A DNA stretch of 62,131 nucleotides. Origin: Cyanobium sp. C1_MAG_00004 (GTDB lineage Bacteria > Cyanobacteriota > Cyanobacteriia > PCC-6307 > Cyanobiaceae). Where the stretch lies: NCBI GenBank assembly GCA_027486935.1, contig JAIXOF010000016.1, positions 1-62,131 of the forward strand, in the 5' to 3' direction. Shown here piece by piece: positions 1 to 62,131 of the stretch. The translations under genes and the position numbers were made by a program. The notes beneath the pieces are model-generated. The model saw only the letters and a list, made by a program, of their open reading frames with translations, was not told where the DNA came from and did no database searches. Each line of letters begins with the position of its first letter. Positions within the stretch are counted from its first letter, which is position 1.

Positions 1-1043
1 AAAACGCATGCCTCCCGATCAATCGCGTCTTCCTCTCTGGGTTGCAGACGGAATGAACAGGGTTAAACAATTTTTATGCAAAAGACTAAGTTTGGAAGTG
101 TTGCGGTCAACAAGCCCAGAGCCAAAGCTCCACCAGCTTCCAGAGAAAACAGTACAATAGTGACCTTGGAATCGCCGTCGATCGCCGAGGATGTGGACCA
201 CCCAGAGAAAAAAAGAAAAAAGAGGGGGTATTCCCGTACGGGCACGAACGAACGACATGCGGCACTCAATGCAGCACACAGGCAGAACTAGAGATTGACC
301 ACATACTGTCGAAAAGCGTTGAGGCGAGAATAGATGTCGTCAATCGACGTTAAATCATGATTCCTGCAACGATAACAACAACGCAGTCAGATTTCAAACA
401 GGAACGAGATAACTGAACAATGTCGAATAGCGCGGCATTCTCGATAAAACGCAACACAGGCCATCAAGTCCTAATCGCTCAAGGCAACAAGGCCCGAAAT
501 CAACAGCAAGCGGAAACAGATAACGCATGGACGTTGTACGGCCATGGACAACTGCCACAGAAGTCTCTGCGCAAACCATTCCATTAGCGAGTGCACAGAA
601 ACATGCTGTGCCACCGCAACACGTTTGACATGACCAAAGCAGAACACGAAACAGGGTTGTGCTCAGCTGCTGGAGCAGGTACGAACCGCGACGATCTGCT
701 CGGGTCTTAAAAGACCCAGTGCCATTCACCTGAGCAAAGGAGCCCATCGCTCACGCCGTCACCGACCAAGGACAACCGGTTCGCCAACAAGGTCAAATCG
801 GGGTCACTGTTGATGGACACGCCTGAAGCGACGGCCATCGCAACAATCACAGCAAACGACGGCAGCCCTGGCAAATTGTTACAAATTCTAAAGTGCTGCA
901 CCATTGCAGCGCATAAAACGAACAAGCCCGCTAGAAAGGGTTGATGTCAATCTACGCATAAGGCGCTCAAAAAGAAGTTACAAACAGCCAATCTAGATCA
1001 GCTCAAACCGGGTCAAGAGTCAACAATCGCTAACATTGTCCCA
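1..1043. other. Gene-poor leader region before the low-GC sugar block
   Basis: No coding region here convinces me. A 71-codon plus-strand frame (76-291) and a cysteine-rich minus-strand frame (394-747) are open, but neither shows a domain, a clear ribosome site or codon use like the neighbouring genes. Base composition is lower in GC than the main chromosome and resembles the block that follows. A 10-bp palindrome CCCGTACGGG lies at about 234-243. I see no tRNA, transposase or clean promoter. It may be an intergenic region, a decayed gene or part of an acquired segment that begins left of the window. Confidence 0.4.
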
Positions 1044-3059
1044 ATGCCAGCCATCAGTCAGGTCACCAAGCGACATGCAGGCGGATTTGTTGATTATCAA
1101 CTACGCGTCTACCCAGGAAAAAAGGGTATAGAAAAAATATTACACATCGACTGCGTCAGCGATGAATTCGTGCCCAGGAGATGGCGGATAAAAACAAAAA
1201 CCGAAAAAAATCTCTGGGAAGCTACACTAAAACGCATTCGACCAGGAACAGGTCTATCACTCAAGATTGAATTAAATGATGGTCGAACAGTACCTTTTGT
1301 TCCCATCGGCGAATCCGATGTCGTCAACGGTGTAGTGCGCGTACCCGATTGTGATCCAACATGGTTAGATCATGCAGACGCCGCGTGCGGACAAACGATT
1401 CAGCATGGAAAGCAGAACATGTCAATTCTGCTGGAACAAACCCTGGAAGGCCTATTAGCTGACTATGACGAAGGAACATATTTCACTGATGCAGCGGAAG
1501 AGCTGCTCGCCTGGAGCATCGCTGCACGCATCTTGCAAACGCGCATTCCAGAGCAGATCAGAGATCTGGGCTACAACGAGATCATGTTTCCTCTCTATGC
1601 ATCAGTTGCTGACCGCTGCCATCTAGATCCAAAATTCAACTATTTGGTTTATAATCTTTCCACAGATTGGCAACTCGGCACAACTAGAGAACTGCGTTCA
1701 TTGGTTCAACGTTTTCGCGATTGTGGAATTGAGTTGGTGCCAGACCTGGTTTTCGTTCATCAGGTAAGCAACCCCTATGACGGCAGCAGCGATGACTTGT
1801 CAGAAAGAGATAGCGCCATTCGTCCTTATCAGGATACAGATCCTTACCTGTTTCGCGATTACGGAACCTGGCACTTTGACCTGGAAGACCCACTAATCCG
1901 CGAGATCATCATTGACAAAGTCATTGAGACAATTCTGACCCTAGACCTGCGCGTTATCAGAGTTGATTATATCGACGGGCTAATTATGCAATACGCAAAC
2001 AGGCCGACGAATTACAGCAAAATATTCTTGCGTGAATTAAATCAACGCATTCGACAGCTATGTCCAAATCTTCGCATTATTGGCGAAGCGTTTCAAACGG
2101 CTGGTGAGCAAGAGGTGATAGCAATGATTGATTCGGCCTATGCCCCAAGGGGCTTTGCTCTATTGGATTTGCTGTTGGCACCTGGCTATGACCATGGGCA
2201 AGTAATCAGAGGCTGCGTAGAAGGGCTAACAGAAGCCATTCAAGAATTCAACAATCAATCAAACAGAGAAAGCAACTACAGTCAACTTCACGATGAATGC
2301 TGGCAAGATGAATGGATCAGCCTTGGGCGCCCACACAGCCCATGGGCTTACGGGTCCATGCCCATGGGGTTATCACTGAGACGGATCGAAGATCTCATTC
2401 TGCATGGCTGGATTGATGTCAAAGATCGACTCAAAGCAGCAGCCTGCCTGACTCAGATGATTCGAGTTTTGGGTGTAACATTATCATTTAGCCGTTGGAT
2501 GGAAACCAGCGGTTACCTGAGCCTTGATCAAGGACGCCTGGATGAGAACAATCACTGGAAACTTACATGGAATACCAGTAGCAAGCTTTCGAAACAACTG
2601 TTTCCTGGCGAAGGGCTAACAAAGGAAGAAAGACAGGAGTTGCTGACCACAGTCAAGGCAAATATTGCAGCCACCAATCAATTATTGGGAAAAATTGGCA
2701 TTTCCGAGAGAAATCCCTTAGGAATGCCGTTACGTATGGTTCATGGCGATGTCCATAGTGGACTGACAGCGTTCGTTAGGTGGGGACGGAACTATCCGAA
2801 TCCAATCCTTGTACTCCTCAACCTAAGTCCACAAGCCTCTGGTAATGACCACGGGTACACCATCAACCTGAATACCGCGGGGTGGTCGACAAGCCAACAT
2901 CCACAAACCCTGAAGTCAATAATAACGCCACTTACCAACACCATTGAACATCCAGTACTGATGACTCAGAGCCGCGGCTCACCCGGTGAGTATGAATTAT
3001 CTCGTGCTTTAGATACCTACGAAGTTGCACTATTTGAGGTACCAATTCATGGTCAATAA
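1044..3059 (+). CDS. Divergent GH13 (alpha-amylase/branching-enzyme-like) protein, no signal peptide
   Basis: 671 residues and probably cytoplasmic. About the first 110 residues look like a beta-rich N-terminal domain. A GH13-type barrel follows: LGYNEIMFPL near 175 resembles the LGV.aI.l.P strand, and D234 and H239 in PDLVFVHQ match region I, with the usual Asn replaced by Val. Region II RVDYIDG puts the nucleophile at D308, region III IIGEAF the acid at E348, and region IV LHDE the third Asp at D417. A C-terminal beta domain follows, from about 560. All three catalytic carboxylates are present, so I expect glucan or disaccharide cleavage or transfer, but the substrate cannot be read. The ATG at 1044 begins the block. 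The end overlaps the next gene by 11 nt. Much lower GC than the rest of the window. Confidence 0.72.
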   Translation: MPAISQVTKRHAGGFVDYQLRVYPGKKGIEKILHIDCVSDEFVPRRWRIKTKTEKNLWEATLKRIRPGTGLSLKIELNDGRTVPFVPIGESDVVNGVVRVPDCDPTWLDHADAACGQTIQHGKQNMSILLEQTLEGLLADYDEGTYFTDAAEELLAWSIAARILQTRIPEQIRDLGYNEIMFPLYASVADRCHLDPKFNYLVYNLSTDWQLGTTRELRSLVQRFRDCGIELVPDLVFVHQVSNPYDGSSDDLSERDSAIRPYQDTDPYLFRDYGTWHFDLEDPLIREIIIDKVIETILTLDLRVIRVDYIDGLIMQYANRPTNYSKIFLRELNQRIRQLCPNLRIIGEAFQTAGEQEVIAMIDSAYAPRGFALLDLLLAPGYDHGQVIRGCVEGLTEAIQEFNNQSNRESNYSQLHDECWQDEWISLGRPHSPWAYGSMPMGLSLRRIEDLILHGWIDVKDRLKAAACLTQMIRVLGVTLSFSRWMETSGYLSLDQGRLDENNHWKLTWNTSSKLSKQLFPGEGLTKEERQELLTTVKANIAATNQLLGKIGISERNPLGMPLRMVHGDVHSGLTAFVRWGRNYPNPILVLLNLSPQASGNDHGYTINLNTAGWSTSQHPQTLKSIITPLTNTIEHPVLMTQSRGSPGEYELSRALDTYEVALFEVPIHGQ

Positions 3060-4104
3060 TTACACAATTTATCAGCAAGCACTTGATCTGCAAGCAAGCG
3101 GCTTCGACCGCTTTTCCTCAATTACGATCGGTGTTGGTATTGCAAAATTCCTGCAAATCTTACTGCCACAGCTCGCATATATTTTAACAGCATCTGTCAT
3201 CACCCCAGAACGGCTGATGCCAATTGCGCGCCTAGCACTTCCAGGCAGGACTTATGAATCACAAATCAATCTTGGCAAACATTGGATTAAGGGTGTTCAA
3301 CGCCTCCAGGGGTTCTTCGTCTGGAAATTGGCGTGCGACCTTGGCTTCTTTTTAATCGTGACACAATATGGCAGCTGGCTGAGAGCATTTACCCTATCTG
3401 GGCTCTTAACATATACCGCTTTCCAGTTTATTGTTTATTATTTGATAGGCCAAAAATTAATTTTAGGCAACCTTGCAAAAAGACAGAGTAAAAACAGGCC
3501 AAAGATTTATAGGACAACACGCTGGAAAAATCTCGTCTCAAAATTATTTTATGAAGAAATGGGTGTGACAGTGAGCCAGGTCAGCAGCAGAACAATCGTT
3601 GCCAAGTTTTTAGTCGACTACGGAGCGATGTGGGTCACCTGGTCTGCATATTCAATTGGTTTTTTTCTGTTCGCGAATGGTGGCTTAGGATTTGCTCCAT
3701 TTTTAATCTTCCCACATGTTTCAATGAGCAGCCTGTATATCTCAGTTTACCTTGGATATGCAGCTATGTTTACATTTACAGAAATCCTTCTACAGTCCAT
3801 TGCATTTCGGCCAAGGGTCCAGCCATGGACAAGAAAGCTGTTTCTTTCAACTCAGTTTAAACAGCTTCTAGCAACATTCGCTGTAACCTTAATCCTCCCA
3901 ATCTTAGTCAGCACCATGACATCAGGCTGGAAAGTTGTCGGATTAGCAACATCAAAAATTTCACGGGTCCAAGACCAGTGGAGTGTCTCACTCGAGGAAA
4001 ATGATCCACAGTGGAAAGCAAACAAACCAATATCGACAACCTGTGATCCTTCATGTTTACGCAAAATGTTCAGTAAAGGCCCCTATACCACCAACAATCA
4101 ATGA
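3049..4104 (+). CDS. Polytopic membrane protein of the sugar block, family unknown
   Basis: About 351 residues. I do not recognise a family. By eye there are five to six hydrophobic segments at roughly residues 33-52, 93-108, 115-138, 186-207, 213-250 (long enough for two) and 270-290. Basic stretches lie between them (for example 145-162), and a hydrophilic tail of about 60 residues contains a CDPSC motif. It sits between two GH13 proteins, overlapping the upstream gene by 11 nt and the downstream gene by ATGA, so translation is probably coupled. An alternative ATG at 3025 would add eight residues. It could be a permease, a flippase-like protein or a membrane partner for the anchored GH13 protein. 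The position, not the sequence, suggests this. Confidence 0.65.
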   Translation: MVNNYTIYQQALDLQASGFDRFSSITIGVGIAKFLQILLPQLAYILTASVITPERLMPIARLALPGRTYESQINLGKHWIKGVQRLQGFFVWKLACDLGFFLIVTQYGSWLRAFTLSGLLTYTAFQFIVYYLIGQKLILGNLAKRQSKNRPKIYRTTRWKNLVSKLFYEEMGVTVSQVSSRTIVAKFLVDYGAMWVTWSAYSIGFFLFANGGLGFAPFLIFPHVSMSSLYISVYLGYAAMFTFTEILLQSIAFRPRVQPWTRKLFLSTQFKQLLATFAVTLILPILVSTMTSGWKVVGLATSKISRVQDQWSVSLEENDPQWKANKPISTTCDPSCLRKMFSKGPYTTNNQ

Positions 4105-6137
4105 CAAAGCCGATCCGTAGCATTCCCGTCCTGGTATCGGCAGGCCTGGCCGTAACGTTGACTGCGATTGGATACGCCTTTGTTGTCCGACTGCCGTCGA
4201 CTGAGCCTGAATCAAAACTGTTGAGATCACCTTTTCAATCAGCTTTAGTCAACAAACAAAATGTTCCAGGCGAGTCTCCGACAGTAGCGACTAACGAAGA
4301 TATCGAAAGCTGGAGTGGTTACACGGGCAAGCTGGACAATGATATACTGTATTATATCTTTGTTGACCGCTTTTATGACGGAGACAAGTTAAACAATACT
4401 CCAAAAGTCAACCCAGCAATTAATGGTTCAGTTGCGACGACTCAGTTGGAGCAAAAGCTATCTGATTTAATTTATGACCCGAGTCACCGGCTTTTTGGTC
4501 TTTACTTTGGTGGTGACCTTGAAGGAGTGCGCAAAAAATTACCCTACCTTGCAGATCTAGGAATTACAAAAATTGTGATATCACCCATTCAGGAGGGTCC
4601 TCCAGGCTTTCGAATGCGTCAGGGTGCAAATTTATACTTGGATAATGGCGATGGTTCTTCAGATAAAACTAATCGCGCTAATTTACTCGCAAATTACCAC
4701 GGATACTGGATCAGGGATTGGTTTCGGCTTGATCCAAGAATGCGAAGCGGCAATGATCCAGACAGCCTTGCAAGCCTTAACAAGCTTCTTGATGAGGCCA
4801 AACAGGTTGGGATTGGAATCATCCTTGATATTACATTGCACCATACATCACTAGTAGCCAGCCAAAAATCTCTAGACTCAGGCTCCTCTGTCCAAAATAT
4901 CTTTCCTGCTCTAGGCGAAGTTAGGCGTAAAGGAATGATCTTGGCCAATGTCAATACAAAACCTGATTGGTACTATCCAATGTGCCAAATGGACTATGGA
5001 AGGCCAACATTGAGGATGCTGACTACATGTCAGATTGATATCGGACTCCCAACTCTCAATCATGAAAATCCAGTTGTCAAGGATTATTTGCTCGAAGCTG
5101 CAAAATTTTGGATGCGTGTCAATCCTGGAGGCGCCCAAGTTGCAGGGATCCGTATTGATGCAATTAAGCACATAAGCCCTAAATTCATACGAGATCTCGT
5201 AATATTGACTCGTAGCATCAACCCAAAAGCGGTTATTTTTGCAGAAGACTTTGGCGGAGGCTCTCAATCATCTACAACTTATGACATTCTTAATTCTGCA
5301 GGTGATATAAGCACGATTGATTTTGATTTTACTGATAGTATGCGATATTATTTTTCAGGTGACCGTTCTTGGACTGGTAACCGAACAAACGTAGAAGCTT
5401 CTTCCCTTGGCGATATTAATACTCAAGATATTTCGAGTATAACACCAAATTGGTTTGCCAATCCAGCCGGTGTCTTGACAGGAGTTCAGAATTCAACGCC
5501 CCTATTTCCAATTAATTATCCTGCATCAAAAAGTTGGATCACATCTCTAGAGACTCACGATGCGCCAAGGATGCGTACGTTTAGGCATCAGATGTCGAAT
5601 CAACAGTTTGCCGCGATGATTGCATTTCACTTCATTGCGAGGGGTGTACCGATGATCAACTATGGAGCAGAAATTGGGCTCTCGGTTCCGCCACTACCAA
5701 GAAATAATGGATTGAATGGATTAGGTGGAGACCCGTTCAACAGGCAAATGATGATTTGGCCGGGCCAGCCAGGTTTTAATCAGTATCTGCATGGAACGAC
5801 CAAGAAATATATACGAATTAGAAAGGAGAACCCAGTACTGCGCTATGGAGACACAGTATTTTTACGGACAATACCGGATCGGTGGCTGCATCGACCGTTA
5901 TTGATGTTGCGTGCATATAAGGATCAGTTATCAAATCCACCGCGAATCAACAATGGATTTCTTTATGCCTACTCACCCGAGGGCGGACGCTATGACTTTA
6001 AAATGCCAAACGGTTACCTATCAGCAAAAGAATTATGCGACGTAGACCTTGGTAAATGCATCAAGCCAAACGATCGCGGAATCTACAGCCTACTACTTAA
6101 ACCAAACAGTCATCGAGTCCTGGAGAGCAAATACTAG
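4101..6137 (+). CDS. Membrane-anchored GH13 alpha-amylase-family protein
   Basis: 678 residues. A hydrophobic segment at about 8-28 after a short basic start is a signal anchor or uncleaved signal, so the catalytic part should lie outside the cytoplasmic membrane. The GH13 barrel is clear: DILYYIFVDRF near 80, LADLGITKIVISPI near 150, region I D243-x-x-x-H-H248, region II GIRIDAIKH with nucleophile D353, region III FAEDF with acid E382 and region IV ETHDAP with D487. A C-terminal beta domain follows from about 580. The family cleaves or transfers alpha-glucosidic bonds; specificity is not evident. It starts by ATGA overlap with the membrane protein gene and ends 94 nt before the AGE-like gene. 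Confidence 0.82.
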   Translation: MTKPIRSIPVLVSAGLAVTLTAIGYAFVVRLPSTEPESKLLRSPFQSALVNKQNVPGESPTVATNEDIESWSGYTGKLDNDILYYIFVDRFYDGDKLNNTPKVNPAINGSVATTQLEQKLSDLIYDPSHRLFGLYFGGDLEGVRKKLPYLADLGITKIVISPIQEGPPGFRMRQGANLYLDNGDGSSDKTNRANLLANYHGYWIRDWFRLDPRMRSGNDPDSLASLNKLLDEAKQVGIGIILDITLHHTSLVASQKSLDSGSSVQNIFPALGEVRRKGMILANVNTKPDWYYPMCQMDYGRPTLRMLTTCQIDIGLPTLNHENPVVKDYLLEAAKFWMRVNPGGAQVAGIRIDAIKHISPKFIRDLVILTRSINPKAVIFAEDFGGGSQSSTTYDILNSAGDISTIDFDFTDSMRYYFSGDRSWTGNRTNVEASSLGDINTQDISSITPNWFANPAGVLTGVQNSTPLFPINYPASKSWITSLETHDAPRMRTFRHQMSNQQFAAMIAFHFIARGVPMINYGAEIGLSVPPLPRNNGLNGLGGDPFNRQMMIWPGQPGFNQYLHGTTKKYIRIRKENPVLRYGDTVFLRTIPDRWLHRPLLMLRAYKDQLSNPPRINNGFLYAYSPEGGRYDFKMPNGYLSAKELCDVDLGKCIKPNDRGIYSLLLKPNSHRVLESKY

Positions 6138-6231
6138 CAAGAACGCAACCTATTCATCTTTACAGTACGGCCTTATCATAGCCGATTCCTAACCAATTTA
6201 CCGCTCAATTTTGCCCTCTAAAGCATTAGTC

Positions 6232-7893
6232 ATGATCAAACCATCGGCAACTAAAATAATGATGAGCAAGCTCACAAAAATTCTTTTTGGTATCAGCTCA
6301 GGTTTTGCACTGCTTGCTTCAGCTGCAACACCTGCATTAGCCCAGTCCATCAAACAGCCAACAACTCAGCAGGAATGGATTGAGCACTTTGAAAATGATA
6401 TTTTGAGATTTTGGAGTACAGCTGATGCCCTTGGCATTCGAGGAAATCAAAAAGTCACACAGGGGAACTTTCCAACATGGCGCTGCAACAATGGGACGAT
6501 CTTTGATGACAAAGTTAACCCATGCAAGGAAATAATCAACGCCCCTACCTGGGTGGCCAATCATAAACTCCTTGACTATCTAAGAATGAAGTCAAGGCAA
6601 ACATACCTTTATGGTGTGGCCTATAATGTTACAGGGCAGGAGAAATATTTAAGCTGGATGCGAGACGGAATCCGGTTCATTGTTGATCGTGGCCTGATTG
6701 ATGGCGGCAAGGGTGGCGCTTATACCTATTGGCAAAATGGAAAGCCAGATAATTTGGGCTTGGCGCGAAACAGCCAAGACCTCTCCTATGTCATGCTGAG
6801 CCTAACCTACTACTACTATCTTACAAACGACGCTTCCATTTTGGCACCCATCGATAACCTAAAATCATATATTTTCAAGACTTATGCAGACAATGCAAGC
6901 TCAACCAATGGTAAAACATGCCTGAAATGGACTGCAAGCCGCCCGCCAGCAAACACAAATCCGCCATACAACCTAGATGAAAGCAGCAAGAAAGAGTTGG
7001 TAGCTCAGCTTGATCAAGCTAATGCTTATTTGTTGTTGGGTTCGACGAATTTGCCAGAACCGCAGCGTAGTCAATGGAAGAAAGACTTGAGAGGACTGGT
7101 CAATTGCATGCGCTTCGATTATCGGGATGAAAAGACGGGTTTAATCTGGGGTGCCATTGACCTCGATCGTCAAAAACATGTAGGGGGTCACAAGCATAAC
7201 GATTTTGGCCATACCGTCAAAACATACTGGACCATGTATTTGGCAGGCCGAATCCTTGGAGATACAGAACTGCAGACTTTTTCTCGCGACAACGGCCTGA
7301 AGATCCTGGCTTGGGCCTACGATACCAAGGATGGGGCATGGAATTCTCGCCCCTTGCCGAAGCCTGGACAGCTCGATTGCGAACAATCAGGCCCTAAAGC
7401 CTGTCCAATTGATCACAATAGAGACTGGTGGATCTATGCCGAGTTAGATCAGGGTGCCGCAACCCTGTCCCTTGACAAGCCAGATCCAGCGAGGAATTGG
7501 TTGGGTGTTGAGTTGCTTCGCACCCATGCCTACTGGCGTCAAAACTTCTTTGACAAGACCTATGGAGATGTTTGGCATCGCATAACAGTGGGCAAGAGTT
7601 GTGACCCTAACCTGCGCAATGAGGAAGATAGCTGTTTGCCTAAAGTCCACTTTTACAAAAACGGCTTCCATGTACCTGAACACTTGCTCGTGAGCTACCT
7701 CACAAGCTCGGCCAAACGTGGCCAAGCGGCGAGTCTTTATTTCGCTACCCCGAGCTGCAGCAAGCCGCGCACATACACGCCCTATAACCTGGTAGGGACG
7801 GCAAAAGTTGAAAGCTGCAAGCCATTTTCAGCTGGTCCCCTTGATAACAGCGGCCTGCAAAAAGTGAAGGTGACCTTCACAAATATCCGCTAA
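6232..7893 (+). CDS. Secreted AGE/cellobiose-epimerase-like alpha/alpha-barrel protein
   Basis: About 553 residues from the ATG at 6232. ATGs at 6259 and 6262 are equally possible and give a tidier signal peptide; a TTG at 6211 is less likely. The hydrophobic leader ends in ATPALAQ, a good signal-peptidase site, so the protein is exported. The rest is helical with paired aromatic-rich helices. Two signatures recall the N-acylglucosamine 2-epimerase superfamily: GHKHNDFGHTVKTYW (about 319-333), like the G-H-x-I-E-x-x-W motif, and DWWIYAE (398-404), like the WWVQAE motif. A later lysine followed by FH (H480) lies where that family has its second histidine. Several cysteines suggest extracytoplasmic disulfides. 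Substrate unknown; a hydrolase on the same fold is possible. Confidence 0.62.
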   Translation: MIKPSATKIMMSKLTKILFGISSGFALLASAATPALAQSIKQPTTQQEWIEHFENDILRFWSTADALGIRGNQKVTQGNFPTWRCNNGTIFDDKVNPCKEIINAPTWVANHKLLDYLRMKSRQTYLYGVAYNVTGQEKYLSWMRDGIRFIVDRGLIDGGKGGAYTYWQNGKPDNLGLARNSQDLSYVMLSLTYYYYLTNDASILAPIDNLKSYIFKTYADNASSTNGKTCLKWTASRPPANTNPPYNLDESSKKELVAQLDQANAYLLLGSTNLPEPQRSQWKKDLRGLVNCMRFDYRDEKTGLIWGAIDLDRQKHVGGHKHNDFGHTVKTYWTMYLAGRILGDTELQTFSRDNGLKILAWAYDTKDGAWNSRPLPKPGQLDCEQSGPKACPIDHNRDWWIYAELDQGAATLSLDKPDPARNWLGVELLRTHAYWRQNFFDKTYGDVWHRITVGKSCDPNLRNEEDSCLPKVHFYKNGFHVPEHLLVSYLTSSAKRGQAASLYFATPSCSKPRTYTPYNLVGTAKVESCKPFSAGPLDNSGLQKVKVTFTNIR

Positions 7894-7912
7894 GGGGCAG
7901 ACCAGCATGAAA

Positions 7913-7947
7913 GCGCAGATTGCCAGATCTCGACTGGCAATCTGCGC
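7913..7947. terminator. Perfect 14-bp inverted repeat between convergent genes
   Basis: Arms 7913-7926 and 7934-7947 are exact reverse complements (GCGCAGATTGCCAG) around a 7-nt loop. There is no strong T-tract on either side, so it is not a textbook intrinsic terminator, but its position 19 nt after the stop of the AGE-like gene and facing the convergent kinase gene fits a bidirectional termination or mRNA-end hairpin. A second 8-bp repeat (GTGAAGGT/ACCTTCAC, 7864-7880) lies just before the stop codon. The stretch 7948-8105 holds nothing else I can identify. Confidence 0.7.
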
Positions 7948-8105
7948 CGATCACGCTCTACGTCTCAAACAGTGAGACAAGGATCAGAGACCCAACCCAC
8001 TCGCCTGCTCAGAATGCCACGGGCAGCACTGAAATTGCGTATGTCGTCAAGCCACAACACAAGACCGTTGGCGCGGACAGGCGGACGTCAGCAAGGCAGA
8101 CGGGG

Positions 8106-9194
8106 TCATCGGCCTGTGAGCTCCGCGATCAAGGAGCGAATCGCCTGCTCCTGCGCTTCGACCGATTCTGTCAGCCTGAACTGCACCAAGGCACGGTCGA
8201 GGTTGTGGCGAGGGTGGTCGACCTTGAAATAGACGTTGCCAGCCAGATGGTCACTGAAGAAGCGCAGACCCAGCTCAAACGGCAATAGGCGGATCGCGTC
8301 ATAGAGGTGGGCAATGTCGTGCTCACTCAACAGGGAGCCCGCCTCGGCCAGATAACCGCTGAGCATGGCGCGGGCCATCACCAGATCAAAGTGCACCGAC
8401 GCCAGATCGGTCGTTTCTTCACCGGCGGGGTTGCAACCTGAACGCAAGGCATCGCCGATGTCGGTGTGGATCAGTCCAGGTTTGACAGTGTCGAGATCCA
8501 CCATCGCCACGGCACAGCCCGTGGCTGAGCAGAGCATCACGTTGTTGACCTTTGGATCGCCGTGGATCGGACGCAGCTGCAGTAGCCCTTCGGCCCTGGC
8601 CTGCTCGAGCACCGGCACCAGGGGCTGGCGCGCAGCGACAAAGGCGATGCACCAGGCCTGCTGGGGGTCCGCACTGGCTGGCCTGCGCTTCAAGGTCTGG
8701 ACGTACTGCGCGTAGTAGAGCGGGGTGATGTGAAACCCCTCGAGCGTGTCAGCCAGCTGCTCAGCCGGTAGGTCGTGCACCAAGGCATGAAAACGACCCA
8801 GACCGCGACCGATCTCGGCGGCCTGTTGGGGCGAGCTCAGCACGTCGGTGCTGTGGGCTCCGCTGATGTAAGTGAGCAGGCGCCACCAGTGGCCATCGCC
8901 ATCCTGATGAAGCCAGTCCGACGACACACGCTCGGGCAGGGGTTCGACAACCTGCCAGCCATCCTGGAGCCGCTTGCCCCGGCAGTGACGGGTGAGCGCC
9001 TGCAGATTGGCCATCACCAGGTCGGGCCGCTGGAACACCTCGGTGTTCAGCCGCTGCAACACGTAGCGGGTTCCGGACGTGGTCTCGACCCGGTAGGTGT
9101 CATTGACGTTGCCGTTACCGAGGGGCTCCACCGCGCAGGCAAGGCCGTCGATGGCGAAACAGTTGGCGAGTTCCGCCAGGTGTGCACTGCTCAT
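8106..9194 (-). CDS. APH-family sugar kinase, N-acetylhexosamine 1-kinase-like
   Basis: 362 residues from the ATG at 9194; an upstream in-frame GTG at 9230 is less likely. Kinase-fold signatures are clear: GNGNVNDTY near the N terminus as nucleotide loop, HGDPKVNNVML as catalytic loop, and VDLDTVKPGL followed by DIGDALRSG as metal-binding segment. This combination is typical of aminoglycoside phosphotransferase-like kinases of the NahK type, which phosphorylate N-acetylhexosamines at C1 with ATP. No signal peptide, so cytoplasmic. It converges on the secreted epimerase-like gene across a hairpin. Composition is closer to the chromosome than to the low-GC block, so linkage to that block is only suggestive. 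The exact substrate cannot be read. Confidence 0.72.
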   Translation of the reverse strand: MSSAHLAELANCFAIDGLACAVEPLGNGNVNDTYRVETTSGTRYVLQRLNTEVFQRPDLVMANLQALTRHCRGKRLQDGWQVVEPLPERVSSDWLHQDGDGHWWRLLTYISGAHSTDVLSSPQQAAEIGRGLGRFHALVHDLPAEQLADTLEGFHITPLYYAQYVQTLKRRPASADPQQAWCIAFVAARQPLVPVLEQARAEGLLQLRPIHGDPKVNNVMLCSATGCAVAMVDLDTVKPGLIHTDIGDALRSGCNPAGEETTDLASVHFDLVMARAMLSGYLAEAGSLLSEHDIAHLYDAIRLLPFELGLRFFSDHLAGNVYFKVDHPRHNLDRALVQFRLTESVEAQEQAIRSLIAELTGR

Positions 9195-9260
9195 GGGGCC
9201 ATGGTGGCGCCCCAGCCAACCCCTGCCCACCCCCTCGGCTTTGACTTGTCGTCGAGGTGT

Positions 9261-10028
9261 TTAGACCGTCGAAGCGGATTGCAGCCGCCGCCGCATGCGC
9301 CGGCTCCACCCGAGGGCTGCCATCACCCCGACAATGGGCAGGGGACCTGGGACACCAACGTTCGCTTGGCGGAAGGTGTTCGTGAAGCTGGTCAAGGCAC
9401 CTTGGCCACTGATGCTGTAGGTGTCGGTGATGTCCAGAGAGGTGTAGCCGCCAGCGATGGGGAAGAAGTCGCCGGTGTTTGGATCTGGGACACCATTCGA
9501 TGACGTCAATGTGGGGAATAGATTGCTGCCTTCAGTCTTAATAACAGTCGTACCTAAAACGCCAGCATCAACACTATCGATCTTGACACCCGTGTACACC
9601 CAGCCAGGGTTATTAACAATGTCAACAGTATACGACGTTGTCGCATTCACCACTGGCGGCAACAGCGGTCCATAACCCGACGAGCCTGGGGGCGGATTCA
9701 GAACAGGTTCAAAAAAAATGAACTGGACTGTGTAGACATCTTGAACAATAGTGGCTAGGCCAATGGTTCCAGAGCCCACGGTCGGCAACTGGGAAAAGGT
9801 TACACGCTTGTCACCAAATTGCAGCACTTGGTTGGCAGAGCATGCTCCATTGGGCCCGGCATATCCACCGAAATCACAAATGAATGCTGCCTCGGCAGCA
9901 CCTGAGAATGCCACGACACAGCCAGCTGAGGCGACGGCCGCGGCTACAACATTCTGAGCGACACGCCATGGTGTGGCTGCGCACTGGGAGATGAACGTCC
10001 TAAAAGTGTTGGTTCGCTGCAGGTCCAT
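9261..10028 (-). CDS. Secreted protein with PGPLP (PEP-CTERM-like) C-terminal tail
   Basis: About 255 residues from the ATG at 10028, which has GGGAG nine bases upstream; an ATG at 10052 is the alternative. A long N-terminal signal with hydrophobic core ends near SGAAEAA. The mature part is Ser/Thr/Gly/Pro-rich beta-type sequence with few cysteines. The C terminus is VPGPLPIVG, a short hydrophobic helix and RRMRRRL, the tripartite layout of PEP-CTERM sorting tails. It shares the tail and a GDK...T...P.(V/I)GSG segment with the two proteins at 15994 and 16815 but is otherwise divergent. Expected to be exported and processed by an exosortase-like enzyme, none of which is in this window. Function of the mature part unknown. 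Confidence 0.75.
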   Translation of the reverse strand: MDLQRTNTFRTFISQCAATPWRVAQNVVAAAVASAGCVVAFSGAAEAAFICDFGGYAGPNGACSANQVLQFGDKRVTFSQLPTVGSGTIGLATIVQDVYTVQFIFFEPVLNPPPGSSGYGPLLPPVVNATTSYTVDIVNNPGWVYTGVKIDSVDAGVLGTTVIKTEGSNLFPTLTSSNGVPDPNTGDFFPIAGGYTSLDITDTYSISGQGALTSFTNTFRQANVGVPGPLPIVGVMAALGWSRRMRRRLQSASTV

Positions 10029-10148
10029 CGCCGTCAACTCCCACCAGAGCATTGATTGAACGTTTGGACCCTAATCAGAACTCTGATGAGAACAGTGAGC
10101 CGGTGATGAGCCAACCCTGCAGCACGGTCGCTGCAACTGCTCAGGGTC

Positions 10149-12278
10149 TCAAAGCCCCGAATGGCGAATCAAGGCTTCGCTGCTGGGCTGCCGGCCCCTG
10201 AAGGCCTCGAAAATCTCGGCGGGGGCGCGGCTGCCGCCCAGGGACAGCACGGTGTCGCGAAAGCGGCGACCGGTGGCGACGACCTCGTCTTCGACATCAA
10301 GGCCCACCTCTTCAAAGGCGCTGAAGGCATCGGCGCTGAGCACCTCGGCCCACTTGTAGGAGTAGTACCCGGCCGCATAGCCACCGGCAAAGATGTGGCT
10401 GAAGGCGCACAAAAAGGCGTCTTCGGCAATGGGCTCAAGCACGGTGGTGGTGCGGGCGAGCTCGCGCCGCAGCTGTTCGGGGCTTTGGCCGCAGTCGGCC
10501 GTCCAGACGCTGTGCAGCCGCAGATCGGTCAGGGCGAAGTGCACCTGGCGCAGGGTGGCGCTGCCGCCCATGAAGGTGCGGGCCGCCAGCAGCTTCTGGT
10601 AGTCGGCCTCGGGCAGGGGTTCGCCCGTTTGCCAGTGGCGCGCCATGCCCATCAGGGTGGCGCGGTCGTAACACCAGTTCTCCATGAACTGGCTGGGCAG
10701 CTCGACGGCGTCCCACTCGACGTTGTTGATACCGGCGGCCTGGGGGCGATCCACGGTCGTGAGCATGTGCTGCAACCCATGGCCGAACTCGTGGAACAGG
10801 GTCTCCACCTCGTCAAAGGTCATCAGGCTGGGGGTCTGGCCCACCGGTGGGCTCTGGTTGCAGATCAGGTAGGCCACCGGCAGGACCGCCTGGCCGCTGG
10901 GGCTCACGCCGCGGCCCAGGCACTCGTCCATCCAGGCGCCGCCGCGCTTGCTGCCGGGGCGGCTGTAGGGATCGAGATAGAAGGCTGCCAGGGGGTTGCC
11001 GCTGGCCCCATCGAGCACCCGGAAGTAGCGCACATCGGGGTGCCAGCTGGGGGCGTCGCCGGCTTCGGTGGCCACGATGCGAATGTCAAACAGGCGCTGG
11101 CAAAGGCCGAACAAACCCTGCAGCACCTGCTCCAGCGGGAACCAGGGGCGCAGGGCCTCGCCGTCGAGCTCAAAGCTCTCTTGACGGAGCTTCTCGGCCC
11201 AGTAGGCCACATCCCAGGGTTTGAGATCGCCTGCCTCAGGGGCGCCGTGGCGGCTGGCAATGGCCCGCAGGGCATCGAGCTCGGCGGTGGCCACCGGATA
11301 GGCCGCCGCCCGCAGCTCTTCGAGCAGTTGCTCGACCTCGGCCACCGAACCGGCCATCTTGGACGCCAGGCTCACCTGGGCCCAGGTGCCATAGCCCAGG
11401 CGCTGGGCCTGCTGGTGCTTGAGGGTCAGGATCTGCTCGATCAGGGGGCTGTTGTCGAGCTCGCCGCTCGAAGCCCGCGCCACCTGGGCGCGGTAAACGG
11501 TTTCGCGCAGATCCCGCCGGGCGCTGTACTTGAGGAACGGCATCACCCGCGGCATGTCGAGGCCCAGGCGCCAACCCTGCTGACCCTCGCTGGCTGCGGC
11601 CTGGGCCAGCAGCTCGCGCAGGCTGGCCGGCAGACCGGCCAGCTGGGCCTCGTCGGTGAGCAGCAGGCTCCAGCCGTTGGTGGCATCGAGCACATGGTTG
11701 CTGTAGGTGGTGGCCAGCTCGGCCAGCTGCTGGCTGGCGGCGTTGAAGGCCTCCTGCTCGGCCCCGCGCAGACCGACGCCGCGCAGCTCCATGTCGCGCA
11801 GCTCGGCCGCCAGGATGCGCCGTTGGGTGGTGTCAAGACCGCTCTGGCCGGCGAGCTGCTGCAGGGCGCTGTGGATCACCTGCGACTGGCCGGCCCGGTT
11901 GCCAAAGGCCACCACCGCACCCTGCTGGCGCTGGTGGGCCTCGCGCAACTCGGGGGTGTTGCAGACCCCGTTGAGGTGGCTGACGACCCCCCAGCTCCAG
12001 CGCAACCGTTCGCCCAGATGGTGCAGCGGGTCCATCAGCTCGGCCCAGTGCAGTGGCTCGGCCTGGGGTGACGCGAGCCGTTGCCCCAGGCTGGTTTCAA
12101 GCGCGTCCAGCTCGGCCCCCAGTTCAGCCAGCAACTGGGGAATGGCCCGATCGACCTGGTCGGGGGTGATGGCGTTGAACTGGGGCAGCCCCTCGCCCAC
12201 CAACAGCGGCGAGGGCGAGGCGTCAGCTGAGCTCGCCGGTGCTGGTGCTGTCATGAACGCCGCTGCAATGGAGTCCAT
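10149..12278 (-). CDS. M3-family oligopeptidase (PrlC/oligopeptidase A-like)
   Basis: 709 residues. The zinc-binding motif HEFGH is at 496-500 inside LFHEFGHGLQHML, and the downstream ENW/Glu region that supplies the third ligand follows. Length and the mostly helical N-terminal two thirds fit the thimet/oligopeptidase A family, cytosolic zinc peptidases that degrade short peptides such as cleaved signal peptides. No signal peptide. An ATG at 12254 would shorten the N terminus by eight residues. It lies on the minus strand downstream of ndhD with a gap of about 43 nt. The opposite strand is open over long stretches, which is a composition effect and not a second gene. Confidence 0.92.
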   Translation of the reverse strand: MDSIAAAFMTAPAPASSADASPSPLLVGEGLPQFNAITPDQVDRAIPQLLAELGAELDALETSLGQRLASPQAEPLHWAELMDPLHHLGERLRWSWGVVSHLNGVCNTPELREAHQRQQGAVVAFGNRAGQSQVIHSALQQLAGQSGLDTTQRRILAAELRDMELRGVGLRGAEQEAFNAASQQLAELATTYSNHVLDATNGWSLLLTDEAQLAGLPASLRELLAQAAASEGQQGWRLGLDMPRVMPFLKYSARRDLRETVYRAQVARASSGELDNSPLIEQILTLKHQQAQRLGYGTWAQVSLASKMAGSVAEVEQLLEELRAAAYPVATAELDALRAIASRHGAPEAGDLKPWDVAYWAEKLRQESFELDGEALRPWFPLEQVLQGLFGLCQRLFDIRIVATEAGDAPSWHPDVRYFRVLDGASGNPLAAFYLDPYSRPGSKRGGAWMDECLGRGVSPSGQAVLPVAYLICNQSPPVGQTPSLMTFDEVETLFHEFGHGLQHMLTTVDRPQAAGINNVEWDAVELPSQFMENWCYDRATLMGMARHWQTGEPLPEADYQKLLAARTFMGGSATLRQVHFALTDLRLHSVWTADCGQSPEQLRRELARTTTVLEPIAEDAFLCAFSHIFAGGYAAGYYSYKWAEVLSADAFSAFEEVGLDVEDEVVATGRRFRDTVLSLGGSRAPAEIFEAFRGRQPSSEALIRHSGL

Positions 12279-12321
12279 TCCAGCGGATCGGGAATCCCGG
12301 CCGCGGCCCCGGGCGATACGG

Positions 12322-13842
12322 TCAACCGATCCCCAGTTGCAACGCCAGGGCGTCGGTGCTGGCCTCGTAGAAATCGATCGCCAGGCGCGGCCAGAAGCCG
12401 ATCGCCAGGGTGGGCACCAGCAGGGTCAGGCCGATCAGCAGCTCGCGGGGCTTCATGTCACCGGTGACCGCCAACGCCGGGATGCGCGGCCCAAAGAACA
12501 CCCTGCGGCACAGCGACAGCAGATAGACCGGGGTGAGCACCAGACCGATCGCCGCCAGGACGATCGTGATCACGCGGAAGCCAACGGTGAAGGCGTCATT
12601 GGCCGTGACACCGAGAAACACCGTGATTTCGCTGACAAACCCGCTCATGCCCGGCAGGGCCAAGGAGGCCAGGGAGCTGGCCAGGAAAAAGGCAAAGGTG
12701 ATCGGCAACGCCTTGGCCAGACCGCCCATGTTGGGAATCGACAGGGTCTCGGTCCGTTCGTAGAAGACGCCGGTCACAAAGAACATCGCCGCCGCGATCA
12801 GGCCGTGGCTGATCATCTGCAGCATCGCTCCGCTGACCCCCAGGGCATCGATCGCACCGATGCCCAGCAGCACGAAACCCATGTGGCTGACCGAACTGCA
12901 GGCGATGCGGCGCTTGACGTTGTCCTGGGCCAAGGCATTGAGCGCCCCGTAGACGATGTTGACGATGCCCAGCACCATCAACGCCGGTGCCAGCTGCACA
13001 TGGGCCTCGGGCAGGAGCTGCACGTTGAAGCGCAGCAGGGCATAGCCGCCCATCTTGAGCAGCACCCCGGCCAGCAGCATCGACACGGCCGCATTGGCCT
13101 CGCCGTGGGCATCGGGCAGCCAGGTGTGCAGCGGGAACATCGGCAGCTTGACGCCGAAGCCGATCAGGAAGCCGAGATAACAGAGCAACCCGAAGGTGCC
13201 ACCCGGTGAGCGGGCCGCCAGTTCGCTCAGATTGAACGTGAACGGACCGTTGAAGGCCAGGGCCAGGCCGCTGACCAGAATCAGCAGCGAGGCTGTGGCG
13301 GTGTACAGGATGAACTTGGTGGCGGCGTACTGCCGCTGCTTGCCGCCCCAGATGGCGATCAGCAGGTAGACGGGCACCAGCTCCAGTTCCCAGGCCAGGA
13401 AGAACAGCAGGAAGTCATGGGACAGGAACACCAGGGCCTGGGCCGAGGCCTGCACCAGCAGCAGGGCGAAATACAGCCGGTTCTTGCGGCTGATGTTCCA
13501 GCTGGCCGCGGCGGTCAGCAGGGTCACCAGCCCTGAGAGCACCACCAGCGGGGCCGACAGTCCATCGGCCGCCAGGCTCCACTCCAGACCGATGGCCGGG
13601 ACCCAGGAGACGCGCTCGACCAGCTGCAGGTCGGCCAAGGCCGGGTCGTAGTGGCGGCTGAAGGCCACCAGCATCAGCACGAAATCGGCGGCCAGCACGG
13701 CCAGCGCCAGGGTTCGGGGGGCCCGGGGATCGCTGCCGTCACCGGGCAGCAGGGGCATCAGCAGGGCCGCGGCCGTGGGCAACAGCACAATCAGGGACAG
13801 CCAGGGAAAGGACGCCGCTGCAGCCGGCAGGTTCGCGTCCAT
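12322..13842 (-). CDS. ndhD: NAD(P)H-quinone oxidoreductase chain 4 (NdhD, D1/D2-like)
   Basis: 506 residues from the ATG at 13842. A highly hydrophobic protein with about 14 membrane segments and hallmark stretches of the proton-pumping chain 4/NuoM family: [15 protein letters not shown] with the essential Glu, [19 protein letters not shown], and [13 protein letters not shown]. It is a membrane-arm subunit of thylakoid NDH-1, used in respiration and cyclic electron flow. The sequence reads more like the respiratory/cyclic D1 type than the CO2-uptake D3/D4 type, but I cannot settle the paralogue without alignment. thrB lies about 60 nt upstream on the same strand. Confidence 0.92.
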
Positions 13843-13902
13843 GGGATTCGCCTTGCTGTTGCGAAATCTATCAGCCGCCCTGGGCGGCATGGGTAGAAGT
13901 GC

Positions 13903-14868
13903 CTAGACCTCTGGAGCCAGCGGTCTGTCAGGCAGGGGCTTCCAGAGGCTGCCCTCGGTCTGCAGGCCAAGGTTTTCAGCCCGGGCCTCGACCCCCTCGC
14001 GGCGCCAGCGATCCACCATCGCCACCCGCACGGCCTCGGCCACCTCGGCCCGGCACAGGGCCAGCAGGCTGGGGCCAGCTCCACTGATCACACAGCCCCA
14101 GGCGCCGGCCTCGAGGGCGGCCTCCCGCACGGCCCGCCCGCCTTGGATCAGGCCCCAGCGGTAGGGCTCATGCAGCCGGTCGTGCATGCCGTCGGTGATC
14201 AGGTCGCCGTTGCCCGTGCGCAGGCCCTGCAGCAGCAGGGTCAGGGCACCCAGGTTGCTGACCGCATCGGGGATCGGAATCGCTTTGGGCATGGCCCGGC
14301 GGGCTTCGCTGGTGGTCAGCCGGATCGCCGGGATCGCCACCACGGCCCGCACCTGGGATGACCATTCACAGCGCACCACCCGCCAGCGGTGGGATGCGGC
14401 CCGGGCCGTCATGCACAGCCCCCCCACCAGCGAAGGCACGACATTGTCGGGGTGCCCCTCGATGTCGATCGCCAGCTCGAGCAGCTTTTCGGTGCTGAGC
14501 AGATCTCCCGCCAGGGCATTGGCCCCCAGCAGGCCGGCGACGATCGCCGTGGCGCTGCTGCCCAACCCCCGCGCCGGCGGCACCGCCAGCCGCACCCGCG
14601 CCTCGAGGGCGACGGGCTGCAGGCCGGCTTCACGCCAGACCCGCTGGGCCGAGCGGTACACCAGGTTGTCGGGGCCGCCCCGCAGATGGGCGCCTTCGCT
14701 GCCTTCGATGATCAGGTCGAAGCGTTCGCTGCCCCCCTGGATGCAGCGCATCTCGAACACGTTGTCCAGATCAAGGGCAGCACCAAGGCAGTCGAAGCCT
14801 GGGCCCAGATTGGCCGTGGTGGCGGGGACGTGCACCACCACGCCCTGCCCGACGCTGGGGCGAGCCAT
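13903..14868 (-). CDS. thrB: Homoserine kinase
   Basis: 321 residues, a GHMP-kinase. The N terminus VHVPATTANLGPGFDCLG is the classic homoserine kinase opening, PPARGLGSSAT is the glycine/serine-rich ATP loop, and ISGAGPSLLALC near the C terminus is the third GHMP motif. It phosphorylates L-homoserine with ATP on the way to threonine. Cytoplasmic. It sits between glk (27 nt upstream) and ndhD on the same strand, so co-transcription with either is possible. Start is the ATG at 14868. Nothing unusual in length or motifs. Confidence 0.95.
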   Translation of the reverse strand: MARPSVGQGVVVHVPATTANLGPGFDCLGAALDLDNVFEMRCIQGGSERFDLIIEGSEGAHLRGGPDNLVYRSAQRVWREAGLQPVALEARVRLAVPPARGLGSSATAIVAGLLGANALAGDLLSTEKLLELAIDIEGHPDNVVPSLVGGLCMTARAASHRWRVVRCEWSSQVRAVVAIPAIRLTTSEARRAMPKAIPIPDAVSNLGALTLLLQGLRTGNGDLITDGMHDRLHEPYRWGLIQGGRAVREAALEAGAWGCVISGAGPSLLALCRAEVAEAVRVAMVDRWRREGVEARAENLGLQTEGSLWKPLPDRPLAPEV

Positions 14869-14895
14869 GGAGTCAGTTCAGCTGGGGCCAGTGTG

Positions 14896-15942
14896 TCAGC
14901 CGAGCAGCATGCGGGCCCGGCAGGCGGCGCTGAACGATCCGATGGCGGGGTCGATGATCGCCGTGATCGGGATCGGCTCGAGCACCGCAGCCATGCGCCC
15001 TTTGGCGAGAAAGGCCGCGCCAAAGGTGCCGCCACCCAGGGCAGCCAGCAGCTTGGCGGCGGTGCCACCGGCCAGCCAGATGCCACCGCGGGTGAGGGCG
15101 GCCAGGGCCAGATCGCCGCAGACGCTGCCGTAGGCCGACAGCCACAGATCCAGCGCCTCAGCGGCGAGGGGATCGCCGGCCTGGGCAGCCGCAGCCACGG
15201 CCGCCGGCAGGTCGGGACCCTGGGCCTGGACGTCGCGATCCTGGTGCAGCCACTGGTGGGCTGTCTCGCTGAGGGGGTGGTCACCGCCCGGGTGGCGGCA
15301 GGCCAGCAGCCAGCGGGCCACATGGCCCAGGCCCGTGCCGCTGACAATGCGCTCACTCGACAGGCGCTGCAGGCCCAGATCAGCCTGCAGCCAATTCTTG
15401 AGCTGCCATTCGGCCTGGCTGCGTGGGGCAAATTCGCCGTGGGAGCCCTCGCTGGCGATGCTCACCAGGCCGGCGGCGGTGGGCAGGCCGTAGGCCACCC
15501 CCAGGCCGGTGCCCGCACCCAGCACCAGCAGCGGTGCCCCGGCCACCGGCGTGCCTGCCCGCAACGGGGCCTGCTGGTCGGGGCCCAGGTGGGGCAGCCC
15601 GTAGATCAACACAGCAAAGTCATTGACCAGCTCAAGGCGGGGAATGCCGGTGGCGGCCGCCAGCTCGGACTCGGCCAGGCGCCAGGGCAGGTTGGTGAGC
15701 CGCGCCGTGCCGGCCTGCACCGGCCCTGCCACAGCAAAGCAGGCCGCATCGGGCACCCCGGCACCGCACTCAGCAGCCGGACCGCCCAGAAATCGCTGCA
15801 CCATCGGCGCCAGATCGGGCCACTCGGCCGAGACGTAACGCTCGCTGGCCAGCAGGACCAGGCCATCGGCCGACGCCCGGTACAGGCTCAGCAGGGTCTT
15901 GGTGCCGCCGATGTCACCGGCCAGCAGGGTCGTGCAAGACAT
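14896..15942 (-). CDS. glk: Glucokinase
   Basis: 348 residues. LAGDIGGTKT at the N terminus is the phosphate-1 loop of the Glk/ROK-like ASKHA fold, ELVNDFAV holds the catalytic Asp, and LGAGTGLGVAYG and the late GGTAAKLL segment complete the nucleotide site. Length and order match the bacterial Glk family (E. coli Glk type), which phosphorylates free glucose with ATP. Cytoplasmic. The start codon (ATG, 15942) is 51 nt from the stop of the PGPLP-tailed gene upstream on the same strand. It would supply glucose 6-phosphate from glycogen or sucrose breakdown. Confidence 0.93.
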   Translation of the reverse strand: MSCTTLLAGDIGGTKTLLSLYRASADGLVLLASERYVSAEWPDLAPMVQRFLGGPAAECGAGVPDAACFAVAGPVQAGTARLTNLPWRLAESELAAATGIPRLELVNDFAVLIYGLPHLGPDQQAPLRAGTPVAGAPLLVLGAGTGLGVAYGLPTAAGLVSIASEGSHGEFAPRSQAEWQLKNWLQADLGLQRLSSERIVSGTGLGHVARWLLACRHPGGDHPLSETAHQWLHQDRDVQAQGPDLPAAVAAAAQAGDPLAAEALDLWLSAYGSVCGDLALAALTRGGIWLAGGTAAKLLAALGGGTFGAAFLAKGRMAAVLEPIPITAIIDPAIGSFSAACRARMLLG

Positions 15943-15993
15943 CGCAGGTCGCCAGGGTGCCGCCCTCCAGTCTGGGCGGCACCGGGCCCGTCG

Positions 15994-16674
15994 TCAGCGC
16001 AAGCATGCCCTGCGCCTGAGCCGGCGGCACCAACCCAAGCCCGCCACCGCTCCCAGCACCGGCAGGGGCCCCGGCACCTCGCTCTGACGGATGTAATTGC
16101 TGAGGTTGTCGATGGTGGCCCCATTGGCCACGCTCCAGCTGTCGCGCACGTAGATCTCGGTGCCGCCGATCGGATTGGAGTAGCTAAGATCGCCATCGAT
16201 CGACGTCACCGAATCGATCAACGGTCCGGTGGGGCTCAGGCCCTGATAGACCTCTTTTGTGGCGGTCGAGCTCACGCCCGGACCGGGGTAATCGCCGCCC
16301 GTGCTCAGACCGATCGAGTCGAACTGCTTGTTGGGGTCAGTGATCTGAACGGTGTAAGCAAAGTCGCCGCTGCTGGGCCCGGCCAGGCCCGATGTCTCCC
16401 AATCGATGGCAACCTGCCAAAGATTGGGTTGGGCCGGCAGCGGTGGACTGGTCTCCCAGGCCACCTTGCCGATGCCGCTGCTGGGGACCGAGACCACAGT
16501 GAACAGCTTGTCGTCCAGCTGCACGGAATAGTCGGTGCAGGAGATGCCCGGCAGAGTGCCCCCAAGGTTATCGAAATAACAAAGTCCACTGGTGGCGGCT
16601 TTGGCAGCACCCTGGCTAACCAGTGTGCCCAGCGCAACGAGCAGAAGCCCTGCAACAGAGAAGGTACTTTTCAT
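15994..16674 (-). CDS. Secreted PGPLP-tailed protein, paralogue of the 16815 gene
   Basis: 226 residues. A signal peptide (residues 1-28, core LLLVALGTLVS, end AAKAATSG) is followed by a beta-rich mature domain with an early cysteine pair (CYF...ISC). The tail is VPGPLPVLG, a short hydrophobic stretch and CRRLRRR. It aligns along its whole length with the neighbour at 16815: matching segments include QL.DKLFT.V, LWQV.IDW, FAYTVQI, KQFDSIGL, FVRD/YVRD and IDNLSNYIRQ. So the pair arose by duplication. Likely exported and anchored or released through an exosortase-type system. Function unknown. A GGGAAAG sequence just before the ATG can act as ribosome site. GC is lower than in neighbouring housekeeping genes. 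Confidence 0.8.
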   Translation of the reverse strand: MKSTFSVAGLLLVALGTLVSQGAAKAATSGLCYFDNLGGTLPGISCTDYSVQLDDKLFTVVSVPSSGIGKVAWETSPPLPAQPNLWQVAIDWETSGLAGPSSGDFAYTVQITDPNKQFDSIGLSTGGDYPGPGVSSTATKEVYQGLSPTGPLIDSVTSIDGDLSYSNPIGGTEIYVRDSWSVANGATIDNLSNYIRQSEVPGPLPVLGAVAGLGWCRRLRRRACLR

Positions 16675-16745
16675 GACTTTCCCAAGGTAGACAGAGGGAT
16701 GAAGTTAGAACAGGCACAAAGATGCCCATAACTATTAAAAGGAAG

Positions 16746-16809
16746 AGCAAGCAAATGGATGACATGGCATGTGATTAATAATCCATCCCTTGCCAACCAA
16801 TTGCTTGCT
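16746..16809 (-). terminator. Nested inverted repeat in an AT-rich intergenic gap
   Basis: AGCAAGCAA (16746-16754) and TTGCTTGCT (16801-16809) are exact complements, with inner ATGGAT (16755-16760) and ATCCAT (16781-16786) extending the fold. On the minus strand it follows the stop of the 16815 gene, and the 3' side runs into CTTCCTTTTAATAG, so it could terminate that gene ahead of the 15994 gene. It could equally be a regulatory hairpin for the latter. Confidence 0.5.
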
Positions 16810-16814
16810 AGAAA

Positions 16815-17480
16815 TCAGGCCTCCAAGGCAACCCGCCGCCTAAGTTGACGTGCCATGCCGAGAGCCATGGCGGCACCTACGACGGGCAGCGGTCCGGGCA
16901 CCTGGCGGATGTAATTACCCATGTTGTCTAGAGTGTTGCCAGTGGGGACATTGTAAATATCACGCACAAAAATCTTAGTTCCCGAGATGGGAACACTCGA
17001 TACATCACTCCCGTTAACAGAGGCCAGAGTGGCGATAGGAGCCCCTACAGCGCCCAAGCCAGAAAAGACCTGTTTTTCAACAGTTGTTGATTGATTGGGA
17101 TGGTCGCCCGCAACATCGAGACTGATTGAGGCAAACTGGTTGTTGCCGCTGTTGATCTGGACCGTGTACTCGAAGAGTCCGTTGGCAGCAGGACCAGCCA
17201 AGCCAAAGCCCGCCCAATCGACATCGATTTGCCAGACAGTTGAGGACGGATCAACCGTAAACTCAACATCACCAGAACCAATCGTCGGCTCAGTGACAAT
17301 GGTGAACAACTTGTCACCCAGTTGAGTTGAAAAGTTAGCGCCGCCTGACACGGTGCATGCCGGCAGCAGCGAGCCTGCGGGGTTGCCAAAGTAGCATCCT
17401 GATGCGTTGGCTGGAGCGCCTACCAACATCGATCCGAGCGCCGCGGCCAGGGCGCCCGCAATGGACAGAGTGGGTTTCAT
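16815..17480 (-). CDS. Secreted PGPLP-tailed protein, paralogue of the 15994 gene
   Basis: 221 residues from the ATG at 17480; an ATG four codons upstream at 17492 is possible. The signal peptide has core IAGALAAALGSMLVG and ends PANASG. The mature part begins CYFGNPAGS and contains QLGDKLFT, VWQIDVDW, FEYTVQI, NQFASISL and FVRDIYNV, all shared with the gene at 15994. The C terminus is VPGPLPVVGAAMALG then RQLRRR, a PEP-CTERM-like sorting tail. Expected at the cell surface or in the envelope. No enzymatic motif visible. The tail motif, the paired arrangement and the moderate GC all match the other two members. Confidence 0.8.
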   Translation of the reverse strand: MKPTLSIAGALAAALGSMLVGAPANASGCYFGNPAGSLLPACTVSGGANFSTQLGDKLFTIVTEPTIGSGDVEFTVDPSSTVWQIDVDWAGFGLAGPAANGLFEYTVQINSGNNQFASISLDVAGDHPNQSTTVEKQVFSGLGAVGAPIATLASVNGSDVSSVPISGTKIFVRDIYNVPTGNTLDNMGNYIRQVPGPLPVVGAAMALGMARQLRRRVALEA

Positions 17481-17624
17481 GGGGGGGATCATCGAGAGTC
17501 GATGGACTGACCCAGCCTGACCAGCACAACCTGGGCCATCGCAAGGCGTGCAGCTAAGGCCGACATCCATCGCACAGCCGCTGAAGAAGGCGTTCAGCCA
17601 GCTGCAGATGGGCTGCGGTGTTGC

Positions 17625-19454
17625 TCAGCCAGCCTCTGTCAGGAACGGCGAGGCCAGGCGCTCGTTGTTGGCGAGGGTGGTGGCGTCCAGCAGCTGCTGG
17701 ACGGCCATGGTTCCCAGCTCTCCCTCGCGGCGGCTGCGCAGGCTCAGGCTGCCCGCTTCGGCCTCCTTGGCGCCGATCACCGCCAGCACCGGGATCTTCA
17801 TCTGCTCGCCGTTGCGGATCAACTTGCCGAGGCGATCGCCGCTGTGGTCGACCGTGGCTCGCACCCCGGCGGCCTTGAGCGCCGTCAGCACCTCTTCGGC
17901 ATAGGGGCGCACCTCGTCGGTGACCGGCAGCAGGCGGATCTGCTCGGGGGCCAACCAGAACGGGAAATCGCCGGCGTAGTTCTCGGTCATGATCCCGAAG
18001 AACCGCTCCAGCGAACCGAAGATGGCGCGGTGGATCATGATCGGTCGTTGCCTGGAGCCATCGGCGGCGACGTACTCAAGCTCGAAGCGCTCGGGCAAGT
18101 TGAAATCGAGCTGGATCGTCGAGCACTGCCACTGGCGCCCGATCGCATCCTCAATCTTGAGGTCGATCTTGGGGCCGTAGAAGGCGCCGCCGCCCTCGTC
18201 GATCGTGTAGGCCCAGCCCTTGCGCTCGAGCGCCGCGATCAGGCCCTGGGTGGCCAGGTCCCAGACGGCGTCATCGCCGATCGATTTGTCGGGGCGCGTC
18301 GACAGGTTGATCGCGTAATGGCGGAAATCAAACGTCGACAGGATCTGCTCGGTCAGATCGAGAATCGCCACGATCTCATCGGTGATCTGCTCGGGCAGGC
18401 AGAACACATGGGCGTCGTCCTGGGTAAAGCCGCGGACCCGCATCAGCCCGTGCATGACCCCGGGGCGCTCGTAGCGGTAGACCGTGCCCAGCTCGGCCCA
18501 GCGAATCGGCAGCTCCCGGTAGCTGCGCAGGGTGCTGGCGTAGGTCAGCACGTGAAACGGGCAGTTCATCGGCTTGAGCTGGTACTCGCGCTCGTCGACC
18601 TGCATCGGCCCGAACATCGACTCGCGGTAAAAGTCGAGGTGGCCTGAGGTCTTCCACAGGCTGATGTCGGCCACGTGGGGGGTGTACAGCAGGTCGTAGC
18701 CGGCTGCAAAGTGCAGCTCGCGCCACAGGTTCTCGATCAGCAGGCGCATGCGGGCACCCCGGGGGTGCCAGAACACCAGGCCGGCGCCCGCCTCGTCCTC
18801 AATCGAGAACAGGTCGAGATCGGTGCCCAGGCGGCGGTGATCCCGGCGCAGGGCCTCGGCTTTGCGCCGCTGGTGCTCGGCCAGCTGCTCGGGGGTCTCC
18901 CAGGCGGTGCCATAGATGCGCTGCAGCTGGGCGTTGTTTTCGTCGCCGCGCCAGTAGGCACCGGCCACGCTCTCAAGCTCGAACGCCTTGGGGTTGAGCT
19001 CGCTGGTGTTGGCCACATGGGGGCCTGCGCACAGGTCCCACCACTGGTCTCCCAGGGTGTACAGGGTGATCGGCTCGCTGATGCCCGCCAGGATCTCGAG
19101 TTTGTAGGGCTCGTTCTGGCCCTTAATGCGCGCTTCGGCCTCGGCCCGGCTGACCTCGATGCGCTCGAGCGGCAGCTTGCGGTTGATGATCTTGATCATC
19201 TCCTTCTTGATGGCCTTCAGGTCGGCCTCACTGAAGGGATCAGGGCTGTCGAAGTCGTAATAGAACCCGCTCTCGGTCCAGGGGCCGATGGTCACCTGGG
19301 CCTTGGGGAACAGGGACTGCACCGCCATGGCCATCACATGGCTCATCGAATGGCGGATGCGCAGCAGCTGGTCGCTCTCGCTGGTCTTGGGCAGCTTTAG
19401 CGCCTGGGACTCGCTGGTGGTCTGCGCGCCATGGGCCGAAACGGCAGGGACCAT
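17625..19454 (-). CDS. thrS: Threonyl-tRNA synthetase lacking an obvious TGS domain
   Basis: About 609 residues from the ATG at 19454; a GTG at 19469 is possible. It charges tRNA-Thr. The editing domain is recognisable near residue 40 by HSMSHVMAMAV (the HxxxH pair) and later DLCAGPHV (the CxxxH pair). The class II catalytic core follows: motif 1 region, motif 2 around YRYERPGVMHGLMRVRGFTQDD, and motif 3 near IMIHRAIFGSLERF. The C-terminal anticodon-binding domain ends the protein. Unlike E. coli ThrS, only about 35 residues of low-complexity sequence precede the editing domain, so the N-terminal TGS domain seems to be absent. Editing residues are retained. Confidence 0.95.
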   Translation of the reverse strand: MVPAVSAHGAQTTSESQALKLPKTSESDQLLRIRHSMSHVMAMAVQSLFPKAQVTIGPWTESGFYYDFDSPDPFSEADLKAIKKEMIKIINRKLPLERIEVSRAEAEARIKGQNEPYKLEILAGISEPITLYTLGDQWWDLCAGPHVANTSELNPKAFELESVAGAYWRGDENNAQLQRIYGTAWETPEQLAEHQRRKAEALRRDHRRLGTDLDLFSIEDEAGAGLVFWHPRGARMRLLIENLWRELHFAAGYDLLYTPHVADISLWKTSGHLDFYRESMFGPMQVDEREYQLKPMNCPFHVLTYASTLRSYRELPIRWAELGTVYRYERPGVMHGLMRVRGFTQDDAHVFCLPEQITDEIVAILDLTEQILSTFDFRHYAINLSTRPDKSIGDDAVWDLATQGLIAALERKGWAYTIDEGGGAFYGPKIDLKIEDAIGRQWQCSTIQLDFNLPERFELEYVAADGSRQRPIMIHRAIFGSLERFFGIMTENYAGDFPFWLAPEQIRLLPVTDEVRPYAEEVLTALKAAGVRATVDHSGDRLGKLIRNGEQMKIPVLAVIGAKEAEAGSLSLRSRREGELGTMAVQQLLDATTLANNERLASPFLTEAG

Positions 19455-19542
19455 GGAAGGGGCAGACACGGGGGCACAGGCGGCAAGGGGCGATCCTACG
19501 GGCCCTGGGACGGGCCAGCCTGGGCCTGCCTAGGCTCGAACC

Positions 19543-19935
19543 ATGGAGACGCCGCCCCCCCTGCCCCCCGCTCCGGGTCCCGAACCGGCCCCTGGCGAGC
19601 TGCTCGATGGACTGCTGGGCTCCCTGCTGGGTGATTTCAGCTTCTGGTTTGAACGGGGCCTGGTGCTGCTGAACCACTGCCCGGACGCGATCATGGCCCC
19701 CGACGAGCGCCGCGTTCTGGCCGAGCAACTGCAGCTGGCCAGCCGCGAACAGGCCGCAGCCCGCAGCCTGCGCCAGGCGGCGCCGACGCCCATGGCCCTC
19801 GAGCTGGCGACCCTGGCCCCCTGGCACCGGCTGGTGCTCGAGGTCTGGGGCCTGTCGGCCAAGCTGCGACTGGCCCAGGTGCCCCTGCCAGAGATGCCGC
19901 CCCTGCCGCCCCTGCCCAGCCTGGGCACGCCCTGA
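19543..19935 (+). CDS. DUF2605-like conserved cyanobacterial protein
   Basis: 130 residues. A proline-rich start is followed by a helical core containing LLGDFSFWFERGLVLL and a middle MAPDERRVLAEQL, then a proline-rich end. The DFxxWFxR segment with a following leucine helix resembles what I recall of DUF2605 proteins in cyanobacteria. No signal peptide or membrane segment. Divergent from thrS and convergent with the lysozyme-like gene downstream. Function unknown; the family name is a recollection rather than a search result. Confidence 0.65.
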   Translation: METPPPLPPAPGPEPAPGELLDGLLGSLLGDFSFWFERGLVLLNHCPDAIMAPDERRVLAEQLQLASREQAAARSLRQAAPTPMALELATLAPWHRLVLEVWGLSAKLRLAQVPLPEMPPLPPLPSLGTP

Positions 19936-19959
19936 AGCCAGTGGCTTCCACCCACCGGT

Positions 19960-20514
19960 TCAACCCAGCAGGGCCGCCAGTTGGGTGCGGTAGAACCGCA
20001 GCAGGTCCTCGTCCTTCTGCACGGGCTGTCCGTAGTGGCTGCCCCCATCGGCAGCCGGCAACGAGGCCCACTCGGGGGCCAGCCGGGCCAGCACAGCGCG
20101 ATCGAGGCCGCGGCGGTCCACGGTCTCAAGCACACCCCGTCGCTCCACCAGGTACAACGCCGCCTGATCCTGACTGCTGGGGCCGAAATCAGTGAGGCGC
20201 AGGTGGGTTGCCGCCTCCTTCCAGGTCCCGGGCAGAAACTGGTAAGCACCGGCTGCAGCACTGGTGTAACGGCGCCGCACCACAATGTCGGGGTGGCGGC
20301 TCAGGTCCTTGAACTGGGCGCCGCCATAGAGCACGCGATACCCCTCACTGCTGCCGCCGCGCCAGGTCCCCTCGGCATAGCGAATGGTGTTGAGCAAGGC
20401 CCGCCGCTGGGGGGTGATCGCATAGGAAGTGTTGTCCTTGGCCTCCCCAAGCCAGGCAGCCTGGCTGGCGGCCAATTGGGGCAGCAGCAGAAGACAGAAC
20501 AGGACGCGCAGCAA
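19960..20514 (-). CDS. Secreted lambda-lysozyme-like muramidase (GH104)
   Basis: 184 residues with a TTG start. An N-terminal signal (LFCLLLLPQLAAS) is followed by a domain that matches the lambda endolysin R pattern from end to end: LLNTIRYAEGTW with the catalytic Glu at 48, GGAQFKDLSRHPD, SAAAGAYQFLPGTW, FGPSSQDQAALYL and WASLPAADGGSHYGQ. Lambda R cleaves peptidoglycan by lytic transglycosylation. With a signal peptide it would act in the periplasm as a wall-remodelling enzyme. There are no phage genes nearby, so it looks like a domesticated or long-standing chromosomal gene. The gap to trpS (20515-20718) holds a hairpin and nothing else I can name. Confidence 0.85.
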   Translation of the reverse strand: MLRVLFCLLLLPQLAASQAAWLGEAKDNTSYAITPQRRALLNTIRYAEGTWRGGSSEGYRVLYGGAQFKDLSRHPDIVVRRRYTSAAAGAYQFLPGTWKEAATHLRLTDFGPSSQDQAALYLVERRGVLETVDRRGLDRAVLARLAPEWASLPAADGGSHYGQPVQKDEDLLRFYRTQLAALLG

Positions 20515-20678
20515 GGTCCGCGAACACGGTCACAAGGTTCGCAGGACCTTGCCGGGGCGAGGGGGGCCCAGGCCAGCGCCCCCAGTCAGGGGTCGACAGG
20601 GGGCAGGGCGCCGTGCTGCCCAACACCATCGCAACAAGTCCCAGCCGAGATCATGAGACAGGAATCGGCAGAGGTCTG

Positions 20679-20705
20679 TTGATCAATCAGCGCCGCTGAT
20701 CAACG
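20679..20705 (-). terminator. Hairpin after trpS
   Basis: GTTGATCA (20679-20686) pairs exactly with TGATCAAC (20698-20705). It lies 14 nt past the trpS stop on the minus strand, between trpS and the GH104 gene. No T-run follows, so termination is only a plausible role. Confidence 0.4.
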
Positions 20706-20718
20706 GGGGCAGATCTGA

Positions 20719-21756
20719 TCAGCCGTCTGTGGGCAGGGGCAGAAACCCCAGCGCGTCCTTGACCCGCGCCAGGGTGGCATCGGCCACGGCGGCCGCCCGC
20801 TCACGCCCCTGCTGCAACACGGCCTCAAGGGCGGGGCGGTCGGCCCGCAGCTCGGCATAACGCTGCTGCAACGGCCGCAGAGCTTCGACCGCGGCCTCGG
20901 CCAGCAGAGGCTTGAACTGGCCCCAGCCCATCTGGGCGCACTCGGCGGCGGCCTGGTCGGCGCTGCGGCCGCTCAGCAGCGCATAGAGCCCCAGGAGGTT
21001 GTCGGCTTCGGGGCGCTCGGGGTTGCCGAATTCCAGACCCATCACCGGATCGGTCTTGGCCCGCTTGATCTTCTTGGTGATCAGCTCGGGCGGGTCGAGC
21101 AGGTTGATGCGTGATCCCTCGTTGGGATCGCTTTTGCTCATCTTGCTGCTGCCGTCGGTGAGGCTCATCACCCGGGCCCCCTGCTTGAGGATCAGGGGTT
21201 CGGGCACCCGCAAAATCGAGATCGGTTCGCCGCTGGCGTCCCTGGGGGCAAAGCGGGCGTTGATGCGCTGTTGGGCGATGTCGCGGGCCAGCTCCAGGTG
21301 CTGTTTCTGGTCCTCACCCACCGGCACCAGGGCAGCGTCGTAGAGCAGGATGTCGGCCGCCATCAGCACGGGGTAATCGAGCAGACCGACCGAGACGTTG
21401 TCGCCCTGCTTGAGCGCCTTTTCCTTGAACTGGATCATGCGCTCAAGCCAGTTGAGCGGCGTCACGCAGTTCAGCAGCCAGGCCAGTTCGCTGTGGGCTG
21501 ACACCTGGCTCTGCACGAACACCGTCGAACGGGTCGGATCGATGCCGCAGGCCAGATAAAGGGCGGCGGTGGCAAGGGTGTCCTCGGCCAGCCGCGCCGG
21601 ATCGTGGGGCACGGTGATCGCGTGCAGATCCACGACACAGAAAAAGGTGTCGTGGCTGCCTTGAAGATCAACCCAATTGCGAATCGCCCCCAGCCAGTTG
21701 CCGAGGTGCAGCGAGCCGGTGGGCTGCACCCCCGAAAGAACCCTGGGTCTGACCAT
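20719..21756 (-). CDS. trpS: Tryptophanyl-tRNA synthetase
   Basis: 345 residues, class I synthetase. PTGSLHLGNWLGA carries the HIGH-type signature near residue 11 and MSKSDPNEGS the KMSKS loop near 200. VGEDQKQHLELARDIA is the typical active-site helix of the bacterial TrpS family. It attaches tryptophan to its tRNA. Start is the ATG at 21756. The RGG-rich gene lies 32 nt upstream on the same strand. Nothing abnormal in length or motifs. Confidence 0.96.
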   Translation of the reverse strand: MVRPRVLSGVQPTGSLHLGNWLGAIRNWVDLQGSHDTFFCVVDLHAITVPHDPARLAEDTLATAALYLACGIDPTRSTVFVQSQVSAHSELAWLLNCVTPLNWLERMIQFKEKALKQGDNVSVGLLDYPVLMAADILLYDAALVPVGEDQKQHLELARDIAQQRINARFAPRDASGEPISILRVPEPLILKQGARVMSLTDGSSKMSKSDPNEGSRINLLDPPELITKKIKRAKTDPVMGLEFGNPERPEADNLLGLYALLSGRSADQAAAECAQMGWGQFKPLLAEAAVEALRPLQQRYAELRADRPALEAVLQQGRERAAAVADATLARVKDALGFLPLPTDG

Positions 21757-21788
21757 GGCGCTGTCCAGTGCTGGCTTCTCTGGCTTGA

Positions 21789-22424
21789 TCAGGCTTCGTT
21801 TGTGGTCTCGGCGGTGTCGGTGGCCGGGCTGGTGTCGCTGTCCGGGCTGGCATCGCTGACCGGGCTGGCATCGCTATCCGGGCTGGCATCGATGGCATCG
21901 GCCGCCGCGGTCTCGTCGAGCTCGGCACTCACCGCTTCATCGGTGGTCTCGGGTTGGGCAGGCTCTGCCACCGCCGGCGCAGGACGGCTGGGCCGTGCAA
22001 AGGGATCAACCCGGGGCGCCCGTTCGGCGCGGCCGTCGCCCCTGCCACCCTGGCGGGGACCACCATCGCGGGGACCACCATCGCGGCGGCCATCGCCCCG
22101 GGGGCCATCACCGCGGCTGGGGGCCTGGGCCTTGTGCTGAGCGATCTGCTCATCGAGCTGGCCCTGCTCGAGCAGCTGGGCCGTGGTGCGCAGGGCCATG
22201 CCCAGGGCAGCCACGGTCGAACGCAGGCCAAAGGCTTCCTGCACGGCGCGGGCAGCTCGCATTTCGTTCTCGCTGAGACGGATCCGGAATCCGCCCGGCT
22301 CGCGGCCACCCTGGTCGCGACCACCCTGCTCGCGACCACCTTGATCGCGACCGCCGCCCCGGCCCCCGCGCGAAGCCCCGGGCTGCCGGTCCTGGGAACG
22401 GGGATTGAAGGTCTCGTCAGCCAT
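21789..22424 (-). CDS. RGG-rich and acidic-repeat protein with a conserved helical core
   Basis: 211 residues from the ATG at 22424; the frame extends to a TTG at 22451. I do not recognise a named family. The N-terminal third is basic GG/R/D/Q low complexity (GGRDQGGREQGGRDQGG). A compact core follows, about 45 residues with FRIRLSENEMRAARAVQEA and a second helix ending LLEQGQLDEQIAQH. A second RGDG/GGPRDGG segment and an acidic Ala/Ser/Asp tail end the protein. RGG tracts often bind RNA; that is an inference here. No membrane or signal segment. It is 85 nt from the divergent DUF697 gene. Confidence 0.72.
   Translation of the reverse strand: MADETFNPRSQDRQPGASRGGRGGGRDQGGREQGGRDQGGREPGGFRIRLSENEMRAARAVQEAFGLRSTVAALGMALRTTAQLLEQGQLDEQIAQHKAQAPSRGDGPRGDGRRDGGPRDGGPRQGGRGDGRAERAPRVDPFARPSRPAPAVAEPAQPETTDEAVSAELDETAAADAIDASPDSDASPVSDASPDSDTSPATDTAETTNEA
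21825..21896 (-). repeat. Four tandem 18-bp units in the acidic tail
   Basis: The unit CGGGCTGGCATCGCTGWC repeats at 21825, 21843, 21861 and 21879 with a few substitutions, and encodes the SDASPDSDASP-type tail of the RGG-rich protein. The period is a multiple of three, so copy number can change without breaking the frame. Confidence 0.85.
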
Positions 22425-22509
22425 TGCCACGGGCTTGGGGTGCTGGCGCAAGTGTGCCGCATCGCATCCATGGGTGCTGAACTAGGGGGACACCTGCGGT
22501 GCTTGCCCT

Positions 22510-23895
22510 GTGTCCGCTGCGGACCCTTCTCTGGTGAACCCTCTGAAGCGTTGGGGCGGCATCGGCGTCGTTGCGGTCGGTGGCTGGCTGGGGACCGACC
22601 TGCTGCTGCACCTGGGGCATGGCATTGGCCACGGCCTGCTCGATCTAGGCCTGACGGGCGCCGGATTGCTGTGGTTGCAGGGACGCCTTGGCCGCGGGCG
22701 CAGCGGGCTGACCCCGACCAGCGTGCAGGGATGGCTGGCGCGTTGCGACCGTCTGCTCGAGCAGTTCAAGCTGCTGGACGATGACGCAGGCCCTGAACAT
22801 CTGGCGGCCCAGCTCCAGCGCCGCGAGCAGTTGCAGCACCTGCGGGGCAGCCTCGCCAATCCCAGCGTGCAGCTGGCCGTGGCCGGCACGATCCTGCCGC
22901 CGGCCAGCTGCCACAGCCAGCTGATCGAGGCCCTGCGCAGCCCCCAGGGGTTGAGTCTGCGCTGGGGTGAGCCCCTGCCCCGGGGCAGCGCCGACTGGCT
23001 GTGGCCCCTGGGGCTCGCCGACAGCGACCTGGTCCTCTATTGCCTGCACCTGCCCCTCAGTGCCGCCGACCTGCGCTGGCTCGAGGCTCGCCCCAATGGA
23101 CAACCCGCCTGGGTGCTGGCCCAGTTGCCCCAGCCGGGCGAGGTGCCGGCGGCGCTGCTCGATGAGCTGCACCAGCAACTGCCCCAGATTGCGCACCAGA
23201 ACCTGCTGGCCTGGAACGGCGAGGCCGACGATCTGGGCAGCGTGCTGGAGCCCCTGGGCGCCAGCCTGCGCCAACAGGGGGCTGAACTGCAGCGCAGCGG
23301 GCGCCTGCGGCGGGTTCAGGATCTGCATCAGCAATGGTTGCTGCAGCTCGAACAGCGCCGCCGCCAGCACTGGCGCCAGTTGCAGCAGAAAACCCAGTGG
23401 GTCGTTGCCGCCGGCGTGCTGGCGGCACCCGGCGCCGGCCTGGACCTGCTGGTGCTGACGGTTGCCAACGGCCTGATGCTCCAGCAGATGGCCCGGCTCT
23501 GGGACTGTCCCTGGACCCTGGAGCAGCTGCGCGCCGCCGCCAGCGAGCTGGCCCAGGCAGCCCTGGGGCTGGGGGTGATCGAATGGAGCAACCAGGCCCT
23601 GGCCACCCTGCTGCGGCTGCACGGAGCAGGCTGGCTGGTGGGGGGTGCGGTTCAGGCCCTGAGCGCGGCCTATCTGACGCGGGTGGTGGGCCATGCCATG
23701 GCCGACATGCTGGCCCTGTCGGCCGGCTTGAGCGAGCCCAACCTGGCGGCGATTAAGGCCCAGGCACCGGCGCTGGTGCAACAGGCCGCCGAAGCCGAAA
23801 AACTGGACTGGCCAGCCTTTGTCGAGCAGGCCCGTTGCTGGCTCAGACAACAATCCGGCGGCACCTCAGGGTTGATCACGGCTGCCCAGGCCTGA
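22510..23895 (+). CDS. DUF697 protein with a degenerate GTPase-like domain
   Basis: 461 residues from a GTG start. The N terminus has two hydrophobic stretches (about 15-55). The middle looks like a relic P-loop GTPase: [21 protein letters not shown] stands where GxxxxGK(S/T) is expected but lacks the Gly-Lys-Ser, then [15 protein letters not shown] resembles the strand after the G3 motif and WVLAQLP the G4 strand without NKxD. The C-terminal 150 residues ([34 protein letters not shown]) match the DUF697 membrane-associated helical domain. Related proteins are usually GTPases at membranes; this one is probably not catalytic. The upstream neighbour is divergent, and psbA follows on the same strand after 146 nt. 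Confidence 0.68.
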
Positions 23896-23999
23896 AGCCG
23901 GGCTCAACATTGCGCAACATCGACAATCAAGTTTGTTTGCGCAGCTGCAAGTTTGATGAACAGACAGGGGAAAAGAGCAAGGGCTTCTTAGCTTTTACA

Positions 24000-24017
24000 G
24001 GGTTCTTGAATGAACCC
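24000..24017 (+). promoter_or_regulatory. Hairpin in the psbA leader
   Basis: GGGTTC (24000-24005) pairs with GAACCC (24012-24017) around a 6-nt loop, 24 nt before the psbA start codon. psbA leaders often carry structures that affect translation and decay. I see no clear Shine-Dalgarno sequence and no convincing -35/-10 pair in 23896-24041. Confidence 0.4.
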
Positions 24018-24041
24018 AATCCGTCCGTCCTTCATCCATCC

Positions 24042-25118
24042 ATGACCACTGCAATGCGCAGCGGCCGGGCCGGAAGCTGGGAACGCTTCTGCGCCTGGGT
24101 CACCAGCACCAACAACCGCATCTATGTCGGTTGGTTCGGCGTGCTGATGATCCCCTGCCTTCTGGCCGCCACCATCTGCTTCATCATCGCCTTCATCGCC
24201 GCGCCGCCGGTCGACATCGATGGCATCCGTGAGCCCGTTGCTGGCTCCTTCATCTACGGCAACAACATCATCTCGGGCGCCGTTGTTCCCTCGAGCAACG
24301 CCATCGGCCTGCACTTCTACCCCATCTGGGAAGCCGCCAGCCTCGACGAGTGGCTGTACAACGGCGGGCCCTACCAGCTGGTGGTGTTCCACTTCCTGAT
24401 CGGCATCTCGGCCTACATGGGCCGCCAATGGGAGCTGAGCTACCGCCTGGGCATGCGCCCCTGGATCTGCGTCGCCTACAGCGCGCCGCTGTCGGCAGCC
24501 TTTGCCGTGTTCCTGATCTATCCCTTTGGCCAGGGGTCCTTCTCGGATGGCATGCCCCTAGGCATCAGCGGCACCTTCAACTTCATGCTGGTGTTCCAGG
24601 CTGAGCACAACATCCTGATGCACCCCTTCCACATGCTGGGTGTGGCCGGTGTGTTCGGCGGCAGCCTGTTCTCGGCCATGCACGGCTCGCTGGTCACCAG
24701 TTCGCTGGTGCGTGAAACCACCGAAACCGAATCGCAGAACTACGGCTACAAGTTCGGCCAGGAAGAGGAGACCTACAACATCGTGGCCGCCCACGGTTAC
24801 TTCGGTCGACTGATCTTCCAGTACGCCTCGTTCAACAACAGCCGCAGCCTGCACTTCTTCCTGGGTGCCTGGCCCGTGGTCGGCATCTGGTTCACCTCCA
24901 TGGGCATCAGCACCATGGCCTTCAACCTGAACGGCTTCAACTTCAACCAGTCGATCCTGGATGCCCAGGGCAAGGTGCTGCCCACCTGGGCCGACGTGCT
25001 CAACCGTGCCAACCTCGGCATGGAAGTGATGCACGAGCGCAACGCCCACAACTTCCCCCTGGATCTGGCCAGCACCGGCAGCACGGCGGTGGCCCTGACC
25101 GCGCCCAACATCGGCTGA
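24042..25118 (+). CDS. psbA: Photosystem II D1 protein, Gln130-type isoform
   Basis: 358 residues. D1 hallmarks run throughout: five membrane helices, the His ligand in [20 protein letters not shown], the D-E herbicide/QB loop ending [20 protein letters not shown], and the C-terminal manganese ligands in [17 protein letters not shown], after which the tail is removed. Residue 129 here (YMGRQW; position 130 in standard numbering because the N terminus is one residue short) is Gln, as in the low-light/standard D1:1 form rather than the Glu of D1:2. Translation starts at the ATG at 24042; in-frame sequence upstream is leader. D1 forms the reaction-centre core in thylakoids. A strong terminator follows. 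Other psbA copies, if any, lie outside the window. Confidence 0.98.
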
Positions 25119-25143
25119 GCCTGTTCAACATCGGCGGAGCCTG
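25106..25143 (+). repeat. Tandem near-repeat spanning the psbA stop codon
   Basis: CAACATCGGCTGAGCCTG (25106-25123), which holds the last psbA codons and stop, recurs as CAACATCGGCGGAGCCTG at 25126-25143 with one mismatch. The second copy lacks the stop triplet and is not in frame with the first (period 20). Confidence 0.85.
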
Positions 25144-25154
25144 CCCGCCCCACG

Positions 25155-25184
25155 CCCCCCCTGCCCCGGCAGGGGGGGATTTTT
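25155..25184 (+). terminator. Rho-independent terminator of psbA
   Basis: An 11-bp GC stem (25155-25165 with 25168-25178, CCCCCCCTGCC/GGCAGGGGGGG) is followed by A and TTTTT at 25180-25184. It sits 36 nt after the psbA stop. The remaining sequence to 25467 has two small palindromes but no gene I can support. Confidence 0.9.
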
Positions 25185-25311
25185 GTGCCGGCGTGCGACC
25201 GACTCGGATCGCGAAGAGCATCGGAGGAACGGGCGGCACCGGCCCCATCGCTGCAGAGGTTGGGACAGGGATGGCCGCGAGGTGAGGGTGTTGCAACCCT
25301 TCTGCAGCGCC

Positions 25312-25330
25312 GTCGATACAAAGTATCGAC
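25312..25330. promoter_or_regulatory. Perfect 8-bp palindrome, possible operator
   Basis: GTCGATAC (25312-25319), AAA, GTATCGAC (25323-25330). It lies 138 nt before the Nif11-like gene. Another smaller inverted repeat, AGGGT/ACCCT, is at 25285-25300. The short spacer and perfect symmetry suit a dimeric regulator or an RNA hairpin; no regulator is identified. Confidence 0.4.
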
Positions 25331-25467
25331 ACTGCCCCAGGGAACTGAATCCCCCCGCCGCTCACCGCCCCTATCTGCCCCATCTGCCGCTGTCTCCCCC
25401 CGAGCACCAGAATCGGCGCAGGCTTGTCGCCCCCACCCCGTCACCCGCCCCGACCCGGACCCCTGCG

Positions 25468-25683
25468 ATGTCACTGGATCAGCTGAAGCGCTTTCTGGGC
25501 GTCATGCAGGACGATGGGGCCCTGCGTCAGCAGGTGCTGGCAGCCGCCACAGCCGATGACGTGGCCCAGATCGGCCAACGCCTGGGGTACACCTTCAGCG
25601 GCGACGAACTGCTGCGCTTTTCGGGGCAGAAAGTGGGACGGGTCACCGTCACCAAGCAGGACATCCCCGGGGAATACAACTGA
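25468..25683 (+). CDS. Nif11-like small protein without a RiPP core
   Basis: 71 residues. The start MSLDQLKRFLGVMQDD and the segment ALRQQVLAAATADDVAQIG followed by LGYTFSGDEL are the Nif11-type helical domain found as leader in many cyanobacterial natural-product precursors and also in stand-alone small proteins. Here the tail (GQKVGRVTVTKQDIPGEYN) has no cysteines, no double-glycine cleavage site and no Ser/Thr-rich core, so it is probably a stand-alone member. No modification enzyme or peptidase-exporter gene lies near. Function unknown. ATG start; convincing ribosome site not seen. Confidence 0.75.
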   Translation: MSLDQLKRFLGVMQDDGALRQQVLAAATADDVAQIGQRLGYTFSGDELLRFSGQKVGRVTVTKQDIPGEYN

Positions 25684-25720
25684 AGGCCTGCGATCATCGT
25701 GATGTCCTTCTGATGCCTGC

Positions 25721-26545
25721 GTGGTCTCCTTGGCGGGTCTGAACCAGCACGTTGCGTTCGCTTTGCTGCTGACGCTGGCCGCCGGACTCTCGACAGGGAT
25801 CGGCAGCCTGCTGGGCCTGCTCAACAGACGCTTCAGCCCCCGGGTCCTGGCGCTGTCGCTGAGTGTCTCGGCGGGCGTGATGATGCAGGTCTCGTTTGTC
25901 GAGATCTTTCCCAAGGCCCGTGCCGCCCTGAGCCTGGGCCTTGGCAACCGCGCCGGTTACGCCTGGACGGTGGCCGCCTTTTTTGGCGGCATCGCCGTGA
26001 TGGCCGCCATCGATCAGCTGCTGCCCAGCCATGCCTTGGCGCCGTCCCTGGAGGAGAGTCAGGACCAACGGGCCAGAAGCCTGAACGAGTCACGCACCCT
26101 GCTGCGCATGGGGCTGTTCTCGGCACTGGCCATCGGGATCCACAACTTTCCCGAGGGACTGGCCACCTTTGTGGCGGCCCTCAACAACCCGAAGCTGGGC
26201 ATCAGCATCGCCCTGGCCATCGCCATCCACAACATTCCCGAGGGGCTGGCGATCTCGGCCCCGGTGTATTACGCAACCGGGAACCGCAGCCAGGCCTTCT
26301 GGCTCTCGTTTGCCTCTGGACTGGCCGAACCCCTGGGAGCCCTGGTGGGGTATGGCCTGCTGCACAGCATCATGACCCCCCTGGTTCAAGGCCTGATCTT
26401 TGCCAGTGTGGGCGGCGTGATGGTCTACATCTGCCTCGATGAACTGTTGCCAGCCGCTCAGCGCTACGGCAGCCACCACCTGATGATCGCCGGGGTCATC
26501 GGCGGCATGCTGGTCATGAGCCTGAGTCTGGTGTTGCTCGCCTGA
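25721..26545 (+). CDS. zupT: ZIP-family metal transporter (ZupT-like)
   Basis: 274 residues with a GTG start. Eight hydrophobic segments, with the paired metal-site motifs HNFPEG (helix 4) and HNIPEG (helix 5), the defining feature of ZupT-type ZIP transporters that bring zinc and other divalent cations into the cytoplasm. SGLAEPLGALVGY and the C-terminal YICLDELLPAA are also typical. A variable cytoplasmic loop (SLEESQDQRARSLNES) sits between helices 3 and 4. It ends 4 nt before the next gene, suggesting a shared transcript. Gene symbol by similarity of motif pattern. Confidence 0.9.
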   Translation: MVSLAGLNQHVAFALLLTLAAGLSTGIGSLLGLLNRRFSPRVLALSLSVSAGVMMQVSFVEIFPKARAALSLGLGNRAGYAWTVAAFFGGIAVMAAIDQLLPSHALAPSLEESQDQRARSLNESRTLLRMGLFSALAIGIHNFPEGLATFVAALNNPKLGISIALAIAIHNIPEGLAISAPVYYATGNRSQAFWLSFASGLAEPLGALVGYGLLHSIMTPLVQGLIFASVGGVMVYICLDELLPAAQRYGSHHLMIAGVIGGMLVMSLSLVLLA

Positions 26546-26549
26546 GCCG

Positions 26550-27713
26550 ATGCCGATCCATGCCCCTGCGGACCAGCGCTGGCCTTGGTGGCCGCTGTTG
26601 CCCCTGTACCCCTACGGCCGGCGCGCCACCTTGGTGCGCGAGCTGATCCCCGATCAGGTCTGGAGCTTTGAGCAGCTGCAGGGGGTGTATTACGTCGCGG
26701 TGCCGATCCGCATGACGGTGCTGCGGCTCAACCAGGGGCTGCTGCTGTATGCGCCGGTGGCACCAACGGCCGAGGTGCGCCGTGCCCTGGCCGAGCTCGA
26801 GCGGGCCTACGGCCCCGTGCAGACGATCGTGCTGCCCAGCAGCTCTGGGCTGGAGCACAAGCTGCCGGTGCCAGCGATGGCCCGGGCCTTTCCAGAAGCC
26901 CAGCTGTGGGTGACGCCGCGGCAGTGGAGCTTCCCGGTGCCCCTGCCCCTGGCCTGGCTGGGCTTCCCTGCCGGGCGCACCCGGGTGCTGTTTGAACAGG
27001 GGCTCCCCCACACCGACGAGCTGAGCTGGACGGCCCTTGGCCCCCTCGATCTTGGGTTGGGCACGTTCATGGAGGCGGCCTGCCTGCACCGCAGCAGCGG
27101 CTGCCTGCTCGTCACCGATGCCCTGGTGAGCATCGGCGATCAGCCGCCTGCGGTGTTCGAGCTCGATCCGACACCGTTGCTGTTTCATGCCCGCGAGCGG
27201 GGCGATGAACCCCTGCAGGACAGTCCGGAGCGTCGGCGCATCGGCTGGTGGCGGCTGGCCCTGTTCGCCTCTTACCTGCGTCCGGCCAGCCTCGAGGTGC
27301 CGCCTGCAGGAACGGTCCTGGGCCAGGCCATGGCCCCCGGCCTGCGCAATGCCCGCAGCCACTTCGGGCTGTACCCGTTTCGCTGGCCCCAGGGGTGGGA
27401 GCGGGAATTTGAGCAGCTGCGCAGTCAGCAGGCAGGGGGCTTACAGATTGCGCCGGTGCTCGAACGGCTGGTCTTTCCACGCAGCCGCCAGGCCCTGCTG
27501 AGCTGGGTCGAATCCCTGGCCGAGCTGGAGGGGCTGCGCTGGCTGATCGCAGCCCATTACGACGCACCGGTGCCCTGCCAGGGCGACAGCTTGCGGGCGC
27601 TGGCTTCAGCCCTGGGCTGCCGGGACTGGGCGGTCAACGCGGGCAGCTGGGATCTGCTGGCCCGGATCGACAGAACCCTGCTGGGCTTGGGGGTGGTCCC
27701 TGGGGATCCCTGA
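26550..27713 (+). CDS. DUF4336 protein, metallo-beta-lactamase-like fold
   Basis: 387 residues. The ordered strands IRMTVLRLNQGLLLYAPV and IVLPSSSGLEHKLPVPAMA, followed by FPEAQLWVTP and later CLLVTDALV, match the DUF4336 pattern, a family distantly related to metallo-beta-lactamases and common in cyanobacteria and plants. The LEHKLPVP segment stands where the HxHxDH zinc motif would be; that motif is not present, so zinc hydrolase activity is doubtful. No signal peptide. Starts 4 nt after the ZIP transporter stop. Function unknown. Confidence 0.7.
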   Translation: MPIHAPADQRWPWWPLLPLYPYGRRATLVRELIPDQVWSFEQLQGVYYVAVPIRMTVLRLNQGLLLYAPVAPTAEVRRALAELERAYGPVQTIVLPSSSGLEHKLPVPAMARAFPEAQLWVTPRQWSFPVPLPLAWLGFPAGRTRVLFEQGLPHTDELSWTALGPLDLGLGTFMEAACLHRSSGCLLVTDALVSIGDQPPAVFELDPTPLLFHARERGDEPLQDSPERRRIGWWRLALFASYLRPASLEVPPAGTVLGQAMAPGLRNARSHFGLYPFRWPQGWEREFEQLRSQQAGGLQIAPVLERLVFPRSRQALLSWVESLAELEGLRWLIAAHYDAPVPCQGDSLRALASALGCRDWAVNAGSWDLLARIDRTLLGLGVVPGDP

Positions 27714-27798
27714 ACCTGGGCAAAATCCTGCTGAAGCGGAATGCAGCAGCTAAATGCAGAAGATGGATGCAGATCCGGGGTGAGGCTGAGGGCTGGGC

Positions 27799-28158
27799 TC
27801 AGAGCCTGAGTTCGCCGGGGTCGGCGTCGTGGTCATCGTCAAGACCACCGGTGCTGATCAAGGTGGTTTCCAGCTCCATGCGCTGCTCCATCTGGCGCAG
27901 GAAGTAACCGGTCATCATGGCCGAGGCCAACAATCCAGCCAGGTTGTCGCGGCTGGTCTGAATCTTGACGTCGAACTGTTCGCCAGGAAGCATGCCCAGC
28001 AGACCCTGAACGTTGTGGCGAATGATGTCCTGAATGTCGCTGCTGGCCGATCGGGCGACCCGTTGCAGAACATCCGGAGATTGCTCCTGGAGGTACTGAA
28101 TCAGGGAGTTACCGCTGATCGCTTCGTTATCGCTCGTCAGGAACTCCGGGTTGAACAT
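27799..28158 (-). CDS. DUF760 conserved cyanobacterial/plastid protein
   Basis: 119 residues, soluble and helical. NSLIQYLQEQSPDVLQRV, then IIRHNVQGLLGMLPGEQFDV and ASAMMTGYFLRQMEQRMEL, is the DUF760 layout seen across cyanobacteria and chloroplasts. The C-terminal tail is acidic (DDDHDADPGE). No catalytic motif. It lies 29 nt downstream of lepB on the same strand. The sequence 27714-27798 holds nothing I recognise. Confidence 0.8.
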   Translation of the reverse strand: MFNPEFLTSDNEAISGNSLIQYLQEQSPDVLQRVARSASSDIQDIIRHNVQGLLGMLPGEQFDVKIQTSRDNLAGLLASAMMTGYFLRQMEQRMELETTLISTGGLDDDHDADPGELRL

Positions 28159-28187
28159 CCGGTGTGCTCCACGTCACGGTCTGCACC

Positions 28188-28769
28188 CTACCCCAGCTGC
28201 TCATCTGCATCAGGGGCGCCTGCAGTGGGGGAGAACCGAATCGGACCGAACCGCTGTAAGGGCCAGTAGCGCCACACGGCCGTACCGATGACCTGCTGGC
28301 GTGGCAGCGGTCCCCACAGATGGGAGTCCAGGCTGGCATTGCGGTTGTCGCCCAGCACCAGCAGCGCCTGCGGCGGCAGCACCAGGGGCGCCAGCTGATA
28401 GTTCATCGGCTCGGCAGCCCAGTCGGGATCAACAGCCGCCCCATTGCGCAGCAGCTGACCACCGCGGACCTCGACCTGATCACCGGGCCCGGCGACAACC
28501 CGTTTGATCAGGGCAGCGGCGGGGTCATAGCCCGCCGCCACCAGGGCGGCGGGTGGACGGAAGACCACCACCGTTCCAGGCTTGAGGGGCACTCCCAGGC
28601 GGGGCCGCACCTTTTCGACCAGGATCCGGTCCTGCAACTGCAAGGTCGGCAGCATGGAACCCGATGGGATCCAGCGGGGCTCCACCACCCACAGACGCAG
28701 GGCCAGGGCCAACCCCACCCAGGCCAGCAACTCGACGAGACGGCGCCAAAGGGGCCTGTCTGAGCCCAT
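28188..28769 (-). CDS. lepB: Signal peptidase I
   Basis: 193 residues from the ATG at 28769. One N-terminal membrane helix (about 12-30) is followed by the serine-lysine dyad: PSGSML with catalytic Ser38 and ALIKRVVAGPGD with general base Lys89. GDNRNASLDSHLWGPL near the C terminus is box E. It cleaves signal peptides of exported proteins on the outer face of the membrane; the secreted proteins in this window would be substrates. Longer in-frame sequence upstream overlaps menD and is not coding. Divergent from menD by 49 nt. Confidence 0.94.
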   Translation of the reverse strand: MGSDRPLWRRLVELLAWVGLALALRLWVVEPRWIPSGSMLPTLQLQDRILVEKVRPRLGVPLKPGTVVVFRPPAALVAAGYDPAAALIKRVVAGPGDQVEVRGGQLLRNGAAVDPDWAAEPMNYQLAPLVLPPQALLVLGDNRNASLDSHLWGPLPRQQVIGTAVWRYWPLQRFGPIRFSPTAGAPDADEQLG

Positions 28770-28818
28770 GGCCAACACTCCTGATCGCAGGATGGAGGCA
28801 CCATCCTGAAGTGTCCTG

Positions 28819-30621
28819 GTGGGGGCCGAGCCAAACCACGCTGAGGAGCCACTGGCCGCCGCCAACCTGCGGGCGGCCCTGGTGCTGCTCGACCGCCTGA
28901 TCGAGGGCGGCCTGGCGGCCCTGGTGGTCTGCCCCGGCAGCCGCTCGGCGCCGTTGGCCCAGGCGGCGGCCCTGCTGGAGGCCAGGGGGCTGCGGTTGCT
29001 GACCGCCCTCGACGAGCGCTCGGCCGGGTTCTGGGCCCTGGGGTACAGCCGGGCCAGCGGCCGGTTGGGCGGGGTCGTGACCACCTCGGGCACGGCCGTG
29101 GCCAACCTGCTGCCCGCCGCGGTCGAGGCCGACATGGGCGGCGTGCCCCTGCTGCTGCTCAGCGCCGACCGGCCGGCCCGGCTCAAGGGCTGCGGCGCCA
29201 ATCAGACGGTCAACCAGGAGCACTTTCTGAAGGCGGCGGCGCGCTGGCTGGGCGAGGGGGACCCCGATGGCCTGGCCCGCATGGCGGATCAGCACTTGCA
29301 GCAGCTGGCCCAGCGCGCCATCGATGCCTCCGCTGGCACGGGTGGCGGCCCCGCTGGCCCCGTGCATCTGAACCTGCCTTTTGACGAGCCCCTGCACAGC
29401 GATGCCCAGCAATGGCAGGCGCTGCAGCAGCAATGGTCGCCCCTGCGGCCTGGCCCGGCGCCAACGGCTGGCACCACAGCGGCAATCGAGCCGTCAGGCC
29501 CCACGGACCTGGATCCCGACCGGCCCGGGGTGGTGGTGGCTGGCCCCTGGCGGGGCCGCCCCCAGCAGTGGTCCGCCCATCAAAGGGCCCTGCGGCAGTG
29601 GCTCGGCCGCAGCGGCTGGCCCCTGCTGGCCGACGGGCTCAGCGGCCTGCGGGGCCAGCCGGATCTGCAGGCGATCGGCGGCTATGACCTGGTGCTGGCC
29701 CAACCGCCCCGGCAGCTGCAGACAGGCCAGGTGCTGCGGCTGGGGCCGCTGCCCGCCAGTCGGCGGCTGCAGGACTGGCTCGTCGCCTGCGGCGGCCGCC
29801 AGGTGCTGGTCAGCGAAGGGGAACCGCGGCGCCTTGATCCCCTGGGCACCGCCGCCGCCCAAGTCCCCCATGGCCTGGCGGCTTGGTGCGGGGCCCAGCC
29901 CCAGGTCCTGTGGCAGGGCCAGCCCAGCGCCACCAGCCTGGCCCTGCGGCAGGTCTGGCAGCAGGCCGATCAGGGCGTGCAGCAGCTGCTCGATCAGCAG
30001 CTGCTGGCCGCAGCAGCGGCCAACGAGCCGGCCCTGGCCCGCCAGCTGAGCCGGCTGCTGCCGGCCGGACTGCCGCTGGTGCTGGCCAACAGCTCGCCGG
30101 TGCGCGACTGGGAGAGCTTTGCCGATCCCAACGGCCCAGCGCGGCCGGTGCTCGGCTTTCGCGGTGCCTCGGGCATCGACGGCACCCTGTCGCTGGCCTG
30201 CGGCGTGGCCGAAGCCCTGGGGCAGGCGGTACTGCTCACCGGTGATCTGGCCCTGCTGCATGACAGCAACGGCTGGCTGTGGCGCACCCAGCTGCGGGGC
30301 CGGCTGGCCGTGGTGCTGATCAACAACGGCGGCGGCGGCATCTTCGAGCAGTTGCCGATCCGCCATCCGGCCGGGGCCGGCATGGATTTCGAGCGGCTGT
30401 TCGCCATGCCCCAACCGGTCGATGGGGCCCTGCTGTGTGCGGCCCATGGGGTTCCCCACCGGCACCTGGAGCAGCCCGAGGCGCTGCAGGCCAGCCTTGA
30501 GTGGTTGCTGCAGCAGCCCCTGGCGGTGCTCGAGATCAGCACCGACCGCAGCGCCGATGCCGAGCGGCGCCGGCGGCTGCGCACAATGGCGGCAGCGCAG
30601 TTGGGCGAACGATGGGTGTGA
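28819..30621 (+). CDS. menD: MenD, SEPHCHC synthase
   Basis: 600 residues from a GTG start. A ThDP enzyme that joins isochorismate and 2-oxoglutarate in the naphthoquinone pathway, used by cyanobacteria for phylloquinone of photosystem I. N-terminal [15 protein letters not shown] is the diagnostic MenD motif with the isochorismate-binding [21 protein letters not shown] holds the Glu for ThDP activation, and [11 protein letters not shown]...INNGGGGIF is the Mg-ThDP motif. The stop overlaps menB by 10 nt, so the two are co-translated. Long open frames opposite are composition shadows. Confidence 0.95.
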
Positions 30622-31448
30622 CCTGGCAGGCCGCAGGCCCCTACGAGGACATCCTGCTGGAGCTCAGCGATGCGGGCCTGGCCCGCATCACCATCAACCG
30701 TCCCCACAAGCGCAATGCCTTTCGGCCGCGCACGGTGCACGAGCTGTGCGATGCCTTTAGCCGGGTGCGCGACAACCCGGCCATCGGTGTGGTGCTGTTC
30801 ACCGGCGCCGGCCCGGCCGCTGACGGGGGCTGGGCCTTCTGCGCCGGCGGCGACCAAAGCGTGCGCGGCGACGGCGGCTACGTCGACGACGACGGCCTGC
30901 CGCGGCTCAACGTGCTGGACCTGCAGCGCATCATTCGGAGCCTGCCCAAGGTGGTGATCGGCCTGGTGGCCGGCTACGCCATCGGTGGCGGCCAGGTGCT
31001 GCACCTGCTCTGCGACCTGAGCATCGCCGCCGAGAACGCCGTGTTCGGTCAGACCGGCCCGCGGGTGGGCAGCTTTGACGGCGGCTTTGGCGCCGGCTAC
31101 CTGGCCCGGGTGGTGGGCCAGCGCAAAGCGCGCGAGATCTGGTTTCTGTGCCGGCAGTACGGCGCCAGCGAAGCGCTGGCGATGGGGCTGGTGAATGCGG
31201 TGGTGCCGCTTGAGCAGCTGCAGGACGAGGGGGTGCGCTGGGGACTAGAGGTGCTGCAGCACAGTCCTACGGCGATCCGCTGCCTCAAGGCGGCCTTCAA
31301 TGCCGAGACCGACGGCCTGGCGGGCATCCAGGAGCTGGCCGGTCAGGCCACCCACCTGTTTTACCGGACCGCCGAGGGCCAGGAAGGCCGCAATGCCTTT
31401 TTGGAGAAACGCCCGCCCGATTTTTCGGACGCCCCCTGGTTGCCTTGA
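30612..31448 (+). CDS. menB: 1,4-dihydroxy-2-naphthoyl-CoA synthase
   Basis: 278 residues from the ATG at 30612, inside the last menD codons. Crotonase fold: [29 protein letters not shown] (oxyanion hole), [19 protein letters not shown] and [18 protein letters not shown] with the MenB-specific Asp/Gly active-site segment. The YxxxGPY-like N terminus and [12 protein letters not shown]-like C terminus ([14 protein letters not shown]) are also family features. It closes o-succinylbenzoyl-CoA to the naphthoate ring, two steps after MenD. Cytoplasmic. Confidence 0.95.
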
Positions 31449-31505
31449 TGGCGACAGGAGATTTCAGCGGCTGCCCGTAAAGTTGCGGCCACCGAATCAG
31501 ACCGC

Positions 31506-32987
31506 GTGCGAATTCTGTTTGCCGCCGCCGAGTGCGCCCCCATGATCAAGGTGGGTGGCATGGGCGATGTGGTGGGCTCGTTGCCGCCGGCCCTGGCGGC
31601 CCTGGGCCATGACGTGCGCGTGATCCTGCCCGGGTACGGGCGTCTGTGGAGCCGGCTGCAGATCCCGGCCGAGCCCGTCTGGCGCGGCCACACCATGGGC
31701 AACGACTTTGCGGTCTTTGAAGCCCGCCATCCCACCACGGGGCTGCCGCTCTACCTGGTGGGGCATCCGGTGTTCGACGGCGAGCGCATCTACGGCGGCG
31801 ACGACGAGGACTGGCGCTTCACCTTCTTTGCCAGTGCGGTTTCCGAATTCGCCTGGAACCACTGGAAGCCCCAGGTGCTGCATTGCCATGACTGGCACAC
31901 CGGCATGATTCCGGTGTGGATGCACCAGGACCCGGAGGTCAGCACGGTCTTCACCATCCACAACCTCAAGTACCAGGGTCCCTGGCGCTGGAAGCTGGAG
32001 CGCATCACCTGGTGCCCCTGGTACATGCAGGGGGACCACACCATGGCGGCAGCCTTGCTGTATGCCGATCGGGTCAATGCGGTCTCACCGACCTATGCCC
32101 AGGAGATCCGCACGGCCGAATACGGCGAAAAGCTTGAAGGGCTGCTGAATTACGTCAGCGGCAAGCTGCGGGGCATCGTCAACGGGATCGACACCGACGA
32201 CTGGAACCCCGCCACCGATGCCGACCTGCCGGCCCGGTTCAGCGCCGGCGACCTGGCCCCCCGCGCCGCCAACAAACAGGCCCTGCAGGAACGGTTCGGC
32301 CTGGCCGTGAGCCCGCGGACCTACCTGATGGGCATGGTCAGCCGCCTGGTGGACCAGAAGGGTGTGGATCTGCTGCTGCAGGTGGCCGACCGGGTGCTGG
32401 CCTACACCGACAGCCAGATCGTGGTGCTGGGCACCGGTGACCGGACCTACGAAACCGGCCTGTGGCAGATGGCGTCCCGCCATCCCGGCCGCTTCGCCGT
32501 GTTTCTGACCTACGACGATGGGCTTTCAAGGCTCGTCTACGGGGGCAGCGACGCCTTCCTGATGCCCAGCCTCTTCGAACCCTGCGGCATCAGCCAGATG
32601 CTGGCGATGCGCTACGGCTCGATCCCGGTGGTGCGCCGGGTGGGGGGCCTGGTGGACACCGTCCCGCCCAACGACCCACTGGCGGCAACGGGCACCGGCT
32701 ACGGCTTTGACCGCTACGAGCCGATCGACTTCTACACCGCGATCGTGCGCTCGTGGGAGGCCTACCGCAACCAGGCCAGCTGGCAGGAGCTGCAGCGCCG
32801 GGCGATGGCCGTCGACTTCAGCTGGGCCCGCTCGGCCCTGGACTACGACGCCATGTACCGCGACGTCTGCGGCGTCAAGGAACCCAGCCCCGAGGCGGCC
32901 GCCGTCGAGCGGTTCTCGCAGGGCCAAGAGGCCGACCCGTCGCGCCGGGGGCTGGCGGGGCTGCTGCGGTTGCGCGGCCAGGGCTGA
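31506..32987 (+). CDS. glgA: Glycogen synthase (ADP-glucose type, GT5)
   Basis: 493 residues with a GTG start. [18 protein letters not shown] at the N terminus holds the KxGG ADP-glucose loop. [17 protein letters not shown] and the C-terminal [11 protein letters not shown] (E/X7/E region with STNGG-like segment) define the GT5 family. It extends alpha-1,4-glucan from ADP-glucose in the cytoplasm. A tail of about 30 residues after the catalytic core is low complexity. Alone here; glgB and glgC are not in the window. Whether it cooperates with the GH13 block at 1044-7893 is unknown. Confidence 0.95.
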
Positions 32988-33025
32988 GGCAAGCCAGAGC
33001 CAGGCCCAGCCGCTAGAACCGGCCC

Positions 33026-33763
33026 ATGGCCGATCACTCGAACCTGCCGGCTCCCTATGAGAGCCCCTGGCGGCAGCTGGGCCGGGCGGCGGCGGCGGTT
33101 CTGGCCAGTCTGCGGTTGGACCTGCGCAGCCTCTGGCGCCGCAACCGGGATGGCGAGCTGACGCGGCCGGCCTGGTGGCCCAGGGATCTGGCGCCCCTGT
33201 TCTGGCCGCTGATGCTGGCAGGTGCCCTGACCCTGCTGGTGGCGGTGGGCACGGGCCTGATCCAGCTGCTGCAGCGCCCCCCGGCCCCGCCGGCGCCGGT
33301 GGCCGAGCGTCCCGCAGACGTCGGCCCTACAGCCGACCTGCCGGCGCTGCTGCAGGACATGCAGCCAATCGACCCGCAGCAGGCGGCCCCCCAGCTCCCA
33401 CCCCCCCAGGCACCACAACAGCAGGACGACCGCCCCCAGGCCGCACCGTCCCCGCCGTTGGAGCTGCAGCCCGCCCCGGCGCCCGACCCGCTGCTGGCCG
33501 CCTTCGCCCAGGGGGAGGGGCAGACCCTGATCGCCGCCGCCACGGCACAGCCCGAGCTGGGGTTGCTGCAGCTGCAGCTCAGTCCGGCCTACGACGCGCT
33601 GGGAGCGCGGCAACAGCGCCGCTGGGCCGAGACCTGGCTGCAACAAAGCCTCGAGCTGGGCTTCGAGCAACTGGTGCTGCTCGACGGTGACGGCCAGACG
33701 GTGGGCTACCGGGCCCGGGTCGGCTCAGGCATGATCCTGCTCGATCCCGACAACGCGTCCTGA
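33026..33763 (+). CDS. Single-pass membrane protein with Pro/Gln-rich linker, unknown
   Basis: 245 residues. A basic N-terminal cytoplasmic part of about 55 residues is followed by one membrane helix (about 57-82, PLFWPLMLAGALTLLVAV), then a long Pro/Ala/Gln linker (about 85-155), then a compact domain of about 85 residues (LLAAFAQGEGQTLIAAA to VGYRARVGSGMILLDP). No family recognised. The stop and the murF start share bases (TGATG), so expression is coupled to a peptidoglycan enzyme. The layout of anchor, flexible linker and small distal domain is that of periplasmic envelope proteins, but the function is a guess. Confidence 0.75.
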   Translation: MADHSNLPAPYESPWRQLGRAAAAVLASLRLDLRSLWRRNRDGELTRPAWWPRDLAPLFWPLMLAGALTLLVAVGTGLIQLLQRPPAPPAPVAERPADVGPTADLPALLQDMQPIDPQQAAPQLPPPQAPQQQDDRPQAAPSPPLELQPAPAPDPLLAAFAQGEGQTLIAAATAQPELGLLQLQLSPAYDALGARQQRRWAETWLQQSLELGFEQLVLLDGDGQTVGYRARVGSGMILLDPDNAS

Positions 33764-35187
33764 TGGCCCTGCAGACCACCGACCTGCAGACGCTGTTCGG
33801 ATCGCCCCTGGCCGGCGATGGGGCACCCCAACTGGCACCCGCGCCCCTCAGCATCTGCACCGACAGCCGCCAGCTGCAGGCCGGGCAACTGTTCATCCCC
33901 CTGGTGGGGGACAGCTTTGACGGGCACCGCTTTGTGGCCGCCGCGATCGAAGCGGGGGCTGCCGCGGTGCTCTGCAACGCCGCCAGCCTGGCCAGCGGCG
34001 GCGCGCTCGATCAGGAGAGCCTGCAAGCCCTGGCTGGTCAGCACGGCTGCGCGCTGTGGCGCGTCGAGGACACCCTCGACGCCTACCAACGGCTGGCATC
34101 CTTGGCACGGCAACGGCGCACCACCCCGGTGGTGGCCGTCACCGGCTCGGCCGGCAAGACCACCACCCGCGAGCTGATCCGCGCAGCGCTGGCGCCGCTG
34201 GGGCCGATCTGGGCCAGCAGCGGCAACGAAAACAACGACATCGGCGTGCCCCTGACCCTGCTGGGCGCGGGCCCCGAGCACCGGGCTGTGGTGGTCGAGA
34301 TGGGCATGCGCGGCCTGGGCGAGATCGAGCGGCTCAGCCGCTGCGCCCAACCCGATGTGGCGGTGATCACCAACATCGGCACCGCCCACATCGGCCGCCT
34401 GGGCAGCCGCGAGGCGATCGCCACCGCCAAATGCGAGATCACCGCTGCCCTGCGGCCCGGTGGCCTGGTGGTGATCCCGGCAGGGGACCCGCTGCTCGAT
34501 GCTGCCCTGGCCGCCGTGTGGACCGGGCGGGTGCTGCGGGTGGCGATTGAAGGCGACACCCTGGCACCCGGCACGGCCCCCGCCGATCTGACCGCAGCGC
34601 TCGATGCGACAGGGGCCGCGGTGCTCACCCTGCCGTCGGGCGACCGGTTGCCGGTGCCCCTGAGCGGCCGCCACAACGCCCGCAACCTGCTGCTGGCCGT
34701 GGCGGTGGCCCAGCAGCTGGGGGTGGCGCCCGAGGCGTTGGCCAACCTGACGGTCGAGGTGCCCGGCGGCCGCAACCGCCGGCTGCAGCTGGGCGGGCTC
34801 ACCCTGCTGGATGAGACCTACAACGCCTCACCCGAAGCGGTGCTGGCCGCCCTGGACCTGTTGGCCGCCCAGCCGGGCCGCCGTTTTGCGGTGCTGGGCA
34901 CCATGCTCGAGCTGGGTGATCAGAGCCTGGAGCTGCACCGGCGCGTCGCCGCCCGGGCCGCCGCGCTGGACCTGGATGGACTGGTGATCGTCGACGCCGG
35001 CGCCGAGGGCGCAGCCATGGCCCAGGCCGCCGCCACCCTTGGGCAGGTGGTGGTGGTGCAGACCCCCCAGCAGGCGGCCGAACCCTTGCGCCAGTGGCTC
35101 AAGCCTGGTGATGCCCTGCTGCTCAAGGCCAGCCGGGGGGTGGCCCTTGAGCGATTGATTCCGCTTCTGCCACAGCAACTGGGCTGA
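33763..35187 (+). CDS. murF: UDP-MurNAc-tripeptide:D-Ala-D-Ala ligase
   Basis: 474 residues. Mur ligase with N-terminal UDP-binding domain (ICTDSRQLQAGQLFIPL), the ATP loop VAVTGSAGKTTTRE, SSGNENNDIGVPLTLL, and C-terminal ATPase and amino-acid domains (DETYNASPEAV, VLGTMLELGD). It adds D-Ala-D-Ala to the lipid II precursor in the cytoplasm. Starts by TGATG coupling to the anchored protein upstream and converges on glmU with an 11-nt gap. Motifs and length are normal. Confidence 0.96.
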   Translation: MALQTTDLQTLFGSPLAGDGAPQLAPAPLSICTDSRQLQAGQLFIPLVGDSFDGHRFVAAAIEAGAAAVLCNAASLASGGALDQESLQALAGQHGCALWRVEDTLDAYQRLASLARQRRTTPVVAVTGSAGKTTTRELIRAALAPLGPIWASSGNENNDIGVPLTLLGAGPEHRAVVVEMGMRGLGEIERLSRCAQPDVAVITNIGTAHIGRLGSREAIATAKCEITAALRPGGLVVIPAGDPLLDAALAAVWTGRVLRVAIEGDTLAPGTAPADLTAALDATGAAVLTLPSGDRLPVPLSGRHNARNLLLAVAVAQQLGVAPEALANLTVEVPGGRNRRLQLGGLTLLDETYNASPEAVLAALDLLAAQPGRRFAVLGTMLELGDQSLELHRRVAARAAALDLDGLVIVDAGAEGAAMAQAAATLGQVVVVQTPQQAAEPLRQWLKPGDALLLKASRGVALERLIPLLPQQLG

Positions 35188-35198
35188 GACGAAGCGCC

Positions 35199-36548
35199 TC
35201 AGCTGGGCCCCTGCCAGTTGTCGCGCACCAACTGGCGCGCCCGGCCCAGGGCCAAACTGCCGCTGGGCACATCCTTGGTGAGGGTGGAGCCTGCCCCCAC
35301 GGTCACCCCCTCGCCCAGGGTGATCGGCGCCACGAGCACGCTGTTGGCACCGGTCTTGCTGCCAGAGCCGATCACGGTGCGGTGTTTGCGCACGCCGTCG
35401 TAGTTGGCGGTGATGGTGCCGGCGCCCACGTTGACGCCGGTGCCCAGGTCGGCATCGCCGATGTAGCTGAGGTGGTTGACCTTGCTGCCGGTGCCGATGT
35501 TGCTGTTCTTGATCTCGACAAAGTTGCCGACGCGGCAATCGCTCTCCAGCACAGTGCCGGGGCGCAATTGGGCAAACGGGCCGATGGCACAGCCCGAGGC
35601 GACCGTGGCTTCGCGCACCACCGAATGGACGATCTCGACGCGATCGCCGATCGTGGCGCTATCGAGCAGGCAGCCGGGGCCGATACGGCAACCCTCGCCC
35701 ACCACGGTGTTGCCCCTGAAATGGCACTGGGGCTCGACCACCACATCGCGGCCCAAGCGGGTGCCCTCGCTCAGGGTGCAGCTGCCGGGGTCGATGAAGC
35801 TGACCCCCTCGCGCATCCAGTGCTCGCGCAGGCGCTGCTGCAGCACCGCCTCGCACTGGGCCAGCTGCAGCCGGTCATTGATGCCGTTGATCTCATCGGC
35901 ATCGGCCACCTGCACATGCATGGCCGGGCTCAACAGGGCCACCGTGTCGGTCAGATAGAGCTCGCCCTGGTCGTTGTCGGTGGTGAGATCGGGCAGCACC
36001 GCCGCCAGCTTGGCCCAGTTGAAGCAGTAGATGCCGGCGTTGATCAGGTCGACGCGCCGCTGTTCGTCGTTGCAGTCGCGGTGCTCGACGATGGCGCTGA
36101 CCTCACCGGCGGCGTTGGCCATGACGCGGCCGTAGCCCGTGGGATCGGCCAGGCGGGCGGTGAGCAATGTCACGGCCGCGCCACTGGCCCGGTGGCGACT
36201 GAGCAACTGCTCCAGCGTCTCGGGCCGCAGCAGGGGCACATCACCGTTGAGCACCAGCAGGTCGCCTTCAAAGCCCGCCAATGGAGCCAGCAGCTGCTGC
36301 ACCGCGTGACCCGTGCCCAGCTGGGGCTGCTGCAGCACAAATTCAAGGCCGCCTGCGCCCTCAAGCGTGGTGCGCACCCGATCGGCCTGGTGGCCCACGA
36401 TCAACAGGCGCCGCTGCGGGGCCAGCCCCGCGCAGCTGCTGAGCACCCGCTCGACCAGGGTGGCGCCCGCCAGGGGCTGCAGCACCTTGGGCAGGTCGCT
36501 CTTCATGCGAGTGCCCTTCCCGGCGGCCAACACGGCAACGGCGAGCAT
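35199..36548 (-). CDS. glmU: GlmU, UDP-GlcNAc pyrophosphorylase/acetyltransferase
   Basis: 449 residues from the ATG at 36548; a TTG at 36563 would add five. N-terminal nucleotidyltransferase ([18 protein letters not shown]) makes UDP-GlcNAc from GlcNAc-1-P. From about 250 the left-handed beta-helix of hexapeptide repeats supplies glucosamine-1-P acetyltransferase activity ([20 protein letters not shown] with the catalytic His, [13 protein letters not shown]). Supplies peptidoglycan precursor; converges on murF. Upstream is the toxin-antitoxin module, divergent. Confidence 0.96.
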
Positions 36549-36625
36549 CAACAGGACGGGCAACTGGGGCGGAATCTAGTTGGCGCGCACGGCAGCTCCC
36601 TGACGGGGGAGGTGCATCAGCAGAC

Positions 36626-36650
36626 AACCAAAATGGTTGCATAATGGTTG
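36626..36650 (+). promoter_or_regulatory. Putative operator/promoter of the toxin-antitoxin module
   Basis: AACCA (36626-36630) and TGGTT (36634-36638) form an inverted repeat, and AATGGTTG occurs twice, at 36632-36639 and 36643-36650, with an 11-bp period. CATAAT (36640-36645) resembles a -10 box. Ribbon-helix-helix antitoxins usually bind repeats like these and repress their own operon. Confidence 0.5.
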
Positions 36651-36674
36651 ATCCCCATGGCAGTGGTCGCCACC

Positions 36675-36920
36675 ATGGCCAAAACCATCACCCTCAAAAA
36701 CCTTCCCGATGACCTGCATGCGCGACTGCGCGCTGCCGCAAAACAGCACCGCCGCAGCCTCAACAGCGAGGTGATCGTCTGTCTGGAGGCTGGGTTGGCG
36801 ACTGCATCCATCTCTACCGACGAACGGCTGCTGGCGATTCGAGCCCTGCGAGGCACCCTGCCAATCACGACCGTTGAAGCCGCCGAGATCGATGCAATGA
36901 AGCGTGAAGGCCGGCCGTGA
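36675..36920 (+). CDS. FitA-like ribbon-helix-helix antitoxin
   Basis: 81 residues from the ATG at 36675; an upstream ATG at 36648 also is in frame. The start MAKTITLKNLPDDLHARL, followed by AAKQHRRSLNSEVI, is the Arc/FitA ribbon-helix-helix DNA-binding fold with the N-S-E turn. The C-terminal part (about 45-81) would wrap the PIN toxin. It binds and neutralises the toxin and represses the operon. The stop overlaps the toxin start (GTGA). The module sits between two housekeeping genes of opposite strand, typical of an inserted islet. Confidence 0.85.
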   Translation: MAKTITLKNLPDDLHARLRAAAKQHRRSLNSEVIVCLEAGLATASISTDERLLAIRALRGTLPITTVEAAEIDAMKREGRP

Positions 36921-37306
36921 TCGTGGTGGACACCAACGTGGTCGCCTATCTGCTGCTCCCCGGCCCCCAGACAAGCCAGGCAGAAGCACTGCTGCACGCG
37001 CACCCCGAATGGGCCGCGCCGCCCCTGTGGCGCAGCGAATGGCGCAATGTCCTCTGTGGCTATCTGCGTCGTGGGCTCCTGGATCTTCAGCAGGTGCTGG
37101 CCCTGCAGCACCAAGCCGAAACGCTGGTGATCCACCACGAAGAGGCCGTTGACTCCGAGGCCGTGCTGCACCTGGCAGCCAGCAGTGGATGCAGCGCCTA
37201 CGACTGTGAATTTGTTGCAGCCGCCAGCCAGCTTGCGGTGCCCTTGTTCACGGCTGATCGTGCGCTTCTCAAGGCCTTTCCGGATCTGAGCCAACCGTTT
37301 GCTTAA
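36917..37306 (+). CDS. PIN-domain (VapC-type) toxin
   Basis: 129 residues from a GTG that overlaps the antitoxin stop. PIN nuclease signature: IVVDTNVVAYLL with the first Asp at 5, a central Glu in RSEWRNV, AYDCEFVAAA with an Asp near 95, and LFTADRALL with a fourth acid. These bind Mg/Mn for RNA cleavage, commonly of tRNA or rRNA in VapC relatives. Length is standard. Forms a toxin-antitoxin pair with the preceding gene. The target is not predictable. Confidence 0.87.
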   Translation: MIVVDTNVVAYLLLPGPQTSQAEALLHAHPEWAAPPLWRSEWRNVLCGYLRRGLLDLQQVLALQHQAETLVIHHEEAVDSEAVLHLAASSGCSAYDCEFVAAASQLAVPLFTADRALLKAFPDLSQPFA

Positions 37307-37318
37307 TCCAACCCCCAC

Positions 37319-37500
37319 CGCCGCCGCCAGGCGCTGGTGGACTGCCACCACCACGGTGCTGCCGGAGGCAAAGCGGGCCAGCTGGGCCGGGCCCACAAAG
37401 GTGCTGCGGGCCTCGGCCAGCCCCCAGCGGCGCCACTGTGAAAGGCCTCACCAAAGCGGCTGCCGCAGGGTGAACCTGCCGTCGCCGGTGATGTAGGGGG
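37319..37500 (-). pseudogene. Possible coding remnant between toxin gene and aroA
   Basis: On the minus strand one frame reads PYITGDGRFTLRQPLW, a stop (TGA), then GLSQWRRWGLAEARSTFVG and QLARFASGSTVVVAVHQRLA, running into the toxin gene end. Composition and codon look are like real protein, but there is no start, an internal stop and no end. I read it as the decayed tail of a gene, perhaps interrupted by the toxin-antitoxin insertion. No family recognised. It may also be a chance open stretch in GC-rich DNA. Confidence 0.35.
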
Positions 37501-37506
37501 CTGAGC

Positions 37507-38832
37507 TCAGCCCCGCAGCCGGGCCAGGTCCTGCCAGAACTCGGGGTACGACACCGCCGCCGCCTCGGGGCGATGCAGGGTGGTGCTGCCACTGGCCACC
37601 AGCGACGCCACCGCCAGGCTCATGGCCACCCGGTGGTCGGTCTCGCTGTCGACCGTGGCGCCGTGCAGGGGCGTGGATCCGGTGATGGTCATGCCGTCGT
37701 CGAACTCGTCGATGCGGGCGCCCATGGCCCCCAGCTGGCGGGCCATGACGGCCAGGCGGTCGGTCTCTTTGACCCGCAGCTCTTCGGCGCCGGTGATGCG
37801 GCTGACGCCTTCGGCGCAGCAGGCCGCCACCGCCAGCACCGGAATCTCGTCGACCAGCCGGGGCATGATCGCCGCGCCGATCTCAAAGGCCTTAAGGGGC
37901 CCGTGGCTGACCTTCAAGTCGCCCACCGGCTCGCCGGCCACATCGCGCTGGTTGACGATGGTGATGGGGGCGCCCATCTGCTCGAGCACCTCGAGGATGC
38001 CGGTGCGGCTGGGGTTCAGGCCCACGTTTTCAACGGTGAGGGCGGCGCCGGGGGTGATGGCACCGGCCACCAGCCAGAAGGCGGCGCTGCTGATGTCGCC
38101 GGGCACGATCACCTGCTGACCGCGCAACGTGTTGCCGGGCGTCAGGGTGACGGTGGTGTTGCCCTCGCCGCCCACCACCAGATCGGCCCCAAAGGCCCGC
38201 AACATGCGCTCGCTGTGATCACGGCTTTGCACCGGTTCGATCACGGTGGTGGGGCCGTTGGCGGTGAGCGCCGCCAGCAGGATGGCGCTCTTGACCTGGG
38301 CCGAGGCCACCGGCGTGCGGATCGTGGTGCCCACCAGCGCCTGGCCCTGCACCGCCAGCGGGGCAAAGTTGCCCTCTTTGCGGCCGTGGATCACCGCCCC
38401 CATCTGGGCCAGGGGCGCGCCCACCCGGCGCATCGGCCGGCCCCGCAGCGAACCGTCGCCGGTCAGCACAAAGTGGCGCCCCACCCGGCCCGCCAGCAGG
38501 CCGAGCATGAGGCGCATGGTCGTGCCCGAGTTGCCGCAATCGAGCACATCGCCCGGCTCGGCAAAACCATCGAGCCCCACCCCCTGCACCGTCACCGGCT
38601 CGCCGGCGCGGATCTCTGAGACCGTCACCCCCATGGCCCGCAGGCAGGCGGCGGTGCTGAGGGGGTCTTCGGCAGGCAGCAGGCCCTCGATGCGCGTCTC
38701 GCCCTCGGCGATGGCGCCGAACAGCAGCGCCCGGTGCGAGATCGACTTGTCGCCCGGCACCCGCACCGTGCCCCCCAGGCTGCCGCCACCGGGCAGGGTC
38801 ACAGGGCCTGGGCTTGCGGCGGTCTCAGACAA
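37507..38832 (-). CDS. aroA: EPSP synthase (5-enolpyruvylshikimate-3-phosphate synthase)
   Basis: 441 residues from a TTG at 38832; no ATG fits and the frame upstream runs into thi[19 protein letters not shown] holds the first active-site Lys, [15 protein letters not shown] is the PEP/phosphate loop, and [13 protein letters not shown] the C-terminal site. The enzyme joins shikimate-3-P with PEP in the aromatic pathway. The Gly in LLAG/CGNSGT follows the class II-type (glyphosate-tolerant-like) consensus more than the E. coli one, but I do not assert the class. Last gene of the ubiD-Rrf2-thiD-aroA run, 26 nt after thiD. Confidence 0.95.
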
Positions 38833-38858
38833 GGGGAATCGGTGCCATTGGGGCGATC

Positions 38859-39653
38859 CTATGGAGCCCCATCGGCGTGCCAGTGGCACAGCGGCCCCTG
38901 ACCGGCGCCGATCGCCAGGGAGGCGCGCAGTCCGCCCTCCACGTAGCGCTTGGCCTGCTGGACAGCGTCGGCCAGGGCCAGGCCGCGGGCGCGATAGGCC
39001 GTGATCGCCGCCCCCAGGGTGCAGCCGCTGCCATGGGTGTGGGGGGTGTCGATCGCGGCATGGGCGAGCCACTGGCCCAGGCCCTCGCGGCCCAGCAGGT
39101 AATCGCGCCCCCGCAACGCCGGCAAACCGCCGCCCTTGATCAGCACCGCAGCCGAGCCCAGCTCGAGCAGCCGCGTCGCCGCCCGCTCCACATCGGCTGG
39201 GGTCTCGATGGCCACACCGCTGAGCAGCCGGGCCTCGTGAAGGTTGGGGGTGAGCAGCTCAGCCAGGGGCAGCAGCAGCCGGTAGGCCGCGATCGCGTCG
39301 GGTTCCAGCAGCACCGCCCCGGCGCGCGACACCATCACCGGATCGATCAGCCGCGGCAGCATCAGCGGCGCCAGGGCGGCGGCGGTGGCCTCGATCAACG
39401 CGGCGTTGAGCAGCATGCCGGTCTTGAGCGCCCCCACCGGCAGATCGCTGGTCACCGCCTCGATCTGGGCCAACAGCGCAGCCGGCGGCAACGCGTCGAC
39501 CCGGCTGACGCCCAAGGTGTTCTGGGCCGTGACGCAGCTGATGGCACTGCAGCCATGCACCTGCAGGGCCATGAACGTCTTGAGGTCGGCCTGAATGCCG
39601 GCGCCGCCGCCGGAATCGCTGCCGCCGATGGTGAGGGCGATGGCTGGGGTCAT
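38859..39653 (-). CDS. thiD: Hydroxymethylpyrimidine (phosphate) kinase
   Basis: 264 residues. Ribokinase-fold kinase: [20 protein letters not shown] at the N terminus binds the pyrimidine, KTGML and LIDPVMVS follow, VLIKGGG and the C-terminal [13 protein letters not shown] anion hole with catalytic Asp/Cys region close the fold. Phosphorylates HMP and HMP-P for thiamine synthesis. Lies 8 nt after the Rrf2 gene and 26 nt before aroA on the same strand. I see no TPP riboswitch in front of it, as expected for an internal operon gene. Confidence 0.94.
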
Positions 39654-39661
39654 GCTGCTGT

Positions 39662-40126
39662 CTAGCCCAACAGCAGGCCGCCCAGCTCGTCGCGGCTGGC
39701 CTCGGCGCTGCGCAGGTCAAACAGCAGATCCTCGAGGCTCAGCTCTGCGAGGGCTTTCTGCCGGGCCCGCTCGAGCCGCCGCTCCAGGGCAGCGGTCACC
39801 TGGTCGGCAGCCGAAGCCTGTGGTTCAGCCCCGTCGTCGCGGTGGGCCTGGAGCCCAGGGGCGCCAGGCCCGACGGATTCACCCAGACCCGCCAGCACCG
39901 ATGCCAGTGCAATCTCGCGGGCGGGGCGCGCCAGCCGGTAGCCCCCCAGACGCCCCCGTCTGGCCGTCAGCAGCCCGGCGCGGCGCAGCCGCAGCAGCAG
40001 CTGCTCCAGAAAGGGCTCCGGCAACTCCTGCTCGCGGGCCAGCTGGTGGGTCGACTGCCAGGCCTGCGGCTCGGACGCCAGCACCAGCAGGGCCTTGAGG
40101 GCGTGGCTGGCCTGCCGGCTCAGCAC
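39662..40126 (-). CDS. Rrf2-type winged-helix regulator lacking Fe-S cysteines
   Basis: 154 residues from a GTG at 40126. LSRQASHALKALLVLA, the Q-L-A recognition region (STHQLAREQELPEPFLEQLL) and GGYRLARPAREIALASVL match the Rrf2/IscR winged helix and wing. The three cysteines that hold the cluster in IscR are absent; the region is VGPGAPGLQAHRDDGAEPQ. The C-terminal helix (about 110-154) is charged. It overlaps ubiD by 7 nt and precedes thiD by 8 nt. It probably binds DNA but must sense something other than an Fe-S cluster, or nothing. Confidence 0.8.
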   Translation of the reverse strand: MLSRQASHALKALLVLASEPQAWQSTHQLAREQELPEPFLEQLLLRLRRAGLLTARRGRLGGYRLARPAREIALASVLAGLGESVGPGAPGLQAHRDDGAEPQASAADQVTAALERRLERARQKALAELSLEDLLFDLRSAEASRDELGGLLLG

Positions 40127-41685
40127 TGCCCCGCCAGCCGCTCGAGCACGTGCTCGAGGGTGTACCCGAACAGGGCCGGATCGGGTGCGCTGGTGCCGAT
40201 GTCGGCCAGGCCCAGTTCGTCCCAACGCCCGTCGAGGCGGGCCTCGAGCTCGGCTGGGAGCCGCAGGGGTTCGCCCCAGGGGTGGCGTTTTTCGGGGCCG
40301 ATCTTGGTGGTGGCGTCGATCGCCAGGCGGCCCCCCAGGCCCAGGCGCTCGCTGGCGAAATCGAGGGTGTCAAAGGGGGTGTCATCGAGCACGAACAGGT
40401 CGCGCTGGGGGTCCACCTGGGCGCTGATCGCCCAGATCACCTGGCGGGGATCGCGAATGTTGATCGCCTTGTCGACCACCACCACAAACTTGGTGTAAGT
40501 GAACTGGGGCAGGGCGCTCCAGAACGCCATCGCGGCGCGGCGGGCCTGACCGGGGTAGGCCTTGTCGATGGCGATCACGGCCAGCTTGTAGCTGAGCCCC
40601 TCCATCGGCAAGAAGAAATCGACGATCTCAGGAATCTGCTGGCGCAGGATCGGCGTGTAGATGCGGTTGAGCGCGATTGCCAGCATCGCGTCCTCTTTGG
40701 GGGGCCGGCCGCTGAATGTCGTGAAGTAGATGGGATCGCGCCGCTGGGTGACGCAGTGGAAGCGCACCAGTGGCGAGTCCTCAACCCCGCCGTAGAAGCC
40801 CATGTGGTCACCGAAGGGGCCATCGGCCAGCTCTTCGCCCGGGGTGATCGTGCCCTCGAGCACCACCTCGCTGTGGCTGGGCACCTCGAGGTTGACGGTC
40901 TTGCATTTGGCCAGCCGCACCCCCTCGCCGGCATAGAGGCCCGCGAACAGCCACTCGCTGAGCTGCACCGGGATCGGAGTGGCCGCCGCCAGCACCAACA
41001 GGGGATGCACGCCGATGGCGATGGCGATCTCGAGCTTCTTGCCCAGGGCCGCCGCCTTGCGCAGGTGCCGGGCCCCGCCGCGCACGCTCAGCCAATGCAC
41101 GGTCATGGTGTTGATCGACTGCTGCTGCAGCCGGTACACACCGACGTTGGGGGTGCCGGTCTCGGGGTCCTTGGTGATCACCAGCCCCAGGGTGATGATC
41201 CGGCCGCCGTCACCGGACCAGGGGCGCAACAGTGGCAAGGCATCCAGGTTGACCTGCTCGCCCTTGAACACCTGCCGATGGCAGGGGGGCGTCAGATCAA
41301 GATCGGGGCGGGCCTTGAGCACATCGAGCAACACCGAGCCAAAGCGCACCGCCTCCCGGGCGCCCTTGGGGGGGCGGGGCTGCTGCAGCAGCGCCAGGCG
41401 TTCGCCCAGGGACTCGAGCTCTTCGGGGGTCTCCATGCCCAGGCTCCAGAGCACCCGCTCCTGGGTGCCCAGCAGGTTGATCGCCACCGGCATCGCGCTG
41501 CCGATGACGTTCTCGAACAGCAGGGCCGGCCCGCCCGCCGCCAGCACCCGGTCGGCGATCGCCGCCAGCTCGAGATCGGGATCGACCGGTGCGGTGATGC
41601 GGCGCAGTTGGCCGCGGTCCTCGAGCAGCTGCAGAAAGCCGCGTAGGTCGCGCCGTGATGCCTTGCTCAGATCGGTGGACACCAT
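40120..41685 (-). CDS. UbiD-family prenylated-FMN decarboxylase
   Basis: 521 residues from the ATG at 41685. DLRGFLQLLEDRGQL at the start, the conserved GPFGDHMGFYGGVEDSP and FTTFSGRPPKEDAML segments and FVVVVDKAINIRDPRQVIWA are UbiD hallmarks; the E-x-x-R-D acid/base region should lie in the middle. These enzymes decarboxylate aromatic or alpha,beta-unsaturated acids with prenylated FMN. In cyanobacteria a UbiD is linked to plastoquinone, but the substrate here is inferred. First gene of the run with Rrf2, thiD and aroA. Confidence 0.9.
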   Translation of the reverse strand: MVSTDLSKASRRDLRGFLQLLEDRGQLRRITAPVDPDLELAAIADRVLAAGGPALLFENVIGSAMPVAINLLGTQERVLWSLGMETPEELESLGERLALLQQPRPPKGAREAVRFGSVLLDVLKARPDLDLTPPCHRQVFKGEQVNLDALPLLRPWSGDGGRIITLGLVITKDPETGTPNVGVYRLQQQSINTMTVHWLSVRGGARHLRKAAALGKKLEIAIAIGVHPLLVLAAATPIPVQLSEWLFAGLYAGEGVRLAKCKTVNLEVPSHSEVVLEGTITPGEELADGPFGDHMGFYGGVEDSPLVRFHCVTQRRDPIYFTTFSGRPPKEDAMLAIALNRIYTPILRQQIPEIVDFFLPMEGLSYKLAVIAIDKAYPGQARRAAMAFWSALPQFTYTKFVVVVDKAINIRDPRQVIWAISAQVDPQRDLFVLDDTPFDTLDFASERLGLGGRLAIDATTKIGPEKRHPWGEPLRLPAELEARLDGRWDELGLADIGTSAPDPALFGYTLEHVLERLAGQC

Positions 41686-41740
41686 CGGCCATGGCTTGCG
41701 GTGCTTACTGTGACGCACCTGCCGCAGCGGCTGCGACGCG

Positions 41741-42496
41741 ATGCTGATCTCCTATTTCCATACCTCTGAAGCGGTGCCGCAGGTGCTGCCGGTGGCCGAA
41801 GGCGGCCCCGACGCAGCCGTGGTGATCGACGTGCTGCGGGCCACCACCACGATCGCCTGGGCCCTGGAGAACGGCGCCGAAGCGATCCAGGCCTTTGCCG
41901 ACCTGGGTGAGCTTGATACCGCCGCGGCCGCCTGGCCTGAGGCCCAGCGGCTGCGGGCCGGCGAGCGGGGCGGCAAGCGCGTCGACGGCTACGACCTGGG
42001 CAACTCGCCCCTGGCGGTGACGCCCGAGGTGGTGGGCGGCAAGCGCATCTTCATGAGCACCACCAACGGCACCCGCTCGCTGGCGGCCGTGCGGGACGTG
42101 CCACTGCTGATGACCGCCTGCCTGCCCAACCGCATGGCCGTGGCCAGGCGCCTGATGCAGCAGGGCTGCCAGCGGGTGTGGGTCGTCGGCAGCGGCTGGG
42201 AGGGGGATTACTCACTCGAAGACAGCCTGGCCGCCGGGGCGGTTGCCTCGGCCGCCACCGAGCTGGCGGTGGCGCCCCATGTGGGCGTGCGCTTCGGCAA
42301 CGACGAAATGCTGGCCGCCCTGGCCCTGTGGCAGCAGTGGCACCACGACACCGAGACCTGCCTGCGGGCCGCCAGCCACGGCCAGCGCCTGATCGGCATC
42401 GGCAACCACGACGCCGACTTTGCCTGCTGCGCCGCCGTCGACAGCCTGCAGATCGTGCCGCTGCAGGCTGAGCCTGGGGTGCTGCGTCAGAGCTGA
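41741..42496 (+). CDS. ComB-like 2-phosphosulfolactate phosphatase
   Basis: 251 residues. [38 protein letters not shown] and a C-terminal [16 protein letters not shown] are the ComB family pattern. In methanogens ComB removes phosphate from phosphosulfolactate; cyanobacteria keep a ComB-like protein without the rest of the coenzyme M pathway, so the actual substrate is open. Divergent from ubiD. The nitrilase gene follows after 43 nt. Confidence 0.85.
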
Positions 42497-42539
42497 GCAC
42501 GTCTTCTACAGTTCGGCCCAATACCAATCAGGAGGGGTG

Positions 42540-43358
42540 GTGAGCAGTTTTCTGGCCGCTGCCGTGCAGCTCACCAGCACTCCGGATCCGGACGCCAACC
42601 TCGCCGCCGCCGAAGAACAGATCGAGCTGGCCGCGCGCCGGGGCGCCGAACTGGTGGGCCTGCCCGAGAACTTCGCGTTCATGGGCGACGACCAGCAGCG
42701 GCTGCAACTGGCGCCCGAGCTGGCCGAGCGCTGCAGCCGTTTTCTGGTGACCATGGCGCGGCGCTATCAGGTCACGTTGCTGGGGGGCGGCTTCCCGGTG
42801 CCGGCGGCCGAGGGCGCCACCTTCAACCGGGCCGAACTGGTCAACCATGAAGGCCAGGTCCTGGCCCGCTACGACAAGATCCACCTGTTCGACGTCGACC
42901 TGCCCGACGGCCACACCTACCGCGAGTCGGCCACCGTGCAACCGGGTTCCGAACTGCCGCCGGTGGTCGAGGTGCCGGGATTGGGACGCATCGGCCTGTC
43001 GATCTGTTACGACGTGCGCTTTCCCGAGCTCTACCGCCATCTGGCGGCCCAGGGCGCCGATGTGCTGATGGTGCCGGCCGCCTTTACGGCCTTCACCGGC
43101 AAGGACCACTGGCAAGTGTTGCTGCAGGCCCGGGCGATCGAAAACACCGCCTACGTGGTGGCCCCCGCCCAGACCGGGGTCAACCATGGCCGCCGCCAGA
43201 CCCATGGCCATGCCCTGGTGATCGATCCCTGGGGCACCGTTCTGGCCGATGCCGGTGTTGCCCCGGGGTTGGCCGTGGCGCCCATGGACCCCGACCACGG
43301 GCAGCGGGTGCGGGCCCAGATGCCCAGCCTCAGGCACCGCCGTCCGGGGCTGTTCTGA
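42540..43358 (+). CDS. Nitrilase/omega-amidase family hydrolase
   Basis: 272 residues from a GTG with AGGAGG just upstream (42530-42535). The Glu-Lys-Cys triad is readable: [24 protein letters not shown] and [29 protein letters not shown] is typical of Nit1/Nit2-type enzymes that act on omega-amides or deaminated glutathione. Cytoplasmic. The amidase gene begins 13 nt after its stop. The overlapping frame that continues from comB is not the start. Confidence 0.9.
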
Positions 43359-43371
43359 GCCGTTGGCTGAG

Positions 43372-44472
43372 GTGCGCCTGCCGGTCCTGCTGCGCCGCAG
43401 CCTGACGGGTTGCCTGGCCGCCCTGACGCTGCTGGCCGCCCAGGCCGTTGATGCCGCCGGATCGAGCCTGGGCGCCTGGCGCCTGAACCGCAGTGGCGTG
43501 CTCGAGCTGCGCACCAGCCCTGATGCCGTGCTCAAGGCCTACTTCGAAGCCGGCACCCCCGGCCGGGGGGCGCGGCTGTGGATCGACCTGGTCGGTGCCC
43601 CCAGCCGCAGCCGCAGCCTGGGCGGCAGCGGCCCGGTTCGTCAGGTGCGCATCGGTCGCCCCGATGGCCAGACCACACGCCTGGTGCTCGAGTTTCAACC
43701 GGGCATCGAACTGGATCCCGCCGAGCTCAGGCTGGTGGGCACAGCGCGCGATCGCTGGCGTCTCGATCTGCGCGGCCTGCCGACAGGCGGCCTGGTGGCC
43801 CTGGGCGAGGGGGACCTGGAGGGTCAGAGCACGGCCCTGGCCCCCCAGACCCCGTTCCCGACCTCCGGCCAACCCCTGTCGGCCGACGGGCTGCCGGTGG
43901 TGCCACGGGATCGGTTCAAGGTGGTCATCGATCCCGGCCACGGGGGACCCGACCCGGGCGCTGTCGGCATCGGCGGTCTGCGCGAGACCGATGTGGTTCT
44001 GGATGTCTCGCTGCAACTGGCGCGGCTGCTGCAGGCCCGCGGTGTGCAGGTGCTGATGACCCGCACCAGTGAGGTGGACGTGGACCTGCCGCCGCGGGTG
44101 TCCCTGGCCAACAACAGCGGTGCTGATGTCTTTGTCAGCCTGCATGCCAACGCCCTGAGCATGGGCAGGCCCGATGTCAACGGCATCGAGACCTTTTACT
44201 TTGCCGGCGCGGGCACCAGTGAGCGCTCCAGGTTGCTGGCTGGATCGCTGCAACAGCAGATGATGGCCATCTCGGCGGGCACGCCCGATCGGGGGGTGCG
44301 CACCGCCCGGTTCTTTGTCATTCGCCGCACCACCATGCCCTCATCGCTGGTCGAAATGGGCTTTGTCACCGGACGGGTCGATGCCTCCCGGCTGGCCGAC
44401 CCCGACTACCGCCGGCGCATGGCTCTAGCCCTGGCGGCAGGGATTCTCGACTACCTGAGGGTGGGCGCATGA
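43372..44472 (+). CDS. N-acetylmuramoyl-L-alanine amidase with AMIN-like N terminus
   Basis: 366 residues from the GTG at 43372; a TTG at 43363 is possible. A signal (LLRRSLTGCLAALTLLAAQAV) is followed by an AMIN-type beta domain (about 35-160; GVLELRTSP, RLVLEFQPGIELDP). The amidase_3 domain has all zinc/catalytic motifs: VVIDPGHGGPDPGA, RETDVVLDVSL, SLHANALS and the late SSLVEMGFV Glu. It cleaves the amide between MurNAc and L-Ala during cell separation. Overlaps murI by ATGA, so the two are translationally coupled. Confidence 0.93.
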   Translation: MRLPVLLRRSLTGCLAALTLLAAQAVDAAGSSLGAWRLNRSGVLELRTSPDAVLKAYFEAGTPGRGARLWIDLVGAPSRSRSLGGSGPVRQVRIGRPDGQTTRLVLEFQPGIELDPAELRLVGTARDRWRLDLRGLPTGGLVALGEGDLEGQSTALAPQTPFPTSGQPLSADGLPVVPRDRFKVVIDPGHGGPDPGAVGIGGLRETDVVLDVSLQLARLLQARGVQVLMTRTSEVDVDLPPRVSLANNSGADVFVSLHANALSMGRPDVNGIETFYFAGAGTSERSRLLAGSLQQQMMAISAGTPDRGVRTARFFVIRRTTMPSSLVEMGFVTGRVDASRLADPDYRRRMALALAAGILDYLRVGA

Positions 44473-45287
44473 GCCTGCGGGTGGGTCTGTTCGACAGCGG
44501 CCTGGGGGGGCTCACCGTGCTGCGGCAGGTGCACGCCCACTATCCCCACTCGGCCAGCCTTTACCTGGGCGACACGGCCCGGGTTCCCTACGGCGAACGC
44601 AGCACCGAAGAGATCCGCAGCATCGCCGCCGAAGTGGTGCACTGGCTGCGGCAGCAGGGCATCGGCGTGCTGGTGATGGCCTGCAACACCTCCAATGCCC
44701 TGGCCCTGGACGTGGCCGTGGCCGAAGCCGGTGTGCCGGTGGTCGGCCTAATCGACAGCGTCGCGGCCACCCTGAGTGCGGATCGCATCGGCGTGCTAGC
44801 AACGCCGGCGACCGCCGCCAGCGGCGCCTATCGCCGGGCGATCCATGCCTGGAATCCCGACGCGGTGGTGGTCGAGGTCGGCTGCCCGGCCTTCGTGCCG
44901 CTGATCGAAGCCGGGGAGCTGCAGCACCCCGAACTGCGGCGCGCGGCCCTGACCTACCTGGCACCGCTGCTGGAGAAGAAGGTCGAGGCGATCGTGCTCG
45001 GCTGCACCCATTACCCCCTGCTGGTGCCCCTGCTGCAGGAGCTGCTGCCAGCGGACATCACCCTGGTGGATCCGGCACGGGCGGCGGTACAGCGGCTGGG
45101 CCCCCTGCTGGCCAGCCTGGGCGACCTGCCCGAAGGCGAGCAGCTGCAGGATCCCGTGCTGTCACCCCTGCTGGCGAGTCGCATCTGTGTGACCGGCTGC
45201 CCCAGGGCCTTTGCCCAGGCGGCGGCCCGCTGGTTGGGGAGCGAACCCCAGGTTGAGCAGGTTCAGCTCAAGCGGCAGCAGGCCTGA
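44469..45287 (+). CDS. murI: Glutamate racemase
   Basis: 272 residues. FDSGLGGLTVLRQV with the first catalytic region, VMACNTSNALAL with Cys, and GCTHYPLLVP with the second Cys define MurI, which makes D-glutamate for peptidoglycan without cofactor. Cytoplasmic. Begins with ATGA overlap with the amidase gene, linking precursor supply and wall turnover in one transcript. Length normal. Confidence 0.95.
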   Translation: MSLRVGLFDSGLGGLTVLRQVHAHYPHSASLYLGDTARVPYGERSTEEIRSIAAEVVHWLRQQGIGVLVMACNTSNALALDVAVAEAGVPVVGLIDSVAATLSADRIGVLATPATAASGAYRRAIHAWNPDAVVVEVGCPAFVPLIEAGELQHPELRRAALTYLAPLLEKKVEAIVLGCTHYPLLVPLLQELLPADITLVDPARAAVQRLGPLLASLGDLPEGEQLQDPVLSPLLASRICVTGCPRAFAQAAARWLGSEPQVEQVQLKRQQA

Positions 45288-45319
45288 GCCTTCTAGGATC
45301 ACGCCACAGCGGAGGTTGC

Positions 45320-46291
45320 GTGGCAACGGTTGCAGAACTGCTCCAGCCCGTCGAGGCCGATCTCGATGCCCTGCTGGCTGATCTGCGCAGCCTGATCGGT
45401 GCTGGCCACCCGATTTTGCAGGCCGCCGCCGAGCACCTGTTCGCGGCCGGAGGCAAAAGGCTGCGCCCCGGGATCGTGCTTCTGATCTCCCGGGCCATCA
45501 GCCCTGCCGGTGAACTCGAATCTCGCCATCGCCGCCTGGCCGAGATCACCGAAATGATTCACACCGCCTCGCTGGTGCACGACGATGTCGTCGACGAGGC
45601 CTCGACCCGCCGCGGTGTGGACACCGTCCACAGCCGGTTCAACCACCGCGTGGCTGTGCTGGCGGGTGATTTTCTGTTTGCCCAGGCCAGCTGGCATTTG
45701 GCGAACCTCAACGACCTGGAGGTGGTCAAGCTGCTCAGCCGCGTGATCATGGACCTGGCTGATGGCGAGGTGAAGCAGGGCCTGTTCCGCTATGACACCG
45801 GCCAGAACTTCGAGACCTACCTCGAAAAGAGCTACTGCAAGACGGCGTCCCTGATCGCCAATAGCGCCCGCGCTGCAGGGGTGCTAACCGGCCTCAACCC
45901 AGCCCAGCTCGATTCGCTCTACCGGTTCGGCCGCCAGCTGGGCCTGGCCTTCCAGGTGGTGGACGACATCCTCGATTTCACCGGCAGCGACCAACAGCTG
46001 GGCAAGCCGGCGGCCAGTGATCTGGCCAGCGGTTACCTGACGGCACCGGCCCTCTATGCGCTCGAGGAGCGGCCCGCCCTGGCCGGCCTGATCGAACGGG
46101 AATTCAGCCAGGACGGCGACCTGGAACAGGCCCTGGACCTGGTGCGCAGCAGTCAGGCCATCACCCGGTCGAGGGCCCTGGCCCAGGGTTTTGCCGACGA
46201 AGCCCGGGACGCCCTGAGCTGGCTGCCCCCCTCACCGAGCCGCAGCGCCCTGCTGGCCCTGCCCGAGTTCGTGATCAGCAGGCTGTACTGA
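45320..46291 (+). CDS. sds: All-trans polyprenyl diphosphate synthase (solanesyl type)
   Basis: 323 residues from a GTG preceded by GGAGG (45311-45315). The first Asp-rich motif LVHDDVVDEAS, GGKRLRPGIVLL, and the second motif VVDDILDF define a class I trans-prenyl synthase. Small residues before the first motif permit a long chain; in cyanobacteria this gene makes the C45 tail of plastoquinone. It lies 32 nt after murI and probably shares the transcript. Assignment of chain length is an inference. Confidence 0.92.
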   Translation: MATVAELLQPVEADLDALLADLRSLIGAGHPILQAAAEHLFAAGGKRLRPGIVLLISRAISPAGELESRHRRLAEITEMIHTASLVHDDVVDEASTRRGVDTVHSRFNHRVAVLAGDFLFAQASWHLANLNDLEVVKLLSRVIMDLADGEVKQGLFRYDTGQNFETYLEKSYCKTASLIANSARAAGVLTGLNPAQLDSLYRFGRQLGLAFQVVDDILDFTGSDQQLGKPAASDLASGYLTAPALYALEERPALAGLIEREFSQDGDLEQALDLVRSSQAITRSRALAQGFADEARDALSWLPPSPSRSALLALPEFVISRLY

Positions 46292-46331
46292 CTGCAATCT
46301 GTACTAATTGCAGGCTGTTCTGACAACAGGC

Positions 46332-47003
46332 TCATTCCGCCAGCACGACCTCGGACAAATCCTCAACCAGCCTGCAGGAGCTGGGCCACTGCAGGCCCAG
46401 TTCGGCGGCGACGCGGTCGTGACGGTGCACCAGCACGTGCACCAGACAACCGGCTGCCAGCGCCGACTGAACCCCCGCCTGCGAATCTTCAAACGCCCAA
46501 CAGACCCTGGGATCAACGCCCAGGCGCTGTGCCGCCAACCGGTAGGGGTCGGGAGCAGGTTTGCCGGCAGCCAACGCCGGGTCATCGCCATGCACCCGCA
46601 GGCTGATCGCGGCCAGCCAGGGGTGCGGCGCCTCCTTGAGGGCAACGGCCGTGCGGCTGCTGCTGGTCACCATGGCCATCGGCACACCGCGGTCCTGGCA
46701 GGCCGCGATCAGAGCAATGGCACCGGGCATGGGCTGGGCCGATGGCAGCAGCCGCTCGGCGATCGGCTGCCGCACCGCCAACAGCTCCTCGACCGAGGGA
46801 ACAACCTGGCCGGCCTGGCCGATCCAGCGACGGACCTGCTCGGCACAATCGAGCCGGCGACGACCGCGCAGCGCCAGCAACTGTTCAACCGTCAGGTGCA
46901 GGCCAAAGCGCTGGGCCGCATGTTGCCAGGCTTCGCTGTGCAGCGGCTCAGTGTCCAGCAACAGACCATCAAGATCGAACAGGCAGGCGGCTGGAAGGGG
47001 CAT
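46332..47003 (-). CDS. HAD-IA phosphatase, beta-phosphoglucomutase-like
   Basis: 223 residues from the ATG at 47003, chosen because GAGAGG lies nine bases upstream; an ATG at 47012 is the alternative. [16 protein letters not shown] is HAD motif I with the two Asp, VTSSSR motif II, and GKPAPDPY followed by [14 protein letters not shown] motifs III and IV. The cap insert after motif I is of the helical C1 type as in beta-phosphoglucomutase and sugar-phosphate phosphatases. Substrate unknown. Divergent from acsA by 49 nt. Confidence 0.88.
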
Positions 47004-47052
47004 GGAGCCCATCCTCTCAAGCCAGACTGGCCCTGCGTGTCACCATGCGCCG

Positions 47053-49038
47053 ATGAGCGACGCCAACGGGTCCAGAGCAACGATCGAGTCGGTGCTGCAG
47101 GAGCAGCGCCAGTTCGCGCCGCCCGCTGCCCTGGCCGCCACCGCCCGCATCGGCTCGATGGAGGCCTACCGCGCCCTGTGCGCCAGGGCCGAGGCCGACC
47201 CCGACGGCTTCTGGGGTGATCTGGCCCGCAGCGAACTCCATTGGTTCACGCCATTCGACACGGTGCTGGACTGGAGCAATCCACCCTTTGCCCGCTGGTT
47301 CGAAGGCGGCACCACCAACCTGAGCTTCAACTGCCTGGACCGGCACCTGAGCGGCCCCCGGGCCGACAAGACCGCCCTGATCTGGGAAGGTGAGCCCGGC
47401 GACACGCGCACCTTCACCTACCGCCAGCTGCACGCCGAGGTGTGCAAGGCGGCCAATGCCCTCAAGGCCCTGGGCATCGGCAAGGGGGACCTGGTGGCCC
47501 TCTACATGCCGATGGTCCCCGAGGCGGCGATCGCCATGCTGGCCTGCGCCCGCATCGGCGCACCCCACTCGGTGGTGTTCGGCGGCTTTTCGGCCGACGC
47601 CCTGCGGGACCGGCTGATCGACGGTGCCGCCAAGGCGGTGATCACCGCCGATGGGGGCTACCGCAAGGACAAGCCGGTGCCGCTCAAGCCGGCGGTCGAC
47701 GAGGCCCTGGCGGGCAACGGCGGCGCCCCCAGCGTCGAGCACGTGCTGGTGGTGCGGCGCATCGACGCGGACTGCGCCATGAGTGCCGGCCGCGACCACT
47801 GGTGGCATGAGCTGGTCGACGGCCAGAGCGCCACCTGCCCGGCCGAGCCCATGGCCAGCGAAGACCGCCTGTTCGTGCTGTACACCTCAGGTTCCACCGG
47901 CAAACCCAAGGGGGTGGTGCACACCACCGCCGGCTACAACCTGTGGGCCCACCTCACCTTCCAGTGGATCTTCGACATCCGCGAGGACGACATCCATTGG
48001 TGCACCGCCGATGTGGGCTGGATCACCGGCCACAGTTACATCGTCTATGGCCCCCTGTCGAACGGCGCCACCACGGTCATGTACGAAGGGGCCCCGCGGC
48101 CGAGCAAGCCCGGCGCCTTCTGGGAGGTGATCCAGAAGCACCGCTGCACGATCTTCTACACCGCCCCCACCGCGATCCGGGCGTTCATGAAGAGCGGCCG
48201 CGCCGTGCCCGATCAGTACGACATGAGCAGCCTGCGGATCCTGGGCACCGTCGGTGAGCCGATCAATCCAGAAGCCTGGATGTGGTACCGGGATGTGATC
48301 GGCGGCGACCGCTGCCCGGTGGTCGACACCTGGTGGCAGACCGAAACCGGTGGCGTGATGATCAGCCCCCTGCCGGGGGCCACCCCCACCAAGCCGGGTT
48401 CGTGCACTTTGCCGCTGCCGGGAATCGCGGCCGACATCGTCGACAAGGCTGGCAACTCGCAGGGGGCTGACCAGGGCGGCTACCTGGCCGTGCGCCGGCC
48501 CTGGCCGGGGATGATGCGCACCGTCCACGGCGACCCCGAACGTTTCAAAAAGAGCTACTGGGAGGAGGTGCGTCCCGCCGACGGTTCGTCCCTTTACTTT
48601 GCCGGTGATGGCGCCCGCCGCGATGGCGACGGCTACTTCTGGGTGATGGGCCGGGTCGATGACGTGATCAACGTCTCGGGCCATCGCCTGGGCACCATGG
48701 AGATCGAGAGCGCCCTGGTCAGCCACCCGGCCGTGGCCGAGGCCGCCGTGGTGGGCCGCCCCGACGAGCTCAAGGGCGAAGGCATCGTCGCCTTCGTCAC
48801 CCTCGAAGCCGGCCGCAGCGGCGATGACGCCCTGGTGGCAGAACTGCGCAGCCACGTCGGCAAAGAGATCGGCCCGATCGCCCGACCCGACGAGATCCGC
48901 TTCAGCGATGCCCTGCCCAAGACCCGCAGCGGCAAGATCATGCGCCGCATCCTGCGGGCGCTGGCCGATGGCCAGGAGGTCAGCGGCGACACCAGCACCC
49001 TCGAGGACCGCTCGGTCCTCGACGCGTTGCGGCAATGA
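47053..49038 (+). CDS. acsA: Acetyl-CoA synthetase
   Basis: 661 residues from the ATG at 47053. [15 protein letters not shown] is the AMP-binding P-loop, WWQTETGG the A5 motif, [20 protein letters not shown] the A7/hinge region and [13 protein letters not shown] holds the C-terminal catalytic Lys, often regulated by acetylation. It activates acetate to acetyl-CoA in the cytoplasm. The stop overlaps the next gene (ATGA). Length fits the Acs family. Antisense open frames are shadows. Confidence 0.96.
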
Positions 49039-50612
49039 ACCAATCAGCGGCAGGGCCAGGGCCGGGGGCAGGAGGGGTCTACCGCAACCAGCTGCTGGCC
49101 CTTGTGGGCCTGGGGCTGGTCTTTCGGCTGGTGCTGGCCCTGATCCTGCCGCCCGGTTACGACGAGAGTTACTACCTCTTCTATGGGCAGAACCCCGGCC
49201 TCAGTTACTTCGACCATCCCCTGGCGGTGGGACTGTGGGCCTGGTTGGGGCTGCATGTGGCACCGCTGCTGCCGGCCAACCCCGTCCTGGCGCTGCGGTT
49301 GCCGGGGCTGATCAGTTACAGCGTCGCCCTGGTGCTGCTGGCCGAGGCGAGCCGCCTGTGGTTCGGCCGCCGGGCCGCCCTGCTGACCGCCGCCGTTGGC
49401 ACGGTCTCGCCCCTGTTGTTTGCCTGCGGCGGCCTGCTGCTACTGCCCGACAGCCCGCTGCTGCTGCTGCTGAGCCTGCTGTTGTGGTGGTTGGCACGGC
49501 ACCCGCTCAACGCCCCCCGCAGCCCGCAGGCCTCGCTGATCTTCGGCCTGATTCTGGGGCTGCTGAGCCTGTGCAAATACCACGCCCTGCTGCTGATCCT
49601 GACGCTGGTTGTGGCCCGTCTCGCCAATTCGATCCAGCGGCGCCAGCTCCAGATCGGCGACACGGCGCTGGTGTTCGGTGGCTGGTTGGCGGCCAGCTGG
49701 CCCCTGTGGCTGTGGAACCTGCAGAACGGCTGGGTGTCGTTCGCCTTTCACAGCGGGCGCACCACGGGGGTCAGCGGCTTTCACTGGCAGGGGCCACCGC
49801 TGTTTCTGCTGAGCCAGCTGGCCCTGCTGTTCCCCAGCATCGGCGTGCTGCTGCTGGTGGCCCTGCTGCGGCCCAGGGCCCCAGCCAGCCCCGAGGCCGC
49901 TGCCGGCACCAACTTGCTAAGGCTGCTGGCGATTCCCCAGCTGGTGCTGTTTCTGCTGTTGGCCGGCCGAATGCAGGTGCTCTCCAGCTGGTTGGTGCCG
50001 GCCTGGTGGCTGCTGCTGCCCCTGGCCGGGGCTTGTCTGGCCGCGCCGGGGTGTCTGCAACGGCTGTGGCTGCGGGTTGTGGCCGTGATCACGGTGGTCG
50101 CCGTGCCGCTGCTGAGCCTGGCGGCGGCGGCCCATGTGCGCTGGGGGATCGCCCGATCCCTGCTGCCCGCTGAGGTGGACACCTCGGGCCAGCTGTTGGC
50201 CCCCGGGGCCCTGCGTCAGGCGTTGCAACAGCGCCCTGCCATCTGGCAGGCGCTGGTCCAGGCCGAGGTGATCGGCTCCAACCGCTACGAGCTGCCGGGC
50301 TTCATGGCCCTGGCCCTGCGGGGCTACAGCCAGGCGGCCTACACCGCCTACTCGGGCGACAACCGGGGGTTTGATCAATGGCGCCAGCGCCTGAACCCCA
50401 GGGCCAGCCGCGGTGTGCTGTTTGCCGTGGTGGGCGACTACGACCCGCTGCAGTCGCTGCAGCAGAGCGGCCCCTCCCAGCCCTGGCGATTTGGCCCGCT
50501 GCAGCCCCTGGGACGGGTGCAGGTCACGCGGGCCGGTCAACCGGCTGCCCTACTCGAGTTCTATGCCTATGACCCGAGCCTGGTCAGCCGAGCGAGCGGG
50601 CCCAACCGTTGA
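49035..50612 (+). CDS. ArnT/PMT-like membrane glycosyltransferase
   Basis: 525 residues. Strongly hydrophobic with about 11 or 12 membrane segments, followed by a soluble C-terminal part of about 140 residues. [21 protein letters not shown], near the first loop, carries the acidic DE pair typical of GT-C enzymes that use polyprenyl-phosphate sugars, and [15 protein letters not shown] matches the ArnT/PMT_2 pattern. It may glycosylate lipid A-like, polysaccharide or protein acceptors on the outer face of the membrane. ATGA overlap with acsA. The 3' end overlaps the convergent DUF1350 gene by 29 nt. Confidence 0.82.
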
Positions 50613-51342
50613 CCTGATCGGCCAGCTGCTCAATGCGACGGCCCCGGGCCGGATCGTCGGCCCAGCGACCCAGCAGCTGCCGCCGCAGGCCCCCGCTGGC
50701 CGGGCTGAGGTGGTCGCCCGGCAGTTCCAGCAGTTCCGAGGCATCGTCGGGCCGCGCCCGCAGGGCATCCAGCAGCCGGGCGCTCTGATCGATGCCGTCA
50801 CCGGCAAAGCGCACCAGCAGGTTGCGGCGTTGCCGGTAGGTCTGCTGAACCTGGGCCAGGGTGGCCGCCGGCGATGGACTGAATTCACTGCGAAAGCCGA
50901 ACTGCTGCCCCAGTTCAGCCAGCAGGGGCACCGAGCGCTCGGCCGAAAAATTGTTGAAGCTGAGGGACACCAGGGCCGTACTGCCGCGGCCGCTGTCGGG
51001 AGCCAGCAGATGGAGTTTGCAGCCCAGACTGTGCCCCAGCCGCAACACCAGCGGCGGGGTGACGCCCGACTGCTGCCGCAACTCGCGAAACCGGCGCCAG
51101 GCCGTGTTGGCCTGCTGCTGATGGTCAAACCCGGGCACATAGCTCCAGGCGCGCACCTGCCAGCCCAGCTGGGCCAGGGCTTCCAGCAGCCGCCGGTAAC
51201 TGAGCTGGGGGGTGGCTGAGAGGTAGCTGCCGCCGATGAACTCAACCAGCGGCGGCGGCTGGGAACGGGACAGGGGCTGGGGCTGGGGCTGAGCGATGGG
51301 ATCGAGCAGCCATAGATCCCCGCTGGATCGCCACCGGACCAT
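50584..51342 (-). CDS. DUF1350 alpha/beta-hydrolase-like protein
   Basis: 252 residues. LVEFIGGSYLSATPQLSYRRLL, VRAWSYVPGFDHQQQAN and RLGHSLGCKLHLL with a G-H-S-L-G nucleophile elbow match the DUF1350 family of cyanobacteria and plants. The Ser elbow suggests hydrolase activity, but family members have no known substrate. ATG start 3 nt after the prxQ stop, so co-transcribed. Its last codons overlap the end of the convergent glycosyltransferase gene. Confidence 0.82.
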   Translation of the reverse strand: MVRWRSSGDLWLLDPIAQPQPQPLSRSQPPPLVEFIGGSYLSATPQLSYRRLLEALAQLGWQVRAWSYVPGFDHQQQANTAWRRFRELRQQSGVTPPLVLRLGHSLGCKLHLLAPDSGRGSTALVSLSFNNFSAERSVPLLAELGQQFGFRSEFSPSPAATLAQVQQTYRQRRNLLVRFAGDGIDQSARLLDALRARPDDASELLELPGDHLSPASGGLRRQLLGRWADDPARGRRIEQLADQVNGWARSLG

Positions 51343-51345
51343 GGC

Positions 51346-51804
51346 TCAGGGCCTCTGCAGACGCTGCAGGACCGACAGGGCCTCGCGCTGGTGCGCCGCC
51401 CCGTCGAGCAGGTTGTTGAACACATGCCGGATGACCCCGGCTGGATCGATCAGATAGGTCACCCGGCCGGGCAACAGACCCAGCACCGCCGGCACGCCGA
51501 AGGCGCGCCGCAGGGCATTGCCCCTGTCCACCAGCAAGGGGAAGGGGAGCTGATGGCGACTGGCAAAGCGCTGGTGACTGGCCCCGTCGTCACCGCTGAC
51601 ACCCCAGACCTCGGCGCCGAGGGCCTGCAGGTCCCCATAGCCATCACGGAAGGCACAGGCTTCGGCGGTGCAGCCGGGGGTGTCGTCCTTGGGATAGAAG
51701 AACAGCACCAGCCAGCGGCCCTCCAGCTGGTCGCTGCGTCGTTCGACGCCCTGCTGGTCGAGCGCGACCACCTGCGGCGCCCGATCTCCGACTACCAGCC
51801 CCAT
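51346..51804 (-). CDS. prxQ: Peroxiredoxin Q (BCP family)
   Basis: 152 residues. FFYPKDDTPGCTAEACAFRD holds the peroxidatic Cys45 and the resolving Cys50 five residues later, the atypical 2-Cys PrxQ pattern. It reduces hydroperoxides with thioredoxin. The second half (YLIDPAGVIRHVF) is normal. First gene of a two-gene unit with DUF1350. The stop and next start are 3 nt apart. Cytoplasmic. Confidence 0.94.
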   Translation of the reverse strand: MGLVVGDRAPQVVALDQQGVERRSDQLEGRWLVLFFYPKDDTPGCTAEACAFRDGYGDLQALGAEVWGVSGDDGASHQRFASRHQLPFPLLVDRGNALRRAFGVPAVLGLLPGRVTYLIDPAGVIRHVFNNLLDGAAHQREALSVLQRLQRP

Positions 51805-51854
51805 GCCTGCTCTTCAACGGGACGTCACCCTAGACAGCTCTGAGACGATGGGGG

Positions 51855-52739
51855 ATGTGGCAGGTCCATGGGGGCATGGTTGATCCGAGCGACCAGTGGC
51901 AGCAGCGGGATCTGCTGGGACTGCTGGGTACCCCAGTCACCCCGGAGCCGGTAACCCCTGAGCCGGTAACCCCTGAGCCAATACAGGCGTCTGCAGAACC
52001 GACATCCCCTGGAGCCGTCGCGGCCCCGAGGGCCCTGCTGATCCTGGACACCGAGACCACGGGCCTGAACCCCGACCAGGGGCAATGCATCGAGGTCGGG
52101 GCGATTCTGTTTGCGGTGGCCGAGCGGGCCGTGTTGAGTCAGGTCTCGTTCCTGCTGCCCTGCGATCACAACGCGGCCCAGGCGATCAACGGCATCGCCG
52201 CCGAGGTGACCCGTCTGCAGCAGCCCTGGCAGGCCGGCCTGACCTGCTTTGAAGCCATGGTCGAGCACTGCGATGCGGTGCTGGCCCACAACGCCGCCTT
52301 TGACCGTCAGTGGTTCACAGCTGGCGGCATGCTGCCGCCGATCGCGCGGCCCTGGATCTGCTCGATGGAGGACATCCACTGGCCGGCCGAACGTCAGCTG
52401 CGTCCCACCCCATCGGTGCGGGACCTGGCCCTGGCCTATGGGGTTCCGGTGTGGGCCGCACACCGGGCCCTGACCGACTGCATCTACCTGGCCCAGGTGC
52501 TTGAGCGCTGCGAGCAGCTTGAACAGCTGCTGCAGGCCGCCCTGGAACCTCGCCAGTTGTTTCGCGCCAAGCTGGGCTACAACGAACGCCACCAGGCCAA
52601 GCAGGCCGGCTTTCGTTGGAACGACCCGGTGCCCGGGGCCTGGACCCGGCGGCTCAGCCTGCGGGAGGCCAGGGCCCTGCCCTTTGCGGTCCAGGCGGTC
52701 GAAACGGCCGAAGCACTCTCCGAGCGCAACGCCGCCTGA
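51855..52739 (+). CDS. DEDDh 3'-5' exonuclease, DNA pol III epsilon-like
   Basis: 294 residues from the ATG at 51855; an ATG at 51876 would remove seven. A repeat-bearing N-terminal linker of about 60 residues is followed by the exonuclease domain: LLILDTETTGL (Exo I), AHNAAFDRQW (Exo II) and HRALTDCIYLA (Exo III, DEDDh histidine). About 70 residues beyond contain EARALPFAV and a Lys/Arg-rich section (KLGYNERHQAKQAGF), which resembles a C-terminal nucleic-acid-binding extension of unknown type. It may be a proofreading or repair nuclease separate from DnaQ. Confidence 0.85.
   Translation: MWQVHGGMVDPSDQWQQRDLLGLLGTPVTPEPVTPEPVTPEPIQASAEPTSPGAVAAPRALLILDTETTGLNPDQGQCIEVGAILFAVAERAVLSQVSFLLPCDHNAAQAINGIAAEVTRLQQPWQAGLTCFEAMVEHCDAVLAHNAAFDRQWFTAGGMLPPIARPWICSMEDIHWPAERQLRPTPSVRDLALAYGVPVWAAHRALTDCIYLAQVLERCEQLEQLLQAALEPRQLFRAKLGYNERHQAKQAGFRWNDPVPGAWTRRLSLREARALPFAVQAVETAEALSERNAA
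51945..51979 (+). repeat. 15-bp tandem repeat in the exonuclease linker
   Basis: GAGCCGGTAACCCCT occurs at 51945-51959 and 51960-51974, then a third partial copy to 51979, giving TPEPVTPEPVTPEP. The period keeps the reading frame. Confidence 0.85.
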
Positions 52740-52829
52740 GACGGCCCTCCCTGAGGCGGGCCTCCCTGGGGCGGGGCGCTCCCAAAACCGCGATCCGTGG
52801 TCAAGCTGAAGATGTGACCCGGAGGGTCC

Positions 52830-53072
52830 TTGATCAGTCGCGCGAAGCCGGTCAGAAGGCAGTTGCAACAGCAGCTGATGCAGTGGCAGGCGGCTCGCAC
52901 CTGGGCACGGCTGATTCGGGAGGCCGAATGCCTCTGGCATGTGGATGTTCGGGCCCTGCATCGGCTGGCCGCCGAAGAGCTGGGCCAGCTGCTTCAGGAG
53001 GTGCCACCGACCCTGCGGCCCCGGGTCAACCGCTGGCTGCAGGGCTTTGGGGTTGTCACCCGCCTGGGGTGA
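52830..53072 (+). CDS. Small basic helical protein, unknown
   Basis: 80 residues from a TTG with GGAGGG at 52821-52826. Arg/Gln-rich amphipathic helices: PVRRQLQQQLMQWQAARTW, then IREAECLWHVDVRALHRLA and VPPTLRPRVNRWLQG. No membrane segment, no known domain. The good ribosome site and codon usage support a real gene. Alone on its strand, facing the tRNA-Pro gene. 52740-52829 holds only GC-rich sequence with no feature I can name. Confidence 0.62.
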   Translation: MISRAKPVRRQLQQQLMQWQAARTWARLIREAECLWHVDVRALHRLAAEELGQLLQEVPPTLRPRVNRWLQGFGVVTRLG

Positions 53073-53105
53073 TCCCGCCGCTGCAAGCCAGCAAACGGCG
53101 GGTAC

Positions 53106-53131
53106 AAAAAAACCGCTCCGAGCGGGAGCGG
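53106..53131 (-). terminator. Intrinsic terminator of tRNA-Pro
   Basis: On the minus strand CCGCTCC (53125-53131) pairs with GGAGCGG (53113-53119) around a 5-nt loop and runs into seven T (complement of A at 53106-53112). It lies 44 nt after the tRNA 3' end. Confidence 0.85.
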
Positions 53132-53175
53132 CTGAACACGATCGCTTCAGACTGAAGGGATCGACCGGTGTGAAA

Positions 53176-53249
53176 TCGGAGCGGCGGGATTTGAACCCAC
53201 GACCCCCACTACCCCAAAGTGGTGCGCTACCAAGCTGCGCTACGCCCCG
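53176..53249 (-). tRNA. tRNA-Pro (anticodon GGG)
   Basis: 74-nt cloverleaf. The acceptor stem pairs CGGGGCG with CGCTCCG (one G-T) and the discriminator is A; CCA is not encoded. The anticodon stem CCACT/AGTGG encloses the loop TTGGGGT, so the anticodon is GGG, reading CCC/CCU. TTCAAATC is present in the T loop. A terminator with seven T lies about 44 nt downstream. Confidence 0.95.
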
Positions 53250-53261
53250 GTGACATGGAAG

Positions 53262-53612
53262 CTACCACAGCTCTTTACGGCGCTTGATGCGCTGAAGCAG
53301 CCGGCCCGAGAGCGGCTCGCGGGACTGGCCCGCGTAACCGCGCAGACGCAGCTGGCAGGCCAGCAGGCGCAGCTCGGCCAGGCTCATCGAGGCCAGACGC
53401 AGCTCGGGCAGCTGCCGCCAGGCCCGGGTTGGCGCCGGCAGCGCCCCAGCGCCCTGGCGGCCCAGCAGGGTCAACAGGGCTCCACTGGCCATCCACTCGG
53501 GCACCAGCACCACCAGCACCGCCAGCAGGCCGTAAAGCTCGACCAACCCCCTGGGCAGGGGATGCAGCGGTCTGTCCCCCTGCGGGGTGGGTGACGAGGG
53601 CGGACGGCTCAC
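53262..53612 (-). CDS. Small membrane protein, last gene of the msrA unit
   Basis: 116 residues from a GTG that overlaps the upstream stop (GTGA). One hydrophobic segment (about 27-52, LYGLLAVLVVLVPEWMASG) is followed by a soluble basic part with SLAELRLLACQLRLRGYAG and RIKRRKELW. The L-R-x-L-A-x-x-L-x-x-x-G pattern resembles a SAP-like helix pair, but I would not assign it. Function unknown. Four short minus-strand genes from msrA to here are nearly contiguous. Confidence 0.65.
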   Translation of the reverse strand: MSRPPSSPTPQGDRPLHPLPRGLVELYGLLAVLVVLVPEWMASGALLTLLGRQGAGALPAPTRAWRQLPELRLASMSLAELRLLACQLRLRGYAGQSREPLSGRLLQRIKRRKELW

Positions 53613-53800
53613 AGACTCAGGGACGCCGACACCGGCGCCGACACGGGGACGGGTTGACTCTGCAGAGCGGTGGTTCCATCGCGCCAGCGCAACGGCGGCT
53701 CCCCGGGCTGCAGGCGCACCGTCCAGAACACCAGGGCAAAACAGAGTCCGATGGTGGCAACGATCGACACAATCACCACCCGGTCAGGCAAGGGAGTCAT
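53609..53800 (-). CDS. 63-residue single-pass membrane protein
   Basis: One N-terminal membrane helix (DRVVIVSIVATIGLCFALVFW) and a short Ser/Pro/Val-rich tail. No family recognised. The start overlaps the upstream stop (TGATG) and the stop overlaps the next start (GTGA), so it is embedded in a translationally coupled string with the genes on both sides. Confidence 0.6.
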   Translation of the reverse strand: MTPLPDRVVIVSIVATIGLCFALVFWTVRLQPGEPPLRWRDGTTALQSQPVPVSAPVSASLSL

Positions 53801-54114
53801 CAGACGCTTTCGGTACGCATACAGGTTGTGCGCTGGGGCAGCTGCTCGAGAATCAGCTGATCGCCCCGCAGGATCAGGGTCATCAGCTCATTGCGGTAGA
53901 CGATGCCCACAATCGGCGCTTCGCCTGCCGATGGCTGTTGCGCCCGAAACAGCGTCATCCGGTAGCGGCCGGTGAGCAACGAGGCCTGGGCCTCATTGCG
54001 CTCGATCACCACCGGTCCCTGCTCGGCGCACAGAAAGGTCTCCTTGGTGGCGTAGTCCTCCCACCAGGGCGAGCCCATCGCCAGCAGGGGCAGCAACAGG
54101 AGAGCAGGCACCAT
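53800..54114 (-). CDS. Small secreted protein, possibly lysozyme-inhibitor-like
   Basis: 104 residues. A short signal (LLLLPLLAMGS) is followed by an all-beta pattern: TFLCAEQGPVVIERNEAQA, YRMTLFRAQQ, GIVYRNELMTLILRGDQLIL and TTCMRTESV with two cysteines that could form a disulfide. The arrangement of an early Cys, Y-R-N strand and G-D-x-(L/A)-x-L before a late Cys resembles MliC-type lysozyme inhibitors, but that is a weak by-eye match. Starts 8 nt after the msrA stop and ends by TGATG overlap. Confidence 0.6.
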   Translation of the reverse strand: MVPALLLLPLLAMGSPWWEDYATKETFLCAEQGPVVIERNEAQASLLTGRYRMTLFRAQQPSAGEAPIVGIVYRNELMTLILRGDQLILEQLPQRTTCMRTESV

Positions 54115-54122
54115 GGCCGGCG

Positions 54123-54827
54123 TCAGAGCAGACGAATGGGGGCATTGTCCCCGCGCAGCACGCAGTGGGAAATGCTCCAGTCGTAGGCCTGCCAGACCCG
54201 GGGATCCAGCCGGAACGCCGCTCCGTCGAACGGTTCGAGCAACACCCCGCTGGGCTGGGCCGAGCAGTAGGGCCTGCTGCCCGGTTTGGCCAGGTACTGC
54301 TGGTGGTACTCCTCGGCCGCAAAGAAGGGCACCTGGCCGCGGATCTCGGTCGTGATCGCGTCAAAACCGGCGGCGCTCAGCTGGCGCTGGTACTGGTCGC
54401 GGCTGGCCAGGGCGAGCTGCAGCAGCGCCGGATCGTCGACATAGATGCAGGAGCGGTATTGGCTGCCACGGTCATTGCCCTGGCGATCGCCCTGGGTCGG
54501 GTCATGGCACTCCCAGAACAACTTGAGCAGATCGCTGAAATCGATCTGCTGCTGATCCCAGACGACGCGCACCACCTCGGCATGGCCGGTGCTGCCGCTG
54601 CAGACCTGCTGGTACGTGGGTGAGGGCGAGCCACCGCCGGCATAGCCGACGGCCGTGGTGATCACCCCGGGCAGGCGCCAGAACCCTTTTTCGGCGCCCC
54701 AGAAACAGCCGCAGCCAAACAGGGCTTCGGCCTGGTGGGCCTGCGGAGGGGCTGTGATCGGTGTTCCCAGCACCGCATGGACCCCGGCGGCCGCAAGCCG
54801 CCCATCGTTCTGAAACAGGCCGAACAC
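54123..54827 (-). CDS. msrA: Peptide methionine-S-sulfoxide reductase
   Basis: 234 residues from a [12 protein letters not shown] holds the nucleophilic Cys41, [17 protein letters not shown] and [12 protein letters not shown] follow the family, and [11 protein letters not shown] near the C terminus has a candidate resolving Cys. It repairs oxidised methionine in proteins. A 30-residue N-terminal extension precedes the core. Leads a string of three small genes on the same strand. Confidence 0.94.
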
Positions 54828-54852
54828 AGCGTTGTCGTCACGGCTCGCCAGC

Positions 54853-55152
54853 CTAGGCAGAACGCTGCGGTGAGGCTGCTGCGCCCTGGGGCTCCAGCGC
54901 GATGTGATTGAGCAGGGTGGTGGTGAAGGCGAACAGCAGAAACGGCAGCGACAACACCAGGATCAGGCCGACGCCCACCAACGCGAACAGCGGCCGGCTG
55001 GCCCCCATCAACGCCAGTCCGGCGGCCAAGCTGACAAAGATGACCGCCATCCAGATCAGGATCTGGGCGTAGATGTCACCGAAGGTGAGCGTGCAACGCA
55101 GCTGGTACCGCTGAAGCGGCAGGGCTGGGCCGGCTTGGACCGACGAGACCAT
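54853..55152 (-). CDS. Small two-helix membrane protein, unknown
   Basis: 99 residues. Two hydrophobic segments, about 31-51 ([19 protein letters not shown]) and 56-80 ([19 protein letters not shown]), joined by a short basic loop. A preceding soluble part contains [17 protein letters not shown] recall similar short cyanobacterial proteins, but no name. Lies between msrA and the ABC exporter on the same strand, with gaps of 25 and 90 nt. Confidence 0.65.
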
Positions 55153-55242
55153 GGGTCAGGCCTGCAACTGGAGACTCAAGCCCCACCTAAGCCCGATTCG
55201 GCCCGCCCTGCTGTAGGCCGCAACACTCGTTCAGACCAGGGG

Positions 55243-57030
55243 TCAGATGCGCGGCACGACCACGGGGCTCTGCAGCTGCTGTGCGGCCTGCTGGCGCTCC
55301 CACAGCCGCCGGTAGGTTCCCTCGACCGCAAGCAGCTGCTGGTGCAGACCCTGTTGCACCAGGCGGCCGTTCTCGAGCACCAACACCCGATCGGCACCGG
55401 CGGCGGCCGAGAGCTGGTGGCTGATCATCAACACCGTGCGACCACCGGCCATGCCGGACTGCTGGCGAACCGACTGCAGAATCTGGGCCGCCGTGGTGTT
55501 GTCCACGCTGGCCAGGGCGTCGTCGAGCACCAGCAGCGGCGCCTCCAGCAGCAGGGCCCGCCCCAGGGCGGCGCGTTGACGCTGGCCGCCGCTGAGGGTG
55601 ATCCCCCGCTCGCCCACCAGGGTCTCGTACCCGTCGGGGAACCCCTTGATGTCCCCTTCGAGCCGGGCCTGGCGGGCCACCCGCTCCACCTGGGACAGGG
55701 GCGCGGTCGGGTCGCCGTAGCGCAGGTTGTCGGCCAGGGTGGAAGTGAACAGAAATCCCTCCTGGGGCACCAGCGCCACCTGGGCGCGCAGGTCCGCCAG
55801 GGTCTGGGCGGTTATGTCAACACCATCGATGAACAGTTGCCCCTGGGGCACCTCCACCAACCGGCCCAGGGCCCGCGCCAGGGTGGTCTTGCCGCAGCCC
55901 ACGGGCCCGACCACCGCCACCAGCTCGCCGGGCTCCAGCGCAAAGCTGACGTCGAGCAGGGCAGGGCGTGGGGCACCGGGGTACTGAACGGTCAGCCCCC
56001 GCGCCTCGATCCGCCCGCGCGACACGGCAGGCGCCGGCAGGGGAGAAGCAGGCGAGACGATGGCCGGGGTCCGGCTCAGCAGGTCCTCAACCCGTTCGAG
56101 GCTGACCTGTCCGGTTTGAAAGGTGTTGAGGGTGAAGCCCAGCAACGCCGTCGGAAAGACGAGGCGCTCGACAAACAGGATCAACGCCACCAGATCGCCG
56201 ATGGTCAGACGGCCGCTCTCGAGCTGGCCGCTGCCCAGGGCCAGCAGCAGCAGCAGGCTGAGCGACGAGATGCCCTCCAGCAAGGGGAACAGGGTGCTGC
56301 GGGTGCGGGCCAGGTTGAGGGCCGCATCGCGGTAGACGCGATTGCGGCCGGCGAACGCCACCTGCTCGGTCGGCTCCTGGCCATAGATCTTGATGGCGCT
56401 GATGCCGCTGAGGTCCTCCTGGACCAGATCGCTCAGGCCGGCGAGGGCCTCCTGTTGGCGGCGCTGCTGGCGCATCATCCGGCCGCCGAACAGGCGCACC
56501 ACCACCAGCATCAGCGGGTAGAGGCCCACGGCCGCCAGGCTGAGCCAGGGGTCGATCGCCAGCATCGCCGGCAGGGTCAGGGCATAGGCCAGGGCGGTGT
56601 TGGTCAGGCTGAGGACCGCAAAGCCCAGCAGCCGCCTGACGTTCTCCACATCGCTGGTGGCCCGGCTGATGACCTCACCGCTGCCGGTGGTCTGCACCCA
56701 ACCGGGCTCCTGGAGCAGCAAGTGGTCAAAGATCTTTTGCTTGAGGTCGGCCTCGACCTGGCGCCCGACGCCGAACACCAGCATCCGCGAGATCAGGCGC
56801 ACCGCCCCCATCAGACTGGCCAGCACACCGATCAGCAGTGCCTGGCGCAGCACATCGCTGAGGGCGAAGCCGTCCTGGAGGTCATCGACGACCCCGCGCA
56901 CCAGCAACGGAATGCTGACGCTCAGCAGATTGACCACCACCAGGGCTGCCATGCCCAACAGCACGATCCGGCGATGGGGCCTCAGGTAGCGCAGGATCAG
57001 GGCCAGCCGTGGAGCAGCCATGGGCACCAT
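55243..57030 (-). CDS. ABC exporter, fused permease-ATPase
   Basis: 595 residues from the ATG at 57030; an ATG at 57021 is possible. Six membrane helices in the first 320 residues (ABC_membrane type 1 exporter) and a C-terminal ATPase: GPVGCGKTTLARALG (Walker A), LSGGQRQRAALGRALL (signature), LLVLDDALASVDN (Walker B) and ISHQLS (H-loop). The order is that of MsbA/multidrug half-transporters, which work as dimers. Substrate unknown. The 752-codon frame opposite is a shadow. Confidence 0.93.
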   Translation of the reverse strand: MVPMAAPRLALILRYLRPHRRIVLLGMAALVVVNLLSVSIPLLVRGVVDDLQDGFALSDVLRQALLIGVLASLMGAVRLISRMLVFGVGRQVEADLKQKIFDHLLLQEPGWVQTTGSGEVISRATSDVENVRRLLGFAVLSLTNTALAYALTLPAMLAIDPWLSLAAVGLYPLMLVVVRLFGGRMMRQQRRQQEALAGLSDLVQEDLSGISAIKIYGQEPTEQVAFAGRNRVYRDAALNLARTRSTLFPLLEGISSLSLLLLLALGSGQLESGRLTIGDLVALILFVERLVFPTALLGFTLNTFQTGQVSLERVEDLLSRTPAIVSPASPLPAPAVSRGRIEARGLTVQYPGAPRPALLDVSFALEPGELVAVVGPVGCGKTTLARALGRLVEVPQGQLFIDGVDITAQTLADLRAQVALVPQEGFLFTSTLADNLRYGDPTAPLSQVERVARQARLEGDIKGFPDGYETLVGERGITLSGGQRQRAALGRALLLEAPLLVLDDALASVDNTTAAQILQSVRQQSGMAGGRTVLMISHQLSAAAGADRVLVLENGRLVQQGLHQQLLAVEGTYRRLWERQQAAQQLQSPVVVPRI

Positions 57031-57076
57031 CAAGGCGGCAGAGTCAGAGCCAACCTAAAGACCAGCGGCAGCGGCC

Positions 57077-57388
57077 ATGGGCAGCACCGACCAGAGCCAC
57101 CCCCTGTACGGCAGCGACCGCGACACCGTCGATCGGCTGCTGGCGGCCCAGGCCCCCACTGACGCCGACCTGATCGATGCCGCCCGCCTGTTGCTGCGGT
57201 ATCAGGGTTTTCCGGGGGCCCGGGATCTGCAGGATGACCTGGCCAAGGCGTTGCGGCTGTGGGGTCTTGATCAGGCCGGCCTGCAACAGCGCACCCGGGC
57301 GCTCTGGGCAGCCGGCTACCGGCCGGTGCCGGCCGCCGCCGATGCGGTGGGGTCGGGCTTCGACACCACCGAACAGGAGAACAGCTGA
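57077..57388 (+). CDS. DUF3288-like conserved cyanobacterial protein
   Basis: 103 residues. DQSHPLYGSDRDTVDRLL, then LIDAARLLLRYQGFPGARDLQDDL and LWGLDQAGLQQRTRALWA match the cyanobacterial DUF3288 pattern as I recall it. Soluble and helical. Divergent from the ABC exporter (46 nt). A terminator follows it, which closes the unit before trpD. Function unknown. Confidence 0.75.
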   Translation: MGSTDQSHPLYGSDRDTVDRLLAAQAPTDADLIDAARLLLRYQGFPGARDLQDDLAKALRLWGLDQAGLQQRTRALWAAGYRPVPAAADAVGSGFDTTEQENS

Positions 57389-57456
57389 GCGGAGTGCCCA
57401 AACCCCTCGCCAATCCGGCCTCCTTCGGGTGATAGTGGAAACGTCCCCATCACCTG

Positions 57457-57486
57457 GCCCGGCGTGCCCTGCACCCGGGCTTTTTT
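57457..57486 (+). terminator. Rho-independent terminator before trpD
   Basis: GCCCGG (57457-57462) pairs with CCGGGC (57475-57480) around a 12-nt loop, followed by six T (57481-57486). It lies 68 nt after the DUF3288 stop and 22 nt before the trpD start, so it may also act as a trpD leader element (attenuator), though no leader peptide is seen. Confidence 0.75.
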
Positions 57487-57508
57487 CTGCCTTGATCCGG
57501 GCCGAGCG

Positions 57509-58564
57509 ATGACCCCATCACCTCTTTCACCCGCGCTGCTCGAGCAGCTCCTGCAAGGGCGCGATCTCAGCGCCGAACAGGCTGGATCGCTGATGCAGCT
57601 CTGGCTCGAAGGGGCGGTGGAACCGGTGATGACCGGAGCCCTGCTGGCCGGCCTGCGGGCCAAAGGAGTCAGCGGCGCCGAGCTGGCGGCCATGGCCGCG
57701 GTGCTGCGCGACGCCTGTGCCCTGCCTGCCGAACGCCCCAGCCGCGCCCTGGTGGACACCTGCGGCACCGGGGGGGCCAGTGTCGAAAGCGGATTGGAGA
57801 GCTTCAACATCTCGACCGCGGTCGCCTTCACGGCGGCGGCCTGCGGGGTGACCGTCGCCAAACACGGCAACCGCAGTGCCAGCGGCCGGGTGGGATCGGC
57901 CGATGTGCTGGAGGCCCTCGGCCTCAACCTGGGGGCCCCCACCGCCGCTGCGTTGATGGCCCTCGAGCGCGTGGGGGTCACCTTTCTGTTTGCGCCCGGT
58001 TGGCACCCGTCCCTGGCGGGACTGGCGCCGCTGCGCCGGACCCTGGGGGTGCGCACGGTGTTCAACCTGCTGGGTCCCCTGGTCAACCCCCTGCGACCCG
58101 AGGCCCACGTGCTGGGGGTCGCCAGGGCCGATCTGCTGGATCCGATGGCCGAGGCCCTGCGGCACCTGGGCATGCACCGGGCGGTGGTGGTCCACGGCCA
58201 TGGCGGTCTCGACGAGGCCACCCTGTCGGGCCCCAGCGAGCTGCGGATCCTGGCGGACGGCCAGCTGCGCAGCGAACGGCTCGACCCGGCCGAACTGGGG
58301 CTGACCCTGGCCCAGGGCGAGGCCCTGCGCGGCGGTGATCTGACCACCAACAGCCAGATCCTGACGGCGGTGCTGCAGGGTCGGGGCACCCCGGCCCAGC
58401 GCGATGTGGTCGCCCTCAACACCGCCCTGGTGCTGTGGGTCGACGGCCGCTGCCACACCTTTGGCGAAGGCGTCGCTCTTGCCCTTGAAACGCTCGCCAG
58501 CGGCGGGGCCTGGCAGCGGCTCGAAGCCCTCCGCAGTGCCCTGGGCCACAGCGCTGGGGGATGA
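57509..58564 (+). CDS. trpD: Anthranilate phosphoribosyltransferase with altered GTGGDG loop
   Basis: 351 residues from the ATG at 57509. The TrpD pattern is strong: helical N-terminal LMQLWLEGAVEPVMTGALL, VAKHGNRSASGRVGSADVLE, TFLFAPGWHPSL, GVRTVFNLLGPLVNP and VHGHGGLDEATL. The glycine-rich PRPP loop, normally GTGGDG..(T/S)FNIST, reads GTGGASVESGLESFNIST, with Asp absent and about four extra residues. The enzyme transfers phosphoribose to anthranilate in tryptophan synthesis. The rest is intact, so it may still work, or substrate handling differs. carA follows after 15 nt. Confidence 0.9.
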   Translation: MTPSPLSPALLEQLLQGRDLSAEQAGSLMQLWLEGAVEPVMTGALLAGLRAKGVSGAELAAMAAVLRDACALPAERPSRALVDTCGTGGASVESGLESFNISTAVAFTAAACGVTVAKHGNRSASGRVGSADVLEALGLNLGAPTAAALMALERVGVTFLFAPGWHPSLAGLAPLRRTLGVRTVFNLLGPLVNPLRPEAHVLGVARADLLDPMAEALRHLGMHRAVVVHGHGGLDEATLSGPSELRILADGQLRSERLDPAELGLTLAQGEALRGGDLTTNSQILTAVLQGRGTPAQRDVVALNTALVLWVDGRCHTFGEGVALALETLASGGAWQRLEALRSALGHSAGG

Positions 58565-58579
58565 TGCCAACAGACGCTG

Positions 58580-59749
58580 ATGCCGACGTCCTTGAGCCCG
58601 AGCCCTGAACCCCGATCGCCCGTTGCAGCTGAGGCCCTGTTGGTCCTCGCCGACGGCACCCTGCTGCGCGGCCAGGGCTTCGGGGCCCGGGGGACCGTCA
58701 TCGGCGAGGTGGTGTTCAACACCGGCATGACCGGCTATCAGGAGGTCATCACCGATCCCAGCTATGCGGGACAGCTGGTCACCTTCACCTACCCGGAGCT
58801 GGGCAACACCGGGGTGAACGACGCCGACCGTGAGGCGGATCGCCCCCACGCCCGGGGGGTGATCGCCCGGGAGCTCTCCCCCATCGCCAGCAGCTGGCGC
58901 GCCGAGGGCGACCTCGACAGCTGGCTCGCCGAGCATGGAGTGGTGGGCATCCGCGGGGTTGACACCCGTGCCCTGGTCCGCCACCTGCGCGACGGTGGGG
59001 CCATCAACGGCGCCATCAGCACCGACGGCACAGCGCCAGCCCAGCTGCTGGCGCAGGTGCTCTCTGCGCCCTCGATGGGCGGTCTCAACCTGGCGGCCGA
59101 GGTCAGCACCACCACCCCTTACAGCTGGAGCAGCCTGTGTGGGGCGGGCTTCGACCAGCGCCGGCAGCAGGGACCGGAGCGCCCCTACCGGGTGGTGGCC
59201 ATCGACTTCGGCATCAAACGGGCGATCCTCGAGCGGCTGGTGGCCCATGGCTGCACGGTGCAGGTCCTGCCCGCCACCACCGGACTGGACGAGGTGCTCG
59301 CCCTGCAGCCCGAAGGGGTCTTCCTCTCCAATGGCCCTGGTGATCCGGCGGCGGTCGGCAGCGGCATCGCCCTGGCCAAGGGGCTGCTGCAGCAGCGTGA
59401 TCTGCCGGTGTTCGGCATCTGCCTGGGCCACCAGATTCTGGGACTGGCGCTGGGGGGCACCACCTTCAAGCTGGGGTATGGCCACCGGGGCCTCAACCAC
59501 CCCTGCGGCAGCCCGGGCGAAGTGGAGATCACCAGTCAGAACCACGGCTTTGCAATCGATGCCGACTCGCTGCCTGAGGACCGGGTTGCGGTCACCCACC
59601 TGAACCTCAACGACCGCACCGTGGCCGCCCTGGCCCTGCACGACCAGCCGGTGTTCGGTGTGCAGTACCACCCCGAGGCCAGCCCTGGCCCCCATGACGC
59701 CGACCACCACTTTGGCCGCTTCACAGCGCTGATGGCCGCGCGGCGCTGA
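58580..59749 (+). CDS. carA: Carbamoyl-phosphate synthase small subunit
   Basis: 389 residues. N-terminal [21 protein letters not shown] is the CarA-specific domain, and the class I glutaminase domain has [16 protein letters not shown] with the catalytic Cys and the late [12 protein letters not shown] with His and Glu. It hydrolyses glutamine and feeds ammonia to CarB for arginine and pyrimidine synthesis. carB is not in the window. ATG start, 15 nt after trpD, so co-transcription is likely. Confidence 0.96.
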
Positions 59750-59769
59750 GGGCTGCGGCGACTGGCCAA

Positions 59770-59808
59770 CGGGTTGGACACAATTTTGTTGCGAGGGCGA
59801 CCAACCCG
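59770..59808 (+). promoter_or_regulatory. Inverted repeat before the STAS gene
   Basis: CGGGTTGG (59770-59777) is the exact complement of CCAACCCG (59801-59808), with a 23-nt AT-rich loop holding AATTTTGTTG. A shorter repeat CCAAC/GTTGG (59766-59777) competes. It lies between carA and the STAS gene and could be an operator, a carA terminator or a leader hairpin. Confidence 0.4.
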
Positions 59809-59874
59809 GATTTGCTCCCTACACTTCGGCCCAGTCCTCAACAGGAGCCTGGAGCCATCGTCGACCTGCAGCGA

Positions 59875-60222
59875 TTGACAGTCTCCCTGCGGGGAGGTTT
59901 CGAGCAGCAGGCCCACTGCCAGCTGTTCCAGTTCACCGGTCAGCTGGATGCCTATTCGGACAAACAGTTCAGCGACTTCATCAGCAGCCATTGCAGCGTC
60001 ACACCCCAGCCGCTGGTGATCGATCTGAGCCGCATTGACTTTCTCGACTCGTCGGGGCTGGGGGCACTGGTGCAGCTGGCCAAGGACCTGCAGTCCAGCC
60101 AGCACCCCTTCGTGGTGGTGGGCAATGCCCGGGTTGTGCAGACCGTGAAGCTGGTGAGACTGGAAGAGTTTCTGCACCTTCAAAGCGACCTCGACAGCGC
60201 CCTTGACCAGTTCGCCGCCTGA
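59875..60222 (+). CDS. STAS-domain (anti-sigma-factor antagonist) protein
   Basis: 115 residues if the TTG at 59875 starts it. No ATG or GTG fits; an in-frame TTG at 59812 and an unusual ATC at 59857 (with GGAG just before it and AGGAG further upstream) are alternatives. FQFTGQLDAYSDKQFSDFI and LVIDLSRIDFLDSSGLGAL are the STAS fold with the Asp-Ser-Ser phosphorylation site of SpoIIAA/RsbV-type antagonists. It likely takes part in partner switching with an anti-sigma kinase not in the window. Overlaps the next gene by 20 nt. Confidence 0.85.
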   Translation: MTVSLRGGFEQQAHCQLFQFTGQLDAYSDKQFSDFISSHCSVTPQPLVIDLSRIDFLDSSGLGALVQLAKDLQSSQHPFVVVGNARVVQTVKLVRLEEFLHLQSDLDSALDQFAA

Positions 60223-60643
60223 TCCGCAGGTCCCCGCTCAGGCATCCAGCGACTGGCTCGATGGGCTCAGGCCAAGGCCGCCGCAGCGCCCACTGGGCCC
60301 CTTGCAGCTGGCCTGGCTGGGTGATGCGATCTGGGAGCTGCACCAGCGGCTGCACCATTGCCGGCTGCCCGCCCAGTCCAAGGATCTGCACCAGGCGGTG
60401 GTGGCTTCTGTGCGTGCCGATGCCCAGGCCAAACTGCTGCAGCGGCTCGAAACCCGGCTCAGAGCCGACGAGGTGGATCTGGTGCGACGGGCCCGCAACC
60501 GGGCCGGGCCGGGGCCGCGGCGGGGAGAAGCGTCCAGCTACGGCCAGGCCACCGGTTTTGAAGCGCTGCTGGGTTCGCTGTTCCTGCACGATCCGGCCCG
60601 GTTGGTCGAACTGCTAGATCACTTGAAGGAGAACGATCCATAA
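60203..60643 (+). CDS. mrnC: Mini-ribonuclease III (MrnC-like)
   Basis: 146 residues from a TTG inside the end of the STAS gene. LGPLQLAWLGDAIWELHQRL carries the RNase III-type acidic region, ASVRADAQAKLLQ and SSYGQATGFEALLGSLFLH the rest of the catalytic core. Double-stranded RNA-binding domain is absent, as in the mini-III family that trims 23S rRNA precursors. It is followed after 18 nt by an rRNA methyltransferase, a sensible partnership. N-terminal 25 residues are low complexity. Confidence 0.88.
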   Translation: MTSSPPDPQVPAQASSDWLDGLRPRPPQRPLGPLQLAWLGDAIWELHQRLHHCRLPAQSKDLHQAVVASVRADAQAKLLQRLETRLRADEVDLVRRARNRAGPGPRRGEASSYGQATGFEALLGSLFLHDPARLVELLDHLKENDP

Positions 60644-60661
60644 CCCATCGCCGAGAACACC

Positions 60662-62131
60662 ATGAGCCCTCGTTTTCAACGCCGTCCGGAACGCCGGGGC
60701 GGCTCCGGGGGACCCGGCCGCTCCGCATCCGGTGGTGAACGCAGCTGGGGGGCGGGCAAGCCCGAATGGCGCCAGGCCCCCCGGGGTGCCTGGCGCGGCG
60801 AAGGCCGCGGAGAAGGCCGCAGTGAAGGTCGCGGTGAAGGCAGGCCCGAAGCCCGCAGCGACAGCCGCAGCGAAGGCCGTGGTGAAGGCCGTGGTGAAGG
60901 CCGTCCCGAGCGGCGCCCCGAGCGCCGCATCGAGCGCCGCCCAGAGGGGCGTTTTGAAGGCCGGTTCGAGCGCCGTTTTGAGGGTGGGCCGCCCCGCGGT
61001 GATCGCCGCTCCGGACCGGAGCGTCCCGGCCCCCGTTTTGGCGATCGTCCCCCCCAGCGCCGCAGCGGCGATCGGGATGGGGGCTATGAGCGCCGCCCCC
61101 TGCGCAGCCGCGATGAACGCCCCGGGCGCCCCGAGCGCTTTGGCATGCGGCGCGAACCCCGCCGCGAACTCCGCCAGGACGGGGGCCAACGCGACGGCTG
61201 GCGCCGCCCCGAAGAAGAAACCAAACCCCTGGGCGAATCCCAGAGCCTGGGCGCAGAACCGCCCAGCGACCTGATCTGGGGGCGCCATTCGGCCCAGGCG
61301 GCGCTCGAGAGCGGCCGACCGATTCACCGCATCTGGTGCACCAGCGAAATGCGCCACAGCCCCCGCTTCCTGCAGCTGCTGCGCGAAGCCAAAGCTTCGG
61401 GCGTGCTGGTCGAAGAGGTGACCTGGGCCCGGCTGGGGCAACTCACCGGTGGAGCCGTGCACCAGGGCATCGTGCTGCAGAGCGCGGCGGCCGAAACCCT
61501 GGATCTGAGCACCCTGATCGAGGGCTGCAGCCAGATCGGTGAACCGCCGCTGCTGATGGCCATCGACGGCCTCACCGATCCCCACAACCTGGGAGCGATC
61601 GTGCGCAGCGCCGAGGCCCTCGGGGCCCATGGCATGGTGCTGCCGCAGCGGCGCAGCGCCGGCCTGACCGGCTCGGTGGCCAAGGTGGCAGCCGGAGCTC
61701 TGGAGCACCTGCCCGTTGCCCGGGTGGTGAACCTCAACCGCGCGCTCGACACGCTCAAACAGGAGGGCTATCGGGTGGTGGGCCTCGCCGCCGAAGGCAA
61801 CCTGACCCTTGAAGAGGCCGATCTCGATGGTCCGCTGGTGGTGGTGACCGGATCAGAAGGCGAGGGTCTCTCGCTGCTGACCCGCCGCAGCTGCGACCAG
61901 CTGGTGCGCATACCCCTGCGCGGGGCCACCCCCAGCCTCAACGCATCGGTCGCCACCGCCCTGTTGGTTTACGAGATCGCCCGTCGTGGCTGGATGGCGG
62001 GACTCAAGGGTCAGGCTCCGGCACCACGGATCAGCCGCCCCCAGCTGCCGACCACGGCAGCAGCCTCCGAAGAGATTTCAGCCGAGGCCGACTCCACCGA
62101 AGCCGTCTCCACCGAAACAGCCTCAACCGAA
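60662..62131 (+). CDS. rlmB: TrmH/RlmB-family 2'-O-methyltransferase, partial, with Arg-rich extension
   Basis: At least 490 codons, open through the window end without a stop, so the C terminus is missing. The first 200 residues or so are a repetitive Arg/Gly/Glu extension. DLIWGRHSAQAALE (from about 203) begins the substrate-binding domain, and the SPOUT knot follows: AIDGLTDPHNLGAIVRSAEA, VTGSEGEGLS and IPLRGATPSLNASVA. It transfers methyl to 2'-OH of RNA, in RlmB the 23S rRNA G2251; the target here is inferred. After the knot comes a Thr/Ser/Glu-rich tail with a short repeat. Follows mini-RNase III by 18 nt. Confidence 0.92.
   Translation, partial: MSPRFQRRPERRGGSGGPGRSASGGERSWGAGKPEWRQAPRGAWRGEGRGEGRSEGRGEGRPEARSDSRSEGRGEGRGEGRPERRPERRIERRPEGRFEGRFERRFEGGPPRGDRRSGPERPGPRFGDRPPQRRSGDRDGGYERRPLRSRDERPGRPERFGMRREPRRELRQDGGQRDGWRRPEEETKPLGESQSLGAEPPSDLIWGRHSAQAALESGRPIHRIWCTSEMRHSPRFLQLLREAKASGVLVEEVTWARLGQLTGGAVHQGIVLQSAAAETLDLSTLIEGCSQIGEPPLLMAIDGLTDPHNLGAIVRSAEALGAHGMVLPQRRSAGLTGSVAKVAAGALEHLPVARVVNLNRALDTLKQEGYRVVGLAAEGNLTLEEADLDGPLVVVTGSEGEGLSLLTRRSCDQLVRIPLRGATPSLNASVATALLVYEIARRGWMAGLKGQAPAPRISRPQLPTTAAASEEISAEADSTEAVSTETASTE
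60798..60910 (+). repeat. Imperfect 12-bp tandem repeats in the methyltransferase extension
   Basis: The unit GAAGGCCGYGGT recurs many times, giving GEGRGEGRSEGRGEGR. The repeats are in frame and vary in copy number by multiples of four residues. They are coding and not a CRISPR or intergenic array. Confidence 0.8.

Follow-up and report, generated by a model that had tools for sequence, protein, structure and literature searches.

A low-GC island in a picocyanobacterium carries a recurrent three-gene cassette, possibly for envelope alpha-glucans, and an apparently separate epimerase-like gene

Near one end of a 62,131-nt stretch of Cyanobium DNA (the window), four genes of low GC content lie on the same strand. 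Do they form one system, how did they come to be in a picocyanobacterium, and what might they do at its envelope? An earlier note, made from the letters alone, had proposed an acquired four-gene unit that makes, modifies or imports an alpha-glucoside or oligosaccharide. The block itself was confirmed, with all four open reading frames (ORFs) present as described on the forward strand, and is laid out as follows:

1–1043, no strand assigned: left portion of the island, GC ~50%, without a convincing gene
1044–3059, + strand: gene A, ORF of 671 aa
3049–4104, + strand: gene B, ORF from ATG, 351 aa, polytopic membrane protein
4101–6137, + strand: gene C, ORF of 678 aa
6259–7893, + strand: gene D, ORF that can start at TTG 6211; 544 aa from ATG 6259
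7894–8108, no strand assigned: right island edge; an APH-family kinase ends at 8106–8109
7914–7948, no strand assigned: perfect 14-bp inverted repeat with a 7-nt loop, 3' of gene D (GCGCAGATTGCCAG / CTGGCAATCTGCGC)

Genes A and B overlap by 11 nt and genes B and C by 4 nt (ATGA), as had been claimed; the accompanying claim of a gap below 100 nt holds if D starts at TTG 6211 (73 nt after C) but not at ATG 6259 (121 nt), the start that we prefer because it stands directly ahead of a signal peptide. The hairpin said to end the block is there in sequence, but it lacks a following T-run and was not called by intrinsic-terminator prediction, leaving a role as terminator unproven. GC content is 0.47, 0.43, 0.44 and 0.47 for genes A, B, C and D, respectively, compared with 0.683 for positions 8100–62131, and GC3 of the four genes (0.39–0.50) falls well short of that of the adjacent kinase and peptidase (0.79–0.87). 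These values (42–47% GC vs 68% elsewhere in the window) are consistent with the low-GC block first described.

That genes A to D sit in an acquired island of ~8.3 kb is well supported, by this foreign composition and by an empty site with intact flanks in three genomes of the same genus (G001, G004 and G005), so the claim of acquisition stands. At the empty site the kinase follows directly after a 221-aa gene, the flanks lying about 50–60 bp apart (63 bp in locus L079 and 48 bp in L081, with both gene ends aligned). In the genome under study the left flank, comprising the 221-aa gene, folB and proA, is supplied by a second contig (C212), whose end overlaps positions 1–483 of the window at 97%; judged by this overlap, the island begins left of the window, on C212. 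An assembly chimera behind the step in GC was rejected at the level of contigs, since C212 dovetails at 97% and the order of the flanks is that of the empty site. The sole tRNA in the window lies at 53176, the island spans a contig break, and no integrase was noticed among the ORFs of positions 1–12000. No relatives of B were found on plasmids, nor of A on viral contigs, and there is thus no evidence of a plasmid or phage carrier. Mosaic make-up was seen at two related loci (L040 and L041), in which A-B-C has 51–56% GC and the GH15 region 68–70%.

Whether the four genes belong together was addressed by their distribution. A single-sequence scan of genome contigs with A gave no match, but an alignment-based scan of ~85,000 species genomes recovered relatives that are cyanobacterial without exception; the one carrying the label B. 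breve comes from a picocyanobacterium, with an AcnB 84% identical to that of the window genome. A, B and C occur in the same order and on the same strand at 12 other complete loci in ~10 cyanobacterial genomes; the 11-nt overlap of A and B is preserved in L040, and in distant cyanobacterial families the order is kept at ~30% protein identity, with genes often overlapping or close. In contrast, D was never found beside A-B-C outside the window genome. In the two closest relatives of A-B-C, the fourth slot holds a GH15 glucoamylase (broken in one of them), and homologues of D occur in genomes without A-B-C, beside unrelated genes that give no functional hint (triosephosphate isomerase, IspD, a class I W/Y tRNA synthetase, MTHFR and glycerol-3-phosphate dehydrogenase). 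The earlier note had named a search for the same four genes in other genomes as its own test, and its four-gene system fails that test, leading us to reject A-B-C-D as a single conserved system. From this distribution, the conserved unit is A-B-C, with D a separate addition, both within the acquired island.

Gene A has no export signal, and its product would be cytosolic, with an N-terminal beta domain, a (beta/alpha)8 barrel and a C domain. Its GH13 residues (D234, H239, R306, D308, E348, H416 and D417) supply the Asp nucleophile (D308), an Arg at nucleophile −2 (R306), the Glu acid/base (E348) and the Asp stabiliser (D417), and the full catalytic set is present in 15 of 16 A sequences, the exception being L020 (D308 to Ser). 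Profile matches are distant: below the cut-off for Pfam PF00128, E 4e-5 to GlgB PRK12313, and 3.7e-7 for the A family profile against GlgB in the PDB. The predicted model (pLDDT 70, pTM 0.73), in which the barrel and C domain of GH13 can be recognised, resembles branching enzymes (Foldseek 1e-20; VIA Z 24.3 over 518 residues, rmsd 4.7). On this model, we regard A as a GH13 protein with a branching-enzyme-like predicted fold, much as the first reading of a signal-less GH13 had it. Its three-domain layout and catalytic residues are those of GlgB, to which its best fold matches also lead (GH13_9; e.g. Cyanothece sp. ATCC 51142, PDB 5gqu), but at ~13–14% identity, and identification as a true GlgB was rejected on a score of 22.2 bits against the NCBIfam GlgB cut-off of 577. 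The window genome has its own GlgB-like ORF on C212, a likeness read from the N-terminus.

Gene C encodes an exported protein with an N-terminal transmembrane anchor (~aa 10–28) and belongs to GH13 (103.9 bits against PF00128, cut-off 22), with a full triad (D353, E382 and D487) accompanied by R351 and H486, bearing out its description as a membrane-anchored GH13. The closest PDB sequences are a CGTase (6wni, 2e-48), then neopullulanase/TVAII. It resembles the CGTase/neopullulanase/cyclomaltodextrinase group in domain, triad and closest profile, but is anchored, coupled to A and B, and far below the equivalog cut-offs; a true cyclomaltodextrinase (87.2 bits vs 540) was rejected, and the curated cut-off for maltodextrin glucosidase was likewise missed (75.6 vs 568 bits). 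The Asp/Glu/Asp triad is found in 9 of 11 C sequences; L019 and L020 have paralogous copies that have lost catalytic residues and still lie beside B. Several C homologues have apparently cleavable signal peptides instead of anchors.

Between these two enzymes stands B, whose polytopic nature is borne out by hydropathy (~6 transmembrane helices), a positive-inside count suggesting that both termini are outside. It had no match at E 0.1 to Pfam or NCBIfam, transporter models included, and its family comprises 14 sequences with 30 invariant columns. The predicted model is of low confidence (pLDDT 61.5), and fold searches returned generic helical matches alone (nothing from Foldseek at E <= 0.001, and a VIA Z of 6 at best). 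By these searches, B would be a six-helix membrane protein outside every recognised family.

The product of D is predicted to be exported, with a signal peptide ending ALA-QS, and had no match to Pfam or NCBIfam. A profile comparison with the cellobiose 2-epimerase 3vw5 (E 2.5e-17) aligned residues over the barrel; counted from TTG 6211, the conserved ones are R129, H334, W406/W407, E411 and H487. His243 and His374 correspond to H334 and H487, neither of which varies among six homologues, and equivalents of Arg52 and Trp303/304 are also present. His184, named as the third catalytic histidine of cellobiose 2-epimerase (PMC13281645), aligns instead to an invariant aspartate (D268), and K337 occupies the position of E246. 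The export signal and epimerase-like nature first proposed are thus both borne out; an ordinary cellobiose 2-epimerase, which would have neither the signal peptide nor these substitutions, was rejected because His184 is not conserved. The alignment points to an exported protein of the AGE/cellobiose-2-epimerase superfamily with two of three catalytic histidines.

This anatomy, with A lacking an export signal, B a six-helix protein, C exported and anchored, D exported, and A-B-C travelling together, is well supported by sequence and agrees with the placement first suggested (one GH13 inside, another outside, plus an exported epimerase-like barrel). We put at about 0.5 the probability that it represents an envelope alpha-glucan module, composed of the conserved A-B-C cassette and the separately added exported sugar enzyme D. 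In such a module, C would cut or transfer alpha-1,4/1,6-gluco-oligosaccharides at the periplasmic face of the inner membrane, B would carry the products across or tether both enzymes there, and A would process or transglycosylate them inside the cell to supply the glycogen/glucose pool. In the window genome alone, D would act outside on the free sugar, perhaps epimerising or isomerising its reducing end, in the slot held by glucoamylase in close relatives. We infer the role of B, the direction of flux and the activity of D. The alpha-glucan theme finds support among the relatives, in which A-B-C often adjoins a secreted amylase/branching-like GH13, a pullulanase (with an N-terminal signal), GH15 or an OprB porin: AMY and/or PUL and/or GH15 adjoin A in L017, L018, L036, L037, L038, L040, L041 and L052, and OprB follows C in L042. 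In those genomes such proteins would assist C, and the neighbours favour breakdown and uptake over the making of glucan. Against the module, alpha-glucan neighbours are absent from about half of the loci, and the window genome has neither a secreted pullulanase orthologue nor GH15, which puts its external supply of substrate in question. The logic of outer enzyme, membrane protein and inner GH13 recalls maltodextrin uptake by the mal ABC importer or the Bacteroidetes Sus system, but the island has no ABC importer, binding protein or SusCD. A bolder form of the idea, and one we consider distinctly unlikely, is that B defines a novel family that translocates alpha-oligosaccharides across the inner membrane, cutting and carrying in one complex with C outside and A inside, unlike ABC, MFS, PTS or Sus systems and as a bacterial counterpart of rBAT/LAT, and that D, an epimerase scaffold with its third catalytic histidine replaced by aspartate, could have a new activity in place of glucoamylase.

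Since the nearest fold of A is a biosynthetic branching enzyme, synthesis or export of glucan would fit too. A would then build or branch a short alpha-glucan, B export it and C trim or cyclise it, yielding a periplasmic or surface alpha-glucan, which the closeness of C to CGTase, a transglycosylase, and a GT2 gene near the L017 cluster would suit; with no synthase in the cassette, and secreted degraders (pullulanase and GH15) and the L042 porin as neighbours elsewhere, we hold this to be unlikely. Very unlikely, in our estimate, is that C is an accessory, chaperone-like ectodomain of B and that B carries a non-glucan cargo. The precedent is rBAT/4F2hc, GH13-like accessory ectodomains of LAT transporters (PMC8537225), and the likeness to such SLC3/SLC7 heteromeric amino acid transporters lies in architecture alone, a single-pass GH13 ectodomain beside a polytopic partner. 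The degraded C paralogues retained beside B in L019 and L020 fit this arrangement, but most copies of C have a full triad, several seem to be cleaved rather than anchored, B cannot be recognised as an SLC7-type carrier, and the neighbours are alpha-glucan genes.

We give little credence to a loose assemblage of carbohydrate genes gained by horizontal transfer and without common function. D does vary independently of the cassette, and A occurs without adjacent B and C in Halothece-like genomes, but drift would be expected to break the order of A-B-C, which persists at ~30% identity with genes overlapping or close, making such an origin plausible for D only. An envelope alpha-glucan module remains our preferred reading, and the interpretation offered by the earlier note survives in its acquisition, enzyme placement and alpha-glucan theme, but not in its four-gene unity.

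Most cyanobacteria are regarded as producers rather than consumers of external alpha-glucans. We found no published description of A-B-C in the open-access literature. The net effect of the module would be a phototroph that scavenges external or periplasmic alpha-glucans or maltodextrins. A rare mobile cassette that has a GH13 enzyme on either side of the inner membrane and, in between, a membrane protein without a name suggests that a route of glucan scavenging or secretion has been overlooked, and makes directly testable whether B moves maltodextrins.

The low-GC block near the start of the window comprises four genes on one strand, followed by an inverted repeat:

1044-3059, + strand: gene A, open reading frame
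3049-4104, + strand: gene B, open reading frame
4101-6137, + strand: gene C, open reading frame
6259 (ATG; or 6211, TTG) to 7893, + strand: gene D, open reading frame
7914-7948: perfect 14-bp inverted repeat in the sequence 3' of D, with no T-run after it

An 11-nt overlap joins genes A and B, and a 4-nt one (ATGA) joins B and C, suggesting translational coupling at both junctions. The position of its signal peptide suggests that D begins at ATG 6259, leaving a gap of 121 nt after C; co-transcription of the genes is presumed. Their GC content is 0.43-0.47, against 0.683 in the remaining window, and their GC3 is 0.39-0.50, against 0.79-0.87 in the kinase and peptidase next to them.

The left end of the window is also the end of a contig, and bases 1-483 overlap the end of C212, another contig of the same genome, at 97% identity and in the orientation of neighbouring contigs. 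This dovetail of two contig ends (15 mismatches to L077 1-483) suggests that strain variants may have been merged in the assembly at the left edge of the island. Next to the join, C212 carries a 221-aa gene, folB and proA (the latter two named by sequence and homologous synteny). Three congeneric genomes (G001, G004 and G005) have the APH-family kinase, which forms the right flank of the block in the window, immediately after proA, folB and the 221-aa gene, with 63 bp (L079) or 48 bp (L081) between the 221-aa gene and the kinase. From this contiguity of the flanks, the block is an insertion of roughly 8.3 kb within a short intergenic gap, and its acquisition is shown, as are its gene content and order, catalytic residues and predicted export signals. 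Neither an integrase nor a tRNA was seen at the block among ORFs and tRNA calls, and searches of plasmid and viral collections found no relative. The island is adjoined by a gene for a PEP-CTERM-like secreted protein (9261-10052) of lower GC (56%), with a homologue in L081 and none found in L079 or L080, so the spot beside the island also seems variable among relatives.

Another 12 loci keep the order and strand of A-B-C: L017 and L019 (both in one genome), L020, L038 and L039 (again from a single genome, with duplicate records L049 and L050), L040 (Synechococcus sp. UW140 MAG), L041, L042 (Nostoc parmelioides), L043, L044 (two extra ORFs between B and C), L046 (Prochloron) and L048 (Trichodesmium MAG). 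Contig ends cut L018/L051 and L045 after A-B. The unit is rare: of 390 genomes in the class, 6 gave a match to A, one of them the window genome. Its nearest relatives, L040 and L041, share 60-61% (A), 70% (B) and 69-73% (C) identity with the window, the remainder about 30-39%, and in the tree of A the three group together with full support at the end of a long stem. L041 (CALPNT020000031.1) is labelled Bifidobacterium breve; the AcnB that it encodes shares 84% identity with AcnB of the window genome, which identifies it as a mislabelled picocyanobacterium. In four Halothece-like genomes (L036, L037, L047 and L052) A lacks an adjoining B or C, and in three of them it is accompanied by a secreted branching/amylase-like GH13 and a pullulanase; either A can work alone there, or B and C lie elsewhere.

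Protein A belongs to GH13 by its conserved D234, H239, R306, D308, E348, H416 and D417; branching enzymes match its predicted model along the full length (Foldseek 1e-20; Z 24 over 518 residues), its score lies far below the GlgB model cut-off, and no signal or transmembrane segment was found. Protein C is a GH13 member with the triad D353/E382/D487, closest in sequence to CGTase and neopullulanase, with a predicted N-terminal membrane anchor in place of which several homologues have apparent cleavable signal peptides. Protein B has about six predicted transmembrane helices and 30 invariant columns among 14 homologues, with no match in Pfam or NCBIfam and no fold match for its low-confidence model. 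Second A-B-C cassettes occur at L019:11434-13614 and L020:7295-9301, in genomes that also carry a catalytically intact A and, where complete, an intact C. These paralogous cassettes keep the gene order and have lost the catalytic nucleophile of C (in L020 that of A is also replaced, by Ser), hinting that C may have a structural role beside B, for which the rBAT/4F2hc amino acid transporters offer an architectural parallel only (PMC8537225).

A sample of 291 genomes yielded homologues of D (30-42% identity) in 6 besides the window genome, for the most part next to unrelated housekeeping genes, and the A-B-C genomes checked showed no close homologue; D is thus an add-on to A-B-C. In L041 the gene after C encodes a glucoamylase of family GH15 that carries a glucodextranase N domain. 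The same gene follows C in L040, where frameshifts or stops interrupt both (6978-11668), reflecting either decay or assembly errors. Together with the GC contrast at these loci (51-56% in A-B-C vs 68-70% in the GH15 region), this means that the core moves as a unit and that its fourth place is filled differently. D matches the AGE/cellobiose 2-epimerase superfamily (profile match, 2.5e-17) and has equivalents of Arg52, His243, Trp303/304 and His374 of cellobiose 2-epimerase, whereas an invariant Asp268 stands in place of His184 and Lys337 in place of Glu246. Arg52, Glu246 and Trp303 have functional roles in that enzyme; the activity of D is putative. His184, His243 and His374 have been named as catalytic (PMC13281645). 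A second low-GC region (about 48%) of the same genome (contig C87, about 19.1-23.5 kb; L078:5144-9549) encodes, beside the debranching enzyme GlgX, a 717-aa protein that contains an AGE-like stretch and whose C-terminus is of the anti-sigma-factor-antagonist type, so the adjacency of AGE-like and alpha-glucan enzymes recurs.

Each enzyme of the block is a member of a known superfamily, and a paper on picocyanobacteria mentions an orthologue group of cyclomaltodextrinase/neopullulanase (PMC9361551); we found no description of the coupled A-B-C arrangement, the B family or the AGE-like pairing in the open-access literature. Among relatives, the cassette or A lies beside the secreted branching/amylase-like GH13 and pullulanase (L017, L018, L036, L037, L038 and L052) or GH15 (L018, L040, L041 and L052), and in L042 A-B-C precedes an OprB carbohydrate porin, neighbours that link A-B-C to alpha-1,4/1,6-glucan. 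With one GH13 outside, one inside and a membrane protein between them, the layout suggests a module processing alpha-gluco-oligosaccharides across the inner membrane, in which B would have a transport role with a presumptive direction of flux. The branching-enzyme-like fold predicted for A makes export or synthesis possible; uptake is favoured, since the neighbours are degraders, and the A-B-C module would then bring alpha-gluco-oligosaccharides into the cell.
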